This document shows, piece after piece, positions 1 to 64,000 of a stretch of 64,000 bases of DNA. How positions within the stretch are numbered: position 1 is the first letter of the stretch; each line of letters begins with the position of its first letter. Position numbers and translations under genes: made by a program. The stretch comes from Jiangella ureilytica (GTDB lineage: Bacteria > Actinomycetota > Actinomycetes > Jiangellales > Jiangellaceae). The stretch lies in the NCBI RefSeq assembly GCF_004348545.1, contig NZ_SMKL01000020.1, positions 1 to 64,000 on the forward strand, read 5' to 3'. Under the pieces are notes generated by a model that saw only the letters and a program-made list of their open reading frames with translations, was not told where the DNA came from and did no database searches.

Positions 1-2
1 CC

Positions 3-56
3 GACCGGCCCGCGCCGGTGCAGCAGGCCTGGCGCCGGGTACGCGGCGAGGTCTAA
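3..56 (+). CDS. possible 3' end of an upstream gene
   Basis: The third forward frame is open from the window edge to a TAA at 54-56 and would end in ...PVQQAWRRVRGEV. Only about 17 codons are visible, so no family can be assigned. Support is indirect: the palindromic repeat copy at 74-151 starts about 18 bases after this stop, and another copy of the same repeat begins right at the glgB stop codon. It may equally be chance open frame. Confidence 0.25.
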   Translation, partial: DRPAPVQQAWRRVRGEV

Positions 57-73
57 TCCCCCTCGGGGAGCGG

Positions 74-151
74 GCCATCACGAGGATCACCCGAGCCTCA
101 ACACGCCTGCAGGCCTGGTACGGCACGCAATCCCCTGGTGAACGTGATCAT
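74..151. repeat. palindrome family A, single arm (copy 1)
   Basis: The reverse strand begins ATGATCACGTTCA and later carries ATTGCGTGC, GCCTGCAGGCGTG and GCTCGGGTGATCC. The same ordered words occur in both arms of the long inverted repeat at 29639-29824 and in the single arm at 53852-53925. Only one arm is present here. No coding capacity is seen. Confidence 0.6.
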
Positions 152-322
152 CTCGAGCCAGCGGGGCCGGGCGAACGCCCCAGACCAACCGTCAGCGGGC
201 AGCGGAATCCGGCGCCAGCGGTACGAGGCCCAGGGCCGTCCTTGGGGAGGGGCCTAATGGTCTTGAGACCGCCGCGCTCTCGACGATCGAGACGGCTGGG
301 GCTCAGCCGCCAACGCCGCGGC
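152..322. other. intergenic stretch, nothing recognised
   Basis: Downstream of the HTTM gene on the minus strand. No convincing gene, strong promoter or long hairpin was seen. Confidence 0.4.
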
Positions 323-1378
323 TCACGACGAACTGGACGGTGATGACGGGACCGGGCGCGGCTCCGCCAACTCGGGGTCGGCGGGTGACGGTTCGGGGTC
401 GGGCGGGTGTTGGCGCCGACGGGCCCGGTTCACCCAGCGGATCAGCGCGCGATAGGTGTCGTCGCGGACGAAGATCATGTCGGCGGCGATCATCGAGAGC
501 GAGAACCACGGCAGCGCCATGGTGACGGCGATGCCGATGTGCATCGCGAAGATCGCCAGCAGCGCCAGCACGCGCGTCCCGCGCCGCATCAACAGCAGCG
601 GGAACAGCACCTGCACGAACACCGTCACGTAGCTGCCGACCGTGACGAAGAAGCCGTTGGTGTAGACGAGCTCGTTCAGGCCGGGCCAGGGCGCGTACTG
701 GCCGATGCGCAGCGGGTAGTAGAGGCCGACGCCCTCCTGCCACATGCTGCCCTGGACCTTCGACAGCCCGGAGGTCATGTAGATCATGAAGACCTGCGTG
801 GCGACGGCGATCAGCGCGACGTTGTGGAAGAGCGTGCCGGTCCACGGGGGCAGCGCGATCAGCGGGCGGTAACCGGGCCGGGCGCGCCGGCGGGCGTCGA
901 GCGACCAGCGCATCGACGTGTCGGCGAAGCACAGGAACAGCAGCATGATGCGCACGATGTTGTCGCCGGCGTCGTCGCCCAGCGGGTTGAGCCGCATCAG
1001 GCTCGCGATGAAGATCATCAGCACCGGCGTGACGACCCGGGTGCGCCAGCCCAGCGTGAACGCGACGGCGAGCGCGGCCAGCAGCAGGTACTTCAGCGTG
1101 AAGACGGTGGTGTTGTCGTCATGGGCGAAGACGGCGGTGAACGGGAAGCCGTACTCGTCGACGGTGAGCCAGGGGGTCAGCCAGCGCGCGCCCGGGCCCC
1201 ACACATAGTGCCGGTTGGTGAAGTTGACGGTGAGCGAGCCGAGGATCGCGATGCCGATGAGGATGCGCATCGCGGCCAGCCCGTAGGTGGCCTTCTTGCC
1301 GTCGAACAGCCAGCGCTCGCCGGAGTCGACGGTCCGCCCGACGGCGCCGGTGACGACCCGGATCGCATCGCCGATCAC
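323..1378 (-). CDS. HTTM domain membrane protein (second module)
   Basis: 351 residues. The HTTM domain is the transmembrane region shared with vitamin K-dependent gamma-carboxylases; the substrate of bacterial stand-alone versions is unknown. Several hydrophobic helices are visible (for example around AAMRILIGIAILGSL, LKYLLLAALAVAFTLGW and VFVQVLFPLLLM), with conserved-looking NFTNRHYVWG and SKVQGSMWQEG loops. The C-terminus is a Pro/Ser-rich cytoplasmic tail. The GTG start is chosen because it overlaps the upstream DUF5819 stop by four bases (GTGA), the same junction as in the first module. It is paralogous to the HTTM protein at 2318-3460. Last gene of a four-gene operon. Confidence 0.85.
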   Translation of the reverse strand: MIGDAIRVVTGAVGRTVDSGERWLFDGKKATYGLAAMRILIGIAILGSLTVNFTNRHYVWGPGARWLTPWLTVDEYGFPFTAVFAHDDNTTVFTLKYLLLAALAVAFTLGWRTRVVTPVLMIFIASLMRLNPLGDDAGDNIVRIMLLFLCFADTSMRWSLDARRRARPGYRPLIALPPWTGTLFHNVALIAVATQVFMIYMTSGLSKVQGSMWQEGVGLYYPLRIGQYAPWPGLNELVYTNGFFVTVGSYVTVFVQVLFPLLLMRRGTRVLALLAIFAMHIGIAVTMALPWFSLSMIAADMIFVRDDTYRALIRWVNRARRRQHPPDPEPSPADPELAEPRPVPSSPSSSS

Positions 1379-2307
1379 TGTGACATCCGTTCGTCGGGCC
1401 GGGCGACGCCGGACGCGCCTTCTCCGGTACCTCGCGGTCCCGGATCGACGGCCGGGGGAACCTCCGGCCCGCGCCCGTCCGCCGATGTCGCCCGGCCCTC
1501 CCGAGACTCGCCGTCCCGGTTCTCGACCAGGCCGTCGACGACGTCGGCGAAGGCGGCCTCGTCCTGGTTCGGGTCGACGAGCACCGGGCGCCAGCCGAAG
1601 TCGCGGGTCGTCTGCTGCGGGTTCTCGGGCACCGGGTCGAAGCGGACGTCCCAGCGCGGCACCGGCGTGCGGACCAGCTGGATCTGGACGGCGACGACGT
1701 CCTCGCCCCACAGCGCCCGGGCGAACTGGGTGGCGTAGCCGGTGGCGACACGGTCGGCCCGGACGATGTTGGCCACCCGCGACGACGTCTCGCCGCCCTG
1801 GGCCGCGATGAGGTCGTCGGCCAGCGGGCGCCAGTCCTCCATGTCGGTGTAGTCGCGGGCGACGATCTCCTGCTGCTCGTCGCTCAACGCGTTCCATGCG
1901 GTGTTGACGCGACGGTGCAGGTTCGACGTGAGCCGGCTCGCCCGCGACGGCGCGGGGTCGTGGTGGATCAGCGTCCACTCCAGCCGGGTCGGCTCCTCCC
2001 AGTCCGTCGTGCGCAGGGCGCCGGTCTGCGGGTCCTCGACCTGCGCCCGCACCAGGATCTCGTCCTCGGCGTTGACGGGGTTGGGCGCGAACAGGCTCCA
2101 GTTCTGCTGGAAGAACGGGCGCATGTACCCGGACACCTGCCCGCCGACGGAGTCCTTGATCGGGTTGGCGGGCGCGTTCCAGAGGAACGTCATCACGAAG
2201 TGCAGCGCGACGACGCCGACCAGGAAGAACGCGACACCCTTCGCGATCGGCGGCACCTGCGCGCTCCGGCTCTCGTCCGGTCGCGCGTCCGGCCTCTCGT
2301 TCGGCAC
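1375..2307 (-). CDS. DUF5819 family protein (second module)
   Basis: 310 residues. It has one N-terminal membrane helix (VAFFLVGVVALHFVMTFLW) and then a largely hydrophilic domain predicted outside the membrane. It carries the motif FFQQNWSLFAPNP, matched as YFQQEWSLFAPTP in the paralogue at 3457-4224, which marks DUF5819. The start is a GTG ten bases after the upstream HTTM stop; no ATG lies nearby. The C-terminal 45 residues are charged and low-complexity. Function unknown; the constant pairing with HTTM suggests the two form a membrane complex. Confidence 0.8.
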   Translation of the reverse strand: MPNERPDARPDESRSAQVPPIAKGVAFFLVGVVALHFVMTFLWNAPANPIKDSVGGQVSGYMRPFFQQNWSLFAPNPVNAEDEILVRAQVEDPQTGALRTTDWEEPTRLEWTLIHHDPAPSRASRLTSNLHRRVNTAWNALSDEQQEIVARDYTDMEDWRPLADDLIAAQGGETSSRVANIVRADRVATGYATQFARALWGEDVVAVQIQLVRTPVPRWDVRFDPVPENPQQTTRDFGWRPVLVDPNQDEAAFADVVDGLVENRDGESREGRATSADGRGPEVPPAVDPGPRGTGEGASGVARPDERMSQ

Positions 2308-2317
2308 GCGGGCCAGG

Positions 2318-3460
2318 CTACCTGGTGGGCACGGGCTCGGCCGGAGCCTCCTCGCCGACGGGGCGGCCGGCAGCCGGGCGGCCGGCCGCCGGCCGGCCGC
2401 CCTCGGGCGGGACTCCCCCGCCGGGCTCCGCGGCACCCGGCCGCCGTCGTCGCCGTCGCTCCTCCCACGCGCCCCGGACCCCGGCCGCGATGCCCTGGTA
2501 GGTGGAGTCGCGGATGAAGACCTGGTCGCCGGCCATGATGAACAGCGAGAAGAACGGCAGCCCCATGATGACCGCGATGCCCGCGTGCATGCCGAGGACG
2601 CCAAGGAGCGCGACCACGCGGGTGCCGCGGCGCAGCAGCATCAGCGGGAAGAACAGCTGGATGAAGACGGAGAAGTACGAGACCACCAGCACGCCGAACG
2701 GGTTGTCCGACAGCAGGTCGTTGAGCCACGGCCACGGCCGGTACTGCCCCACCTGCATGGGGTAGTAGACGGCGGTGCCCTCCTGCCAGGCCTCGCCCTG
2801 CACCTTGTAGAGCGCCGAGGCGACGTAGATGATGCAGATCTGCGCGGCGACGGCGACGACGGCGAGGTTGTGCACCAGAATGCCCAGCCGGCCGGCGCCA
2901 CGGCGCAGCGGCTCGGGCGTGAACCGGCGCGGCCACAGGCGGCGGCTGAGGCCCTGCTCCTGCCGTGTCCGGCGGCGGGAGTCGAGCGACCACCGTCCGG
3001 ACAGGTCGGCGAAGCACAGGTAGATGAGCAGGATGCGGAAGATGTTGTCGCTCTGGTCGCCGTAGAGCGGGTTCGACTCGATGAGGCTGACCCAGCAGAT
3101 CAGCAGCAGCGGCGCGACGACTCGGGTGCGCCAGCCGAGCGTGAACAGGATCGCCAGGGCGAGGACGATGAGCATCTTGATGGTCAGCGTGGTCGGGTCG
3201 CTGCCGCCCTCGAACAGGGTGAAGGGGAACCCGAAGCCGCCGTTGCGCTCGATCGGCGACATCCACTGCGCGGCGTCGCCCCACAGATAGTGCCGGTTGG
3301 CGAAGTTGGCCAGCAGGAACCAGACGGCCGCGCCGCCGAAGATGATGCGGACGACGGCGACACCGTACGTGGCGCGCTTGGCGCCGAGGAGCCACTCCTC
3401 GCCCTTGCCGACGGTGGCGGCCACGCCGTCCAGCGCGCGGTCGACGGCGGACCCGATCAC
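2318..3460 (-). CDS. HTTM domain membrane protein (first module)
   Basis: 380 residues, paralogous to the 323-1378 product: shared features include NFANRHYLWG, FTLGWRTRVV, YKVQGEAWQEG and the closing IMGLPFFSLFIMAGD. Multiple membrane helices. The GTG start overlaps the DUF5819 stop at 3457 by four bases. The tail after the last helix is long, Gly/Arg/Pro-rich and probably disordered. HTTM proteins resemble the membrane part of gamma-carboxylases, but carboxylase activity is not shown for this class. Confidence 0.85.
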   Translation of the reverse strand: MIGSAVDRALDGVAATVGKGEEWLLGAKRATYGVAVVRIIFGGAAVWFLLANFANRHYLWGDAAQWMSPIERNGGFGFPFTLFEGGSDPTTLTIKMLIVLALAILFTLGWRTRVVAPLLLICWVSLIESNPLYGDQSDNIFRILLIYLCFADLSGRWSLDSRRRTRQEQGLSRRLWPRRFTPEPLRRGAGRLGILVHNLAVVAVAAQICIIYVASALYKVQGEAWQEGTAVYYPMQVGQYRPWPWLNDLLSDNPFGVLVVSYFSVFIQLFFPLMLLRRGTRVVALLGVLGMHAGIAVIMGLPFFSLFIMAGDQVFIRDSTYQGIAAGVRGAWEERRRRRRPGAAEPGGGVPPEGGRPAAGRPAAGRPVGEEAPAEPVPTR

Positions 3461-4224
3461 CGGAACCTCCCGATGGCCTCGGCGAACGCGTCGCTGTCCT
3501 GGCCGTCGTACTGGTAGAGCGGGCGGCGGCCGAACTCGCGGACCTGCACGCTGGGGTCGTCGCCGCGGTCGTCGAAGCGCGGCGCGCGGGTCTCTTGCAG
3601 CTGCACCTCGACGTACTGGATGCCGGAGTCGCGGCCCCACCAGGCCCACACGAACTGGGTCGCGTACGCCGTCATGGCGCGGTCCAGCCGGAGCACGTAG
3701 GAGATGCGGGCGTCGGAGCTGCGGTCCGCCTCGGCCAGCATGCGCTCCTCCATGCGGTGCCACGCGTTCTCGTGGTAGTTCCCGGCCAGCGTCTCGCGCT
3801 CCGACGCGGTGACGAGGCGGTACTGCTTGCGCATGTTGCCGGCCAGCCTGCGGGTGACGATGCCGGCGCGCGACGGCGCCAGGCTGTGCAGGATGTTGCC
3901 CTCGATCTCGAGGTCGGTGACGTTCACCCATTCGGTCGAGGTGTCGGCGTCGTACCAGCCGCGCACCAGCATGGAGTACTCGACGCTGATGGGCGTCGGG
4001 GCGAAGAGGCTCCACTCCTGCTGGAAGTACGGCTGCATATAGGTGGTGAGCGACGTGCCCAGTGTCGTCTTCGCGGCGTTCGCCGGCCCGACGAACACCG
4101 CCGTGGCCAGCAGGTGCGCCACCAGCACCGCGCCCAGCGCGCCGGCGACCACCTTGATCCATGTCGGCCGCGGCTGCTGGTGGTGCTGCTGGCGCGCCGC
4201 TGCCGTCGTCTCCTGGTCCTGCAT
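3457..4224 (-). CDS. DUF5819 family protein (first module)
   Basis: 255 residues, first gene of the DUF5819-HTTM-DUF5819-HTTM operon. Residues about 25-48 form a membrane helix, followed by the DUF5819 hallmark around YFQQEWSLFAPTP. The ATG at 4224 (MQDQETT...) is preferred over upstream in-frame starts because the upstream extension is Pro/Gly/Arg-rich and unlike the paralogue. Function unknown. Confidence 0.8.
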   Translation of the reverse strand: MQDQETTAAARQQHHQQPRPTWIKVVAGALGAVLVAHLLATAVFVGPANAAKTTLGTSLTTYMQPYFQQEWSLFAPTPISVEYSMLVRGWYDADTSTEWVNVTDLEIEGNILHSLAPSRAGIVTRRLAGNMRKQYRLVTASERETLAGNYHENAWHRMEERMLAEADRSSDARISYVLRLDRAMTAYATQFVWAWWGRDSGIQYVEVQLQETRAPRFDDRGDDPSVQVREFGRRPLYQYDGQDSDAFAEAIGRFR

Positions 4225-4281
4225 CGTGTCTGCCCTCGTGTGTCGACCGCCTGGTTCGACCGGTCCCGGAAACGCCGATCT

Positions 4282-4317
4282 GGTGGGTCCGCGCCCTGGC
4301 TTGGGAGCGGACCCACC
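4282..4317 (-). terminator. hairpin terminator after the first surface-protein gene
   Basis: An 11-bp perfect stem, GGTGGGTCCGC pairing with GCGGACCCACC, around a 14-base loop. It lies about 60 bases downstream of the 4380 stop on the minus strand and so probably ends the LPDTG-protein transcript ahead of the DUF5819 promoter region. No U-tract is evident. Confidence 0.6.
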
Positions 4318-4379
4318 GTGATCGATCACCGGAGCCGTGGTGCTACTCCGTGGTGCTGTTGGTGCTCAGTGGTGCTGTG

Positions 4380-5891
4380 TCACTCGACCGTGAGGCCACG
4401 GCGACGGCTCACGGCGTAGGCCGCGATGCCACCGGCCAGGACCAGGCCCAGGCCGAGGATCAGCAGCTGGCTCGAGCCGGCACCGGTGTCGGGCAGCTCG
4501 CCGCCGTCGTCGTTGCCGTCCTCGTTGCCGTCCTCGTTGCCGTCGACCTCGGTGCCGTCGACCTCGGTCTCAGTGCCGTCGACCTCAACCTCAGTGCCGT
4601 CCACCTCGGTCTCGGTGCCGTCGACCTCGACCTCGGTCTCGGTGCCGTCGACCTCGACCTCGGTCTCGGTGCCGTCGACCTCGACCTCGGTCTCGGTGCC
4701 GTCCACCTCGACCTCGGTCTCGGTGCCGTCCACCTCGACCTCGGTCTCGGTGCCGTCGACCTCGGTCTCGGCCTCGTCGGCCAGGTGGTTCGGGCCGACG
4801 TGCGACTCGGCCAGCGTCACCGAGACGCCGCCCTCGACGGCACCCAGCACGGTGACCTGCAGAGCCGCGACGCTGTACGCCTCCGAGGTGGAGGCCTTCT
4901 CGACGTTGCTCGCCGCGCGGGCCGTCGTCGGCATGGCGGCGCCTGCTTCGGGCTGGTCCGGCTGGACGTTGACCTTGATGGACAGGATGTCGCTGAGGGC
5001 GGTACCCAGACCGTCGACCCCTGCATCCTCCAGCAGACCGTCGAGCAGTCCGACCAGCGTCGGACCGAGCACCGGGATCTCGCCGAGCGCGTCGACCAGC
5101 ACGCCGTTGAGGACGTCGACCAGGGCCGGACCGATCAGCTCGCTGTTGGGCGGCAGGTCGTTCAGACCCTCGAGCAGCACGTCGAGGTCGATCACGATCT
5201 GGCCGTTCGAGATGCTGATGCCCTCGCCGAGCTCCAGCGGCGGGATCGCCGGGTTGTTCAGCAGCGGGATGGTGATGACGATCTTGCCTTCGGCGATCTC
5301 GTAGTCGCGCGAGACCTCGAAGTCGTCGTCACCGGAGGGCGCGAGGTGCGCCTCCGACGAGATGGCGCCGAGCTCGAGCTCGACGTCGGCGATGAGGTCC
5401 GTGAGGCCCTCGCCGAGCAGGTCGGTCAGGTCGAAGGTCGCGTTCGCCGGGAAGCCGGCGTCGACACCCGTGCCGATGCCGCCGTTGTCCGCGACCGCAC
5501 CGGTCGCGGCGTCGGAGACGGCGCCGTCCTTGGCCGTCGCCCACTGGTTGACCGCACCCAGCTGGATGATGTCGTTCAGGGCGTCGAGCTGGATGCCCTC
5601 GGGGAAGTCGAGCTCGATCGAGTTCAGCAGTTCAACAGTGAGCGGGTTGGCCTCAGTGACAGGCTCGGGGTCGCCCAGGTTCTCCACCTCGACGCCGGCG
5701 AGCTCGGCGATGTCGTCCAGGTCAGCGCCCAGGACGGTGCCGTCCAGGAATCGCGCACCAGCGCGCGACTCGTCACCCTCGGCCGCTGCGGCGGGCGCGA
5801 GCCACGCACCGACAGCGAAAACCGGGGCAATACCAGCTGCGAGCAGCGTTGCCGCTGCGCGACGCCGGCGCATAACAGGTGTTGCAGGCAT
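4380..5891 (-). CDS. choice-of-anchor G family surface protein with LPDTG anchor
   Basis: 503 residues. Signal peptide at residues 1-37 with an Arg-rich n-region and AAA-type cleavage region, then the choice-of-anchor G signature ([37 protein letters not shown]). An acidic stalk of [12 protein letters not shown] repeats spans about residues 378-445. LPDTG is followed by a hydrophobic helix and an Arg-rich tail, the standard sortase sorting signal. The mature protein should be covalently attached to peptidoglycan. An AGGAG ribosome site sits 5-8 bases before the ATG. Paralogue of the next gene; no sortase gene lies in the window. Ligand or function of the globular part unknown. Confidence 0.85.
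4540..4780. repeat. in-gene tandem repeats coding the acidic stalk
   Basis: Near-identical 15-27 base units built on GTGCCGTCGACCTCG and GTGCCGTCCACCTCG on the plus strand code for [12 protein letters not shown] on the minus strand. Unit lengths are multiples of three, so copy-number change keeps the frame. Confidence 0.85.
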
Positions 5892-6427
5892 GCCTTCTCC
5901 TCTGGCATTTGCATTTCATGGCGGGCTCCTTCGCAGCGGCCATCAGATGTGCCTTGGCCGGCGAAGCGTGATCATGAACCTACAACTGCTCCGGAGACGT
6001 GTCTCGCACTTGGTGAATTTGCCTCCCGGGACACCGACCGCCCATTCACCCCGTGTCGCCCCCGATGCCTCGAAAGGCTCGATCCCGGAATTTGGGATCA
6101 GGCAGGACGATCCTTTCTTTCGCCTCGTACCCGGATGATCCGGACACAGTGGGAGCTAACGTCCTGCTGAATCCTGGCCAAATCGGGCGAAACACCCGTC
6201 GGTGACGCGCGCAAATCGGGACCACTGGTCTAAACCGAGAGAGTGCCCGCCGTGACCGAATCGTTACCAAAGGCCGACACGCGGGTCCGTTCCCGGCGCT
6301 CGATTTTTCCGCCCTATGTCCTGGTCAGAGCACCATTGAGCGGAGTGCGACTGGGCCATTCGGCTGATGGCGCCATGCGTTGTGCATATGTCAGTCGGCG
6401 GTGCGCCGGAATGGCCGGGAATGCCGA
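5892..6427. promoter_or_regulatory. upstream region of the first surface-protein gene
   Basis: About 540 bases without a convincing gene. It is lower in G+C than its surroundings, with runs such as GGAATTTGGGATC and CGAATCGTTACC. A short inverted repeat GATCCC-N7-GGGATC lies near 6092-6112. Its length suggests a long leader or regulated promoter for the 4380-5891 gene, but no -35/-10 pair stood out. Confidence 0.35.
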
Positions 6428-6473
6428 CGGCCGGCGGTGTGACCCGGAGTCCCGGATCCACGACCGCCGGCCG
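6428..6473 (-). terminator. hairpin terminator after the second surface-protein gene
   Basis: CGGCCGGCGGT pairs perfectly with ACCGCCGGCCG (11 bp) across a 24-base loop, about 30 bases past the minus-strand stop at 6505. Confidence 0.55.
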
Positions 6474-6504
6474 CCGCTTCTCAGTGGGTGTCGGGGCGTT
6501 CGGC

Positions 6505-8895
6505 TCAGCCCTGGCCGATGCCGCGCCGGCGGCTGACCGCGAAGGCCGCGAGCCCGCCGGAGAGCATCAGGCCCAGCCCGACGATCAGCAGCTGGCTCGA
6601 TGCGGTACCGGTGTCGGGCAGGTGCTCGTCGTCCGCGCCGCGGTCCTCGCGACCGTCGTCGTCGCCGGCCGTGTCGACGCCGTCGACCTCGGTGCCGTCG
6701 ACCTCGGTGCCGTCGACCTCAGTGCCGTCCACTTCAGTGCCGTCCACTTCAGTGCCGTCCACTTCAGTGCCGTCCACTTCAGTGCCGTCCACTTCAGTGC
6801 CGTCCACTTCAGTGCCGTCCACTTCAGTGCCGTCGACCTCGGTCTCGGTGCCGTCGACCTCGGTCTCGGTGCCGTCGACCTCGGTCTCGGTGCCGTCGAC
6901 CTCGGTTTCGGTGCCATCGACCTCGGTGCCATCCACCTCAGTCTCCGTGCCGTCGACCTCCGTACCGTCCACCTCGGTGCCGTCGACCTCGGTCTCGGTG
7001 CCGTCGACCTCGGTCTCGGTGCCGTCGACCTCGGTTTCGGTGCCATCGACCTCGGTGCCGTCGACCTCGGTCTCGGTGCCGTCCACCTCGGTTTCGGTGC
7101 CATCGACCTCGGTGCCGTCGACCTCGGTCTCGGTGCCGTCCACCTCGGTCTCGGTGCCATCGACCTCGGTGCCGTCGACCTCGGTCTCGGTGCCGTCCAC
7201 CTCGGTCTCGGTGCCGTCCACCTCGGTCTCGGTGCCGTCCACCTCGGTCTCGGTGCCATCGACCTCGGTCTCGGTGCCGTCCACCTCGGTGCCGTCCACC
7301 TCAGTCTCGGTGCCGTCCACCTCGGTCTCGCCACCGTCGTCCGCGAGGGTGTTGGGGCCGACCGTGGACTCGGCCAGCGTCACGACCGCGACCGGAGCCG
7401 AGGGCAGCGCCGTCACCTCGATCGCCGCCACGCTGTACGGGCCGTCGCTGACGCGGGCCAGCGCGCTCACCGGGGCGACCGGCTGGTCGTCCTGGACGTT
7501 GAGCGTGATGGACAGGATCGACGCGAGCAGCTCGCCCACCGGGGTGAGCGCGTCGGTGAGCGATTCGACCAGGCCGGCCACCGTCTCGCCGAGCGTCGTG
7601 AGTACCCCGCCTTCGGCGAACACCGCCTCGTCGATCAGCCCGCCGACCGTGGTCAGCAGCGTGTCGAGGAGCGGCGCGATCAGCCCGGAGATCAGCCCGA
7701 CGACGACGCCGGAGCTGTTGTTCACGACCTCGGCCTCGCCGGTGACGATGTTCTGGAGCGTGTCGCTCAGCTGCAGGTCCAGCACGCCGTCGAGGATCGG
7801 CAGCGCGCCGTCGACCTCGGCGTAGATCTTCAGATCCAGCTGGGCCGCGTTCAGCGCGCTCTCGACCGCGTCGACCACGTCGCTGACCAGCGTGTCCAGC
7901 AGGGTGCCGATGGTCTCGGCGAGCTGGTCGACGACAGCGTTGCTCAGCAGCTCGGTGTTGGGCGCCTGGTCGTTGAGGCCGCCGGCCAGGGTGTCGAGGT
8001 CGATGACCAGCGTGCCCTCGGCCAGGTTCAGCTCGACACCGGTGCCCTCGCCGAGCGGCGTCGCCAGGATCTCCTGCAGCGCACCCTGCAGGTCGGTCTC
8101 CAGCGTCACCGTGATCTCGGGGTTCTGCACCCCGATGACGGACAGCAGGTTCAGCAGCCCGTCCAGCGACGCGACCGTACTGGCGATGAGGCCCTCGGGT
8201 CCGGCCAGCCCGTTGACGGTGTCGTCGACGGTGCCGACGGCGTCCTCGAGGGCGGGCACGAGATCGGCGAGCAGGGGAAGTGTCAGCGTCAGCTGACCGC
8301 CGGCGATCTCATAGTCGCGGGTGACCTCGAACTCCTCGCCCGCCGGCGCCAGGTGCGCCTCGGACGAGATGGCGCCGAGCTCGAGTTCGAGGTCGGCGAT
8401 CAGGTCGGTCAGCGCGTCACCGAGCAGGTCGGTGAGGTCGAACGTCGCGTTGCCGGGGAAGCCGGCCTCGGTGCCGGTCCCGACGCCGCCGTTGTCGGCG
8501 ACCGCGCCCGTCGCGGCGTGCGAGACGCCGCCGTCCTCGGCCGACGCCCACTGGTTGACGGCGCCGAGCTGGATGATGTCGCTCAGCGGCAGCTGCAACC
8601 CGCCCGGCAGCGACACGTTCAGGGTGTCCAGGACCGTGAGGTCGAGCGGGTTCGCGTCGGTGACCGGCTCGGCCTGCCCGAGGTTCTCGACCTCGACGCC
8701 GGCCAGTTCGGCCAGGCTGTCGAGATCGGTCCCGAGGACCTCTCCGCTCAGGAATCGTGCGGCCGCGCGCGATTCGTCACCTTCGGCTGCCGATGCCGGC
8801 ACCAGCCATGCACCGACGGCGACTACCGGGGCCACTCCGGCCGCCAGGAGCGTTGCCGCTACCCGGCGCCGGCGATGTCTTTCCCAGGAAGCCAT
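6505..8895 (-). CDS. large choice-of-anchor G family surface protein with LPDTG anchor
   Basis: 796 residues. Signal peptide ending near ASA (residues 1-37), then the choice-of-anchor G domain ([37 protein letters not shown]). A long Leu/Asp-rich middle has repeated hydrophobic heptads (for example [20 protein letters not shown]). An acidic stalk with roughly 35 VDG units occupies about residues 520-750. LPDTGTASS, a membrane helix and RRR follow as a sorting signal. The N-terminal 200 residues closely match the smaller paralogue at 4380-5891, so the pair arose by duplication and the stalk then expanded. Predicted to be sortase-linked to the wall. Function of the exposed domain unknown. Confidence 0.85.
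6665..7330. repeat. long in-gene tandem repeat array ([12 protein letters not shown] stalk)
   Basis: About 660 bases of 15- and 21-base units. Nine or more consecutive 15-base units sit at the distal end and mixed 15/21 units elsewhere. Units differ mainly by silent changes (GTCGAC versus GTCCAC, GTGCCG versus GTGCCA). The low divergence suggests recent expansion or homogenisation by slippage or recombination. Confidence 0.9.
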
Positions 8896-9124
8896 TCCTG
8901 CTCTCCTTGGTCTGTTCGGGGAACGATTGCCTTCGCGCCGCCGCCGAGGATGGCGGACGATGAACGCGACGTACGTCGAGGACCTGGCCTTTGACGGTGT
9001 GATCGTACTGGCCCGACAGATCAGTTGACCTTGAGAATTGACGAATTACTCTCCGCGCGACAGGAAATGCGAGCGAAGGTTTCGTAGCGGAGAATACGGA
9101 CAGATCACGACGCGCAGACCAGCG
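8896..9124 (-). promoter_or_regulatory. upstream region of the large surface-protein gene
   Basis: A 229-base non-coding stretch between the acyltransferase stop and the surface-protein start. It contains AT-richer segments (GAGAATTGACGAATTACTC near 9035-9053). Probably holds the promoter; no confident elements assigned. Confidence 0.35.
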
Positions 9125-9820
9125 CTAACTCAGCTGATCCGGACAATCGGCCGCGACATTTTCCGCTGAAACCGCCGGATTTCCCCGGTGCTTGAGAATT
9201 CTCGCCGGAACTCCCCCGGCGACGGCCAGATCGGGGATGGTCCCGCGGACGACGGCGTGCGCGGCGAGCACGCAGCCGTGCCCCACGACGGCGCCGCGGA
9301 GCACCGTCACCTTGACCCCGAGCCAGCAGTCCGGGCCGATGCGCACCGGCGCCTTGACGATCCCCTGGTCCTTGATCGGCATCGTCAGGTCGTCGAAGCG
9401 GTGGTCGAAGTCGGTGACGTAGACCCAGTCGGCCACGAGCGTCCGGGCGCCGATCTCGACGTCCAGATAACAGGTCACCGTCGTGGACGAGCCGAGCACC
9501 GCCTTGTCGCCGATGCGCAACGTCCCCTCGTGGGCGTCGAGCGTGGTGCCGTCGCCGATGTGCACCCACCGGCCGAGCACGATCCGCCCGAAGCCGGGTC
9601 GCCCGGAGACCCGCGCCCGGCGGCCGAGGAACACCATGCCCTCGGTGACCACCTCGGGGTGGCGGAGCCGCAGCCGCGCCAGCCGCGCGTACCGGACGAG
9701 GTACCACCAGGTCCAGGCCCGGTTGCGCACCACCCAGCGCAGCGACGACGGCGTCAGGTAGCGCACCTGCCGGGGATCGCGGCGCGGGCGGCGGAACGAC
9801 ACCGCCACACGGTATTCCAT
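9125..9820 (-). CDS. hexapeptide-repeat acyltransferase
   Basis: 231 residues. The centre (about 85-205) has left-handed beta-helix hexapeptide spacing (IVLGRW, VHIGDG, LRIGDK, AVLGSS, VRIGPD, AVVGHG, AVAGGV). TDFDHRF supplies the His expected at the acyl-transfer site of the maltose/serine/chloramphenicol acetyltransferase superfamily. The Arg/Trp-rich N-terminus is less typical and may bind a membrane or sugar-lipid substrate. Substrate cannot be read from sequence; a surface-polysaccharide acetylase is plausible. Divergent from the GNAT gene at 9894. Confidence 0.75.
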   Translation of the reverse strand: MEYRVAVSFRRPRRDPRQVRYLTPSSLRWVVRNRAWTWWYLVRYARLARLRLRHPEVVTEGMVFLGRRARVSGRPGFGRIVLGRWVHIGDGTTLDAHEGTLRIGDKAVLGSSTTVTCYLDVEIGARTLVADWVYVTDFDHRFDDLTMPIKDQGIVKAPVRIGPDCWLGVKVTVLRGAVVGHGCVLAAHAVVRGTIPDLAVAGGVPARILKHRGNPAVSAENVAADCPDQLS

Positions 9821-9893
9821 GGGGCGCCGGGCCTGATCAGCCCGTTACGACGACGAGACCGACCCGAAACACCGGCGGCGGAGCCTGGAATCC

Positions 9894-10466
9894 ATGAAGC
9901 AGACGCGACTGGCCGAATCGGCACACCTGTTCTCCGGCTCGGGCGTCACCACACGGCTCCGCGACGGGCGCTCGGTCACCATCCGGGCCGCCACGCCGCG
10001 CGACGCCGGTGACGTCAGCGCGATGCACGTGCGGTGCTCCACCGAGACCGTCCGGCACCGCTACCACTCCGTCCCGTCGATGACCGGGCGGTTCCTCTCC
10101 CAGCTTCTCGGCACCGACATCGCGCTGGTGGCGCAGGCGCCCAACCGGGCGGTCGTGGCGCTGGCGAACCTCGGGCGCGACGACGGCGACGCGGGCGAGC
10201 TCGCGGTGATCGTCGAGGACGCCTGGCAGCGGGCCGGTCTGGGCGCGACGCTGCTGGACCAGCTGGTCAGCATGGCCCGGCTGGTCGGCTACCGCGAGGT
10301 GTACACCGTCGGACTGCCCGGCAGCCAGTGGTACCGCCGCACGCTGGAACGCCACGGCCGCGCCCGGTTCGAGCGGTCGGACGGCTACGACGCGATGCGG
10401 CTGGCGCTGTCCGCTCCGCTGGCCCGGCTTCCGGCGGAACTGGGGGCGACGACGGCGGCAGCGTGA
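9894..10466 (+). CDS. GNAT family N-acetyltransferase
   Basis: 190 residues. The GNAT fold shows as VTIRAATPRDAGDVSAMH (beta1-alpha1), ELAVIVEDAWQRAGLGATLL (beta4 and the acetyl-CoA pyrophosphate loop, here QRAGLG in place of Q/RxxGxG) and a C-terminal YRRTLERHGRARFER. It resembles the GNAT domain fused or linked to acyl-CoA/acetate regulatory systems in actinomycetes. Substrate unknown. Its stop codon lies in the loop of a strong hairpin. Confidence 0.75.
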   Translation: MKQTRLAESAHLFSGSGVTTRLRDGRSVTIRAATPRDAGDVSAMHVRCSTETVRHRYHSVPSMTGRFLSQLLGTDIALVAQAPNRAVVALANLGRDDGDAGELAVIVEDAWQRAGLGATLLDQLVSMARLVGYREVYTVGLPGSQWYRRTLERHGRARFERSDGYDAMRLALSAPLARLPAELGATTAAA

Positions 10467-10484
10467 GCCGCCGCCGTCGTCGCC
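10445..10484. terminator. bidirectional hairpin with the GNAT stop codon in its loop
   Basis: A perfect 15-bp stem, GGCGACGACGGCGGC against GCCGCCGTCGTCGCC, with a 10-base loop that contains the TGA at 10464-10466. The minus-strand methyltransferase stop is only 7 bases beyond, so the hairpin can end both convergent transcripts. Confidence 0.75.
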
Positions 10485-10490
10485 GGGGCA

Positions 10491-11450
10491 CTACGACGGC
10501 CGGACCGCCGTCACCGACACGTTGTAGAACAGCTCGCGCGGGACGACGCGCGCCAGCACGCGGTCGGCGGCCGAGAGCCGCAGCCAGCTCTTGTAGGCGA
10601 ACGTCGCCCAGCCCCAGCCGAGCCGGTCGGGGTTGACGGCGTGCTCGAACGTGCGCACCGGCCAGCCGAACCAGGCCGCCGTCAGCTCCTCGGTGACGGC
10701 GTGGGCGTGGGTGAAGCCGGACCGAGTGACCAGCGCCGTCAGCGCGCCGGGGTCGAAGGTGTGCAGGTCGACGACGGACTCGAGCGCGGCCGCGCGCGAC
10801 GACTCGTCCAGCTCCTCCTGCGGCCGGGCCCACGCCTTGCGCAGCGGCGGCAGGTGCGTCGCGCGCGTGGCCGCCCACCAGGTGGCCCGCGACAGCGCCC
10901 GGGCGATCTTGTCGCCGTACGTCGTCGGCTCGCCGCAGATGACGACCCGGCCGCCGGGCTTGAGGACGCGGAGCATCTCGCGGAACGCCTGCTCGACGTC
11001 GGGGAGGTGGTGGATGACGGCGTGCCCGACGACGAGGTCGAACGTCTCGTCGGGGAACGGCAGGCGCTCGGCGTCGGCCACCTCGCCGGCGATCTCGAAG
11101 CCGAGCCCGCGGGCGTTGCGCCGGGCCGCGTCGACCATGCCCGGCGAGATGTCGGTGACGGTGACGTCGTCGAGCACCCCGGCCTGGCGCAGGTTCAGCG
11201 AGAAGAACCCCGTGCCGGCGCCGATCTCGAGCGCCTTCCCGTACGGCGCGTCGGGCCGGCCGGCGACGGCGGCGAAGCGGTCGCGCGCATAGGAGATGCA
11301 GCGCTCGTCGAACGAGATGGACCACTTGTCGTCGTAGGTCTGCGCCTCCCAGTCGTGGTAGAGCACCTGGGCCAGCTTGGTGTCGTTCCAGGCCCGCTCG
11401 ATGTCCTCGGCCGACGCGGGCGGGCGCTCCGGCTCGCGTGCGCCCGTCAT
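10491..11450 (-). CDS. class I SAM-dependent methyltransferase
   Basis: 319 residues. The Rossmann motif I is LEIGAGTGFFSLNL (about residues 73-86), the acidic residue after beta2 is in TVTDISPGM, and motif IV is FDLVVGHAVIHHLPD. This is a UbiE/Methyltransf_11-type domain followed by a 130-residue alpha-helical tail. Start ATG at 11450 shares one base with the enoyl-CoA hydratase stop (TGATG), so the two are co-translated. Substrate not predictable; coupling to a hydratase hints at an acyl or lipid substrate. Confidence 0.8.
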   Translation of the reverse strand: MTGAREPERPPASAEDIERAWNDTKLAQVLYHDWEAQTYDDKWSISFDERCISYARDRFAAVAGRPDAPYGKALEIGAGTGFFSLNLRQAGVLDDVTVTDISPGMVDAARRNARGLGFEIAGEVADAERLPFPDETFDLVVGHAVIHHLPDVEQAFREMLRVLKPGGRVVICGEPTTYGDKIARALSRATWWAATRATHLPPLRKAWARPQEELDESSRAAALESVVDLHTFDPGALTALVTRSGFTHAHAVTEELTAAWFGWPVRTFEHAVNPDRLGWGWATFAYKSWLRLSAADRVLARVVPRELFYNVSVTAVRPS

Positions 11451-12244
11451 CAGCGGCCCTCGAAGGCGGCCTTGCCGGGGCCGCTCTCGATGAACGAGCG
11501 CATCCCGATGCCGCGGTCCTCGGTGGCGAACAGCCCGGCGAACTGCTGCCGCTCGATCTCGAGCCCGGTGTCGAGGTCGGCGGACAGTCCGCGGTCGATC
11601 GACTCCTTGGCCGCCCGCAGCGCGTAGGCGGGCCCCGACGCGAACTGCGCCGCCCACTCCACCGCCGCCGCGTAGACGTCCTCGCCCTCCGCGACCACCC
11701 GGTCGACCAGGCCGATGGCCAACGCCTCGTCGGCTCCCACCATGCGGCCGGTGTAGATGAGGTCCTTGGCGCGCGAGGGACCGACCAGCCGCGACAGCCG
11801 CTGGGTGCCGCCGGCGCCGGGAATGAGCCCGAGCAGGATCTCCGGCTGGCCGAGCTTCGCGTCGGCGGCGGCGAAGCGCAGGTCGCAGGCGAGCGTCAGC
11901 TCGCAGCCGCCGCCCAGCGCGTAGCCGGTGATCGCCGCGACCGTCGGCTTCGGGATGCGCGCGACGGCGGTGAACGCGGCCTGCAGCGCCACCGACCGGT
12001 CGACCATGTCGGTGTAGGACCAGCCGGCCATCTCCTTGATGTCGGCGCCGGCCGCGAAGACCTTCTCTCCGCCGTAGATGACCACGGCGCGGATGTCGCG
12101 CCGCGCCGTCACCTCGGCCGCGAGGGTCAGCAGGCCGTCCTGCATGGCGGCGTCCAGGGCGTTCAGCTTCGGCCGGTCCAGCCGGATGGTTCCGACGCCG
12201 TTCGCGACCTCCAGCCGTACGGGATCACGCTCACGTTCGCTCAT
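11450..12244 (-). CDS. enoyl-CoA hydratase/isomerase family protein
   Basis: 264 residues, full length for the crotonase family. Both catalytic glutamates of true hydratases are present: GGGCELTLACD and GQPEILLGLIPGAGG correspond to E144 and E164 of mitochondrial hydratase. The oxyanion-hole segments AAGADIKEM and GYALGGGC are intact. It probably hydrates trans-2-enoyl-CoA in beta-oxidation or a related route. Start ATG MSERERD is divergent from glgX, 67 bases away. Coupled to the methyltransferase downstream. Confidence 0.88.
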   Translation of the reverse strand: MSERERDPVRLEVANGVGTIRLDRPKLNALDAAMQDGLLTLAAEVTARRDIRAVVIYGGEKVFAAGADIKEMAGWSYTDMVDRSVALQAAFTAVARIPKPTVAAITGYALGGGCELTLACDLRFAAADAKLGQPEILLGLIPGAGGTQRLSRLVGPSRAKDLIYTGRMVGADEALAIGLVDRVVAEGEDVYAAAVEWAAQFASGPAYALRAAKESIDRGLSADLDTGLEIERQQFAGLFATEDRGIGMRSFIESGPGKAAFEGR

Positions 12245-12311
12245 CCCGGCACCGTACCGTGGCCCCGCGCCTACCTGGACGAAGAGGTTCTTGTCGGCGA
12301 CATGGGCAACA

Positions 12312-14480
<2,169 letters not shown>

Positions 14481-14489
<9 letters not shown>

Positions 14490-14530
14490 GGGATCGGTGC
14501 CGCCAGGGCGACACCGATCCCTCAACCATC
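14481..14530. repeat. palindrome family B, copy 1 (convergent terminator)
   Basis: A perfect 19-bp stem, GATGGTTGAGGGATCGGTG with its complement, and a 12-base loop. The left arm contains the glgX stop (14487-14489) and the right arm overlaps the stop of the broken AbiEi-like gene (14529-14531). An almost identical element lies at 15596-15644. Confidence 0.85.
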
Positions 14531-15549
14531 ACGCCGGCCCGGCCAGGTAGGCGGCCTCGATCTCCCGCAAGACGGCGTGCGGCTCGCCGCGCAGCCGCGC
14601 CGGTGAGACCGGCAGTACCCGCCAGCCCAGCGAGGCGTAGCGGGCGCGCCGCTCCTCGGTGCGTCGCGGCGCGTCGCCGAAGCCGTGAAAGCTGCGCGAG
14701 TCGACCTCGACCACGAGGCGCGCCTGCGCCCAGCAGGCGTCGGGCACGATCCCGCGTCGCCCCGGCAGCGGCCGGTTTCAGCGCGGTTCGGGCAGTATCC
14801 GGCTCGTGAGCACCAGGTCGCGCAGCTCGCACTCCGGCGCCGACCGGCAGCCGGCGTCGATGTCCTTGATGATGCGGCGAGCCGTCGCACCACCGCGCCG
14901 CGGAGCGGCGGCCACCTCGGCCCGCAGTTCCGCCACCGTCGCCGCGCCGACGCTGGACCACCTCGCACATGACCGCTCGCGCGTCGCGCAGGTCGAGCGG
15001 CCGCGGTGCGTGGACGACGGTGTCGACGACGGCGCGCGCCGGCGGTACCAGCGTGACCACGCCCGGGCTCGCCACGGTGCCGTCCAGGACCAGTTCCAGC
15101 GGCGGTCCCGACCGGCGCAGTTCCTCGAACCGCGCCTCGTCGAGGCACCGCCGCGGCTCAGGCAGCCGCGACGTGCGGATGACCCGGACGAATCCCACGC
15201 TCCCGCGATCACGCCGGAAGTCGAGCAGCACGTCTACCCGCTCGCCGGGTTCGGGCCCGTAACGCAGACCCCACCACCGGCACGCCCACGGCCCGGTGAC
15301 CAGACCATCGGCGCCCACGACGAGCTCCGCGGTGCGCAGCCGGTGGATGTCCTGCAGCGGGCCGGTGAAGGTCGCGTACACACCCGGGACCACCCGCTGC
15401 CACGGGCCGCCCGGGCGGACGGCGTGGCGCAGTGCGCTCGGCGACATGCCCGCCGCCAGCGCCTGGGCACGGGTGATCAACCCGTCCTGGACCGCCGCGA
15501 TCCGGAGCACGTCGACACGAGCCACGGAGCCGAGCCTGCCTCGTGGCAT
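14529..15549 (-). pseudogene. broken AbiEi-like / DUF559-like gene
   Basis: The 5' part reads well from MPRGRLGSVARVDV through LITRAQALAAGMSPSALR, an N-terminal winged-helix 'antitoxin-like' region as in AbiEi-type proteins. Near 14955 the frame shifts: VVQRRR continues in another frame as GAATVAELRAEVAA and RDLVLTSRILPEPR. That frame meets an in-frame TGA at 14778-14780 and resumes as RPLPGRRGIVPDACWAQARLVVEVD to the end, a DUF559/endonuclease-like C-terminus. One frameshift plus one nonsense codon indicates a pseudogene, barring sequencing error. It is bracketed by two copies of palindrome family B. Confidence 0.75.
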
Positions 15550-15595
15550 GGCCGTACGGAAATCAGCTCAGCGCAACCTGTGGACAACTCTCGCG

Positions 15596-15644
15596 GATGG
15601 TTGAGGGATCGGTGCCGCCCTGGCGACACCGATCCCTCAACCAT
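15596..15644. repeat. palindrome family B, copy 2 (terminator of glgP)
   Basis: The same 19-base left arm as at 14481, with a matching 18-base right arm. The loop differs only in the middle (CCGCCCTGGCGA versus CCGCCAGGGCGA). It starts directly after the glgP stop on the minus strand, with ATGGTTGAGGG following TGA. Flanks the broken gene on its upstream side. Confidence 0.85.
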
Positions 15645-18194
15645 TCAGGCGGGGAGGGCGGCCAGGCCGAGCTCCGCGCCGTCTTCGAGCAGCGGGTGCT
15701 GCGGGACGACGCGGACGGTGTAGCCGAACGCCCCCGTCCGGCCGAGCAGGACCTCGCCGTCGAAGCGGTAGGCGCCGGTGTCGGACCGCTCGCTCATGGT
15801 CATGGGGGTGACCACGGGCTCGCGCAGGTTGTCGCCGTCGTCGACCGGGCCGTGGAGGACCTGGACGGAGACGTCGGACGGGGTCAGCGAGCCCAGCGAC
15901 ACGAAGGCGTGCACCTGCAGCGTCTGGCCGCGCTCGAAGGTGTCGACGGCGGTGGTCTCGACGTGGTCGACGCTCACCTGGGGCCAGGCCGCGCGGACCC
16001 GCTCCTTCCAGTCGGCCAGCGACACCGCGCCGCCGAAGTCGGAGTTGAGCGAGCGGCTGGACTCCGCGGCCGGCGTGTAGAGCGCCTCGACATAATCGCG
16101 GACCATGCGCGTGGCCTGCACCTTCGGGCCCAGAGTCGTCAGCGTGTGGCGCAGCTGCTCGACCCAGCGGCGGGGGATGTCGTCGGCGTCGTTGTCGTAG
16201 AAGCGCGGCCCGATCTCGTTCTCGAGCAGCTCGTACAGCGCGGTGGCCTCGATCGAGTCGCGGTACTCGGGGTCGTCGACGCCCTCGGCCGACGGGATGT
16301 CCCAGCCGTTGACGCCGTCGGACCACTCGTCCCACCAGCCGTCGCGGACGGACAGGTTGAGCCCGGCGTTGAGCGCCGCCTTCATGCCGGACGTCCCGCA
16401 GGCTTCGTACGGGCGCAGCGGGTTGTTCAGCCACACGTCGCAGCCGGGGTAGAGGTCCTGCGCCATGGCGATGCCGTAGTCGGGCAGGAACACGATGCGG
16501 TGCCGGATCTCGGGGTCGTCGGCGAATCGCACCATCTCTTGGATCATCCGCTTGCCGCCGTCGTCGGCCGGGTGCGCCTTGCCTGCGATGGCGAACTGGA
16601 CCGGCCGCTCGGGGTGCAGCAGCAGCGCCTTGAGCCGGGCGGGGTCGCGCAGCATGAGCGTGAGCCGCTTGTACGACGGCACCCGGCGGGCGAACCCGAT
16701 GGTCAGGACGCCGGGGTCGAGGACGTCGTCGATCCAGCCGAGCTCGGCCTCCGACGCCCCGCGCCCGCGCCACGCCTCGCGCAGCCGCGTCCGCGCCGCC
16801 TCGACCAGCCGCTGGCGCAGCGCCCGCTTCGTGGTCCACAGGTCGGCGTCGGAGACCGCGGCGGTGGCGTCCTTCCAGCCGCCGCCGGCGACGGCCTTCT
16901 CCTCCAGGCGCAGGATCTCGGGCGCCACCCACGTGGGCGCGTGCACACCGTTGGTGATGGAGCCGATGGGCACCTCGCGCTCGTCGAACGACGGCCACAG
17001 CCCGGCGAACATGCCGCGGCTGACCTCGCCGTGCAGGGTGCTGACGCCGTTGGCGCGGGCCGCGAGCCGCAACCCCATGACGGCCATGTTGAACACCGAC
17101 GGGTCACCGCCCTCGTAGTCCTCGGCGCCGAGCGCCAGGATCTGCTCGACGGCGAGGCCGGGGCTGGCGTTGTCGCCGCCGAAGTGCTGCTTCACGAGGT
17201 CCATGGGGAACCGGTCGATGCCCGCGGGCACCGGCGTGTGCGTGGTGAACACGGTGCCGGCCCGGGTGAACTCGAGCGCCGCCTCGTAGGTGAGGCCGCG
17301 CTCCTCGACCAGCTCGCGGATGCGCTCGAGCCCGAGGAAGCCGGCATGGCCCTCGTTGGTGTGGAAGACCTCCGGCGCCGGTGCGCCCGTGATGCGGCAG
17401 TACGCCCGCACCGCCCGCACGCCGCCGACGCCCAGCAGCAGCTCCTGCAGCAGCCGGTGCTCGCGGCTGCCGCCGTAGAGACGGTCGGTGACGTCGCGCT
17501 CGGCCGGGCCGTTGTCGTCGATGTAGGAGTCGAGCAGCAGCAGCGGCACCCGGCCGACCTGCGCCACCCAGACGGCCGCGGTGAGCACCCGGCCGCCCGG
17601 CATGCCGACGGTGATGTGCGCCGGCGTGCCGTCGGGCTCGCGCAGCCGGACCAACGGCAGGTTGTCCGGATCGACGACGGGGTAGCGCTCCTGCTGCCAG
17701 CCCTCGCGCGACAGCGACTGCACGAAGTACCCGTGCCGGTAGAGCAGCCCGACGCCGATGATCGGGACGCCGAGGTCGCTGGCGGCCTTGAGGTGGTCGC
17801 CGGCCAGGATCCCGAGGCCGCCGGAGTATTGCGGCAGGACGTGCGTGATGCCGAACTCCGGCGAGAAGTAGGCCACGCCCTGCGGCCCCCGGCCGTCGTG
17901 GTCCTGGTACCAGCGCGCCTCGGTCAGGTAGTGCTGCAGGTCGTCGCGGGTCGCCTGCACCCTGCCCAGGAACGCCGGATCGGTGGCCAGTCCGGCAAGC
18001 CGCTCGGGCGTGACCTCGCCGAGCAGCCGGACGGGGTCGCGGCCGACCTCCTCCCACAGCCGCGGGTCGACGGCGGAGAACAGGTCCTGCGTGGGTTGGT
18101 GCCACGACCAGCGGAGGTTCGTGACGAGGTCGCCGAGCGCTGCGAGCGGCTCGGGAAGAACGGTTCGGACCATGAGTCGTCGGATCGCGCGCAC
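15645..18194 (-). CDS. glgP: alpha-glucan phosphorylase
   Basis: 849 residues, the size of the actinobacterial/archaeal-type alpha-glucan phosphorylases. It releases glucose-1-phosphate from glycogen with pyridoxal phosphate. N-terminal domain LRWSWHQPTQDLFSAVDP, FSPEFGITHVLPQYSGGLGILAGDH, VFHTNEGHAGFLGLER, and the C-terminal PLP-region RPYEACGTSGMKAALNAGLNLSVRDGWW are characteristic. The GTG start (reading MRAIRRLMVRTVLPEPL) matches the usual KAIRRF-VRPVLPEPL beginning of this family, so it is preferred to the ATG at 18173. Convergent with glgX; in other actinomycetes glgP lies divergent from glgE-treS, here from LVIVD/DUF305 genes instead. Confidence 0.9.
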   Translation of the reverse strand: MRAIRRLMVRTVLPEPLAALGDLVTNLRWSWHQPTQDLFSAVDPRLWEEVGRDPVRLLGEVTPERLAGLATDPAFLGRVQATRDDLQHYLTEARWYQDHDGRGPQGVAYFSPEFGITHVLPQYSGGLGILAGDHLKAASDLGVPIIGVGLLYRHGYFVQSLSREGWQQERYPVVDPDNLPLVRLREPDGTPAHITVGMPGGRVLTAAVWVAQVGRVPLLLLDSYIDDNGPAERDVTDRLYGGSREHRLLQELLLGVGGVRAVRAYCRITGAPAPEVFHTNEGHAGFLGLERIRELVEERGLTYEAALEFTRAGTVFTTHTPVPAGIDRFPMDLVKQHFGGDNASPGLAVEQILALGAEDYEGGDPSVFNMAVMGLRLAARANGVSTLHGEVSRGMFAGLWPSFDEREVPIGSITNGVHAPTWVAPEILRLEEKAVAGGGWKDATAAVSDADLWTTKRALRQRLVEAARTRLREAWRGRGASEAELGWIDDVLDPGVLTIGFARRVPSYKRLTLMLRDPARLKALLLHPERPVQFAIAGKAHPADDGGKRMIQEMVRFADDPEIRHRIVFLPDYGIAMAQDLYPGCDVWLNNPLRPYEACGTSGMKAALNAGLNLSVRDGWWDEWSDGVNGWDIPSAEGVDDPEYRDSIEATALYELLENEIGPRFYDNDADDIPRRWVEQLRHTLTTLGPKVQATRMVRDYVEALYTPAAESSRSLNSDFGGAVSLADWKERVRAAWPQVSVDHVETTAVDTFERGQTLQVHAFVSLGSLTPSDVSVQVLHGPVDDGDNLREPVVTPMTMSERSDTGAYRFDGEVLLGRTGAFGYTVRVVPQHPLLEDGAELGLAALPA

Positions 18195-18240
18195 CCGGCC
18201 AACGGTATCCGCTGACTGTTACACGAGCCTTACCGGCGGA

Positions 18241-18273
18241 CGAGCGGACGGCGACCAGGTCGCCGTCCGCTCG
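18241..18273 (-). terminator. hairpin terminator of the LVIVD gene
   Basis: A perfect 15-bp stem, CGAGCGGACGGCGAC with GTCGCCGTCCGCTCG, and a three-base loop, 33 bases past the 18307 stop. It also separates the gene from glgP downstream on the same strand. Confidence 0.75.
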
Positions 18274-18306
18274 CTTCCGTTCGATGTACGACGATGTCAG
18301 CCCCGG

Positions 18307-19824
18307 TCAGTAGACCGGCTGCGTCTGCACGTTGAACTCGTCGTAGCGCTGGCCCTTGGCCGGCGCGACCCGCTTGTCGCGCAGGTCGAACACGTCGAAG
18401 CCGCGCTGGATCTCGTTGGAGTAGATGTACCCGTTGTAGTAGTACGTCGACCAGGCGCCCGCGATGGTGCCCTCGGCGTCGAACGTGCCGCGGTCGAACC
18501 AGGCGAACTCCGTCGGGTTGTACGGGTCGGTGAAGTCGAACACCGAGATGCCGCCCTGGTACCAGGCCTGGACGAAGATGTCCTTGCCCGGCACCGGGAT
18601 GAGCGAGCCGTTGTGCGCCACGCAGTTCTCCGTGTTGGCCTGCTCGCGCGGGATCTTGTAGTACGACGCGAACTCGAGCGAGTCGCCGTCCCACGTGTAG
18701 ATCGCGTTGGCGCCGCGGACGGGGCCGACCGTCGGGTTACAGGTCGGGCCGCTGCCGCCGCCGAGCTCGTCGGTGAAGATGATCGACGTGCCGGCGTTGT
18801 TGAACGTGGCGGAGTGCCAGAACGCGAAGTTCGGGTCGCGCACCTGGTCGAGGATCACCGGGTTCAGCGGGTCGGCGATGTCCATGACGATGCCGTCACC
18901 CATGCAGGCGCCGGCGGCCAGGCCGAGGTGCGGGTAGGCGGTGATGTCGTGGCAGCCCCGGGTGCCGCTGCCCTGGTTCGCGGGGTCGGGGAAGAGCACC
19001 GGCTCGGCCGCGACGTGCGCCGACGTGGGATCGTCGAGCGGCACGTCGATGATCGAGATCAGGTCGTGCGGCGGCTGGCAGTCCGACAGCAGCGTGCTGG
19101 TGTCGTAGGACGAGACGTAGATGTAGACGCTGTCATCGCCCGGCACCAGCGTGTGGGTGTGCGAACCGCACTTGGTCTCGACGGACTTGATGTACCGCGG
19201 GTTCTGCAGGTCGCTGATGTCGAAGATCTTCATTCCCTCCCAGTAGGAGCCGCGGTCGGCTGCCTGCTGGGCGGTGAGCGACTGGGACTGGCAGGAGTCG
19301 TCGGTCCGGCGCGAGTCGGTCGAGAGGAAGAGCAGGTCGCCGTAGACCGTGATGTCGTTCTGCGAGCCCGGGCACAGCACCTGGGAGACGAGCACCGGCT
19401 TGCGCGGGTTCTCGATGTTGTAGACGGAGAAGCCGTTGTAGTTGCCCGCGAACACGTGCTTGCCCTGGAACGCCAGGTCGGAGTTGAGCGCGCTCGTGTT
19501 GGCGAACGGCCCCGCCTTCGGCAGGTTCGAGGCCAGGGTGAGGTTCGGCGAGCCGGCCGTCGCGCCCGCCGGGAGGATGCTCGCCGCACCGACGGACTCC
19601 TCGATCTCGGCGAGCTCGGACTCGGTGAGGCAGTTCTCCTCGAAGTTGTCGCCGGTGCCGGCGATGGCGTCGGCGTTGGCGCACTCCTCGCTCGCCGTGG
19701 ACTCCCGCAGCAGTTCGCCGTCGTCGGCGGCCGAGGTCCCGATCGATGTGAGGGCGAGACCGCCGCTCACGAGGGCGGCAACGGCCAAGCCGGCGGCCCT
19801 CCTTCTCCAACGATGTCCGATCAT
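18307..19824 (-). CDS. secreted LVIVD-repeat protein
   Basis: 505 residues. Signal peptide at residues 1-33 (WRRRAAGLAVAALVSGGLAL...). The body has recurring blades such as GFSVYNIENPRKPVLV, MKIFDISDLQNPRYI, GIVMDIADPLNPVILD and GISVFDFTDPYNPTEF, the pattern of LVIVD-repeat beta-propellers. Eight or so cysteines suggest disulphides in an exported protein. The second ATG (19824) is chosen because GGTGAGG then sits 7 bases upstream; the ATG at 19830 would leave only one base. Function unknown. Divergent from the DUF305 gene and sitting where glgE would be expected. Confidence 0.75.
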   Translation of the reverse strand: MIGHRWRRRAAGLAVAALVSGGLALTSIGTSAADDGELLRESTASEECANADAIAGTGDNFEENCLTESELAEIEESVGAASILPAGATAGSPNLTLASNLPKAGPFANTSALNSDLAFQGKHVFAGNYNGFSVYNIENPRKPVLVSQVLCPGSQNDITVYGDLLFLSTDSRRTDDSCQSQSLTAQQAADRGSYWEGMKIFDISDLQNPRYIKSVETKCGSHTHTLVPGDDSVYIYVSSYDTSTLLSDCQPPHDLISIIDVPLDDPTSAHVAAEPVLFPDPANQGSGTRGCHDITAYPHLGLAAGACMGDGIVMDIADPLNPVILDQVRDPNFAFWHSATFNNAGTSIIFTDELGGGSGPTCNPTVGPVRGANAIYTWDGDSLEFASYYKIPREQANTENCVAHNGSLIPVPGKDIFVQAWYQGGISVFDFTDPYNPTEFAWFDRGTFDAEGTIAGAWSTYYYNGYIYSNEIQRGFDVFDLRDKRVAPAKGQRYDEFNVQTQPVY

Positions 19825-20018
19825 GCGCATACCTCACCGGGGTAGAGAGGACAGGGGCCGATCAAGGTCAAGGGCGACAATAACGACAACCGACAAGGTT
19901 GGCCATACTTCTGTCACATTCCTGCGAAACATCGACGTGTCCGATTGATGACAAGATCCGACCAGCTGAGACCAGGCCTTACTCTGGGCCGGACCGTCCC
20001 CGGCCACCAGGAGGAACG

Positions 20019-20687
20019 ATGCCGCGCGTGACCATCGGCCTGACGACGACGGCCGTGGCCGCCGCCCTGCTCGCGCTGGCCGGGTGCAGCGGCGACGACG
20101 GCACCGACCGCGGCGTCCCGGCCACGACGACGACGGCGACCTCCGACACGCGGGTCGTCGCGCCGGGCCGGCCGGGCGAGACCGCCGCCACCATCGAGCC
20201 CGGCGAGGGGATCGAGATCACCGAGGGCGGCTACACCGAGACCGACGTGCGCTTCGTCGAGCAGATGATCCCGCACCACCGGCAAGCGCTCGAGATGGCC
20301 GAGCTGGCGGCCGATCGCGCACAGGACGAGCGGGTCATCCTGGTGGCCGACCGGATCATGGCCGGCCAGGGCCCGGAGATCACCGCCCTGGAGAACTGGC
20401 TGGAGCAGCGCGGCCTCCCGGTCCCGGCCCCCGACGCCACGCACGATCACGCGCTGCCCGGGATGATCTCGCCGCTCCAGCTCGACCAGCTCGCCAACGC
20501 CAGCGGCGCCGAGTTCGACGAGTTGTTCCTCACCTACATGAGCCAGCACCATGCCGGCGCCGTCGACATGGCGGCCGCCGCCCTGGCTGGAGGTACGGAC
20601 CAGCTCGCGATCGACATGGCGACGGACGTGAGCGTCACGCAAGGGATCGAGATCGACCGGATGCGGGAGATCCTCGACAGCCTCTGA
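20019..20687 (+). CDS. DUF305 lipoprotein
   Basis: 222 residues. Lipoprotein signal peptide with lipobox LALAGC at about residue 23, then a Thr-rich linker and the DUF305 domain. Its metal-type histidine motifs are [15 protein letters not shown] and [15 protein letters not shown]305 proteins are ferritin-like helical bundles, some binding copper. AGGAGG precedes the ATG by 4-5 bases. Likely anchored on the outer face of the membrane; a role in metal handling is inference. Confidence 0.85.
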
Positions 20688-21160
20688 GGGGGCCGTTTGC
20701 ATCGCGCCGGAGCAGGTATGAACAATGGGACGAACCAGCCCATCGGGGTGCCCGCCGGGCGCCTTCGCCCACAGCGAACCACCAGTGTCGCCGAATCGCG
20801 TCATCGCAGGTCAGGTCACCCGAAGACGGCAGCGCCGCCGACTCCGGACGAGCCCGTCCGGCAGGTCCGGCGAAGTGGTTGGACCACAGCGCGCGCGGCC
20901 GAATAACATTCGCCGGGCACACCCCGCCACGACACGTCCGCGTCACCCTCGCGACACACCACGTTGATCTTCTCCTGCTCCACCCGCACAACGCCGGCCG
21001 GAACTCCGCACCGGGGTTGCCGCGTCCTTCCCCATGTCCCGATCACGACGTCACGAGAGGTCATCGTGCGCTGCGAACCGACCGCGCCGGCCCGCCTTCA
21101 GGCGCAAGCGGGCACTGGGGTCGCCCTCCCCGCCGCCCTTACCATCGAATGGTGCCGGCC
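20688..21160. other. 473-base gap upstream of treS, no glgE
   Basis: Frames here give only short Arg/Pro/Thr-rich peptides with no similarity I can recognise to GlgE or any other family. It presumably holds the treS promoter. The length is unusual in this compact window and may be the scar of a lost gene. Confidence 0.4.
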
Positions 21161-22881
<1,721 letters not shown>

Positions 22882-22885
<4 letters not shown>

Positions 22886-24282
22886 TCGGCGACAAGCGGT
22901 TGTCCGAGGCGGTGGCGCTGCTGCCCGAGTGGCTGCGTCACCAGCACTGGTTCACCGGGGCCCGCACGGGCCCGCTCACCGTGCGCCCGGTGGCGGCCAC
23001 GCTGCTGCACGACGCCGAGCCGCGGGTGTGGCACCTGCTGGCCGAGGTGACCCACCACGACGGCGTCGACGTCTACCAGGTGCCGCTGTCGATCCGCGCC
23101 GAGCGCTCCGACCGGCTCGACCACGTCCATCTGGGCCGCACCGACGAGGGCCACGTCTACGACGCGCTGCACGACAAGGAGGCGACGGCCGCGCTGCTGG
23201 CCCACTTCGCCGACGACGCGCCGGCGCTCGACGGCCTGCGCTTCCACGTGCGCCCCGACGTCAAGGTGCCCTACGGCGACCAGTCGCTGGTGCTGCCCGG
23301 CGAGCACCACAACACCAGCCTCGCCTACGGCGACGCCGCGCTGCTCAAGGTGTTCCGCCGCGTCGACCCCGGCCTCAATCCCGACGTCGAGCTGCACGAG
23401 GCGCTCAGCGACGCCGGCTGCACGCTGGTCGCGCCGCTGCTCGGCTGGATCGACGGCGACTGGGCCGGCGACGACGGTGTGGAGCTCACGGGCAGCCTGG
23501 CGATGCTGCGCGGCTACCTCACCACGGCGTCCGACGGCTGGGCGCTGGCCACGGCGAGCGTCCGCGACCTCTTCGCCGAGGGCGACCTGCACGCCGACGA
23601 GGTGGGCGGCGACTTCGCCGCCGAGGCGTACCGCCTGGGCATGGCGACGGCGCGCGTGCACGAGACGCTGGCCGAGGTGCTGCCCACCGCCACCATGGCG
23701 CCGTCGCACCTGCACAGCCTGGCCGACGCCATGACCGGCCGGCTCGACCGCGCGGTCGCCACGGTGCCCGAGCTGGAGCCGTTCGCGGCGGGGCTGCGCG
23801 CCCACTACGACGTCCTGCGCACTCGCACCGAGCCGGTCCCCGTCCAGCGCATCCACGGCAGCTACCACCTGGGGCAGGTGTTGCGCACGGTCCTGGGCTG
23901 GAAGCTGGTCGACTTCGAGGGCGAGCTGATGGCACCGGTCGAGGAGCGGCGGGCCATGCACTCGCCGCTGCGCGACATCGCCCAGATGCTGCGCTCGTTC
24001 GACTACGCCGCCCGGCACCTGGTGGTCAGCGACCACCCGCCCGAGGACCCCGCGCACGAGCAGGTCCTCTACCGCGCGCAGGAGTGGGCGCAGCGCAACA
24101 GCGAGGCGTTCTGCAACGGCTACGCGTCGGCGGCGCAGCTCGACCCGCGCGGCGACCTCGAGCTGCTGGCGGCCTACGAGACCGACACCGCCGTCTACGA
24201 AGTGGTCTTCGAGGCGCGGCGGCGGCCCAGCTGGCTGCCCATCCCGCTCGCCGCCGTCGAGCGACTGGCGCAGTCCGTCTGA
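22882..24282 (+). CDS. mak: maltokinase (Mak/Pep2), catalytic loop altered
   Basis: 466 residues, normal length. Phosphorylates maltose to maltose-1-phosphate with ATP for GlgE. N-terminal cap domain ([19 protein letters not shown]), hinge region and aminoglycoside-phosphotransferase-like C-lobe with [12 protein letters not shown] (DFG-like Asp). The catalytic loop reads [12 protein letters not shown]; from memory this loop is normally HGD-x-HLGQ, so the catalytic-base position appears to be Ser. That would be expected to cripple or alter activity. GTG start overlaps the treS stop by four bases. Confidence 0.85.
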
Positions 24283-24329
24283 CCCGCACGATAGGCTCTC
24301 CGTGGGCACCTGACCGGTAAGGAGTGTGG

Positions 24330-26363
24330 ATGACGGAGTACGTGTCCGTGCACCCGGACCGCCTTCGTGACCTGGCCCGCAAGCTGCAAGCAGCGGCCAC
24401 CACCGTGCGCGAGAAGACGCCCACCATCGTCAACGGCCTCGACGGCTGGGACGCCACCTTCAGCGGCGCGAAGCTCACCGCACTGGCCGACTGGCTCGAC
24501 GACCAGTGGCGGCCCATGTTCGACCGCGCCGACCTCGCGGCCACCGCGGCCAACCAGCCGCGGGTGAGCCAGACGGGTACCCCGGCGCCCACCATGTTCC
24601 AGGTGCCGTTCGAGGTCACCGCGCAAGACATGGCCACCGAGGGCGCGCGCGACGCCGCCGACCTGCGCTCGCAGATGAACAGCGAGGACCCCGCCCAGCG
24701 CGACGCCGCCCAGCGCGAGGCCGCCGAGGCCATGGAGGCGCACGCCGACGACCCCGCCTACCTGCAGGCGTTCTTCAACGCCGGCGGCGCCGAGGTCATC
24801 ACCACCATGAATCGGCAGATCGTCGAGCAAGGCGTACCGCCGTCGGACCAGAACCAGAACCGCCTGCGGCTGTTCAGCACCGGCGTCGCGGCGGTCAGCC
24901 GGTTCAGCGAGGGCGGGCAGGTCACGCTCGCCCAGGGCGCACTCGACCCGCTGAGCTCGGTCGACAACACGCTGCAGAACGGCATCATGATGCAGTACGG
25001 GCCGGGCGGCGACCAGTACGGCTCGACGTTCCTGCGCACCGTCGCCGACAACGCGCTCGAGTGGCGCGAGCGCAACGACCCGCCCCGGCCGTCGTACAGC
25101 GCGGGCGGTGTGGTCGGCACCGGCTACGTCCCCAGCGGCTGGGTGCAGAACGACGACGACTGGTGGACGGCGCTCGGCATCGACGTCAGCTACATCGACA
25201 CCAACCGCGACGACGCCAACCGCGGCATCGACCTCATCCAGCAGTTCGACCCCGTCAACTCCATCCTCAACCGCACCGGGCAGAACCCCGAGGCCAGCCG
25301 GCTGCTGCTCACCGGCGAGGACGGCCTGCAGAACGCGCAGCGACTCATCGACTACGACTGGCAGACGCCGGGCGACCTCGGCCACGACGACAGCGCGCCG
25401 GCCGCCGGCGTGCTCATCGCCGGCACCCAGGACCGCGGCCCCGAGCAGGGCGAGCAGTCCGCGCAGGCGGCGGCCAACGTCTTCCAGGCCGGCTACGACC
25501 TCAGCCGCCGCGAGCGCAGCGACTACGACAAGGAGCAGTACCCCGAGCTGCCGTCGTCGCTGGCCGAGGCCATGGCCGTCGTCGGCACCACGTACGCCCC
25601 CGACATGGCCGCGTCGACGGCACAGCACGACGTCGACATGCACGGCGTCGTCCGCAACCCCGACGGCACCTACTCGCTGCAGTCGAACACCGCCATCATG
25701 AACGGCTTCATGAAGGCGTTCATGACCGACCCCGAGGCGGCCGGGGCGTTCCGCGGCGCCATCCAGGGCCAGCTCACCGCCGCGGCACAGCTCGTCTCGA
25801 CCACGCCACCCGACCCGGACGCGCCGGACATCCTCACTCAGTTCGGCTATCTCAACGGCATGGTCTCCATCGTCTTCGCCGATCAACGCTTCACCGAGGC
25901 CGAGGCGCTGGACGCCAGGAACAAGCAGAACCAGATCTACTTCGAGGTCACCAAGGACGTCCTCGAGGCGATCCCGCTGGGCGGCGAGGCCGCGGAGTTC
26001 CTGCGCTCGCTGGCCACGGCGGCCGGTGGCTCGCAGAAGGAGAACCTGTTCCCGACCGACAACGCCGACAACGTCGCCGACGACACCCAGTACACGATGA
26101 TGCAGGACCTCTCCGACATGCGGCAGTACGTCGCCCAGGGCTTCGTGAACTCCGGCGCCTACACGCTGGGTGACCCGCCGCCGTCGTTCGTGCACGACGG
26201 CGTCATCGCGCCGGCCACCGAGGCGGAGCAGCTCGAGTTCGACCGCTGGTGGGCCGAGCGGCCGCGCGAGTGGCAGCAGATCGCCGACGACGCGAACCAG
26301 GGTTTCAACGACGCCACCGGCGAGTTCGCCCCCGACGACGACCGCTTCACGCCCCCCGAGTAG
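24330..26363 (+). CDS. large ESX-type hypothetical protein
   Basis: 677 residues, no signal peptide. The N-terminal 75 residues (VHPDRLRDLARKLQAAATTVREKTPTI) look like a helical WXG/LXG-type targeting domain; LDGWDATFSG holds the turn. The rest is rich in Asn, Gln, Asp and Ala, with several NG..NPDGTY-like turns and no catalytic motif I recognise. It may belong with the large DUF6571-like actinobacterial proteins, but I am not sure. AAGGAG lies five bases before the ATG. Followed nine bases later by a WXG100-sized gene, so both probably use a type VII secretion system encoded elsewhere. Confidence 0.6.
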   Translation: MTEYVSVHPDRLRDLARKLQAAATTVREKTPTIVNGLDGWDATFSGAKLTALADWLDDQWRPMFDRADLAATAANQPRVSQTGTPAPTMFQVPFEVTAQDMATEGARDAADLRSQMNSEDPAQRDAAQREAAEAMEAHADDPAYLQAFFNAGGAEVITTMNRQIVEQGVPPSDQNQNRLRLFSTGVAAVSRFSEGGQVTLAQGALDPLSSVDNTLQNGIMMQYGPGGDQYGSTFLRTVADNALEWRERNDPPRPSYSAGGVVGTGYVPSGWVQNDDDWWTALGIDVSYIDTNRDDANRGIDLIQQFDPVNSILNRTGQNPEASRLLLTGEDGLQNAQRLIDYDWQTPGDLGHDDSAPAAGVLIAGTQDRGPEQGEQSAQAAANVFQAGYDLSRRERSDYDKEQYPELPSSLAEAMAVVGTTYAPDMAASTAQHDVDMHGVVRNPDGTYSLQSNTAIMNGFMKAFMTDPEAAGAFRGAIQGQLTAAAQLVSTTPPDPDAPDILTQFGYLNGMVSIVFADQRFTEAEALDARNKQNQIYFEVTKDVLEAIPLGGEAAEFLRSLATAAGGSQKENLFPTDNADNVADDTQYTMMQDLSDMRQYVAQGFVNSGAYTLGDPPPSFVHDGVIAPATEAEQLEFDRWWAERPREWQQIADDANQGFNDATGEFAPDDDRFTPPE

Positions 26364-26372
26364 GAGCCCGCC

Positions 26373-26645
26373 ATGCCCATTCCCTTCGTGCAGGAATGCA
26401 ACGAGTCGATGAGCATCGTCACCACGGCGGCCGGCGACATCGAGGAGGCCATCCAGGCCGTGCTCAACCTGGTGGGCTCCGAGACGTGGACCGGCCCCAT
26501 GGCCACGTCCTGGGAGACCGACCTCAACGGCTTCGTCACCGACGCCAGGAACAGCCTCGGCACCCCGCTCGACGAGGCGATCGAGACGGCCCGGGCCAAC
26601 GCGCGCGAGTGGCAGCGCGAGAGCTCGGCGGGCGCCGTCAACTGA
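26373..26645 (+). CDS. WXG100-like small protein
   Basis: 90 residues, two helices joined by a turn containing ETWTGPMATSWETDL, a WxG motif near the middle as in ESAT-6/CFP-10 family proteins. Starts nine bases after the large ESX-type gene, with GGAG at the spacing. Likely the secretion partner or chaperone of that protein. Its stop and the convergent lipoprotein stop lie in one small hairpin. Confidence 0.65.
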   Translation: MPIPFVQECNESMSIVTTAAGDIEEAIQAVLNLVGSETWTGPMATSWETDLNGFVTDARNSLGTPLDEAIETARANAREWQRESSAGAVN

Positions 26646-26650
26646 CGGCG
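26633..26650. terminator. short hairpin spanning two convergent stop codons
   Basis: CGCCGTCA and TGACGGCG are perfectly complementary around AC. The plus-strand TGA (26643-26645) and minus-strand TGA (26638-26640) both fall within it, and the two genes overlap by eight bases. Confidence 0.4.
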
Positions 26651-27693
26651 GGCAGTCCCAGCTGCAGCACGCTGTTGCAGCGCTGGTCGGCGACGACGAC
26701 CCGGCCCTCCCAGACCGCGACCGACAGCGGCTGGGCCAGGTGCGCGTGCAGCGCCTCGGTGTCGGCGTTGTCGCAGTCGGTGGACGGGGTGGTGTCGTCG
26801 GGCTTGAACCCGGTGGCGAGCACGGTGGCGCCGTCGGCGGTGACGTGGACGACGGAGCCGCCCTCGCGTTCGCTGGTGGTGACGATGAGGCCGTCGCCGC
26901 CGTCACCGGTGGCCGCCGTGACGGAGCCGATGGCCTCGTCGGGCTGCGTCCACGGGTAGCGGCCGGTCTCTTGCAGCGACTCGTCGAGCAGCACCAGCTC
27001 GCCGGCGGTGAGGACGGCGACGCCGGCGGCCGTGCGGGCCGCGACGACGCTGCCGTCGACCGGCGGGGTGGCCGGCTCGGCGCCGGTGGGCGCGTCGGCA
27101 GGGCCGGTCAGCGTCCACCAACTCGCGCCCCACTGCACGTAGGTGCCGCCGGGCAGGTCCAGGATGGCGCCGGCGAAGCCGTCGGCCGGCCCGCCGGGAA
27201 GCGTCGTCAGCGCGCTGAAGGCGCCGTCGGCCAGGCCGACACGGCCGATCGTTCCCCCGTCGGTGCCGGTCAGCACCAGCAGCGCCTCGGTGCCGACGAG
27301 CGCCGCCAGCGGCGCGTCGGGGAAGGCGACGCTCGCGTCGCCCGAGACCGGCTGCACAGTGCCGTCGGGCGACACGGTGAACAGGCCCTCCTGCCGGCGC
27401 TGCAGCCCGATCAGCTCCCCGTCCGGACCGGTGGCGACCAGCACGGGCTCGGACAGCCGGGTGCCGGGGACGTAGGCGGTGTCGCGCAGCGCCTCGGTGC
27501 CGCCGTTGCCCAGGATGCGGGTCAGCCGGCCCGCGACCACGTCGGGGATGCCCGCCGGCGCGGTGGCGCCGGTCTCGCTCGAGTCGTTGGTGGGTTCGTC
27601 GCCGGGGTCGTCACGCCCGCCGTCACACGCCGTCGCCGTCAGCAGGATCGCGGCCAGGACCGCCGCCACTCGCACAGCACGCACGAGACCCAA
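26638..27693 (-). CDS. beta-propeller-like lipoprotein
   Basis: 351 residues. Lipobox LLTATAC near residue 23 after a hydrophobic signal. The body has repeating short beta-rich blades (VLVATGPDGELIGL, GLFTVSPDGTVQPV, VVVADQRCNSVLQLG), consistent with an NHL/YncE-type propeller. The start is uncertain: TTG at 27693 or GTG at 27684. Divergent from glgB across 74 bases. Function unknown; it sits inside the trehalose/glycogen locus but has no obvious link to it. Confidence 0.65.
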   Translation of the reverse strand: MGLVRAVRVAAVLAAILLTATACDGGRDDPGDEPTNDSSETGATAPAGIPDVVAGRLTRILGNGGTEALRDTAYVPGTRLSEPVLVATGPDGELIGLQRRQEGLFTVSPDGTVQPVSGDASVAFPDAPLAALVGTEALLVLTGTDGGTIGRVGLADGAFSALTTLPGGPADGFAGAILDLPGGTYVQWGASWWTLTGPADAPTGAEPATPPVDGSVVAARTAAGVAVLTAGELVLLDESLQETGRYPWTQPDEAIGSVTAATGDGGDGLIVTTSEREGGSVVHVTADGATVLATGFKPDDTTPSTDCDNADTEALHAHLAQPLSVAVWEGRVVVADQRCNSVLQLGLPAVS

Positions 27694-27767
27694 CCGTACC
27701 CGTCCCGCGGGGGCGGGCCCGGCTCATCGGGCCGGACGAGGGTGCGGCGGGCCGATAGGCTCGAGGA

Positions 27768-29642
27768 ATGATCGACGCGCAGCGACTTCTCGGTGAGGTC
27801 GACCTCCATCTGATCGGCGAGGGCAGGCACGAGCGGCTCTGGGAGGTGCTGGGCGCGCGGGTCACGTCCATCGACGGCGTCGAAGGGACCGCCTTCACGG
27901 TCTGGGCGCCGAACGCCCGGCAGGTGCAGGTGGTGGGCGAGTTCAACGGCTGGCACGGCGGCGGCCACGCCATGTCGCGGCTGGGCGGCGGCGTGTGGGG
28001 GCTGTTCGTCCCCGGTGTGGGCGACGGCGCGCTGTACAAGTACAAGGTCCACGGCGCCGACGGCCGCTGGCGCGACAAGGCCGACCCCATGGCGCTGCGC
28101 ACCGAGGTGCCGCCCGCGCAGGCGTCCATCGTCCACCGCTCCCACTACGAGTGGAACGACGAGGTCTGGCTGGCGCGGCGGCCGAGCTCGCTGCACGCGC
28201 AACCGATGTCGGTCTACGAGGTCCATCTCGGGTCGTGGCGTCGCGGGCGGTCCTACCGCGAGCTGGCCGTCGAGCTGGCCGCGTACGTCACCGAGCTCGG
28301 CTTCACCCACGTCGAGCTGCTCCCCGTCGCGGAGCACCCGTTCGGCGGGTCGTGGGGCTACCAGGTGACGTCCTACTACGCACCGACGTCGCGGTTCGGC
28401 CACCCCGACGATTTCAAGTTCCTCGTCGACACCCTGCACCAGGCCGGCATCGGCGTGCTGCTCGACTGGGTGCCGGCGCACTTCCCCCGCGACGACTGGG
28501 CGCTGGCCCGCTTCGACGGCACGCCGCTCTACGAGCATGCCGACCCCCGCCGCGGCGAGCACCCCGACTGGGGCACCTACGTCTTCGACTTCGGCCGGCC
28601 CGAGGTGCGCAACTTCCTGGTGGCCAATGCGCTGTACTGGCTGACGGAGTACCACATCGACGGGCTGCGGGTCGACGCCGTCGCCTCGATGCTCTACCTC
28701 GACTACTCCCGGCCCGAGGGCGCCTGGCTGCCCAACTCGCACGGCGGCCGCGAGAACCTCGACGCCATCGCGTTCCTGCAAGAGACCAACGCGACGGCGT
28801 ACCGCTCGGTGCCGGGCATCGTCACCATCGCCGAAGAGTCCACCGCCTGGCCGGGCGTCACCCGTCCGACCCACCTCGGGGGGCTCGGGTTCGGGCTGAA
28901 GTGGAACATGGGCTGGATGCATGACTCGCTGGCCTACGTGTCGCGCGACCCGATCCACCGGCAGTACCACCACCACCAGATGACGTTCTCGATGATGTAC
29001 GCGTTCAGCGAGAACTTCATCCTCCCCCTCTCCCACGACGAGGTCGTCCACGGCAAGGGGTCGCTGCTCGGCAAGATGCCCGGCGACCGGTGGCAGCAGC
29101 TGGCCAACCTGCGCGCGTTCTACGCCTTCATGTGGGCGCACCCCGGCAAGCAACTGCTCTTCATGGGCTGCGAGTTCGGCCAGGAGTCGGAGTGGGCCGA
29201 GTCGCAGGAGCTCGAGTGGTGGCTGCTCGACCGCCACGGCCACGCGGGGCTGCAGCGGCTGGTCACCGACCTCAACGGGCTGTACCGGGCCGGGCCGGAG
29301 CTCTGGGCGCTCGATACGGACCCGGCCGGCTTCGAGTGGATCGACGCCAACGACGCGCCCGGCAATGTGTTCTCGTTCCTGCGCCACGGCCCCGACGGCG
29401 AGCTGCTGGTGTGCGTGGCGAACTTCTCCGCCGTGCCGCACGAGGGCTACCGGGTCGGCCTGCCGCACGCGGGTCCGTGGACCGAGGTCCTCAACACCGA
29501 CGCGGAGCTGTACGGCGGCTCAGGGGTCGGCAACCTCGGCGAGGTCCTCGCCGTCGAGCAGCCCTGGCACGGCCGCCCGGCCTCGGTCGAGCTCCGCGTC
29601 CCGCCGCTCGGCACCCTCTGGCTCCGCCCCGCCACGAGATGA
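27768..29642 (+). CDS. glgB: 1,4-alpha-glucan branching enzyme
   Basis: 624 residues, GH13 with an N-terminal CBM48 ([22 protein letters not shown]). It forms alpha-1,6 branches in glycogen. Catalytic residues: Asp in [17 protein letters not shown], Glu in [11 protein letters not shown] and Asp in [14 protein letters not shown]. It lacks the additional N-terminal module found in 700+ residue forms, so it starts directly at CBM48. GAGGA sits just before the ATG. The stop codon is the first element of a 186-base inverted repeat. Confidence 0.93.
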
Positions 29643-29824
29643 TCACGTTCAGCACGCAATTCCGTGTCGCACTACGATCGCAAGCCTCATGATGCTCGGG
29701 TCATCCTCATGGCGGGCCGTTGGCCCACAGGGACAGCGTTGCCGCGAACGTCATGAGGATTACCCGAGCGTCACCACGGTTGCAGGCGTAGTCCAGCACG
29801 CGATTTCGCGCTGAACGTGATCAT
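29639..29824. repeat. palindrome family A, two-armed copy (copy 2)
   Basis: Two arms of about 73 bases with roughly 80% identity as inverted repeats. The left arm starts ATGATCACGTTCAGCACG; the right arm read on the minus strand starts ATGATCACGTTCAGCGCG. Both pass through ACTACG and CTCGGGT to ATCCTCATG, around a 40-base loop. The glgB TGA is at 29640-29642 in the left arm tip. No open frame inside. Confidence 0.85.
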
Positions 29825-29833
29825 TTCGGGGCC

Positions 29834-29867
29834 GGGCGCCGTCACCCGGGGTCGGGTGACGGCGCCC
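29834..29867. terminator. strong hairpin terminator of the S8 peptidase gene
   Basis: A perfect 15-bp stem, GGGCGCCGTCACCCG with CGGGTGACGGCGCCC, and a four-base loop, 14 bases from the minus-strand stop at 29881. Could also stop glgB transcripts that pass the preceding palindrome. Confidence 0.75.
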
Positions 29868-29880
29868 TTCGGGACGTGCG

Positions 29881-32637
29881 TCAGTCCCGGTCCACGACGA
29901 TGACCGGGGAGTCCCAGGTCTCGACGTGGGCCGGGTTGGACGGGTCGCCGAGCGGCTTGGTGGCCGTCAGCCGCAGGACGTAGCGGCCGTCGGGCACCTC
30001 CACCCGCCCGTCGGTGCCGCTGCCGCGCGGCCGGGTGCCGTCCCAGGTGTAGGCGTTGAACGCCGTCGCCGCGCCGCTGCGCCCGACGTAGTCCTCGGAG
30101 AACACCGTGTTCAGCCGGCCCGCGTACGGGCGGCCCGGGGTGCCGTCGGCCTTGGCGTGGAACAGCTGTAGCGACAGGTTCTGCGCCGCGTGCTCCAGAT
30201 GCGCGACGACGACCGGGTAGTCGCCCTCGGTCATCGAGAACGTCGCGCCGTCGGGCAGCAGTGCGAACTGGCCGCCCATGGTGCAGTTGACGCCGACGTA
30301 GCGCTGGCAGGCCGTGACGTCGGCCAGCCCCGGCAGCCCGGCGCCGGCGTCGGTCAGGATCGGCAGCTGCTGGTAGTCGCCGACGAAGCCGGCGAACGGC
30401 ACCCGCAGCGGCTGACCGTCGGCCGGGGTCAGGACCACCCAGCCGCCGTACTGCCCCAGCGCGGGCTCGGCCGGAGCGGTCACCGTCACCTCCACGGACG
30501 CAGAACCGCCGGCCGGCACCGTCACCGACGGAGCGGAGAACGCGACCGTCGCGCCGCCCTCGAAGAAGCCCGGGTTGTTCGGCGCGCCCGCGGTGCTGAT
30601 GCCGTCGGCGTGCGACAGCTCGTACGTGACCGCACTGTCGCCGTCGTTCGTGAGGGTCAGCGTCCGCGTCGACGGGCCCGCCTCGCTCTCGCCCAGCGAC
30701 AGCTTGCCGGGCGCCACCGCGACCGGCGACAGGATCGCGTCGTCGATGTCGAGCATGCCCGCGCCCTGGCGGTGCGCCGGCTCGAGGTACCCGGCGCCGG
30801 GGACCAGCGACCAGTCGGCCGGGTCGGCGCTGTTCTGCAGCACGTCGCGGACCTCGGCCGGGGTGAGGGACGGGTGCGCCTGCAGCAGCAGGGCGACCGC
30901 GCCGGCCACGTGCGGCGACGCCATCGAGGTGCCGGAGATGACGGCGTACCCGTCGTCCTCGAGCGGGTAGGTCGAGCGGATCAGCCCGCCCGGCGCGCCG
31001 AGGTCCGGCTTCAGCGACAGGTCCGACGCCATGCCGTAGGAGCTGAACGACGAGACCAGCCCGGCGGTCGTGTTCTCGATCGTGGTGGTCTCGTCGGTCC
31101 AGGTCAGCGTCGTGGCGCCGGCGGCGATGCGGCCGTCCAGCTCGACGCCGTCGTCCTGCGGGACCGCGACGACGGGGATGGTGATCGGCGGGTCGGCCGG
31201 CGACGGCGGAGCCACCGTCGGCGAGAGCGCGCCGGGCACGTTGTTGTAGAGGATGACGGCGGCGGCCCCGGCCTGCTGGGCGTTGCGCGCCTTCTCGTAG
31301 AACGGGCAGGTGCCGCGCTCGATCAGCGCGACGGTGCCGCTGAGGTCGGGCAGCGCGCCGGTGGCCGTGCAGGCGTCGGCCGTCGAGGCCGGTGTGCCGG
31401 TGCGCGACATGGGCAGGCTGCCCTCGGTCGGCGCCGACGGCGACCCGGCCGCCTCGGCGTAGCCGAACTCGCGGCCGTCGGGGGTGACGGTGAACATCCG
31501 TGCGTCGTACTCGGTGTTGTCGAACGACGCGACGCCGATGACCTTCTCGCCGACGCCGGGCGCGCCCGCGGACCAGGAGCCGGCCGCGCCGTTGTTGCCG
31601 ATCGAGGCGACGACGACCACGCCGGCGTCCACGAGCGCGTCGCTCGCCGTCGCCGTCGGGTACTCGGGCCAGGTGACGAACCCGGCGCCGAGGCTCATGT
31701 TCACGACGTCCATGTCGTCGGCATGCGCCCGCTCGAGCGCGGCGAGGATGATGTCCGACGTGGTCGAGCCGCCGCAGCCGAACACGCGGTAGGCGCCGAA
31801 CTCGACGTCCGGGGCCACGCCGAGGACGCCATCGGTGGCGGTGTCACCGCTCGCGCCCACGATGCCGGCGACGTGACTGCCGTGTCCATTGCAGTCGTCC
31901 GGGTTGTCGTCGGGCCGTGCGACCGGTTGATATGCGGCCGAGGTGTCGTCGGCGTTGTAGTCGTCGCCGACGAAGTCGTAGCCGGCCACGACGCGGCCGC
32001 TCGGGAACGACGTCCCACCGGGCGCGCCGCCACCGCCGAGGTCGGGATGGTCGATGTCGATGCCGGTGTCGATGACGGCGACCCGGAGGCCGTCGCCGGT
32101 GAAGCCGAGCTCGCTCTGCGCGACGTCGGCGCCGGTCATGCCGAGCGCGGAGTCCATGGCGGGTTCCGTCGTGGCGGGGTCGGGCGCGTCGATGGTGACG
32201 ACGGGGTACACCGCGGCGACCTCGGCGGAGCCGGCCAGCCGGGTGATGTCGGCCTCGGACGCCGACACCGACAGGCCGTTCCACAGCCGGTCGTAGGTGT
32301 AGCGGACGTCCAGGTCGGCGCCCTGGGCCTCGGCCTGCGCGAGGAACCGGTCCTGCTGCTGCTCGGCCGCCGCACGGCTCCCGCCGTCGGCCACGGGCTT
32401 CGCGGTCAGCTCGACGAACCAGGCGCCGGTGGGCTCGTGGATCAGCTCGTCCGTGGGCTCCGGCAGGCCGGCCAGCTCCGAGAGGTTACCCAGGTAGCCG
32501 TCCTCGTCGGCCTGGGCGGCCGAGCCGGCCGCGACGGTCCCGAGCGTTCCTGCCACCAGCGCCACTCCGGCGGTGGCGGCGAGGCCTGCACGCCGGGTCA
32601 CGGTGTGCCTCCCCGGCGCTCTCGATGGTCGTGTCAT
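29881..32637 (-). CDS. secreted subtilisin-like serine peptidase (S8) with PA domain
   Basis: 918 residues. Order: signal peptide (to about residue 42); I9-like propeptide (TGAWFVELTAKPVADG...); S8 catalytic domain with Asp in VAVIDTGIDIDHPDL, His in CNGHGSHVAGIVG and Ser in SGTSMASPHVAGA; a protease-associated domain inserted before the Ser (VALIERGTCPFYEKARN); then Fn3-like C-terminal domains. This is the layout of extracellular actinobacterial subtilases. GAGGAG sits five bases before the ATG at 32637. Divergent from a secreted M14 peptidase. Confidence 0.9.
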   Translation of the reverse strand: MTRPSRAPGRHTVTRRAGLAATAGVALVAGTLGTVAAGSAAQADEDGYLGNLSELAGLPEPTDELIHEPTGAWFVELTAKPVADGGSRAAAEQQQDRFLAQAEAQGADLDVRYTYDRLWNGLSVSASEADITRLAGSAEVAAVYPVVTIDAPDPATTEPAMDSALGMTGADVAQSELGFTGDGLRVAVIDTGIDIDHPDLGGGGAPGGTSFPSGRVVAGYDFVGDDYNADDTSAAYQPVARPDDNPDDCNGHGSHVAGIVGASGDTATDGVLGVAPDVEFGAYRVFGCGGSTTSDIILAALERAHADDMDVVNMSLGAGFVTWPEYPTATASDALVDAGVVVVASIGNNGAAGSWSAGAPGVGEKVIGVASFDNTEYDARMFTVTPDGREFGYAEAAGSPSAPTEGSLPMSRTGTPASTADACTATGALPDLSGTVALIERGTCPFYEKARNAQQAGAAAVILYNNVPGALSPTVAPPSPADPPITIPVVAVPQDDGVELDGRIAAGATTLTWTDETTTIENTTAGLVSSFSSYGMASDLSLKPDLGAPGGLIRSTYPLEDDGYAVISGTSMASPHVAGAVALLLQAHPSLTPAEVRDVLQNSADPADWSLVPGAGYLEPAHRQGAGMLDIDDAILSPVAVAPGKLSLGESEAGPSTRTLTLTNDGDSAVTYELSHADGISTAGAPNNPGFFEGGATVAFSAPSVTVPAGGSASVEVTVTAPAEPALGQYGGWVVLTPADGQPLRVPFAGFVGDYQQLPILTDAGAGLPGLADVTACQRYVGVNCTMGGQFALLPDGATFSMTEGDYPVVVAHLEHAAQNLSLQLFHAKADGTPGRPYAGRLNTVFSEDYVGRSGAATAFNAYTWDGTRPRGSGTDGRVEVPDGRYVLRLTATKPLGDPSNPAHVETWDSPVIVVDRD

Positions 32638-32899
32638 CGACGCTCCTCGTTCAGTCGTACGGCAAGACAAGGCCCCGCCGGTCGGACGGGGTTGCCCCGT
32701 AACCTATGTGCGTTTTCGGCTCGATTGGAAGACTTGACGGGAAGTCGGCCGGTCCAGTCAGGGTGAATCGGAAGAAATCGTCGCTTCCAGACGCCATATA
32801 TCGGACGGATCTTGCTCGCCGCAACCTCTTGTCACCGCGCGGCCGAGACGACAGGATGACCAGCACCTTCGCCCGCCCACGTTCCCTGGGGGCTGCCTC
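32638..32899. promoter_or_regulatory. divergent promoter region of two secreted peptidases
   Basis: 262 bases between the S8 (minus) and M14 (plus) starts. It is AT-richer than average, with TTGACG at 32733-32738 and CATATATCGG near 32801-32810. Exact promoter assignment is not possible by eye. Confidence 0.35.
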
Positions 32900-35431
32900 A
32901 TGTGGACTCGCACGCTGCCCGCAGCCGGCCTCGCCGGGCTGCTCACGCTGTCCGTCGCGCTCTCCGCGCCGGCCGCTCCCGAGGACACGCTGACGCCGCC
33001 GCCGACCACGGTGCGCGAGCCCGAGGACCGCTCGGTCGCGTCGGACCTCGCGCCGTCGGTCGACTCCCCCGCCGGTGAGTCGCTGCGCTCGCCGTTCTCC
33101 GTCACCGCGACGAGTCAGCTGCCGGGCAAGCCGCGCAACGACCTCATCGTCGACGTCCCGGTGAACCCGAACGACGCGTCGATCCCGATGAACCTGGTGC
33201 CCTACCACGAGTTCGCGCCGAGGCTGCGCGCGCTGCAGGAGAGCGACCGGGTCAGCGTCGAGATCATCGGCCAGTCGGCAGGCGGGCGCGACCTGCACCT
33301 CGTCGTCGTCACCTCGCCGATGTCCGACGCGGAGTGGGCGGAGTGGCAGCGGCTGTCCGACCTGCGCACCGAGGACCCCGACGCCGCGATCGCCGCGCTC
33401 GAGGCGGGCGAGTACGACGACTGGAAGTCGCCGCTGTTCGTCAACAACAACATCCACGGCAACGAATGGGAAGGCACCGACGCCGCCTTCCAGGTGCTGG
33501 ATGACCTGGCGTTCTCCGACGATCCCGAGGTCGTGGAGCTGCTCGACCAGCACGTCGTCGCGATGGTCGTGTCGAACAATCCGGACGGCCGCATCGCCGG
33601 CACCCGCGCCAACGGCAACGGCTTCGACCTCAACCGCGACTACATCACCGGTTCGCAGCCGGAGTCGCGTGCCGTGCGCGCCCAGCTGATCCGGTACGAG
33701 CCGCTGACCATGCTCGACGAGCACGGCTACGTCAACCCGACGCTGATCGAGCCGACCACCGGGCCGCATGGCGAGAACTACGAGTACGACCTCTACATCC
33801 GCCAGGCCATCCGCAACGGCCTGGCCATGGAGGACGCCGTGCTGGCGCTCGGCGAGCCCCGGGTCACCGAGGTCGACATCCCGTGGCGCGACTACGACAC
33901 CGGCTGGGACGACTGGCCGCCGATCTTCACCCCGATGTACGCGATGTACCACGGCGCCGTCGGGCACACCGTCGAGATCCCGCTGAACCCGCGCGGCGCC
34001 ACCCTGCCGGTGGCGGAGCGGCACGAGCGGACCCGCATCAACACCGCCGTCGCCCGGGCCACCATCGAGGGGAACTTCGCCTGGGCGCACGAGAACCGGA
34101 TGACCCTGCTTGCCGACCAGCTGGAGATATTCCGGCGCGGCGAGGCAGGCGAGTCGTCGCGGCCCATCGACGACGGGCTCGCCCTGTCGCTCGCGCTCGG
34201 CGCGAACAAGGAGACGTTCCTGCAGGACTACCCGCGGGCCTACGTCATCTCGGCCGAGCGGCGCGGAGACGCGGCCGCCGCGCGACTGGCGCAGTTCCTC
34301 CTCGACAACGACGTCGAGGTGCACCAGGCGCGGCGGCCGTTCGCCGCGGGCGGGCAGCGGTACCCGGCCGGCTCGTACGTGGTCGACATGCTCCAGGCCA
34401 AGCGCGGCCTCGCGAACACCATCCTCGACGTCGGCCGCGACGTCACCACGAACTTCCCGACCATGTACGACATCTCCGCGTGGAGCCAGGCGTACCTGTG
34501 GGGCGCCGACGTCGCGATGGTGCCCGCGGGCGGCTCGCTCGAGACCCGCGCACTGTCGGAGATCGACGCCGTCGCGCCGACGGGGTGGGTGGCGCCCGAC
34601 CCCGTCGCGCACTTCGGCTTCGAGGCGGACACGCTGGCCGGCATCCAGGCGGTCAACGCGTTCGTCGCGGCCGGCGTGACGGTGCGGCGGACGACGTCCG
34701 GCATCTTCACCGTCCCGGGATCGGCGCGAGCGCTGGCCGAGAACGCGGCGGCGACGTACGGCCTCGAGTTCACCGCGCTGTCGGCCGCCGCGGTGCGCGG
34801 CGCCGTCCCCGTCGGCATCGGCCGGGTCGCTACGAGCGCGCCGGCAGACGAGTTGCACGCCCTGGCCCGCATGGGCTTCGCGACGACGAATGTCACCGCG
34901 GCCGGGTTCAACGCCGGGACCTACGCGTTCAGCGACTTCGACGCGCTCTACGTCTCCACCACCGGGTTCAACCCGCTGCAGCTGGACGCCACCCGGCAGG
35001 CGGCGTTCGCGGCCTGGCGGGCAGCCGGCGGCACCGTCGTCGGGCGCGGCGCCGGTGGCGTGACGTTCAACGAGCGTGCCGCGCTGCTGCCGGTGTCAGC
35101 CGTCCCGGCTCGCAGCGACGCCAACGGCATCGTCGCGGTGGTCAACGACCCGGCCTCCCCGGTCACGGGTGACGCGTCGCCGTCGTCGTTCGTCAGCTCG
35201 CCGCGGCACTTCACCGGGCTCGGCACGGGGGTCCGGGTCGACCAGCGGCTCAGCGATGGGGACTTCTTCCTCGCCGGCCACTGGATCGGGCAGGATGCCG
35301 CGGCCGGTCAGCCGGTCGTCGTCAGCGGGGTGGCCGGCGGCGCCGAGGTCACCCTGTTCGCCACCGAGCCGCTGTACCGCTCGCACCCGGAGGGTCTGTT
35401 CCCGCAGGTCGCCAACGCCCTCTGGCAGTAG
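32900..35431 (+). CDS. secreted M14 family zinc carboxypeptidase
   Basis: 843 residues. Signal peptide at residues 1-26. The peptidase domain follows with the zinc signature NNNIHGNEWEG (His and Glu ligands, about residues 187-190), NPDGR and a later His in MLDEHGYVNP. Then comes a long C-terminal region including Rossmann-like and glutamine-amidotransferase-like beta/alpha segments (ALYVSTTGFNPLQL, AAGGTVVGRGAGGVTF), as in the 800+ residue M14 proteins of actinomycetes. Likely degrades extracellular peptides with the divergent S8 peptidase. Stop codon is followed by a perfect 14-bp hairpin. Confidence 0.85.
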   Translation: MWTRTLPAAGLAGLLTLSVALSAPAAPEDTLTPPPTTVREPEDRSVASDLAPSVDSPAGESLRSPFSVTATSQLPGKPRNDLIVDVPVNPNDASIPMNLVPYHEFAPRLRALQESDRVSVEIIGQSAGGRDLHLVVVTSPMSDAEWAEWQRLSDLRTEDPDAAIAALEAGEYDDWKSPLFVNNNIHGNEWEGTDAAFQVLDDLAFSDDPEVVELLDQHVVAMVVSNNPDGRIAGTRANGNGFDLNRDYITGSQPESRAVRAQLIRYEPLTMLDEHGYVNPTLIEPTTGPHGENYEYDLYIRQAIRNGLAMEDAVLALGEPRVTEVDIPWRDYDTGWDDWPPIFTPMYAMYHGAVGHTVEIPLNPRGATLPVAERHERTRINTAVARATIEGNFAWAHENRMTLLADQLEIFRRGEAGESSRPIDDGLALSLALGANKETFLQDYPRAYVISAERRGDAAAARLAQFLLDNDVEVHQARRPFAAGGQRYPAGSYVVDMLQAKRGLANTILDVGRDVTTNFPTMYDISAWSQAYLWGADVAMVPAGGSLETRALSEIDAVAPTGWVAPDPVAHFGFEADTLAGIQAVNAFVAAGVTVRRTTSGIFTVPGSARALAENAAATYGLEFTALSAAAVRGAVPVGIGRVATSAPADELHALARMGFATTNVTAAGFNAGTYAFSDFDALYVSTTGFNPLQLDATRQAAFAAWRAAGGTVVGRGAGGVTFNERAALLPVSAVPARSDANGIVAVVNDPASPVTGDASPSSFVSSPRHFTGLGTGVRVDQRLSDGDFFLAGHWIGQDAAAGQPVVVSGVAGGAEVTLFATEPLYRSHPEGLFPQVANALWQ

Positions 35432-35444
35432 CGACCTGATCCTG

Positions 35445-35485
35445 ACGGGGAGTCGTCATCCGCTGCGGAGGTGACGACTCCCCGT
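35445..35485. terminator. bidirectional hairpin; one arm carries a stop codon
   Basis: A perfect 14-bp stem, ACGGGGAGTCGTCA with TGACGACTCCCCGT, and a 13-base loop. The minus-strand TGA of the PrmC-like gene (35456-35458) is the last triplet of the left arm. It is followed by TTT on the plus strand and lies 14 bases after the M14 stop. Confidence 0.8.
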
Positions 35486-36259
35486 TTCACTGCGCCCGCG
35501 CCGGCCCGTCACGACGGTGGCCTCCCACTCATCGTCGTGCAGGTCGGCGGCGACCAGTCCCGCTTCCCTGACGGCGTCGACGGCGGCGGCGGCCTGGGCC
35601 GCGCTCAGCTCCAGCAGGAGGATGCCGCGGTCGTCGCGCAGCCAGTGCGGGGCGCCGGCGGCGATGCGGCGCACCAGGTCGAGCCCGTCGCCGCCGCCGT
35701 CGAGGGCGGTGCGCGGCTCGTGGTCGCGGGCCTCGGGCGGCATCAGCGCGATCGCCTCGGTCGGAACATAGGGCGGCGACGCCAGCAGGACGTCGACGCG
35801 GCCACGCAGTTCTGTCGGCAGCGCGGCGAACAGGTCACCCCGGTGGACGCGGCCGGCGGGCTCGACGTTGCGGCGCGCGCACGCGACGGCGGCCGGGTCG
35901 AGGTCGGCGGCATGCAACTCGACCCCGTCCACCCCGGCCACGACCGCCAGCCCGAGCGCCCCCGTTCCACAACACAGGTCGACGACCACCCCACCTGGTC
36001 GCACCTGCCGCCGGGCGGTGACGACGAGGAACTCGCTGCGGTGCCGCGGCACGAAGACGCCGGGATCGACCCGCACGCGCAGCCCGGCGAACTCCGCCCA
36101 TCCGAGGACGTGCTCGAGCGGCAGCCCGGCGACCCGGCGTTCGACCATGCTCGTGAGCTCGGCCGGCGTCCGCGCGGTCTCGCGGATCAGCCGGGCCTCG
36201 TCCTCGGCGAACACGCACCCCGCCGCCCGCAACCGCGCGACGACCCCCTCGTCCAGCAC
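35456..36259 (-). CDS. PrmC/HemK-related N5-glutamine methyltransferase
   Basis: 267 residues. N-terminal helical domain with LPLEHVLGWAEFAGL and VPRHRSEFLV (the PrmC substrate-recognition arrangement), SAM motif VVDLCCGTGALGLAV, and the catalytic loop as ASPPYVPTEAI. Classical PrmC has NPPY; here the Asn is Ser, as in the 'PrmC-related' subgroup. It may methylate a glutamine on a protein other than release factors. Start at 36259; stop lies in a hairpin arm. Confidence 0.75.
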   Translation of the reverse strand: MLDEGVVARLRAAGCVFAEDEARLIRETARTPAELTSMVERRVAGLPLEHVLGWAEFAGLRVRVDPGVFVPRHRSEFLVVTARRQVRPGGVVVDLCCGTGALGLAVVAGVDGVELHAADLDPAAVACARRNVEPAGRVHRGDLFAALPTELRGRVDVLLASPPYVPTEAIALMPPEARDHEPRTALDGGGDGLDLVRRIAAGAPHWLRDDRGILLLELSAAQAAAAVDAVREAGLVAADLHDDEWEATVVTGRRGRSETGSRHLRSG

Positions 36260-36278
36260 ACCGCCACCCTACCCACCG

Positions 36279-36352
36279 AGTTGATCTTGGAGTAACGCCT
36301 CCATCTATCGGGCATTTCGCCCACGATTGGCGGCATTACTCCAAGATCAACT
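36279..36352. terminator. long branched palindrome at the end of the sugar/CoA operon
   Basis: AGTTGATCTTGGAGTAA and its complement, extended by GCC/GGC, form a roughly 21-bp stem with one mismatch. A nested GGGC-N5-GCCC hairpin lies at the apex. The stop codon of the HpcH/CitE gene (36347-36349) is inside the right arm. It separates the 12-gene operon from the PrmC-like gene. Confidence 0.8.
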
Positions 36353-37198
36353 TGAGGGGGCGGAGGTGCGGGCGGCGAGGGCGAGGACGCGGCGGGCCTG
36401 CTCGGCCATGGCGACGTCGACGAAGCGGCCCCCGGCCAGGACGGCGGTGCCGGAGCCGGCCGCCGTCGCCGCGTCCAGGGCCTCCACCACCTCGGTGGCG
36501 GCGGCGATCTCGGTCGCCGAGGGGCGGAAGGCGGCCTCGATGACGGGGAGCTGACGGGGGTGGATCGCGGCCCGGCCCACGAAGCCGAGCCCGCGGCCGC
36601 GCGCGCACGACGCGGCCAGGCCGTCGGTGTCGGCGAGGTCGGTCCACACCGCCATGGCCGGGGCGGGCAGCCCGGCCGCGCGGGCGGCGACCACGAGCCG
36701 CTGCCGGCACCAGGCCAGCCCGTCGTCGGCGCCGTCGCCGGACAGTCCCAGGTCGGACGCGAGGTCGGCCTCGCCCAGCCCGACGGACGCGACGCCGGGC
36801 GCGGACGCGATGTCGTACGCCGCCTCGACTCCGGCCGCCGTCTCGAGCAGCACGTGCACCGGCCGGTCCCCCACCACCGACCGCACCGCCGCCACGTCCT
36901 CCGGCGACGAGACCTTCGGCACCCGCACCGACACGCCCGCCGGCAGTCCGGCGACGAGCGCGAGGTCGTCGCCGCCCCACGGCGTCGCCGGCGCGTTGAC
37001 GCGGACCTGCACGGCACGCCCGTCCTCGACGACCGAGCCGAGCACCGACGACGCGCCCTCCCGCGCCGCCGCCTTCGCCGACGGCGCCACCGCGTCCTCG
37101 AAGTCCACGATGACGACGTCGGCCGGCGAGCCGAGCGCCTTCAGAACCCGGTCGGGCCGGTCGGCGGGCACGTACAGGAGGGTCAGGACCAGGCTCAT
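36347..37198 (-). CDS. HpcH/HpaI-CitE family CoA-ester lyase
   Basis: 283 residues. CitE-type barrel: LYVPADRPDRVLKAL, VIVDFEDAVAPSAK, VRVNAP, VLLETAAGVEAAYDIA, GLGEADLASDLGL and the C-terminal lid GFVGRAAIHPRQLPVI. Family members split beta-hydroxyacyl-CoA esters such as malyl- or citramalyl-CoA, using Mg bound by the Glu and Asp in LLETAAG and GEADLASD. Its ATG overlaps the CoA-transferase stop (ATGA), so the two probably act in sequence. Last gene of the LacI operon. Confidence 0.85.
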   Translation of the reverse strand: MSLVLTLLYVPADRPDRVLKALGSPADVVIVDFEDAVAPSAKAAAREGASSVLGSVVEDGRAVQVRVNAPATPWGGDDLALVAGLPAGVSVRVPKVSSPEDVAAVRSVVGDRPVHVLLETAAGVEAAYDIASAPGVASVGLGEADLASDLGLSGDGADDGLAWCRQRLVVAARAAGLPAPAMAVWTDLADTDGLAASCARGRGLGFVGRAAIHPRQLPVIEAAFRPSATEIAAATEVVEALDAATAAGSGTAVLAGGRFVDVAMAEQARRVLALAARTSAPSS

Positions 37199-38382
37199 AC
37201 GACTCCCTCGGACCGCAGCGACGCGATTTCATCCAACGAATAGCCGAGTTCGCCCAGTAAACCATCCGTGTCGGCCCCGTGCGCACGCCCGGTCCACCGC
37301 ACCGACCCCGGCGTCTCCGAGAGCCGGAACAGCACGTTCTGCATCGCGACCTCGCCCAGGTCCTCGTCGGGTAGCCGCAGCACGGTCCCGAGCGCGGCCA
37401 GCTGCGGGTCGGCGACGATGTCCGAGGCGTCGTAGACCGGCGCGACCGCCGCCTCCACCCGTTCGAACTCGGCCACCACCTCGTCCCGCGTCCGCAATGA
37501 CACCCAACCGGCCACCGCCGCGTCCAGCTCCTCGACGTGCTCGGCCCGGCCGGACCCGGTCGCGAACCAGGGCTCGTCGATGACCTCGGGCCGGCCGACC
37601 AGGCGCATGACCCGCTCGGCGATGCTCTGCGAGCTGGTCGACACCGCGACCCACCGGCCGTCGGCACACCGGTAGGTGTTGCGCGGCGCGTTGTTGGCCG
37701 ACCGGTTGCCGGTGCGCGGCTGAACGGTCCCGAGCTGGTCCCAGAGGGTGAGCTGCGGCCCGAGCACCGACAGCATCGGCTCGATGATCGACAGGTCGAT
37801 CACCTGCCCGCGCCCGCTCGCCGCCCGCGCGTGCAGCGCCGACGTCACCGCGAACGCCGTGGCTAGCGCCGTGATGCCGTCGGCCAGGCCGAACGGCGGC
37901 AGCGTCGGCGGGCCGTCCGGCTCGCCGGTCATGGCGGCGAACCCGCTCATCGCCTCGGCCAGCGTGCCGAACCCGGGCCGCCGCCGGTACGGGCCGACCT
38001 GCCCGAACCCGGTGACCCGCGCGAGGATCAGCCCCGGGTTCGCCTCCGACAACGCCGAGTACCCGAGGTTCCACCGCTCCAGCGTGTCCGGCCGGAAGTT
38101 CTCGATGACGACGTCGGACTCCCGCGCCAGCCGCCGGAACACCTCCTGGCCGCGCTCGTGCGACAGGTCCAGCGTCATCGTCCGCTTGTTCCGGCCGAGC
38201 GTCTTCCACCACAGGTTCTGCCCGTCCTTCGCCGGTCCGTGACCGCGGGACGGGTCCGGCCGGCGCGGATGCTCGACCTTGACCACATCGGCGCCCATGT
38301 CTCCCAGGTGCATGGCCGCGAGCGGCCCGGCGAACAGCGTCGCCGCGTCGACGACCCGCACCCCGGCGAGCGGCCCGCTCAC
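37195..38382 (-). CDS. CaiB/BaiF (class III) CoA transferase
   Basis: 395 residues. N-terminal [61 protein letters not shown] and the conserved [12 protein letters not shown]. The expected catalytic Asp is in the [13 protein letters not shown] segment, about residue 167. The enzyme moves CoA between carboxylic acids. The GTG start overlaps the preceding gene's stop (GTGA) and the stop overlaps the lyase start (ATGA). Together with the CitE-type lyase this suggests activation and cleavage of a carboxylic acid derived from the imported substrate. Confidence 0.87.
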
Positions 38383-40358
38383 GTCGTCACCCCGGGAAGA
38401 CCCACCGCACAGCGGAAGCCGACCGACGGCGACCGGTCCAGCCCCGCGCCCATCAGCAGGTACTTCGCCGCGAACGACGGCGCCCGCTCGCCGCCGTCGA
38501 AGTACCAGTCCGACCCCGTCGGCACCCAGTGCGAACCGCCCTTGAGGATGACGAACCGGGTGCGGCCGTCGGTGTGCTCGCTCTCGGTGAGGTTCCAGAC
38601 CGTGGGTGCGCCGCGCTCGAGCAGCCCGGCCTCCCCCGCGACCTGCCACTCGTCCTCCGTCGGCAGCCGCAGCCCGGCCCAGGCGGCGTACGCGCGGGCG
38701 TCGGCGAGGTCGACGTACGTCACCGGCTCGCCGCCGCGGCCGGCCGGCGGGGCTCCGTTCGCCCAGTGCGCGAGGAACCGCTCCGGCCGCAGCGGCCGGT
38801 AGCCGGTGGCGGCGAGGAACGCGGCGAACTCGTCGTTGGTCACCTCGGTCCGGCCGATCCCGAACGGCGTCAGCTCCGCCCGGCGGTGCGCGGTGCCGTC
38901 GGCGTGCAGGCGCGGTGGCAGCGGCTTCCACTCGTCGACGTACGGCGCCTCGTCGTACAGCCCGGTCTCGCGGATGCGGTACCGCACGACCAGGTCGTAC
39001 CGGCCGCCGTCGACCCGCTCCATCCCGGGGACGACGGCGGCGGCCTCGGCACGGGCGGGACCGACCCGCGTGGCCGGCCGCCGCGGGAACTCGCGGTCCG
39101 CATCGACGACGGCGTCCCCTGCGGCCACCGCCGCGGCCAGCACCGCCGCCACGCCGCCCGCGGGCAGCTGGCCGCCGATCACCGTCCGCCCGTCGTCGTC
39201 CTTGCTGACGTCCAGCGCGACACCGCTCGTCAGCTCGGTGAACGCACCCGCCGCGGCGTCCGTCACCAGCCAGGGCCCGTCGTACGGGGCGTCGCTGCGG
39301 TTCACGACGGTCCACAAGGCGACGCCGTCGTGCACCCATCGCGACGCGTACACCGCAGCGCCGCCGCCGGGATGGTCGGCCAGCGGTGTCCAGTCCTCGC
39401 TCTGCAGCCAGGCGCGGTACTCGCGCTGCACCCGGCGCATCGACCGCAGCAGCGTCCGGTCGCGCGCGCTCCAGCCGACCCAGACGCCGAACACCGCCTC
39501 CCACACGAGGATCCCGGAGCCGTTCAGCCAGGCCGATTGCAGCTCCTCGAGGTGGCTGTGATGCCAGCGACGGGTGTGGTGCAGCACGTGCCGGCGCTCG
39601 AACCAGGTGGCCCGCAGCACCCCCGGCACCGGGGTGTCGGCGAACCACTGCGCCCACGACATGGTGTGGTCGTGCACGCGGGCCAGCGGCAGCCGCGACT
39701 CGCCCTCCATCGACAGCCCCGGACGCAGCGCGTCCAGCGCCGCCCGGATCCGCGTCGAGCCCTCCTTGGAGCTGTCGAGGAAGACGCCGTCGGCGCCGAG
39801 CCGCTCGACCAGATCAACGAGAAGTCCGTCGCTGGACATGTGCGGCCTCGACTGAGAAGCGTGTCTCGGCCGCGTCTCCCACGGGTAGTACGACACGAAC
39901 ACCCGCACCCCGGCGGCCTGGAAGGCGGCGACGACCGACGGCAGCTCAGGCACGTCGAAGAAGGCGAACTGGTCGCGCTCGTCGATGCCCTCGTTCGGGT
40001 AGGCGTGCCAGAGCACGACGCCGTCGACACCGCCGAAGTCCCGCTCCGCGGCCGCCAGGTAGCCGTCGACGTCGAACCGGCCGGTCGCGTGGTCGTAGAG
40101 CAGCTCGTCCCAGAGCCAGGTCAGTGTGAGGACGAACCCGTCGGTCCGCTCGACGCCGTAGCGGGCGCCGTCGTAGCCGACCCGTTCCCGCGCCTCGGCC
40201 CGCCAGCGAGTGAGCGCGTCGCGCCAGGCCGGCCAGTCGGCGGGATCGTCGGGCGCGGCGAAGATCTTCGCCTCGTCCAGCACGGAGAGGTCGGCGGCCG
40301 GGTCCAGCGGTACCGTCGCGGGCCGGTCGATCGGACGGGGGACGTACGGGTTCAGCAT
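38379..40358 (-). CDS. glycosidase-like barrel fused to a formylglycine-generating-enzyme-like domain
   Basis: 659 residues, no signal peptide. Residues about 80-340 look like a (beta/alpha)8 hydrolase: [55 protein letters not shown], and Glu in [14 protein letters not shown]; a beta-sandwich follows. Residues about 455-659 form an FGE-sulfatase/SUMF1-type domain ([59 protein letters not shown]). Only the C-terminal Cys of the two FGE-type cysteines is apparent, so true FGE activity is doubtful; binding is likelier. Overlaps ribokinase by one base (TGATG) and the CoA transferase by four. Confidence 0.65.
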
Positions 40359-41245
40359 CAGACCTCCGCGAGGAACGCGTCGATCTCGGCGCGGTCCGGC
40401 ATCGACGACGACGCGCCCGGCCGCTGGACCGACAGCGCGGCCGCCGCCGACGCCCGTCGCAGCGCGGCGTCCCAGTCCAGGCCCTCGGCCAGGCCGACGG
40501 CGAGCACGCCGGCGAACGTGTCACCGGCCGCGGTGGTGTCGACGGCGGCGACGGCGAACGCCGCGACCTCTGTCGACGACTCGCCGCAGACCCGCACCGC
40601 GCCCTTCGCGCCCAGCGTCACGACGACGTCGCCGCCCCGCGCCGCGAGCGAACGGGCCGCCTCGACCGGGTCCGCGACGCCGGCCAGTAGCGCCGCCTCG
40701 TGCTCGTTCGGCACCAGCAGGCCGACGGCGTCGAGCAGCTCCTCCGGAAGCGCGACGGCGGGCGCCGGGGTCAGCACCACCCGTACGCCCCGGGATCGCG
40801 CGTGGACCGCCGCCGCCGTCACCAGGTCCAGCGGCAGCTCCAGCTGCATCAGCAGCAGCTCGGCGCCGTCGATCGCGGCGCGGTGCGCGTCGGTCAGCTC
40901 CGTCACGGTCCCATTGGCGCCGGGCACGACGACGATGGAGTTGTCGCCGTCACCGTCGACGGTGATGTGCGCGGTCCCCGTCGACTCGTCGCTCACGACC
41001 AGGCCGGACACGTCGACGCCGGACTCGGTCAGCAGCGCGGTGATGCGGCGGCCGAAGTCGTCGTCGCCGACGGCGCCGAGGAAGGTGACGTCGCCCCCGG
41101 CCCGGGCCGCCGCGAGCGCCTGGTTGGCGCCCTTGCCGCCGGGGACGGTCTCGAAGGTGCGGCCCGTGACGGTCTCGCCCCGGCCGGGCGCGCGGTCGAC
41201 GGTGACGACGAGGTCCATGTTCGCGCTGCCCAGGACGGCGATCAT
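40358..41245 (-). CDS. rbsK: ribokinase
   Basis: 295 residues, PfkB family. [28 protein letters not shown] and the catalytic [10 protein letters not shown] with anion-hole Gly and base Asp are all present. SANMDLV and PGRGETV are typical of ribokinases rather than fructokinases. Produces ribose-5-phosphate from ribose and ATP. The ATG at 41245 gives GGAGGG at six bases and an ATGA overlap with the upstream hydrolase stop; the ATG at 41251 would abut the ribosome site. Its place directly after four ADP-ribosylglycohydrolase genes suggests it captures ribose they release. Confidence 0.88.
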
Positions 41246-42591
41246 CGACATCCCTCCGCGACGGCGACGGTCCGGGCCGCGAGCGCGTCGAAGCCGACGC
41301 CGTCGAACCCGGCCAGCGTGGTACTGATCCGGTTGCGCAGCGGCGCGATCCACCGCCGTGGCAGCTCGGCGGCGCCGGTCAGTGCGCCGGCGATGGAGCC
41401 GACGGTGGCTCCGTTGGAGTCGGTGTCCCAGCCGCCGCTGACGACGGCCGTGATCGACCGCTCGTAGTCGCCGTCGCCGTACACCAGCGCCGCCACCACC
41501 AGCGCGGCGTTGTTCAGCACGTGCACCCAGTGCAGGTGCCCGTAGCGCGCCTCGATCGCATCGACGACGGCCTCCCAGTCGCCACTGTGCTCGGCCGGCA
41601 GCGCACGTGCGAACCGCACCGCCTCGGCGTACCGCGACGACGGCGGCACCACCGACAGCCCGGCGTCCAGCACGTCGTCCACCGTCGCCGCGACCAGGGC
41701 GGACGCGCAGGCGGCGGCAGTGAACAGCTCGCCGTACACACCGTTGCGGGTGTGGCTGAGGACCGCGTCGCGCCAGGCCAGCTCCGCGGCGCCGGCGGGG
41801 TCGCCGGGCCGGGCCCAGCCGAACACGTCGCCGCGGATCTGCGCGCCGATCCAGTCGCGGAACGGGTTGCGCACCGTCGCCGTCGCCGGCGGCAGCCGGC
41901 CCAGCAGCAGGTTGCGGTAGGCGACCCGCTCGGCGGTGAACACCCGGCCGGCCGGCAGCGACGCCAGCCAGGCCTCGGCGACGTCCTCTGTGGTGAACGC
42001 CGCACCGCGGGACTCGAGCAGCGCGAGGTTGAGCATCGGGAAGTTGAGGTCGTCGTCCTCGGGCATGCCGTCGATGTTCTCGGCCAGGCTGGTCAGCGCG
42101 CTGCGCCGGTTCCACGGCCACCGGGCGCCGACGTCGTCGGGCAGTCCCTTCGCCGTGAACCAGTCGGTCAGCGGCCAGCGCCCGGTCGCCTCGAGGATCT
42201 CGCGGATCCCGGCCCGCGACACCTTCTCGACCGGCTTGCCGAGCAGGCAGCCGGCGGCGCGGCCCAGCCAGGCGCCGTGCACGCGGTCGAACGCCGCCGG
42301 AGTCGACGGCTCCGGCGCCCGCGTCCAGCCCGCTTGGATCGAGGCGAGGTCCGTCGGTTCCGCGGCGTCGTACGGCGACGGACGCGCGTCGACCTCGTCC
42401 AGCAGCTCGGCGGCCAGCGCCCGCAGCTCCGGCGGCGCCGGCACGTCCGACGCCCCGGACCGCACCGGCGCGTCGTCGCCGCCCGCCGCGATCCAGCGCG
42501 CCCGCAGGTCGGCGACGTCGACACCGTCCTCGGCCGCCTGGGCGAACGCATGCCCGACCAGGTCCTCCGGCTGCACCCAGCTCAGTCTCAT
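41242..42591 (-). CDS. ADP-ribosylglycohydrolase family protein, long form
   Basis: 449 residues. Begins MRLSWVQPEDLVGHAFAQA, the usual opening of the long actinobacterial members. It then has the family core: VHGAWLGRAAGCLLGKP (about 104-120), MPEDDDLNFPML (about 176-187) replacing the usual T/E-DDT, and GGWDTDSNGATVGSIAGAL (about 386-404). These supply the paired metal-binding acids of DraG-like hydrolases. ATG 42591 preferred; 42597 is possible. Family members cleave N- or O-ribosyl bonds; this subgroup's substrate is unknown. Preceded by an intra-operon palindrome. Confidence 0.82.
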   Translation of the reverse strand: MRLSWVQPEDLVGHAFAQAAEDGVDVADLRARWIAAGGDDAPVRSGASDVPAPPELRALAAELLDEVDARPSPYDAAEPTDLASIQAGWTRAPEPSTPAAFDRVHGAWLGRAAGCLLGKPVEKVSRAGIREILEATGRWPLTDWFTAKGLPDDVGARWPWNRRSALTSLAENIDGMPEDDDLNFPMLNLALLESRGAAFTTEDVAEAWLASLPAGRVFTAERVAYRNLLLGRLPPATATVRNPFRDWIGAQIRGDVFGWARPGDPAGAAELAWRDAVLSHTRNGVYGELFTAAACASALVAATVDDVLDAGLSVVPPSSRYAEAVRFARALPAEHSGDWEAVVDAIEARYGHLHWVHVLNNAALVVAALVYGDGDYERSITAVVSGGWDTDSNGATVGSIAGALTGAAELPRRWIAPLRNRISTTLAGFDGVGFDALAARTVAVAEGCR

Positions 42592-42604
42592 GCCCATCCC
42601 ATCC

Positions 42605-42660
42605 CCATGATCATCAACCTTTTGTGTCGTCATAGCAGCTCACAAGGTTGATGATCATGG
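42605..42660. repeat. intra-operon palindrome containing a stop codon
   Basis: CCATGATCATCAACCTT pairs perfectly with AAGGTTGATGATCATGG (17 bp), with a further TGTG/CACA pairing after a two-base bulge and a 14-base loop. The TGA at 42655-42657 of the upstream hydrolase gene lies in the right arm. It sits in the middle of an otherwise coupled operon, so it may attenuate transcription or stabilise an mRNA end rather than act as a full terminator. Confidence 0.7.
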
Positions 42661-43803
42661 CGCGAGTCCGTCGAACGCCCGGTCCGCCGCCTGCTGGCGC
42701 GCGCGATCGGCCGCCCGCACCCGCGCCGTCACCGCTGCCAGCCGCTCCCCCGGCCCGACGAGGTCGACGCGGCTGGCCGCGGCCACCGCCGTCACCAGGT
42801 CGGCGGGAACGGCGGCCGGACCGCCCAGCGCGCCCGCGATGGCCCCGGCCATCGAGGCGATGGAGTCGGAGTCGCGGCCGTAGTTGACGCCGCCGATGAC
42901 GGAGTCGCGCCAGTCGCCGCGGGCGATGGCCAGCAGGCCCAGCGCGACCGGCAGCTCCTCGATGGTGTGCACGCGGCTCGGCCGCCGGGCGCCCAGGCCC
43001 TGGTCGCGGTAGTCCTCGCCGACGGTGTCATAGGGCGCGATGGCCGCCCGCAGCCTCCCGGACTCGACCGCCTCGGTCCAGTGCCCGATGGACGCCGCGG
43101 TGTCGAGGACCGCCTCGATGCCGGCCCTCGTCCCGTCCTTCGCCAGCCGCAGGGCCGCCGCCAGGACGTCATCGACCGTCGCGCCGGGCGCGGCCGCCGC
43201 GGCCACGCAGGCGGCCATGACCCCGGCGGCCTCGCGGCCGTAGGACGACTGGTGCGCGCCGGCGACGTCGACGGCCTCGGCGTACGCGGCGTCGGGGTCG
43301 GCGGCGTTGACGATGCCGACCGGCGCGATGTACATGGCCGCGCCGCAGTTGACGGCGTTGCCGACGCCGGCCTCGCGCGGGTCGGCGTGACCCCAGTGCA
43401 GCCGCAGCGCCATGAACTTCTCGGCCAGGAACACCCGCTGCAGGGGCAGCGCCTCGGCCTCCAGCTCGGGGATCCAGACCTTGCGGCCGATCATCAGCGG
43501 CACCAGCCGCTCGGCCACGTCGTAGGCCGTCAAGTGCGCCTGCGCCTGCTCGTAGACCTCGACCACGAGGTGCGTCATCAAGGTGTCGTCGGTGATGTGG
43601 CCGTCGCCCTTGTGGTACGGCGCGATGGGCCGCGCGGTGCGCCAGTCCTCGTGGTACGGCGGGACGATGCCTTCGACCCAGCCGCCCCAGCGGTCCCGGA
43701 TCTGCCGCGGCGACCAGCCCTCCGTCGCACCACCGAGCGCGTCGCCGACGGCGGCTCCCGTCAGGCATCCGACCGCTGTATCGATGAGTGCGTCACTGGT
43801 CAC
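42655..43803 (-). CDS. ADP-ribosylglycohydrolase family protein
   Basis: 382 residues. The core motifs are intact: VGCLTGAAVGDALGGATEG (about 10-28), DGHITDDTLMTHLV (about 67-80, TDDT metal site) and NYGRDSDSIASMAGAIAGALGG (about 310-331). A GTG start overlaps the preceding gene's stop (GTGA). Of the four paralogues this and the one at 45058 look the most catalytically complete. Likely cytosolic hydrolase of a ribosyl bond. Confidence 0.85.
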   Translation of the reverse strand: MTSDALIDTAVGCLTGAAVGDALGGATEGWSPRQIRDRWGGWVEGIVPPYHEDWRTARPIAPYHKGDGHITDDTLMTHLVVEVYEQAQAHLTAYDVAERLVPLMIGRKVWIPELEAEALPLQRVFLAEKFMALRLHWGHADPREAGVGNAVNCGAAMYIAPVGIVNAADPDAAYAEAVDVAGAHQSSYGREAAGVMAACVAAAAAPGATVDDVLAAALRLAKDGTRAGIEAVLDTAASIGHWTEAVESGRLRAAIAPYDTVGEDYRDQGLGARRPSRVHTIEELPVALGLLAIARGDWRDSVIGGVNYGRDSDSIASMAGAIAGALGGPAAVPADLVTAVAAASRVDLVGPGERLAAVTARVRAADRARQQAADRAFDGLAP

Positions 43804-44852
43804 GAGATCGTCCTTCCCTCGATGGAGCCTGCCAGGTCGACGAGGTCGACGCCGGCCAGATCGGGTGAGCAGCAGCCGGCGAGTCGCCGGCACCGCTCGA
43901 CCCAGGTCGTGGGGAGCGCGCCCAGCCCGTGCGCCGCCCCGGTGAGCGCGCCCGTCAGCGCCGGTGCGCTGTCGGCCAGGGTGGGCAGGCACACGGCGGC
44001 GGTGACGGCGGCGATTGGCCGCTCCCCGCCCCGCTCGGCGGCCTGCGCCAGCGCGACGGCGACAGCGACCGTCTGGGCCGCGGCGACGCCGTAGCTGTAG
44101 ACGTGGTCGACGATCTCGTCGAGCTGGGCGACGGCGTCGGCCGCGGTCTCCGCTGTGGCAGAGACGGTGAGCGCCCGGGACACCGTCGTCGCCAGGAGCC
44201 CGTCCGCCGGCAGTGCGTCGGCGGCGGCCGCCGCCCAGGCGTCGGTGAGCGGCTCGCCGCGGACCAGCCGGGCCATCGTCTCCGCGACCGCCCGCGCGGC
44301 TGCCAGCCCGTCACCGTCGTTCGTGACCTCGGCGTCCCAGCCGGCCAGCGTGGCGGCCGTGGCCGGGCCGTCGGCGACGAGGCCGATCGCGACCGCACGG
44401 ACCGCGGCGGCGTCGTCGAAGTGGTGCGGGTTGTCGTGCCCGGTCAGCGGCGGGTCGACCTCGCGGCGAAGCGCGTCGGCCGCGGCGGCGACGCTGATCC
44501 GGCCCCGTGGCAGTGTTCCGGCGGCGACGGCGCGGCGCCAGTGTGTGTGCACGTCCGCGCGGCTCAGCGGGCCGGGGCGCGCGGCGTCCAACAGCCAGCG
44601 CAGCGTCCACGCCGCCCACTCCGCGTCGTCGCTCGACCCGAGCCGCAGCGGCGCCGTCGGCTGGTTGAGCGCGAACGGCACCGGCAGCGTCGTCACCTGC
44701 TGCGTCTCGGCGAACTCGTCCAGTTCGCGGCGCAGGCGGCGGGTCCACGGCGGCAGCAGCTGGGACCGGTGCCGGACGGCGGGCCAGCCGGCCGCGTCGC
44801 CGATGGCGAGTCCGAGCAGCGCCCCCGCGGTGCGGTCGCGACGATCGTTCAC
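43800..44852 (-). CDS. ADP-ribosylglycohydrolase family protein, degenerate metal site
   Basis: 350 residues. The N-terminal motif GALLGLAIGDAAGWPAV is intact, and SSDDAEWAAWTLRWLL may stand for the first acidic cluster. The C-terminal signature that normally reads GxDxDT/S is CLPTLADSAPALTGALTGA, which lacks the first Asp and the Thr/Ser spacing. It may be a non-catalytic subunit or have different chemistry. The GTG start overlaps the stop of the small VGRGP-repeat frame (GTGA); the stop overlaps the next hydrolase start. Confidence 0.75.
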   Translation of the reverse strand: MNDRRDRTAGALLGLAIGDAAGWPAVRHRSQLLPPWTRRLRRELDEFAETQQVTTLPVPFALNQPTAPLRLGSSDDAEWAAWTLRWLLDAARPGPLSRADVHTHWRRAVAAGTLPRGRISVAAAADALRREVDPPLTGHDNPHHFDDAAAVRAVAIGLVADGPATAATLAGWDAEVTNDGDGLAAARAVAETMARLVRGEPLTDAWAAAAADALPADGLLATTVSRALTVSATAETAADAVAQLDEIVDHVYSYGVAAAQTVAVAVALAQAAERGGERPIAAVTAAVCLPTLADSAPALTGALTGAAHGLGALPTTWVERCRRLAGCCSPDLAGVDLVDLAGSIEGRTIS

Positions 44853-45061
44853 GTGCGTGCCCCCGGCCGCGCCGCCGCCGTGGCCCGTTCAGCAGGTCCG
44901 GCACTGTCGGTGCCCACCCCTAGGGTGGGTCCCACCCGGTCCGGGCGGGGACTGACCGGACCACGGCCGACCGGACCGCGGCCGACCGGACCGCGGCCGA
45001 CCGGACCGCGGCCGACCGGACCGCGGCCGACCCGACCGCGGCGGACCTGCCGTTCTCTCAT
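44849..45061 (-). CDS. candidate 70-residue VGRGP-repeat peptide
   Basis: Open frame of 70 codons whose ATG overlaps the upstream hydrolase stop (ATGA, 45058-45061) and whose TGA overlaps the next hydrolase GTG (GTGA, 44849-44852), the same junctions as the operon's known genes. Sequence: basic start MRERQVRRGR, five to six VGRGP pentapeptides, then a Pro/Ala/Arg-rich tail. No family recognised. Predicted disordered and strongly basic. It may be a real small protein or simply a frame kept open to carry ribosomes between the two hydrolase genes. Confidence 0.5.
   Translation of the reverse strand: MRERQVRRGRVGRGPVGRGPVGRGPVGRGPVGRGPVSPRPDRVGPTLGVGTDSAGPAERATAAARPGART
44954..45043. repeat. six tandem 15-bp repeats
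   Basis: Unit GACCGGACCGCGGCC, six copies in a row (44954, 44969, 44984, 44999, 45014, 45029). The outer two have one to two changes. On the minus strand in the small frame each unit codes for VGRGP. Confidence 0.9.
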
Positions 45062-46017
45062 GAGCCTTCCTCCAGGTGGTCGGCCAGCCGGTCGGCGAGG
45101 TCGAGCGGATGCAGGCCCGCCACGACCTCGCCCAGGCAGCGGCCGGTGACCGGCCCGATCTGCGCCTGCCAGTCCGCAGGCACCGCGCCGAGGCCGCCGT
45201 GTGCCCCGGCCAGCGCGCCGGCGATGGCGGCGGTGGTGTCGGCGTCGCGCCCCATCGACACGGCGCCGGTCACCGCGGCGGCGAACGAGCCCTCCGCCGC
45301 CAGGAACGCGGCGAACGCCAACGCGACCGCCTCCGGCGCCAGATCGGTCCACGGATACGACCGGACGACGACGGCCTCGAGCAGCGCGGGCACGTCGCCC
45401 GCGTGGACCAGAGCCGACCGCAACGACCGCGCCGTCCACGAGTCCGAAGGGACGGCGTCCAGTGCGGCGGCCGCGATGTCGGCGGCGGGGGCGCGACCCG
45501 TCATGGCGACGGCGACAGCCGCGGCCACCGCGACCCCGGCGTGCACGCCCTCGCCGGAGTGGCTGACCGCGCCGTCGACGGCCGCCAGCCGAGCGGCCAG
45601 AGCCGGGTCCCCCGCCGCGTACACGCCGTGCACCGCGGACCGCATCGCCAGCCCGTCGCTCCACGAGTGCAGGTGCCGTCCGCTCGCCGGCGGCCGCAGC
45701 CCGGCGCGCAGGTTCTCGATGGTCCCCAGTTCACTGAACCCGGCGCCCGGGAACCCGCCCGAGCGCCCGGCCAGGTGCGTGACCCACGCGTCGGCCACGT
45801 GGTCGCTCGTGAGCCCGGTCCCGTGCTCCAGCAGCAGCAGCGCGCTGAACGCGGCGTACTCGGTGTCGTCCGTGCCCGTAGGCTGGTCGGTCAAGAAGCC
45901 CTGTATCCGGTGTCCGAACTTCGCCGCGATCGCCTCGGCGGTCATGTTCTCCGCGGGGGCGCCCATGGCGTCGCCGATGGCGAGCCCGAGCAGGCACCCC
46001 CGCGCCCGGTCCCTCAT
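45058..46017 (-). CDS. ADP-ribosylglycohydrolase family protein
   Basis: 319 residues, the compact form. RARGCLLGLAIGDAMGAPAENM (residues 3-24), QPTGTDDTEYAAFSALLLLEHG (TDDT metal ligands) and SMGRDADTTAAIAGALAGAHGG (DADT) complete the DraG-type dinuclear metal site. The ATG shares a base with the stop of the sugar-binding protein (TGATG). First of the four hydrolases in transcription order, so it may act directly on the imported compound. Confidence 0.87.
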   Translation of the reverse strand: MRDRARGCLLGLAIGDAMGAPAENMTAEAIAAKFGHRIQGFLTDQPTGTDDTEYAAFSALLLLEHGTGLTSDHVADAWVTHLAGRSGGFPGAGFSELGTIENLRAGLRPPASGRHLHSWSDGLAMRSAVHGVYAAGDPALAARLAAVDGAVSHSGEGVHAGVAVAAAVAVAMTGRAPAADIAAAALDAVPSDSWTARSLRSALVHAGDVPALLEAVVVRSYPWTDLAPEAVALAFAAFLAAEGSFAAAVTGAVSMGRDADTTAAIAGALAGAHGGLGAVPADWQAQIGPVTGRCLGEVVAGLHPLDLADRLADHLEEGS

Positions 46018-47321
46018 CAACGCTGGTAGCGCTCGAGGACGGCATTGCCCTCGTCGACCAGCTTGGTGCCCAGCTCCTCCAGCGAGATCTGGTCGCTGAA
46101 GTACTCCTGGAACGCCGGGTTCGCGATCCGTGACTTCCATTCCTCGAACCCCTTGACCTGCTGGAACGGCGCCATCTCCAGGTCGTCGGCGGTGGCCGTC
46201 GCGACGTCCCAGCCGGTGGCCGGGTCGTTCAGCTCCGGGCTCTGCGCCGCCTCCTGGCTGGTCGGCAGCAGCCAGTCGCCGGCCGCCAGTCGGACCTGGT
46301 TCTCGGCGTTGAGGAAGTACTCGATGAACCGCACGGCCTCCTCCGGGTGCTCGGTCTCGGCCGAGACCGAGAGGGTCTGGCTGACGGCGCCCTGCGCGCT
46401 GCTGTCGCCTTCGAGCGCCGGCAGCGTCACCCAGTCGAAGCCGTCGGGCGCCTGCTCGATGATCTGCTGGCGCAGCCAGATCGCGCCCGGCAGCATGGCG
46501 TACTGGCCGGCGAAGAAGCCGGGCAGCGCGTCGGCCGACGACATGCCGATGCCGTCGGGCGAGGCGGAGCCGTCGGTGTAGATCATCTCGTGGATGCGGC
46601 GTGGCACCTCCTGGTCGGCCTCGTCGAAGACCGCCTGCACCTCGCCGGTCGGGTCGCTGAAGTAGTCGCCGCCGAAGTTGCGGGCCAGGTTGAGGATGCG
46701 GTTGGCCGGCGCGTTCAGCGGGATGACGGCGCCGAACTGGCCGTCGGTGGTGAGCTGTGCGGCGACGTCGCCGAACTCGTCCCACGTCCACGGGTCCTCG
46801 ATGGTCGGCAGCGTGACGCCGGCTGCCTCGAGCAGTGTCCGGTTGGCGAAGACGACCTGCGACTCCTGCAGGAACGGCACCCCGTAGACGGCGTCGCCGA
46901 AGGTCGCGGTGTCCCAGGCGCCCTCGCGGATGTCGTCGCGGATCTCGTCGGACAGGTACTCCGACAGGTCCAGGACGTTGCCGCGGTCGCCGAAGTCCTG
47001 CAGCACCGTGGACTCGTAGTGGAACACGTCCGGGGCGGTGCCGCCCTCGAACGACGTCATCAGCTGGTCGTGCACGTTGTTCCAGTCGCCCTGGAGCAGC
47101 TCGACCTGGATGTCCGGGTTGGCCTCGTTCCAGGCCGCGACGATGGCCTCGTTGGCCTCGACGCTCGCGGTCTGCCAGGCCAGCGTCTGGAAGGTCAGCT
47201 CGACGGGCTCGCCGCCGCTGCCGCCGTCGTCGCCGGAGCCGGTCTCGTCGTCACCTCCGCCGCAGGCCGCGAGCACCAGGCCCGCGGCCGCCGCGATGGC
47301 GAGACTTCTCATCGAACGCAT
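46017..47321 (-). CDS. ABC transporter sugar-binding lipoprotein
   Basis: 434 residues. Signal peptide with lipobox LVLAAC at about residue 20, Gly/Asp-rich linker, then the family 1 extracellular solute-binding fold (LTFQTLAWQTASVEANEAIVAAWNEANPDIQVEL, GTAPDVFHYES, YGVPFLQESQVVFANRTLL). AGGAGG precedes the ATG by six bases. It delivers a ligand to the MalF/MalG-type permeases encoded just upstream; no ATPase gene is in the window, so a shared MsiK-like ATPase is likely. Ligand unknown; the downstream hydrolases suggest a ribosylated or oligosaccharide compound. Confidence 0.88.
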   Translation of the reverse strand: MRSMRSLAIAAAAGLVLAACGGGDDETGSGDDGGSGGEPVELTFQTLAWQTASVEANEAIVAAWNEANPDIQVELLQGDWNNVHDQLMTSFEGGTAPDVFHYESTVLQDFGDRGNVLDLSEYLSDEIRDDIREGAWDTATFGDAVYGVPFLQESQVVFANRTLLEAAGVTLPTIEDPWTWDEFGDVAAQLTTDGQFGAVIPLNAPANRILNLARNFGGDYFSDPTGEVQAVFDEADQEVPRRIHEMIYTDGSASPDGIGMSSADALPGFFAGQYAMLPGAIWLRQQIIEQAPDGFDWVTLPALEGDSSAQGAVSQTLSVSAETEHPEEAVRFIEYFLNAENQVRLAAGDWLLPTSQEAAQSPELNDPATGWDVATATADDLEMAPFQQVKGFEEWKSRIANPAFQEYFSDQISLEELGTKLVDEGNAVLERYQR

Positions 47322-47348
47322 GGGTGTCCTCCTCTTCGAGGTCCTGGA

Positions 47349-48185
47349 TCAGGACTTGACGGCTCCGCCGAGCAGCCCGCCGGTGAGCCGGCGCTGCATG
47401 AAGGCGAAGAAGATCAGGCTGGGAATCGTGGCGACGAGCGACGCCGCCGCCAGCGGGCCGAGCCGGGCCACGCCCTCGGCGCCGATGAACTTCACCAGCG
47501 TCAGTGAGAGCGTCTGCAGCTCGGGGTCGCGGATCAGCACGAGCGCGAACAGGAACTCGTTCCAGGCCGAGACGAACGCGAACAGCCCGGCCGCGACGAC
47601 GCCCGGTGCCAGCAGCGGCGCGATGACGCTGCGCAGCGTGCGGACCTTCGATGCGCCGTCCATGGACGCGGCCTCTTCGAGCTCGATCGGGATCGTCTCG
47701 ATGTAACTGCGCAGCATCCAGAGCGCGAACGGCATGCTCCAGACCACGTAGACGGCGATCAGCCCGAGGTAGGTGTCGTACAGGCCGAGGTCGCGCAGCA
47801 GCAGGAACAGCGGGATGATCACCAGGATGAACGGGAAGATCTGGCTGAGCAGCACCCACACCAGCGTCATCCGGCTCAGCACCGACCGGTAGCGCGCCAT
47901 CACGTAGGCGGCCGGAATCGACAGCACCACCGTCACCAGGCACGACACCCCGGCGACCAGCAGCGTGTTGAGGATCGAGCGGACGATCGGCTGCTCGTCG
48001 AACGCGGCCCGGAAGTTGTCGAACGTGATGTCGTTCGGAATCCAGGTCGGCTCGATCAGCGCGAGCTCCTGCGGCGTCTTCAGCGCCGTCGAGACCAGCC
48101 AGAACAGCGGGAAGGCCAGGAAGACCAGGTAGCCGGCCAGGGCGACGTACTTCAGCGTCGTCGCGACGGGCGTGGAGCGGGTCAT
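47349..48185 (-). CDS. ABC sugar permease, MalG type
   Basis: 278 residues, six predicted membrane helices. The ATPase-contact loop reads EEAASMDGASKVRTLRSVIAPLLAPG, the EAA motif of binding-protein-dependent permeases. Starts within the stop of the MalF-type gene (ATGA). Forms the transmembrane channel with its partner. Confidence 0.9.
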   Translation of the reverse strand: MTRSTPVATTLKYVALAGYLVFLAFPLFWLVSTALKTPQELALIEPTWIPNDITFDNFRAAFDEQPIVRSILNTLLVAGVSCLVTVVLSIPAAYVMARYRSVLSRMTLVWVLLSQIFPFILVIIPLFLLLRDLGLYDTYLGLIAVYVVWSMPFALWMLRSYIETIPIELEEAASMDGASKVRTLRSVIAPLLAPGVVAAGLFAFVSAWNEFLFALVLIRDPELQTLSLTLVKFIGAEGVARLGPLAAASLVATIPSLIFFAFMQRRLTGGLLGGAVKS

Positions 48186-49129
48186 CGGGCGTTCGCCTCC
48201 CTCACCCGCTGGCGCAGATAGAAGACGACGAACACCGCGATGACCACGACCATCGCGTTGCCCAGCGCCGCCGCATAGCCGTAGTTGCCGTAGCGGAACG
48301 CCTCCTCGTAGGCGAACAGCAGCGGCAGCCGCGTCTCGCCGCCCGGCCCGCCCTGGGTCAGGACGTAGACCAGGCTGAACGAGTTGAAGTTCCAGATGAA
48401 GTCGAGCGTGGTCATCGCGACGACGACGGGCTTGATGGCCGGCCATGTGACGTTGCGGAAGCGCTGCCACACGCCGGCGCCGTCCATGGCCGCGGCCTCG
48501 TGCAGCTCCCGCGGCACGCTCTGCAGCCCGGCCAGCAGCACCACCGTCGTCTGCGGCATCCCGGCCCAGACACCCACGAGGATCACCGCCGGCAGCGCCA
48601 GCGAGAACGACGACAGCCAGTCGACGTTCTCGTCGATGATGCGCAGGTCCATCAGGACGTCGTTGAGGATGCCGGCGTTCGGGTGGTAGACCAGCCGCCA
48701 CATGATGCCGATGACCACCGGCGGCATCGCCCATGGCACCAGCGCCAGGGTGCGGGCCAGCCAGCGCAGCCGCAGCCGCTGGTTGAGCAGCAGCGCGAGC
48801 CCGAGGCTGGCGAAGAACTGCAGGATCGTCACCGCGAACGCCCAGATGAGGCCGATGCGGAAGGACTCCCAGAAGTAGGAGTCGCCGAGCAGGTTCCGGT
48901 AGTTCTCGAAGCCGGTGAAGCTGGTCTGCGCATTGGCGCCGGCCTGTGCGTCGGTGAAGCCGAGATAGATGCCGCGCAGCAGCGGGTAGACGCTGAACAG
49001 CACCACCGGGACCAGCGCCGGCACGGCGAGCATGAGGCCGTCGCGGTCGAGGCCGAGGAAGCCGCGGCGCCTGGCCGGCCTCTGCGGCGGCGTCGTGCGC
49101 GGCGGCTCGGTGACGGCGGTGGCGCTCAT
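48182..49129 (-). CDS. ABC sugar permease, MalF type
   Basis: 315 residues. An Arg/Pro-rich cytoplasmic start, then six helices and the EAA loop HEAAAMDGAGVWQRFRNVTWPAIKP. Paired with the MalG-type permease downstream and coupled to lacI upstream by ATGA. Confidence 0.9.
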   Translation of the reverse strand: MSATAVTEPPRTTPPQRPARRRGFLGLDRDGLMLAVPALVPVVLFSVYPLLRGIYLGFTDAQAGANAQTSFTGFENYRNLLGDSYFWESFRIGLIWAFAVTILQFFASLGLALLLNQRLRLRWLARTLALVPWAMPPVVIGIMWRLVYHPNAGILNDVLMDLRIIDENVDWLSSFSLALPAVILVGVWAGMPQTTVVLLAGLQSVPRELHEAAAMDGAGVWQRFRNVTWPAIKPVVVAMTTLDFIWNFNSFSLVYVLTQGGPGGETRLPLLFAYEEAFRYGNYGYAAALGNAMVVVIAVFVVFYLRQRVREANAR

Positions 49130-50130
49130 CGGCTGCTCTCCCTGACGGTCAGCGACGGCGGGACGGTGACCCGCTCCGGCGGCGCGTCGTCGCCGTCGAG
49201 CCGGCGCAGCAGCAGCTCGGCGGCGATGCGGCCGCGGTCGGCCGAACCGAGCGACACGCTGGACAGCGCCGGGAAGCTGGTGGCGGCGAGCGGGGTGTCG
49301 TCCATGCCCACCACGCGGACGTCGCCGGGGACGTCGCGGCCGAGCTCGCGCAGCGCGTGCAGGACGCCCATGGCGATGAGATCGTTGGCGCCCAGCACGG
49401 CATCGACGTCCGGATGCTCGCCGAGCAGCGCGAGCGCCGTGCGCCGGCCGGCCTCGAACTGGAAGTCGGTGAACCGGACGAGCGAGTCGTCCGTGCGCAG
49501 GCCCGTCGTGGCCAGGCCGGCCCGGAAGCCGTCGTAGCGGGCCCGGCCCGGGACGGTGTCGAGCGGGCCGTCGATGAACGCGATGCGGCGGGCGCCGGAC
49601 TCGGCCAGGTGCTCGACCGCCAGCCGGGCGCCGACCCGCGAGTCGGCCCGGACGTTGTCGACCGGGACGTCGTCGGGCAGCAGGCCGATGACGACGACGG
49701 GAACGGCGGCCCGCCGCAGCGCCTCGACGTGCCGGTCGGTGACCCGCAACGGGCACAGGATCAGCCCGTCGACGTAGTTCTGGCTGAGGCTGGCCAGCAC
49801 GCTCAGTTCGTCCTCGACGTCGGCGCCGGTGCTGTGCAGCAGCAGCCGGTAGCCCACGTCGCGCAGGGTCGGCTGGATGCGCCGCACCATCTCGAGGTAG
49901 GCGGCGTTGCCGATGTCCTCCATCGCGAACGCCACCTGCCCGGTGTGCCGGGTCTTCAGCGACTGCGCGACGACGCTCGGCACGTAGCCGACCTGCTGCA
50001 CGGCCGCGTTCACGCGAGCGACCATGTCGGCGTTCGAGGTGTTGCCGTTGAGGGCGCGCGACACCGAGGAGATCGAGACCCCGGCGACCTTGGCGACCTC
50101 GTGGATCGTCGGCCGGCGACGCTGCGTCAT
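49126..50130 (-). CDS. LacI family transcriptional regulator
   Basis: 334 residues. Helix-turn-helix TIHEVAKVAGVSISSVSRALNG at residues 8-29, hinge region with NAAVQQVGYVPSVVAQSLKTRHTG, then the periplasmic-binding-like sugar domain. First gene of the operon and coupled to malF, so it regulates itself and the whole cluster. The matching operators GGAACCGTTTCC and GGAAACGTTTCC lie 28 and 61 bases ahead of its ATG. Probably released from DNA by the imported substrate or a breakdown product. Confidence 0.92.
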   Translation of the reverse strand: MTQRRRPTIHEVAKVAGVSISSVSRALNGNTSNADMVARVNAAVQQVGYVPSVVAQSLKTRHTGQVAFAMEDIGNAAYLEMVRRIQPTLRDVGYRLLLHSTGADVEDELSVLASLSQNYVDGLILCPLRVTDRHVEALRRAAVPVVVIGLLPDDVPVDNVRADSRVGARLAVEHLAESGARRIAFIDGPLDTVPGRARYDGFRAGLATTGLRTDDSLVRFTDFQFEAGRRTALALLGEHPDVDAVLGANDLIAMGVLHALRELGRDVPGDVRVVGMDDTPLAATSFPALSSVSLGSADRGRIAAELLLRRLDGDDAPPERVTVPPSLTVRESSR

Positions 50131-50157
50131 CGCGTGCGCACCTCCTCGTGGCGGAGC

Positions 50158-50169
50158 GGAACCGTTTCC
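50158..50169. promoter_or_regulatory. LacI-type operator 1
   Basis: GGAACCGTTTCC, one position off a perfect palindrome, 28 bases upstream of the lacI start. Confidence 0.7.
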
Positions 50170-50190
50170 GAGGTGTGACGCGGCATGTCA

Positions 50191-50202
50191 GGAAACGTTT
50201 CC
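50191..50202. promoter_or_regulatory. LacI-type operator 2
   Basis: Perfect palindrome GGAAACGTTTCC with the central CG typical of LacI/GalR sites. It is 33 bases from operator 1, about three helical turns, which suits cooperative binding. Confidence 0.8.
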
Positions 50203-50357
50203 GGGATGTGTCAGCCATCGAACCGCGCCCGACGCCGTCCCGTCAAGTCGCCGGTACGAACCCGTGACCTACTGGGGTCTTGACGGGGCGGTTCGGCGCG
50301 TGCTGGAGTTGCGCCGACTTCCCTGTTCGCCGACGGCGGCAGCTCGCGAACCGACTC

Positions 50358-50369
50358 GGAAACGTTTCC
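50358..50369. promoter_or_regulatory. LacI-type operator 3, at the esterase gene
   Basis: A second perfect GGAAACGTTTCC, 27 bases upstream of the divergent esterase ATG. The identical site implies that the esterase is controlled by the same LacI protein. Confidence 0.8.
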
Positions 50370-50395
50370 AGAACGACGGCGCAAAGGAGCGACGG

Positions 50396-52513
50396 ATGAC
50401 GGCACGGAACCGCGCGACCGCGTTGGCGGCGACATCGGTGCTGCTCGCGGCGGTGCACGTCGCAACGACCGGCTCCGCGCCCGACGGCGAGGGCGCGGGT
50501 CGCGCCGCCACCGCCGAGCCGGCCCGCGGCACCGTCGTCACCGCGACCGCCCCGGCCGGGGCCGCCGGCGTCGCCGTCGACTACGCCGCCTACCTGCCCG
50601 CCGGTTACGACGCGGGCGACGACGAGTACGCGACGCTCTACCTGCTGCACGGCCGTGGCGACACCATGGCGGCCTGGCAGCAGGTGACTGCGGACCTCGA
50701 CGAGCTGATCTCCGCCGGCACCGTCCCGCCGCTGGTCGTGGTCATGCCGGACGCGCCGTGGAGCGAGCGCGGCAACTGGTACGTCGACTCGCGGCACGCC
50801 GGCGGCGCCGCGGTCGAGACCGCGCTGACACAGGACCTGGTCGCACACGTCGACGCCACCTACCGCACCGTCGACAGCCGCGACGCGCGCGCCGTCGGCG
50901 GCTACTCGATGGGCGGCTACGGCGCCCTGCGCTACGCGCTGGCGCATCAGGACCTGTTCGCCGCGGGCCTGGTGCTGTCGCCCGCGGTCTACGTGCCGCT
51001 GTCGCCGGCGGACTCGTCGACGCGCGAGTTCGGCGCGTTCGGCCTGGGCGAGGCGCTGTTCGATGACGCCGTCTACACGTCGCTCAACTATCCGGCGCTG
51101 CTCGAGGCCGCCGACCCGGCCCTGCCGACGCACCTGTTCGTCGCGGTCGGCGACGACGAGTGGGCCAACCCCGCGCCCGAGGACGCCCAGCACGACATCG
51201 ACTTCGAGTCCGCCCGGCTCTACAACGCCGCTCGGCGGGTCGACGGCGTCACGGCCGAGCTGCGGATCATGGACGGCGGGCACGACTGGGACGTCTGGCG
51301 GGCCGGCTTCCGCGAAGGGCTGGCCGACCTCGCCGGCTACCTGCGCACCACCGACCCGCTGCCGCTGCCGGGCGAGATCACCGGCACCGGCGGTGACGAC
51401 CGCGCCGGCGGCATCGCGGTGACGCCGGACGGGCAGACGGTCACCGCCGTCAACGAGGGCGGCGTCGACCCGATGCTGAGCTCCGACGACGGCTGGACGC
51501 TGCGGCTCGCCACCCCTGCCGCCGACCGCGTGTACGGCATCCACGCGGCGGGCGACGGCGGCGTTCTCACCGCCGGGTACACCCGTGGCGACCTGGACGG
51601 ACGGCACCCGGGCACTTCCCGCGACGACGCGTTCGCCGCCCGGGTCTCGGCCGGCGGCGCCCTCGACTGGGTCACGCAGTTCGGCGACCCGGCCGCGGCC
51701 GACCGCGCCTACGCGAGCGTCCCGGCGCCCGACGGCGGCCTCTACGTCGCCGGGTACACCAGCGGCAGCGTCGGCGGTGCCGCGAACGCCGGCGACAAGG
51801 ACGCGCTGCTCGCGCGCATCGGGACCGACGGCGAGCTGCTCTGGACCCGGCAGCTCGGCGGCGCCGGCGAGGACAAGGCGCTCGCCGTCGCCGTCGGCGC
51901 GGACCGGCGGGTGTACGTCGCCGGCGTGACCTCGCAGGCGATGCCGGGGGCGACGGCGAACGGCGGGCTGGACGCGTGGGTGGCCCGGTTCTCCGCCGAC
52001 GGGAAGCGGGACTGGCTGAGCCAGTTCGGGACCACGGAGTCCGACCAGTTCACCGCGCTGGCGCCGCTGCCGGCGCAGGGCGTGGTCGCCGTCGGGCACA
52101 CCGGTGGCGGGCTGGGCGCGGCCGGCGCGGGCGGCAACGACCAGCTGGCCGTCGCGGTGACGTCGGCAGGCCGGGCCCGCTGGATCACCCAGGACGGCAC
52201 CGACGGCGACGACCGGGCCGCCGCCGTCCACGTCGGCGCCGACGGCGCCATCACCGTCGCCGGTCACACCGACGGCCGCGTGGGGGTCAGCGCGGGCGGC
52301 GTCGACGTCGTCGTGAGCACGCTCGGCAGCCGCGGCCAGGTGCGCTCGCGTGCGCAGTTCGGTACGCCCGAGCGCGACGGTGCCGACGAGTGGGACGAGT
52401 CGAACCTCTACCTCAGCGGCGACGGCGGCAGCGGCCTGCTGCTGACGGGGCTGACGTTCGGCGGCGGCAGCGGGCTCGGCGACGTGTTCGCCGGCCCGCT
52501 GTCGTCGCCTTAG
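50396..52513 (+). CDS. secreted esterase-D-type hydrolase with C-terminal beta-propeller repeats
   Basis: 705 residues. Signal peptide at residues 1-27. Esterase/PHB-depolymerase-like alpha/beta hydrolase (about 45-330): LYLLHGRGDTMAAWQ, nucleophile Ser in VGGYSMGGYGALRYA, His in IMDGGHDWDVWRAGF. The C-terminal half repeats blades such as GVLTAGYTRGDLDG, GLYVAGYTSGSVGG and VYVAGVTSQAMPG, the SBBP/'beta-propeller' repeat pattern. GGAG lies before the ATG. It may remove acyl groups from the extracellular substrate before uptake by the adjacent ABC system; shared LacI operators support that link. Confidence 0.8.
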   Translation: MTARNRATALAATSVLLAAVHVATTGSAPDGEGAGRAATAEPARGTVVTATAPAGAAGVAVDYAAYLPAGYDAGDDEYATLYLLHGRGDTMAAWQQVTADLDELISAGTVPPLVVVMPDAPWSERGNWYVDSRHAGGAAVETALTQDLVAHVDATYRTVDSRDARAVGGYSMGGYGALRYALAHQDLFAAGLVLSPAVYVPLSPADSSTREFGAFGLGEALFDDAVYTSLNYPALLEAADPALPTHLFVAVGDDEWANPAPEDAQHDIDFESARLYNAARRVDGVTAELRIMDGGHDWDVWRAGFREGLADLAGYLRTTDPLPLPGEITGTGGDDRAGGIAVTPDGQTVTAVNEGGVDPMLSSDDGWTLRLATPAADRVYGIHAAGDGGVLTAGYTRGDLDGRHPGTSRDDAFAARVSAGGALDWVTQFGDPAAADRAYASVPAPDGGLYVAGYTSGSVGGAANAGDKDALLARIGTDGELLWTRQLGGAGEDKALAVAVGADRRVYVAGVTSQAMPGATANGGLDAWVARFSADGKRDWLSQFGTTESDQFTALAPLPAQGVVAVGHTGGGLGAAGAGGNDQLAVAVTSAGRARWITQDGTDGDDRAAAVHVGADGAITVAGHTDGRVGVSAGGVDVVVSTLGSRGQVRSRAQFGTPERDGADEWDESNLYLSGDGGSGLLLTGLTFGGGSGLGDVFAGPLSSP

Positions 52514-52576
52514 CAGAGCTGCCTCGGCGCGAGCCGTCCCGCCGAACCGCTGACCCGTACGCCAGTGGGAACAGCG

Positions 52577-53509
52577 TCAGAACAGGGCGCTGGCCAGCGC
52601 CGAGCGCGCCTTCACGACCCGGGGGTCGGCACCGCCGACGATGTCGAACAGCTCGACCACGCGCGCCCGTAGCCGCTCGCGCTCGTCGCCGAAGACCCGG
52701 CGGATGGTGCCGATGAGCCGGTCGAACGCCTGGTCGACCCGTCCCGACACGACCTCGATGTCGGCGGCCAGCAGCTGCGCGTCGACGTCGGTGGGGTCGG
52801 CGTCGGCCGCGGCCAGCGCTGCGCCGGGGTCGGTGCCGGCCGTGCGGCGCAGCAGCTCGACCTGGGCCAGCCCCGCCTTCGCCTCGGCGTCGGCCGGAGC
52901 CTCGGCGAGGACCGCCCGGTAGGCCTCGGCCGCCTTGTCGAAGTCGCCGGCGTTGATGGCGTCATAGGCCGCCTCGAACCGCGGGTCGACGGGCTCTTCC
53001 GCCGGCTCGCCGTCGGCGTCTTCGGGGGCGCCGGCCCCCGGGATGGGGTCGGCCCGGCCGGCGACGCCGTTGGCGACGGCCATCTGCAGCAGCTGCTCGA
53101 TGACCTGCTGCGCCTGCGCCTCGGGGATGGCCCCCTGGAACAGCGGCACCAGCTGCCCGCGGACGACCGCGACGACGGTGGGGATGCTCTGGACCTGCGC
53201 GGCCTGCGCGATGGCCTGGTTCGCGTCGACGTCGATCTTGGCGAGCACGAACCGACCCTCGTACTGGGCGGCCAGGCGTTCGAGGATGGGCGAGAGGGTC
53301 TTGCAGGGCTCGCACCAGGTGGCCCAGAAGTCGATGACCACGGGCACCGACATGGACCGGGTGAGCACCTCGGACTGGAACGTCGCCTCGGTGACGTCGA
53401 TGACGAAGCCGCCACCGGCGGCACCCGGCGCGGCCTGCTGCGGCTGGCCGCCCCCGTTGAGGGCCGACAGGTCGACGGCGCCGGGGCGGCTGAAACTCTG
53501 CGAGCTCAT
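52577..53509 (-). CDS. thioredoxin-TPR co-chaperone (YbbN/CnoX-like)
   Basis: 310 residues. Residues about 37-145 form a thioredoxin fold with active site WATWCEPCKTL (CEPC). A linker and a C-terminal TPR-like region follow (DPRFEAAYDAINAGDFDKAAEAYRAVLAEAP). This is the actinobacterial tetratricopeptide thioredoxin arrangement, similar to CnoX/YbbN, which holds oxidised substrates for chaperones. Cytosolic. ATG at 53509 (MSSQSFSRPGAVDL). Confidence 0.88.
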   Translation of the reverse strand: MSSQSFSRPGAVDLSALNGGGQPQQAAPGAAGGGFVIDVTEATFQSEVLTRSMSVPVVIDFWATWCEPCKTLSPILERLAAQYEGRFVLAKIDVDANQAIAQAAQVQSIPTVVAVVRGQLVPLFQGAIPEAQAQQVIEQLLQMAVANGVAGRADPIPGAGAPEDADGEPAEEPVDPRFEAAYDAINAGDFDKAAEAYRAVLAEAPADAEAKAGLAQVELLRRTAGTDPGAALAAADADPTDVDAQLLAADIEVVSGRVDQAFDRLIGTIRRVFGDERERLRARVVELFDIVGGADPRVVKARSALASALF

Positions 53510-53555
53510 GGCCCTATCCTCCCCCGATCATCCGCGCCCGTGCCACAGGGGTGGC

Positions 53556-53735
53556 TCAGTCCCAGTAGGCGCTGCTCCAGTGGCGGGCGTCGACGGCGTG
53601 GGCGCGGGGCGGCGCGACGGTCGGGGCGGCCACGGCCGGGCGGGCCGGCTCGTCGCGGCGGGCCCGGCGGCGCAGTACGAGACCGTGCGCGAGCAGGACG
53701 GCGATCATGGCCGCCAGCAGCAGCGGAACGAGCAT
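53556..53735 (-). CDS. 59-residue single-helix membrane peptide
   Basis: Short open frame reading MLVPLLLAAMIAVLLAHGLV, then LRRRARRDEP and a Pro/Ala-rich tail ending HWSSAYWD. GGGGAGG is five bases before the ATG, which supports translation. One N-terminal membrane helix with a positive cytoplasmic flank. No family recognised. Upstream of the thioredoxin gene on the same strand, 47 bases from its start. Confidence 0.6.
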   Translation of the reverse strand: MLVPLLLAAMIAVLLAHGLVLRRRARRDEPARPAVAAPTVAPPRAHAVDARHWSSAYWD

Positions 53736-54042
53736 GCGGCCTCCCCGGACGGCGGAGCGCTGGTGCCCGCATGGTGACAGATCCCCGGCGGACCGTCCAG
53801 CACCGACTGCTGGCCGGGCCTCGCCCTTCTGTGTGGTCCGCCGGCTCGGAGATGATCACGTTCAGTACGAGATCTCGTGTCGCACTACGCCTGCAAGCGT
53901 GTTGCGGCACGGGTCATCATGGTGGGCGCACCACCTCCCCATGATCATTCCCCTCGCGGTCGCTGACACGCCGCCACCGGACATGATCATGAGACCGGCG
54001 AGTCCACAGCTCAAGGAATGGGAGGGACGGCGAACAGCGAGC
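53736..54042. other. 307-base intergenic region with a family A repeat arm
   Basis: No gene seen. Holds a family A arm at 53852-53925 and, beyond it, two ATGATCAT octamers near 53940 and 53983 that may be remnants of a second arm. Confidence 0.45.
53852..53925. repeat. palindrome family A, single arm (copy 3)
   Basis: Begins ATGATCACGTTCAGTACG, then CGTGTCGCACTACGCCTGCA and CACGGGTCATCATGG, matching the left arm at 29639 word for word at many positions. The right arm is not recognisable apart from isolated ATGATCAT octamers. Confidence 0.75.
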
Positions 54043-55752
54043 TCAGAACCGGGCCGGCTCGGAGTAGACGCCCCACTCGGCCCGCAGCGCGTCGCAGATC
54101 TCGCCCAGGGTGGCCTCGGCGCGGACGGCGTCGAGCATGGAGGGGAGGAGGTTCTCCGAGGTCCGCGCGACCGAGACCATGGCCGCCAGGGCGGAACGGA
54201 CGGCGTCGTCGTCGCGGGCCGCGCGCCGATCGGCCAGCACCTGCCGCTGCTCGTCCTCGACCTCGTGCGACACCCGCAGGATGTCGAGCTCGCCGGTGAC
54301 GCTGCCGGTGTGGACGTTGACGCCGACGACGCGTTTGTCGCCCTTCTCGACCCGCTGCTGGTGCTGGAACGCCGACTCGGCGATCTCGCCGGTGAACCAG
54401 CCGTTGTCGATGCCGTGCAGGATGCCGGCGGTCATCGGTCCGTACGTCTGCTGCCAGCGCTTGTCGTCGGCGCCCATCGAGCGGATCTGCGCGAAGATCG
54501 CCTCGGCCTCGGCCTCGAGCCGGTCGGTCAGCGCCTCGACGTACCAGGATCCGCCGAGCGGGTCGGCGACGTTGGCGACGCCGGTCTCTTCCATCAGCAC
54601 CTGCTGGGTGCGCAGCGCGATCTCCGCCGCGGACTCCGTGGGCAGCGCCAGCACCTCGTCGAGAGCATTGGTGTGCAGCGAGTTGGTGCCGCCGAGCACC
54701 GCGGCGAGCGCTTCGACCGTCGTGCGGACGACGTTGTTGTACGGCTGCTGGCCGGTGAGCGACACGCCGGCGGTCTGGGTGTGGAACCGCAGCCACTGCG
54801 CCTTCTCGGTCGTGGCGCCGTAGACGTCGCGCATCCAGCGGGCCCAGATGCGGCGCGCGGCGCGGAACTTGGCGATCTCTTCGAAGAAGTCGACGTGCGC
54901 GTCGAAGAAGAACGACAGGCCGGGTGCGAACACCTCGACGTCGAGGCCGCGCGACAGCCCGAGCTCGACGTAGCCGAAGCCGTCGGCCAGCGTGAACGCC
55001 AGCTCCTGCGCGGCCGTCGAGCCGGCCTCGCGGATGTGGTACCCCGACACCGACAGCGGCTTGTAGTCCGGCACAGACGCCGCGCAGTACTCCATGAGGT
55101 CGCCGATCAACCGCAGGTGCGGCTCGGGCTCGAACAGCCACTCCTTCTGCGCGATGTACTCCTTGAAGATGTCGGTTTGCAGCGTCCCGTTGAGATCGCC
55201 GACGGCGACGCCCTGCCGTTCCGCGGCGACGACGTACATGCAGAAGATCGGGACGGCCGGTCCGCTGATGGTCATCGACGTGGTGACGTCGCCGAGCGGG
55301 ATGCCGTCGAACAGCACGTCCATGTCGGCCGCGGAGTCGATGGCGACGCCGCAGTGGCCCACCTCGCCGAGGCTGCGCGGGTCGTCGGAGTCGCGGCCCA
55401 TGAGCGTCGGCATGTCGAACGCGACCGACAGCCCGCCGCCGCCGGAGCGCAGGATCATCTGGTAGCGCTCGTTGGTCTGCGTCGCGTTGCCGAAGCCGGC
55501 GAACTGGCGGATGGTCCACGCCCGGCCCCGGTAGCCCGTGGAGTAGAGCCCGCGGGTGAACGGGTACTCGCCCGGCCAGCCGATGCGCTCGAACCGAGGA
55601 TCATCAGCACCGGGAGGCGGCCCGTAGACGGGGTCGACCTCGGTACCGGACAGGGTGGTGAAGTCGGCGTCGCGCACCTTGCCGGTCGCGACCGCGGCGT
55701 CGAGGCGGGCCTGCCAGCGTCGGCGGCCTTCTTCGATGGCCCGGGCATCCAT
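54043..55752 (-). CDS. icmA: isobutyryl-CoA mutase large subunit (IcmA type)
   Basis: 569 residues, the substrate-binding barrel without a C-terminal cobalamin domain, as in IcmA. At the substrate-defining positions it has Phe84 (IRQFAGFGN) and Gln202 (KEYIAQKEW), 118 residues apart. These are the residues known for isobutyryl-CoA mutase (Phe80/Gln198), where methylmalonyl-CoA mutase has Tyr and Arg. The predicted reaction is isobutyryl-CoA to n-butyryl-CoA with adenosylcobalamin bound by a separate IcmB, not found here. Divergent from a cysteine-free Rrf2 regulator with a palindrome between. MeaB, its usual chaperone, lies at 61973. Confidence 0.88.
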   Translation of the reverse strand: MDARAIEEGRRRWQARLDAAVATGKVRDADFTTLSGTEVDPVYGPPPGADDPRFERIGWPGEYPFTRGLYSTGYRGRAWTIRQFAGFGNATQTNERYQMILRSGGGGLSVAFDMPTLMGRDSDDPRSLGEVGHCGVAIDSAADMDVLFDGIPLGDVTTSMTISGPAVPIFCMYVVAAERQGVAVGDLNGTLQTDIFKEYIAQKEWLFEPEPHLRLIGDLMEYCAASVPDYKPLSVSGYHIREAGSTAAQELAFTLADGFGYVELGLSRGLDVEVFAPGLSFFFDAHVDFFEEIAKFRAARRIWARWMRDVYGATTEKAQWLRFHTQTAGVSLTGQQPYNNVVRTTVEALAAVLGGTNSLHTNALDEVLALPTESAAEIALRTQQVLMEETGVANVADPLGGSWYVEALTDRLEAEAEAIFAQIRSMGADDKRWQQTYGPMTAGILHGIDNGWFTGEIAESAFQHQQRVEKGDKRVVGVNVHTGSVTGELDILRVSHEVEDEQRQVLADRRAARDDDAVRSALAAMVSVARTSENLLPSMLDAVRAEATLGEICDALRAEWGVYSEPARF

Positions 55753-55767
55753 GATGGGGTCTCCATA

Positions 55768-55787
55768 TTAGTTGGACGTCCTAGTAA
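55768..55787. promoter_or_regulatory. candidate operator between icmA and the Rrf2 gene
   Basis: TTAGTTGGACGTCCTAGTAA, symmetric at eight of ten paired positions around GGACGTCC. It lies 16 bases upstream of icmA and 26 upstream of the Rrf2 ATG, where it can control both. TAATAT on the icmA strand beside it could be a -10 element. Confidence 0.6.
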
Positions 55788-55812
55788 CTGGCTCCATCCT
55801 ACTCGCAGTGGG

Positions 55813-56280
55813 ATGATCGGGCTCGTGCACATCACAGCGCGCGCCGACTACGCCGTCCGGGCGGTGGTTCAGCTCGCCTCGCTGCAGCCGGCGTCGGCCA
55901 CCCGGCAGCAACTGGCCGACGCACAAGACATCCCCGGCAAGTTCCTCGAGACCATCCTCGGCGACCTGCGCCGGGCCGGGATCCTCGACGCCCAGCGCGG
56001 GGCCACCGGCGGCTACCGGCTCACCAAGCCGGCCGAGGAGATCACCCTCGCCGACATCGTCCGGGCCACCGAGGGCCCGCTGGCCGCCGTCCGCGGCATG
56101 CCCCCCGAGGACACCATGTACCCGGGGCCGGCCCAGCCGCTGACCCGGGTCTGGGTCGCGGTCCGGGCCAGCCTCCGTGAGGTGCTCGAACAGACGACGG
56201 TCGCCGACGTCATCGCCGACCGCCTCCCCGAGCACGTCGACGAGCTGCAGAAGCGCCCCGACAGCTGGGTCCGCCGCTGA
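55813..56280 (+). CDS. Rrf2 family transcriptional regulator lacking cysteines
   Basis: 155 residues from the ATG at 55813; the GTG at 55825 (reading MHITARADYAVRA) matches typical Rrf2 starts and may be the true one. Winged helix with ATRQQLADAQDIPGKFLETILGDLRRAGILDAQRGATGGYRL. No cysteine anywhere, so it cannot carry the Fe-S cluster of IscR or NsrR and probably senses another signal. Divergent from icmA; a shared palindrome suggests it regulates branched-chain acyl-CoA metabolism. Confidence 0.8.
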   Translation: MIGLVHITARADYAVRAVVQLASLQPASATRQQLADAQDIPGKFLETILGDLRRAGILDAQRGATGGYRLTKPAEEITLADIVRATEGPLAAVRGMPPEDTMYPGPAQPLTRVWVAVRASLREVLEQTTVADVIADRLPEHVDELQKRPDSWVRR

Positions 56281-56290
56281 GCTACGGCGG
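56271..56290. terminator. hairpin with the Rrf2 stop codon in its loop
   Basis: CCGCCG and CGGCGG pair around a loop containing TGA (56278-56280). The convergent DUF998 stop is three bases beyond. Weak six-bp stem. Confidence 0.4.
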
Positions 56291-56293
56291 CGG

Positions 56294-56944
56294 TCACGCC
56301 TCGCGCCGGAGCCTCACGGCGAGCAGCGACAGCACCAGCATGCCCGCGATGACACCGGCCGCCAGCACCGCCGACGGCGCGAACACCTGCGCCGACGACA
56401 GCACGTTCGCGACGATCACGACGACGGCGGCGATCCGGGCCGCCCGGGCCGGGCCGCGCTCCTCGCGCCGGGCGAAGTAGCGGCCGAGCACGAACAGCGC
56501 GGCGGTCAGTGCGGCGAAGGCGACCGTCCCGGCGAACAGGTGCACGACGGTGTGCCAGGCGAGCTCCTCGGTGACGTCGTCGGGCGTCCCGGCGGGGAAG
56601 CCGGCGCCCGGCTGCATGACGAAGACGCCGGCGAGGACGTAGCCGACCCCGTAGGTGAGCACCAGCCGTGGCGCCCACGTACTGGTGGTCGCCCGCTTCA
56701 CGCCGGCCGCGCCGGCGATCATCAGCAGGCCAGCCACGACGAAGTTCGCGATCTGGATCCAGCCGAGCGAGCCGACGGCGAGCATGCTCAGCGGATGACG
56801 GGAGAGGTCGAACGCGTCGCGGGTCGCGGCCTGGGCGAGCGACACGACCGCCCACAACGGGCCGGACACGGCGAGCGCGCCGATTAGCGTGCGGGTGGTG
56901 GCGACGGAGCGGACGCCGGCGTGGGGCGCAGCGAGTGTGGTCAT
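56294..56944 (-). CDS. DUF998 membrane protein
   Basis: 216 residues, about six membrane helices. The signature ATRDAFDLSRHPLSMLAVGSLGWIQ is that of DUF998. The ATG at 56944 (MTTLAAPHAG) is chosen. Function unknown. Placed after the sigma factor gene on the same strand, so it may belong to the regulon of that sigma factor. Confidence 0.8.
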   Translation of the reverse strand: MTTLAAPHAGVRSVATTRTLIGALAVSGPLWAVVSLAQAATRDAFDLSRHPLSMLAVGSLGWIQIANFVVAGLLMIAGAAGVKRATTSTWAPRLVLTYGVGYVLAGVFVMQPGAGFPAGTPDDVTEELAWHTVVHLFAGTVAFAALTAALFVLGRYFARREERGPARAARIAAVVVIVANVLSSAQVFAPSAVLAAGVIAGMLVLSLLAVRLRREA

Positions 56945-57039
56945 CGTTCTTGCCCTTCTGAAGTGCGGCGGCCCCATTGGCCGCCGTCACCCAGAGGTCG
57001 AGCGGCTCGCGGCCGGATCGACACGACCCGGCCGCGACG

Positions 57040-58293
57040 TCACTCCCCCGCCGCCTTGGCCTCCAACACGGCGCGCTCGGCCGCGTTGTCGCACATCCGC
57101 GCTGCCGTCAGATAGGCCGCGCGGGCCTCGTCGCGCCGGCCGAGCCGGTCCAGCAGCCCCGCCCGGACGGCGGACAGCAGGTGCGACCGGTCGAGCGTGC
57201 CCGCCGCCGCGATCTCGTCGACGATCCGCAGGCCGGCCGCGGGGCCGGACGCCATCGCGACGGCGGCGGCCCGGTTGAGGTCGACGACGGGCGACGGCGC
57301 GAGCTGCCCGAGGGCCTCGTAGAGGACGACGATGCGGTCCCAGTCGGTGTCGGCGACCGAGACGGCGACGGCGTGGCACTCGGCGATCGAGGCCTGCAGC
57401 CCGTACGCGCCGAGCCCCCGTCCGGCCGCGGCCGCCGTGGCCAGCGCCGCCCGGCCGCGCCGGATCGCCGACTGGTCCCAGCGGCGGCGGTCCTGCTCGT
57501 CGAGCAGGACCGGCCGCCCGGTGGCGTCGAGCCGCGCCGGGAAACGGGCCGCCGTCAGCTCCATGAGGGCGAGCAGCCCGTAGACCTCGGGCTCCGGCGC
57601 CAGCTGGACGAGGATACGGGCCAGCCGCAGCGCCTCCTGGGCGAGGTCGGCCCGCATCCACGACTCGCCGCCCGAGGCCGACGAGCCCTCGGTGAAGATC
57701 AGGTAGATGACGTTGAGCACCGACCGAAGCCGCTTGGGCCGCTCGTGCGGCTCGGGCACGGCGAACGGCAGCCGGGCCGCGGCGATGGTCTTCTTCGCCC
57801 GCGTGATGCGGGCCTGGACCGTCGGCACCGGCACGAGCAGCGCCTTGGCGATCTCGTCGGTCGTCAGACCGCCGACCACCCGCAGCGAGAGCGCGACCCG
57901 CGACTCCTTCGACAGGACGGGGTGGCAGGTCATGAAGATCAGCGCGAGCCGGTCGTCGTCGATGGCGTCGGGGTCGAAGAGCGCGTCCGCACCCGGCGCC
58001 GCGCCGTCGAGGTCGCGGGCGAGCACGGCGTAGCGTTCGTCGGCCGCGGCGCGGCGGCGGAACGCGTCGATGGCGCGCCGCCGCCCGACCGCGGTCAGCC
58101 AGTTCGCCGGGTTGTCCGGGACGCCGCTGGTGGACCAGCTGACCAGCGCCTCGGCCAGCGCCTCCTGGGCGACGTCCTCGGCCAGCGGGAAGTCACGCGT
58201 GTAGCGGGCGAGCGCACCGACGATGCGGGCGGACTCGGTCCGCCACACCGCCTCGACGGCGCGCCGCGCCTCGCTGCCGACGGTCCTGCTCAC
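57040..58293 (-). CDS. ECF sigma factor, group 42 type (DUF6596)
   Basis: 417 residues, much longer than ordinary ECF sigmas. Region 2 is YTRDFPLAEDVAQEALAEALVSW with GVPDNPANWLTAVGRRRAIDAFRRR; region 4 is LSLRVVGGLTTDEIAKALLVPVPTVQARITRAKK. A long C-terminal extension with TPR-like helices (LNRAAAVAMASGPAAGLRIVDEI) follows. This form, next to a YciI/DGPF gene, is the ECF42 group, in which the extension replaces an anti-sigma factor. GTG start overlaps the YciI stop by four bases. Confidence 0.9.
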   Translation of the reverse strand: MSRTVGSEARRAVEAVWRTESARIVGALARYTRDFPLAEDVAQEALAEALVSWSTSGVPDNPANWLTAVGRRRAIDAFRRRAAADERYAVLARDLDGAAPGADALFDPDAIDDDRLALIFMTCHPVLSKESRVALSLRVVGGLTTDEIAKALLVPVPTVQARITRAKKTIAAARLPFAVPEPHERPKRLRSVLNVIYLIFTEGSSASGGESWMRADLAQEALRLARILVQLAPEPEVYGLLALMELTAARFPARLDATGRPVLLDEQDRRRWDQSAIRRGRAALATAAAAGRGLGAYGLQASIAECHAVAVSVADTDWDRIVVLYEALGQLAPSPVVDLNRAAAVAMASGPAAGLRIVDEIAAAGTLDRSHLLSAVRAGLLDRLGRRDEARAAYLTAARMCDNAAERAVLEAKAAGE

Positions 58294-58706
58294 AGCTGCC
58301 CGGTCGCCTCACGCCAGGCGCGTTCCTTCCGGATCCACTCGTTGTCCTGCGGCAGCTCGTCGATGCGTGTGACGCGCCGGATCTCGACCTTCGTGGCCTG
58401 CGAGTACGGGATCCGCTTCGCCCACTCGACGGCCTCCTCCTTCGAGGACACCTCGAGGACGTAGTAGCCGCTGAACAGCTCTTTGGTCTCGCCGTACGGC
58501 CCGTCCGAGACGACCGGCTCCTCGCCGGTGAAGTCGACGACGACGCTCTCGTCCGGGTCGAGCCCCTCGGCGGCCAGCAGCACGCCCGCGCGGATGAGCT
58601 CCTGGTTGAACGCGCCGATGGTCGCGATGATCTCGTCGAAGTCGACGTCGGCACCGGCGGCGAGCGCCGCGTCGGTCGGCCGCATGATCAGCATGTACTT
58701 GCTCAT
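58290..58706 (-). CDS. YciI/DGPF family protein
   Basis: 138 residues. MSKYMLIMRPTDAALAAG start and the VSDGPYGETKELFSGYYVLEV segment containing the DGPF-like DGPYGE. It is the regular partner gene of ECF42 sigma factors and is translationally coupled to it here. Likely an input protein or target of the sigma; the reaction is unknown. Confidence 0.9.
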   Translation of the reverse strand: MSKYMLIMRPTDAALAAGADVDFDEIIATIGAFNQELIRAGVLLAAEGLDPDESVVVDFTGEEPVVSDGPYGETKELFSGYYVLEVSSKEEAVEWAKRIPYSQATKVEIRRVTRIDELPQDNEWIRKERAWREATGQL

Positions 58707-58797
58707 GGTGACTACCTTTCCGCATCTGGAGCGCCGGACCGGCCCTCTCGACGCAGAGGTCGAACGGGCCGGGCGCGGATCGACACGGATCGAGGAC

Positions 58798-59808
58798 TCA
58801 GGTGTGGCCGGCGGTCGCGGGGGCGCCGACGGCGTTCCGCTCGGCACCGTCGTGGGTGACGGCGGCAGCTGCGGCGCGGCGCGACGCGAGCGCCGCGAGC
58901 AGGAGGCCGGCGGCGATCCACCCGCCCAGCACGAGCAGCGGCTGCGCGGCGGCGGCACCGTCGAAGAACGACGTCGACCGCAGCAGGGAGCCGCCCGCCC
59001 CCGGCGGCAGGTACTGGCCGAACGTGCCCCAGCCCGACGGCAGCAGCTCCGGCGCCGAGGTGACACCGGACAGCGGGTTGCCGAGCAGGAGGAAGAGCAG
59101 CGCTCCCAGGCCGACGCCCGCCTCGCCGACGAGGGCGTGCAGGCCGACCACCACGAACGACACGGCGGCGATCGTCACGGCGAAGGCGCCGGCGTTGGCC
59201 GGCCAGTTCCCCTCCAGCACGCCGAGCCAGGTCTGCATGACCAGCACGGCCACGGCCGCACCACCCACGGCGGCGATCCCCGCACCCAGGATCCGGCGCC
59301 ACACCCCGGCCACCGCGAGCGCCATGACCGCGCCGGCGGCGAGGCCGCCCATGACCATCGGCAGCGCACCGGCGCTGAACCCGGTGCCGCGCGGGTCGTC
59401 GTCGGGGAGCGGGACGACGTCCGTCACGGCCGGCCCCGCGGGCGCCTCCCCCGAAGCCGAGGCCATGGACGTCGCGGCGCCCTGGAGCAGCTGCGCCACC
59501 ACCGGACCGGCAGCGGATGCCGTCAGCACCTCCGGAGCGCCCGATGGCGACAGCACGACGGCGCCGTAGACGTCCCGGTCCTCGATGGCCGACCGCGCCT
59601 CGTCGGCCGACGACACACCGGACACAGAGAAGCCGCCCGGCGCGGCCTGGTCGAGCTGCTGCGCCACCGCGTCGACGGCCTCGGGCGGACCGGCGACCGC
59701 GATCGGCACGTCCCGGGGCGCGATCTGCGAGCTCGGCCAGACGAACGCCGTCACCAGCACGCCGATGACGACGGACAGACCGAGCGCGATGCCGATGACC
59801 CTGCGCAT
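58798..59808 (-). CDS. membrane protein, ABC-2/YhgE-like
   Basis: 336 residues. N-terminal helix (IGIALGLSVVIGVLVTAFVW), an extracellular domain of about 110 residues (IAPRDVPIAVAGPPEAVDA...), then five helices and a C-terminal helix, as in single-protein ABC-2-type/YhgE-Pip relatives. GGAGG precedes the ATG. Divergent from a TetR gene with operators between, so it is probably the regulated target, perhaps an exporter component. Substrate unknown. Confidence 0.7.
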   Translation of the reverse strand: MRRVIGIALGLSVVIGVLVTAFVWPSSQIAPRDVPIAVAGPPEAVDAVAQQLDQAAPGGFSVSGVSSADEARSAIEDRDVYGAVVLSPSGAPEVLTASAAGPVVAQLLQGAATSMASASGEAPAGPAVTDVVPLPDDDPRGTGFSAGALPMVMGGLAAGAVMALAVAGVWRRILGAGIAAVGGAAVAVLVMQTWLGVLEGNWPANAGAFAVTIAAVSFVVVGLHALVGEAGVGLGALLFLLLGNPLSGVTSAPELLPSGWGTFGQYLPPGAGGSLLRSTSFFDGAAAAQPLLVLGGWIAAGLLLAALASRRAAAAAVTHDGAERNAVGAPATAGHT

Positions 59809-59826
59809 GGTTCCTCCAACTAAAAC

Positions 59827-59838
59827 GAACGACCGTTC
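59827..59838. promoter_or_regulatory. TetR operator half-set near the membrane-protein gene
   Basis: GAACGACCGTTC, one pair off the palindrome at 59881, located 18 bases ahead of the membrane-protein start. Confidence 0.6.
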
Positions 59839-59874
59839 TCCAATACGTTCCATGGTCCACGCGGCTCGCCGACG

Positions 59875-59902
59875 TGTCAAGAACGATCGTTCGTTTTATA
59901 AT
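59875..59902 (+). promoter_or_regulatory. promoter and operator of the TetR gene
   Basis: A -35-like TGTCAA and a consensus -10 TATAAT (59897-59902) enclose a perfect palindrome GAACGATCGTTC (59881-59892). The ATG at 59910 lies seven bases after the -10, so the mRNA is probably leaderless. Repressor binding would block RNA polymerase directly. Confidence 0.75.
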
Positions 59903-59909
59903 GTGATCC

Positions 59910-60500
59910 ATGCCCCGTGTCTCGGAAGCGCACCTCGCCGCCCGCCGGCAGCAGATCCTCGAGGCCGCCTGGCGCTGCTTCGCCCGGCAGGGCTTCCATG
60001 CCACGTCCATGCAGGACGTCTTCGCCGAGTCGGGGATGTCGGCGGGAGCGGTCTACCGCTACTTCCCCAGCAAGGCCGACCTCGTGCGCGCCACGGCCGA
60101 GGGCATCGCCGGCATCGCCGACGACGTCTTCCTCGAGATGCTGGCCGACGACCCCGTCCCGCCGCCGGCCGAGGCCCTGCGCCGCACCCTGGAGCACCTG
60201 ACCGAGGTCACGGCGGCCGACGAGATCGACCGGACGAGGATCGCGCTGCACGTGTGGTCCGAGGCCGTGCGCGACACCGAGATCCGCGGCATCGTGACCG
60301 GCATCGCCGATCGCCTGGTCGGCCGCTGGGAGCAGCTGGCCGAGCGCTGGCTCGACGCGGGGCTGCTGCCGGCCGGCGCCGACCCGCACCACGTGGGCCG
60401 CACGATGTACGGCGTCATGATCGGCTTCGTCACCCAGCGGCACCTGTTCGGCCTCACCACCGACGACTACCTCGACGGGTTCGGCGCGCTCAGTCGCTGA
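59910..60500 (+). CDS. TetR family regulator
   Basis: 196 residues. Helix-turn-helix ATSMQDVFAESGMSAGAVYRYFPSKADLV at about residues 31-59. The C-terminal ligand domain is unlike any I can name. Likely represses itself and the divergent membrane-protein gene through GAACG..CGTTC sites. Overlaps the convergent MarR gene by 11 bases. Confidence 0.88.
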   Translation: MPRVSEAHLAARRQQILEAAWRCFARQGFHATSMQDVFAESGMSAGAVYRYFPSKADLVRATAEGIAGIADDVFLEMLADDPVPPPAEALRRTLEHLTEVTAADEIDRTRIALHVWSEAVRDTEIRGIVTGIADRLVGRWEQLAERWLDAGLLPAGADPHHVGRTMYGVMIGFVTQRHLFGLTTDDYLDGFGALSR

Positions 60501-60996
60501 AGTCGCCGGCGGCCACCCGCAGCCCGCGCAACAGGTCGAACACCTGCTTGCGGTCGTCGCCGCCGAGTGCCCGCAGGCCGAACTCCGCCTCCATGAGCTC
60601 CGTGGTGACGCGGCCGACCGCGTCGCGCCCGGACTGCGTGATGCGCGCCAGCGTGCCCCGGCCGTCGCGCGGGTTGGGCTCGCGGGTGACGAAGCCGGCG
60701 CTCTCGAGTCGCTGGATGGTGTTGGTGACGCTGGTGGGGTGGACCATGAGCCGCTCGCCGATCTTCGCCATGGGCAGCGCGCCGGTGCGGCTGAAACTGA
60801 GCAGCACCAGCGCTTCGTAGCGGGCGAAGGTGAGGCCGTACGGACGGCAGATGCGGTCGAACTCGCCGATGAGCAACTGCTGCACCCGCATGATCGACGT
60901 GGCCGCCGCCATGGCGTCGGACGGGCCGAACCGCTCCCGCCAGATCGACGCCGCGCGGTCGATCGGGTCGAAGTCCAGGTCCAGTGGCTCCGCCAT
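60490..60996 (-). CDS. MarR family regulator
   Basis: 168 residues. Winged helix with MAKIGERLMVHPTSVTNTIQRLESAGFVTREPNPRDGRGTLARIT. Dimer helices at the ends. The ATG at 60996 follows a perfect palindrome only one base away. Effector unknown. Confidence 0.87.
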   Translation of the reverse strand: MAEPLDLDFDPIDRAASIWRERFGPSDAMAAATSIMRVQQLLIGEFDRICRPYGLTFARYEALVLLSFSRTGALPMAKIGERLMVHPTSVTNTIQRLESAGFVTREPNPRDGRGTLARITQSGRDAVGRVTTELMEAEFGLRALGGDDRKQVFDLLRGLRVAAGDFSD

Positions 60997-60997
60997 G

Positions 60998-61009
60998 AAG
61001 GTCGACCTT
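60998..61009. promoter_or_regulatory. candidate MarR operator
   Basis: Perfect 12-base palindrome AAGGTCGACCTT immediately upstream of the MarR start. It overlaps the TAA stop of the PH-domain gene (61008-61010). Confidence 0.55.
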
Positions 61010-61706
61010 AGTAGACGCCCTGCCGCCGCCTGGCGGAGACCGGGCCCGGATTGCGTGGATGGTCCGGCCGGCGCGGGTTCTTCTTCTTGGGCTCCTCGGC
61101 GGCGGGAGCGGACGCGCCGGTGGCTTCGCGGCGCAGCGCGTGGATGACCCGGGCGACGTCGTTGGGCCGCGGGATGTAGTGGATGTCGCGCACGCCCTGC
61201 TCCTGCGCGGCGTTCTCGAGCACGAGGTGGCCGGAGAAGAACGGCCGCAGCCACCAGGGCCGCACGACGGTGATGTCGAGCAGCCGGACGATCTCCATCT
61301 CGGCCTCGTTGAGGGAGAACAGCCCCCAGACGCGGAACACCCGGGAGTCGGTGACGACGAAACGGTCACGCGCGATGTACAGCGACTTGATCAGCGCCCA
61401 GCCGAGCAGGCCCGCGGCGGCGGCCAGCGGCAGCCACGCCGTCCGCGCCTCCATGAACGGCGCCACGATGAGCATGAGGATGCCGCCCAGGCCGGCCAGG
61501 GCGGGCAGCGCGTAGAGGATGGCGCTGTGCTTGCACTCGGCGACGATCTCTTCGCCCGCGACGAGCTTGCGCTTCACCAGCCGGTGCCCGAACCACGACG
61601 TGAAGTTGCGCCAGAACAGCCGGACCAGGCCGTCCTCGGCGACGCGGTCGAGCCAGCGGACGAACCCGTCGGTGAGCCCGTCGACCGTCCTCTTGGGCGT
61701 CCACAT
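61008..61706 (-). CDS. bacterial PH-domain membrane protein
   Basis: 232 residues. N-terminal helix region, two membrane helices around residues 63-110 (AILYALPALAGLGGILMLIV and AAAAGLLGWALIKSLY), then a PH/DUF304-like domain (ARDRFVVTDSRVFRVWGLFSLNEAEMEIVRLLDITV). Basic Pro-rich tail. Function unknown. Follows the small membrane peptide on the same strand. Confidence 0.8.
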   Translation of the reverse strand: MWTPKRTVDGLTDGFVRWLDRVAEDGLVRLFWRNFTSWFGHRLVKRKLVAGEEIVAECKHSAILYALPALAGLGGILMLIVAPFMEARTAWLPLAAAAGLLGWALIKSLYIARDRFVVTDSRVFRVWGLFSLNEAEMEIVRLLDITVVRPWWLRPFFSGHLVLENAAQEQGVRDIHYIPRPNDVARVIHALRREATGASAPAAEEPKKKNPRRPDHPRNPGPVSARRRQGVY

Positions 61707-61715
61707 GGGCGGGGG

Positions 61716-61868
61716 CTAGAACAACTCGGTGAAGAACGTCATGACGGCATCGAAGAAGTCGGCGATGCCGCCGCCGAGCTCGCCGAGCAGGTCGGCCAGC
61801 CCTTCGGGCTCCGTCAGGACGAAGTACACCAGAAAGGCGATACCCAGGATGATGAGCGCTTTCCTCAC
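61716..61868 (-). CDS. 50-residue membrane peptide
   Basis: Frame reading MRKALIILGIAFLVYFVLTEP then EGLADLLGELGGG and FFDAVMTFFTELF, from a GTG with AAGGA eight bases upstream. One N-terminal membrane helix and an amphipathic C-terminus. Short proteins of this shape occur upstream of PH-domain genes in actinomycetes. Nine bases separate it from the PH-domain start. Confidence 0.65.
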   Translation of the reverse strand: MRKALIILGIAFLVYFVLTEPEGLADLLGELGGGIADFFDAVMTFFTELF

Positions 61869-61972
61869 TGCATCATCCTTTCGTACCGGGGCACGCGGAC
61901 GAGGCCCGCCACGCGCGCTGCTTCCTGACTTTGTACCTCACATCGCCCTGCCGACCCCAACGCCACGCCGGA

Positions 61973-62926
61973 TCATGACACGGCCGCGACGATCTTCTCC
62001 GCGGCGGCGTACGGGTCGAGCTCGCCGGCGAGCACGCTCTGCGCGAGGTCGTCGAGGCGCTCGTCGCCGTGCAGCGCGGCGAACCGGCGGCGCAGATCGG
62101 TGACGGCGATGGCCTCGATCTCGTCGCGGGCCCGGCGGGTGCGGCGGCGCTGCGCCTCGCCGCTCTCGGCGGCCCAGGCGCGGTGGGCCGCGATGGCCTC
62201 GACCAGCTCGTCGATGCCCTCGCCGCGAGCGGCGACGGTGCTGACGATGGGCTGGCGCCAGTCGCCGGGCGCCCGCTCGGCCAGCCGGACGGTGCTGCGC
62301 AGGTCGCGGACCACCTGGTCGGCGCCGTCGCGGTCGGCCTTGTTCACGACGAAGACGTCGCCGACCTCGAGGATGCCCGCCTTCGCGGCCTGCACGCCGT
62401 CGCCCATGCCCGGCGCCAGCAGCACCAGCGTGGTGTCGGCCAGCCCGGCGACGTCGATCTCGGACTGCCCGACGCCGACGGTCTCGATGAGCACCACGTC
62501 GCAGCCGGCGGCGTCGAGCACCCGGACCGCCTGCGGCGTGGCCCAGGCCAGGCCGCCGAGGTGGCCGCGGGTGGCCATGGACCGGATGAACACGCCGCGG
62601 TCGGTGGCGTGGTCCTGCATGCGCACGCGGTCGCCCAGCAGCGCGCCGCCGGTGAACGGCGACGACGGGTCGATGGCCAGCACGCCGACCTTGAGGTCCT
62701 GGGCGCGGTAGGCGCCGACGAGCGCCGACGTGACGGTGGACTTGCCGACGCCGGGCGCGCCGGTGACGCCGACGACCGCCGCCGAGCCGGCGTGCGCGAC
62801 CAGCTGGGCGGTGATGTCGCGCAGGTCGGGCGAGCCGTTCTCGACCAGCGAGACCAGCCGGGCGACGGCGCGAGGGTCGCCGCCCACCGCCCGCCCCACC
62901 AGAGCTTCGGCGGACACCGTCGTCAC
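61973..62926 (-). CDS. meaB: MeaB/ArgK-type G-protein chaperone of B12-dependent mutases
   Basis: 317 residues. P-loop [17 protein letters not shown], switch region [19 protein letters not shown], Walker B-like [18 protein letters not shown] specificity motif. MeaB uses GTP to gate cofactor loading and protect the adenosylcobalamin mutase. Its likely client in this window is IcmA. GTG start at 62926 overlaps the thiolase stop by four bases; more upstream starts lie inside the thiolase. Confidence 0.92.
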
Positions 62927-64000
62927 GGCACCCGCAGGACCAGCGCGTCGCCCTGGCCGCCGCCCCCGCACAGCGCGGCCGCGCCGACACCGCCGCCGCG
63001 GCGGGCGAGCTCGAGCGCGAGGTGCAGCACGAGCCGCGCGCCGGACATGCCGATGGGGTGGCCCAGTGCGATGGCGCCGCCGTTGACGTTGACCTTCTCA
63101 GGATCGAGGCCGAGCTCGCGGGTGCTGGCGATGCCGACGGCGGCGAAGGCCTCGTTGATCTCGACGAGGTCGAGGTCGCTTGGGTCGATGCCGTCCTTGG
63201 CGCAGGCGGCCTGGATGGCCCGGGCCGGCTGGCTCTGCAGCGTGGAGTCGGGGCCCGCGACGACGCCGTGCGCGCCGACGTGGGCTCTAGGTGTGACGCC
63301 GAGCTCGGCCGCCTTCGCCTCGCTCATGACGACGACCGCGGCGGCGCCGTCGGACAGCTGCGACGCCGAGCCCGCGGTGATGGTGCCGTCGGGCCGGAAG
63401 CTCGGCCTGAGCCGGGCGAGGGACTCGGCCGTGGTGTCGGCGCGGATGCCCTCGTCGCGAACCACCATGGACGCGTCGGCGGTACTTCCACGGCGCTGCG
63501 GGACCTCGACGGCGACGACCTCGTCGGCGAACAGGCCGTTCTTCCAGGCGGCGGCCGCGCGCTGGTGCGAGGCGGCGGCGAACTCGTCCTGCTCCTCGCG
63601 GGTGAGCGTCTCGTTCGCCGACTCCGTCAGCGCGCCCATGGCCTGGTCGGTGAAGATGTCGTAGAGGCCGTCGTAGGACATGTGGTCGAGCAGCGTGACG
63701 TCGCCGAACTTGAAGCCCAGCCGCGACTTCGGCAGCAGGTGCGGTGCGTTGGTCATGGACTCCATGCCGCCCGCCACCACGATCTCGAACTCGCCGGCGC
63801 GGACGAGCTGCGCGGCCAGCGCGATCGCGTCGAGGCCGGACAGGCAGACCTTGTTGATGGTGAGCGCGGGAACCGTCATGGGGATGCCGGCGTTGACGGC
63901 GGCCTGCCGGGCCGGGATCTGACCGGCGCCGGCCTGCAGCACCTGGCCCATGATGACGTAGTCGACCTGGCCCGGCGCGACGCCGGAGCGCTCGAGCGCG
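62923..64000 (-). CDS. acetyl-CoA acetyltransferase (thiolase), 5' end outside the window
   Basis: At least 359 residues visible; the frame continues past the window edge. Thiolase residues: nucleophile Cys in [16 protein letters not shown], His in [18 protein letters not shown] and second Cys in [26 protein letters not shown] and [12 protein letters not shown] are typical of the degradative/biosynthetic two-carbon class. Condenses or cleaves acetoacetyl-CoA type substrates. Coupled to meaB by GTGA. Confidence 0.92.

Follow-up and report, generated by a model that had tools for sequence, protein, structure and literature searches.

In the 64,000 nucleotides of Jiangella ureilytica DNA analyzed here (contig NZ_SMKL01000020.1, positions 1 to 64,000; hereafter, the window), two neighboring ADP-ribosylglycohydrolase genes, A and B, are separated by a stretch that looks intergenic and is spanned from end to end by a short open frame. 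This raises the question of why such a spacer should be open exactly from the stop codon of one gene to the start codon of the next. The sequence-only reading had described a bridging frame of 70 codons with ATGA and GTGA overlaps and 15-bp repeats between the hydrolase genes; its coordinates proved exact, and the repeats were recovered by TRF. The features are listed in Table 1, which shows that the whole operon is built on overlapping junctions. A Shine-Dalgarno-like GGAGG (45069-45073) lies within gene A before the left junction, and at least its GGNGG core is present in nearly all Jiangella gene A tails; a GGGGG run of the same kind (44860-44864) lies shortly before the right junction. In the same operon, the C/D junction (window 42633-42660) begins with ATGATCATCAACCTT and apparently contains an inverted repeat, and its sequence has a relative in J. 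rhizosphaerae (L139).

Table 1. Features of the operon around the bridging frame, in window coordinates. G000 is the genome that contains the window; other G numbers denote further Jiangella genomes.
Feature	Position	Strand	Remarks
Sugar-type ABC substrate-binding protein gene, upstream of A	46017..47321	-	Pfam PF01547; TGATG junction with A
Gene A, ADP-ribosylglycohydrolase, 319 aa	45058..46017	-	Pfam PF03747, E=1.8e-54
Left junction ATGA, shared by the A stop and the bridging-ORF start	45058..45061	-	ATG 45061-45059 overlaps TGA 45060-45058
Copy of the first codons of gene B, left end of spacer	45040..45057	-	15/18 identical to G006 B start
Bridging (relay) ORF, 70 sense codons and TGA	44849..45061	-	Open equivalent in 5/5 spacer-bearing Jiangella species
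15-bp tandem array, reads VGRGP on the minus strand	44954..45047		6.3 copies, 96% matches (TRF)
Copy of dispersed palindromic element, Jiangella-specific	44905..44950		91% identical, E=5.5e-12
Possible copy of gene A tail, just 5' of right junction	44853..44869	-	11/17 in G000
Right junction GTGA, shared by the bridging-ORF stop and the B start	44849..44852	-	TGA 44851-44849 overlaps GTG 44852-44850
Gene B, ADP-ribosylglycohydrolase, 350 aa, downstream	43800..44852	-	Pfam PF03747, E=8.8e-28
Gene C, ADP-ribosylglycohydrolase	42655..43803	-	Joined to B by GTGA (43800-43803)

The A/B junction was compared across 12 Jiangella genomes, one per species, a sample that represents few independent events. 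Gene B was found in all 12. In 7/12 species there is a direct GTGA overlap between A and B, so that the site is empty, and the two genes also overlap directly in the outgroup Haloactinopolyspora. In the remaining 5/12 a spacer lies at exactly the A/B point, and all five spacers are open from a left (A/G)TGA to a right GTGA, with 70 bridging codons in G000, 83 in G008, 59 in G009 (J. muralis), 65 in G001 and 166 in G011. The corresponding start-to-start offsets are 209, 248, 176, 194 and 497, all of them 2 mod 3, which is the sole register that ends the bridging frame in the start overlap of B. The sequence-only reading had proposed that in relatives the frame and overlaps might persist while the repeat number varied in steps of 15: the frame and both overlaps do persist, sequence and length change completely (59-166 codons), and the array itself was not found. 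Relatives provide the more telling comparison, and in all four other spacer-bearing species the frame is unbroken. In a tree of the two genes, the spacer occurs in two clades, {G000, G008} and {G009, G001, G011}, with spacer-free species between them; species within one clade are not independent observations, and the spacer history would be either two gains or one gain followed by at least three precise losses.

How surprising such a frame is depends on what is counted. Openness alone is weak evidence: the reading register of the bridging frame continues without a stop up to 45664, about 47% of GC-rich intergenic 210-nt stretches are open in a given frame, the five spacers (GC 72-79%) each have a chance of 0.17-0.52 of being open, and one reverse frame is likewise stop-free in 5/5 of them. 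The combination of both exact junctions with an open frame is rare, occurring in 5 of 657 same-strand spacers of 40-900 nt (about 0.8%); these five cases are unrelated to this locus and span 21-44 codons. The earlier statement that both junctions together with an uninterrupted frame have a small chance thus stands.

The frame could encode an undescribed basic peptide, as had been suggested: a start, a stop and a Shine-Dalgarno sequence are all present, and the VGRGP-containing product is rich in Arg and Gly. However, over 57 codons of the spacer frame dN is 0.121 and dS 0.141 (dN/dS about 0.86), the substitutions fall 7:6:8 on the three codon positions, and no purifying selection on the amino acids was detected across these codons. 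Bridging-frame GC3 is 0.73-0.85, versus 0.93-0.95 in the flanking genes (0.73 versus 0.94 in G000), and outside the dispersed element the spacer sequence is unrelated between the two clades. The peptide has no Pfam or NCBIfam match, and plasmid relatives of it were looked for and not found. By these measures the bridging peptide is essentially neutral and not conserved; the candidate of a conserved peptide was dropped on the missing database matches and the neutral substitutions, and we regard a functional peptide as highly improbable. An RNA element was likewise dropped, as Rfam gave no match. The VGRGP array is private to G000, being absent from 11/11 Jiangella relatives, and hence does not form the functional core; the filler differs by species, with a TTGATCATGGAGAA inverted repeat in G008 and, in G011, the dispersed core in a duplicated copy. 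The further suggestion that a repeat had expanded in frame to keep ribosomes moving is therefore supported for the frame, which persists in 5/5 spacers, and not for the repeat. The array period was also rejected as telling in itself, because 115/228 intergenic tandem arrays in Jiangella have a period divisible by 3, so that a period of 15 is weak evidence. Large tandem arrays with units of 15, 21, 27, 57 and 78 bp, GTGCCGTCGACCTCGGT-like and some longer than 500 bp, also occupy window positions 4497-7345.

The ends of the spacers point to where the junctions came from. The 18 nt after the left NTGA match the first codons of B at 15/18 positions in G000 and G008, a match equaled by only 0.18% of real gene starts. 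On the other side, the 17 nt that precede the right GTGA are similar to the tail of A, with its Shine-Dalgarno sequence, in G009 and G001 (13/17, null 0.6%) and in G008 (12/17, null 1.6%), the resemblance being weak in G000 (null 6%) and in G011. Since the spacer ends copy the head of B and the tail of A, both exact junctions are most likely copies of one ancestral GTGA junction, and the surprise at finding two exact junctions would be explained in this way. A second locus shows junction duplication in a fresh state. There, a GTGA overlap joins a BadF-type kinase gene to a ceramidase-like gene in G009, G002, G003, G005 and G006, the site thus being empty in 5/7 species. In G011 (L277, just upstream of 1501) a 104-bp tandem duplication across the GTGA produces a 35-codon bridging ORF, and in G001 (L278, just upstream of 1501) two 113-bp duplications produce two chained 38-codon ORFs; both offsets, 104 and 113, are again 2 mod 3. 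It is important to mention that, in a scan of 1,612 same-strand pairs, only this second locus had NTGA in both copies, and a general excess of junction duplications was dropped for that reason.

We therefore propose, with a probability of about 0.68, that the A/B spacers arose by duplication of the junction and that their relay frame is kept because termination-reinitiation fails over gaps of more than about 20 nt. The ancestral A/B junction would have been a 4-nt GTGA overlap coupling the two ADP-ribosylglycohydrolase genes by termination-reinitiation. A segment comprising the end of A, the GTGA and the start of B would have been duplicated with an offset of 2 mod 3, whereby the old start of B would open a short frame ending exactly in the duplicated A stop that overlaps the new start of B. 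A ribosome terminating on A would restart on the bridging ORF, terminate at the GTGA and restart on B. The room between the copies would later have gained dispersed and tandem repeats (in G000, the palindromic element and the 15-bp VGRGP array), and frame-breaking insertions would have been purged by selection, as coupling would fail over an untranslated gap. In reporter tests, coupling was almost lost at gaps of about 20-38 nt (PMC10666635). Since coupling works only where genes overlap or lie a very few nucleotides apart, an untranslated spacer of 200 nt would uncouple A and B, and a bridging frame overlapping at each end would restore the path in two steps. The sequences compared show the architecture, the empty sites, the persistence of the frame, the duplicated ends and the lack of peptide conservation; from these we infer translation of the bridging frame and selection on the coupling.

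The length changes within the spacers bear directly on this proposal. Three indels, of 3, 6 and 9 nt, distinguish the G009 spacer from that of G001, duplications within the G011 spacer are offset by 9, 54 and 261 (a further offset, 138, is derived), and the unit of the G000 array is 15 nt long. As a control we used uncoupled orthologous spacers, whose net length changes distribute 46:48:50 over residues 0:1:2 and in which 23/78 indels (about 30%) are multiples of 3. Genes in the control blocks were called by a simple codon-position GC script rather than a standard gene finder. If each of six register-keeping observations is given a chance of about 0.32, we estimate a combined chance of roughly 1e-3, with openness uncounted and a modest independence assumed. 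Elsewhere, 4-nt overlaps are stable, being preserved in 768/839 orthologous comparisons.

The main rival is that B may start independently from its own ribosome-binding site, the spacer being neutral and its open frame a by-product of a high GC content and of its recent origin. The sequence just 5' of the right GTG, which is Shine-Dalgarno-like in the spacers (GGAGG, GGAAGG or GGGGG), is what this rival would predict, as are the sizeable chance of openness of each single spacer (17-52%) and the non-coding look of peptide and codon usage. It accounts poorly for 5/5 offsets holding register through many independent length changes, when control spacers do so in about one third of cases, for the rarity of exact relays elsewhere (only about 0.8%) and for the same result at the second locus. 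On balance, we consider a neutral spacer rather unlikely.

A different origin would be a mobile unit that has stop/start overlaps as its target and, upon insertion, leaves them duplicated. The spacer core is indeed a dispersed near-palindrome (TTGTCRGTGCCCGCCCSTAGGGTGGG-NN-CCCACCC..., L036-L065) with 0-164 copies per Jiangella genome; it was missing in ten genomes from five further genera of the family and, within the genomes of the order that were compared, occurs in Jiangella only. The two-clade distribution of the spacer is consistent with repeated insertion, and insertion at -4 overlaps has a precedent in the mycobacterial interspersed repetitive units, MIRU (PMC12548453). However, only the core matches elsewhere in the genome and the spacer ends do not, the sampled core copies lie in ordinary spacers that show no relay architecture, and the second locus lacks the element, being clearly a tandem duplication of coding sequence. 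Moreover, no other split overlap in the sampled Jiangella blocks carries the core. An origin by insertion of a mobile unit is, in our judgment, unlikely. One arm of the near-palindrome resembles the RecA-NDp/PafBC DNA-damage promoter consensus, tTGTCRgtg-N8-TAnnnT; the copies show no preferred orientation or distance to starts, and a role as functional promoter was dropped because their placement is not promoter-like. A second inverted-repeat family, TTGATCATGGAGAA...TTCTCCATGATCAA, is present in Jiangella intergenic DNA (the G008 spacer, L010; L007, L042 and L056) and often adjoins the first element. In being a hairpin repeat of about 50 bp scattered through genomes, the core is similar to REP/MITE-type dispersed palindromes, but it did not cause the two junctions and is just one filler.

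The closest known arrangement is that of MIRU (e.g., senX3-regX3; Supply et al. 1997, cited after PMC12548453 and PMC4213456), which is reported as limited to mycobacteria. In both cases a repeat lies in a -4 nt stop/start overlap, and a short ORF is coupled to its neighbors. In Jiangella the site is a 4-nt overlap intact in relatives (7/12 species at the A/B locus and 5/7 at the second), with a junction at both ends and an open linking frame (5/5 at the A/B locus; G011 and G001 at the second). By our own arithmetic, the published MIRU units of 77 bp and 53 bp each have a length of 2 mod 3, as do all Jiangella offsets, and MIRU units may chain head to tail, as at the second locus in G001. MIRU units measure about 46-101 bp, whereas the Jiangella offsets are 176-497 at the A/B locus and 104-113 at the second. 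MIRU, moreover, is one mobile unit family at many loci, whereas in Jiangella the spacer ends are local gene copies, dispersal is confined to the core hairpin, and the filling of the spacer differs from species to species. The Jiangella case would work like MIRU but would have arisen by local junction duplication and not from one dispersed unit.

Each Jiangella junction is a standard 4-nt overlap of the kind known from termination-reinitiation coupling at ATGA/GTGA (PMC6728339, PMC10666635), the difference being that two junctions follow one another and that the ORF separating them seemingly has no protein role. Coupling mini-ORFs and uORFs that deliver ribosomes, such as the axe-txe minigene (PMC8708949), may be likened to it as short ORFs that act in cis on the next gene and for which the stop-to-start distance matters, but they lie in leaders or within genes, whereas the Jiangella ORF, apparently made by duplication, is located within an operon, where it covers the gap entirely.

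The A/B junction is also found in many actinobacterial genera, and the frame of B starts at the overlap in 20/74 loci. Bridging frames with both ends exact were observed in Marinitenerispora sediminis (103 codons; L102, upstream of 3001) and in Murinocardiopsis flavida (238 codons, 70% GC and non-coding-like; L136, upstream of 3001), both Nocardiopsaceae; as single sequences each, these putative relay frames are leads only. In Streptomyces (L075, L077 and L132) the start of B stays at the stop of A, and B carries low-complexity N-terminal extensions of 273 (Streptomyces fragilis), 69 and 45 aa, which may represent an alternative way of bridging a gap.

Tentatively, and as a possibility rather than a probability, tandem duplication of coupled stop/start overlaps could be a general birth route for short intercistronic ORFs that needs no mobile element and in which the requirement for continued termination-reinitiation would let only offsets of 2 mod 3 pass, MIRU-type repeats being such units that later spread. 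The Jiangella spacers carry the warning that exact overlaps and a conserved frame in an intergenic ORF need not mean a useful peptide. They also suggest a simple way in which short intercistronic ORFs, and MIRU-like arrays outside mycobacteria, could originate. Finally, they provide a concrete evolutionary test of selection on coupling at overlapping genes: where an overlap is split, a frame that ribosomes can pass, whatever its sequence, is apparently kept in preference to a gap.
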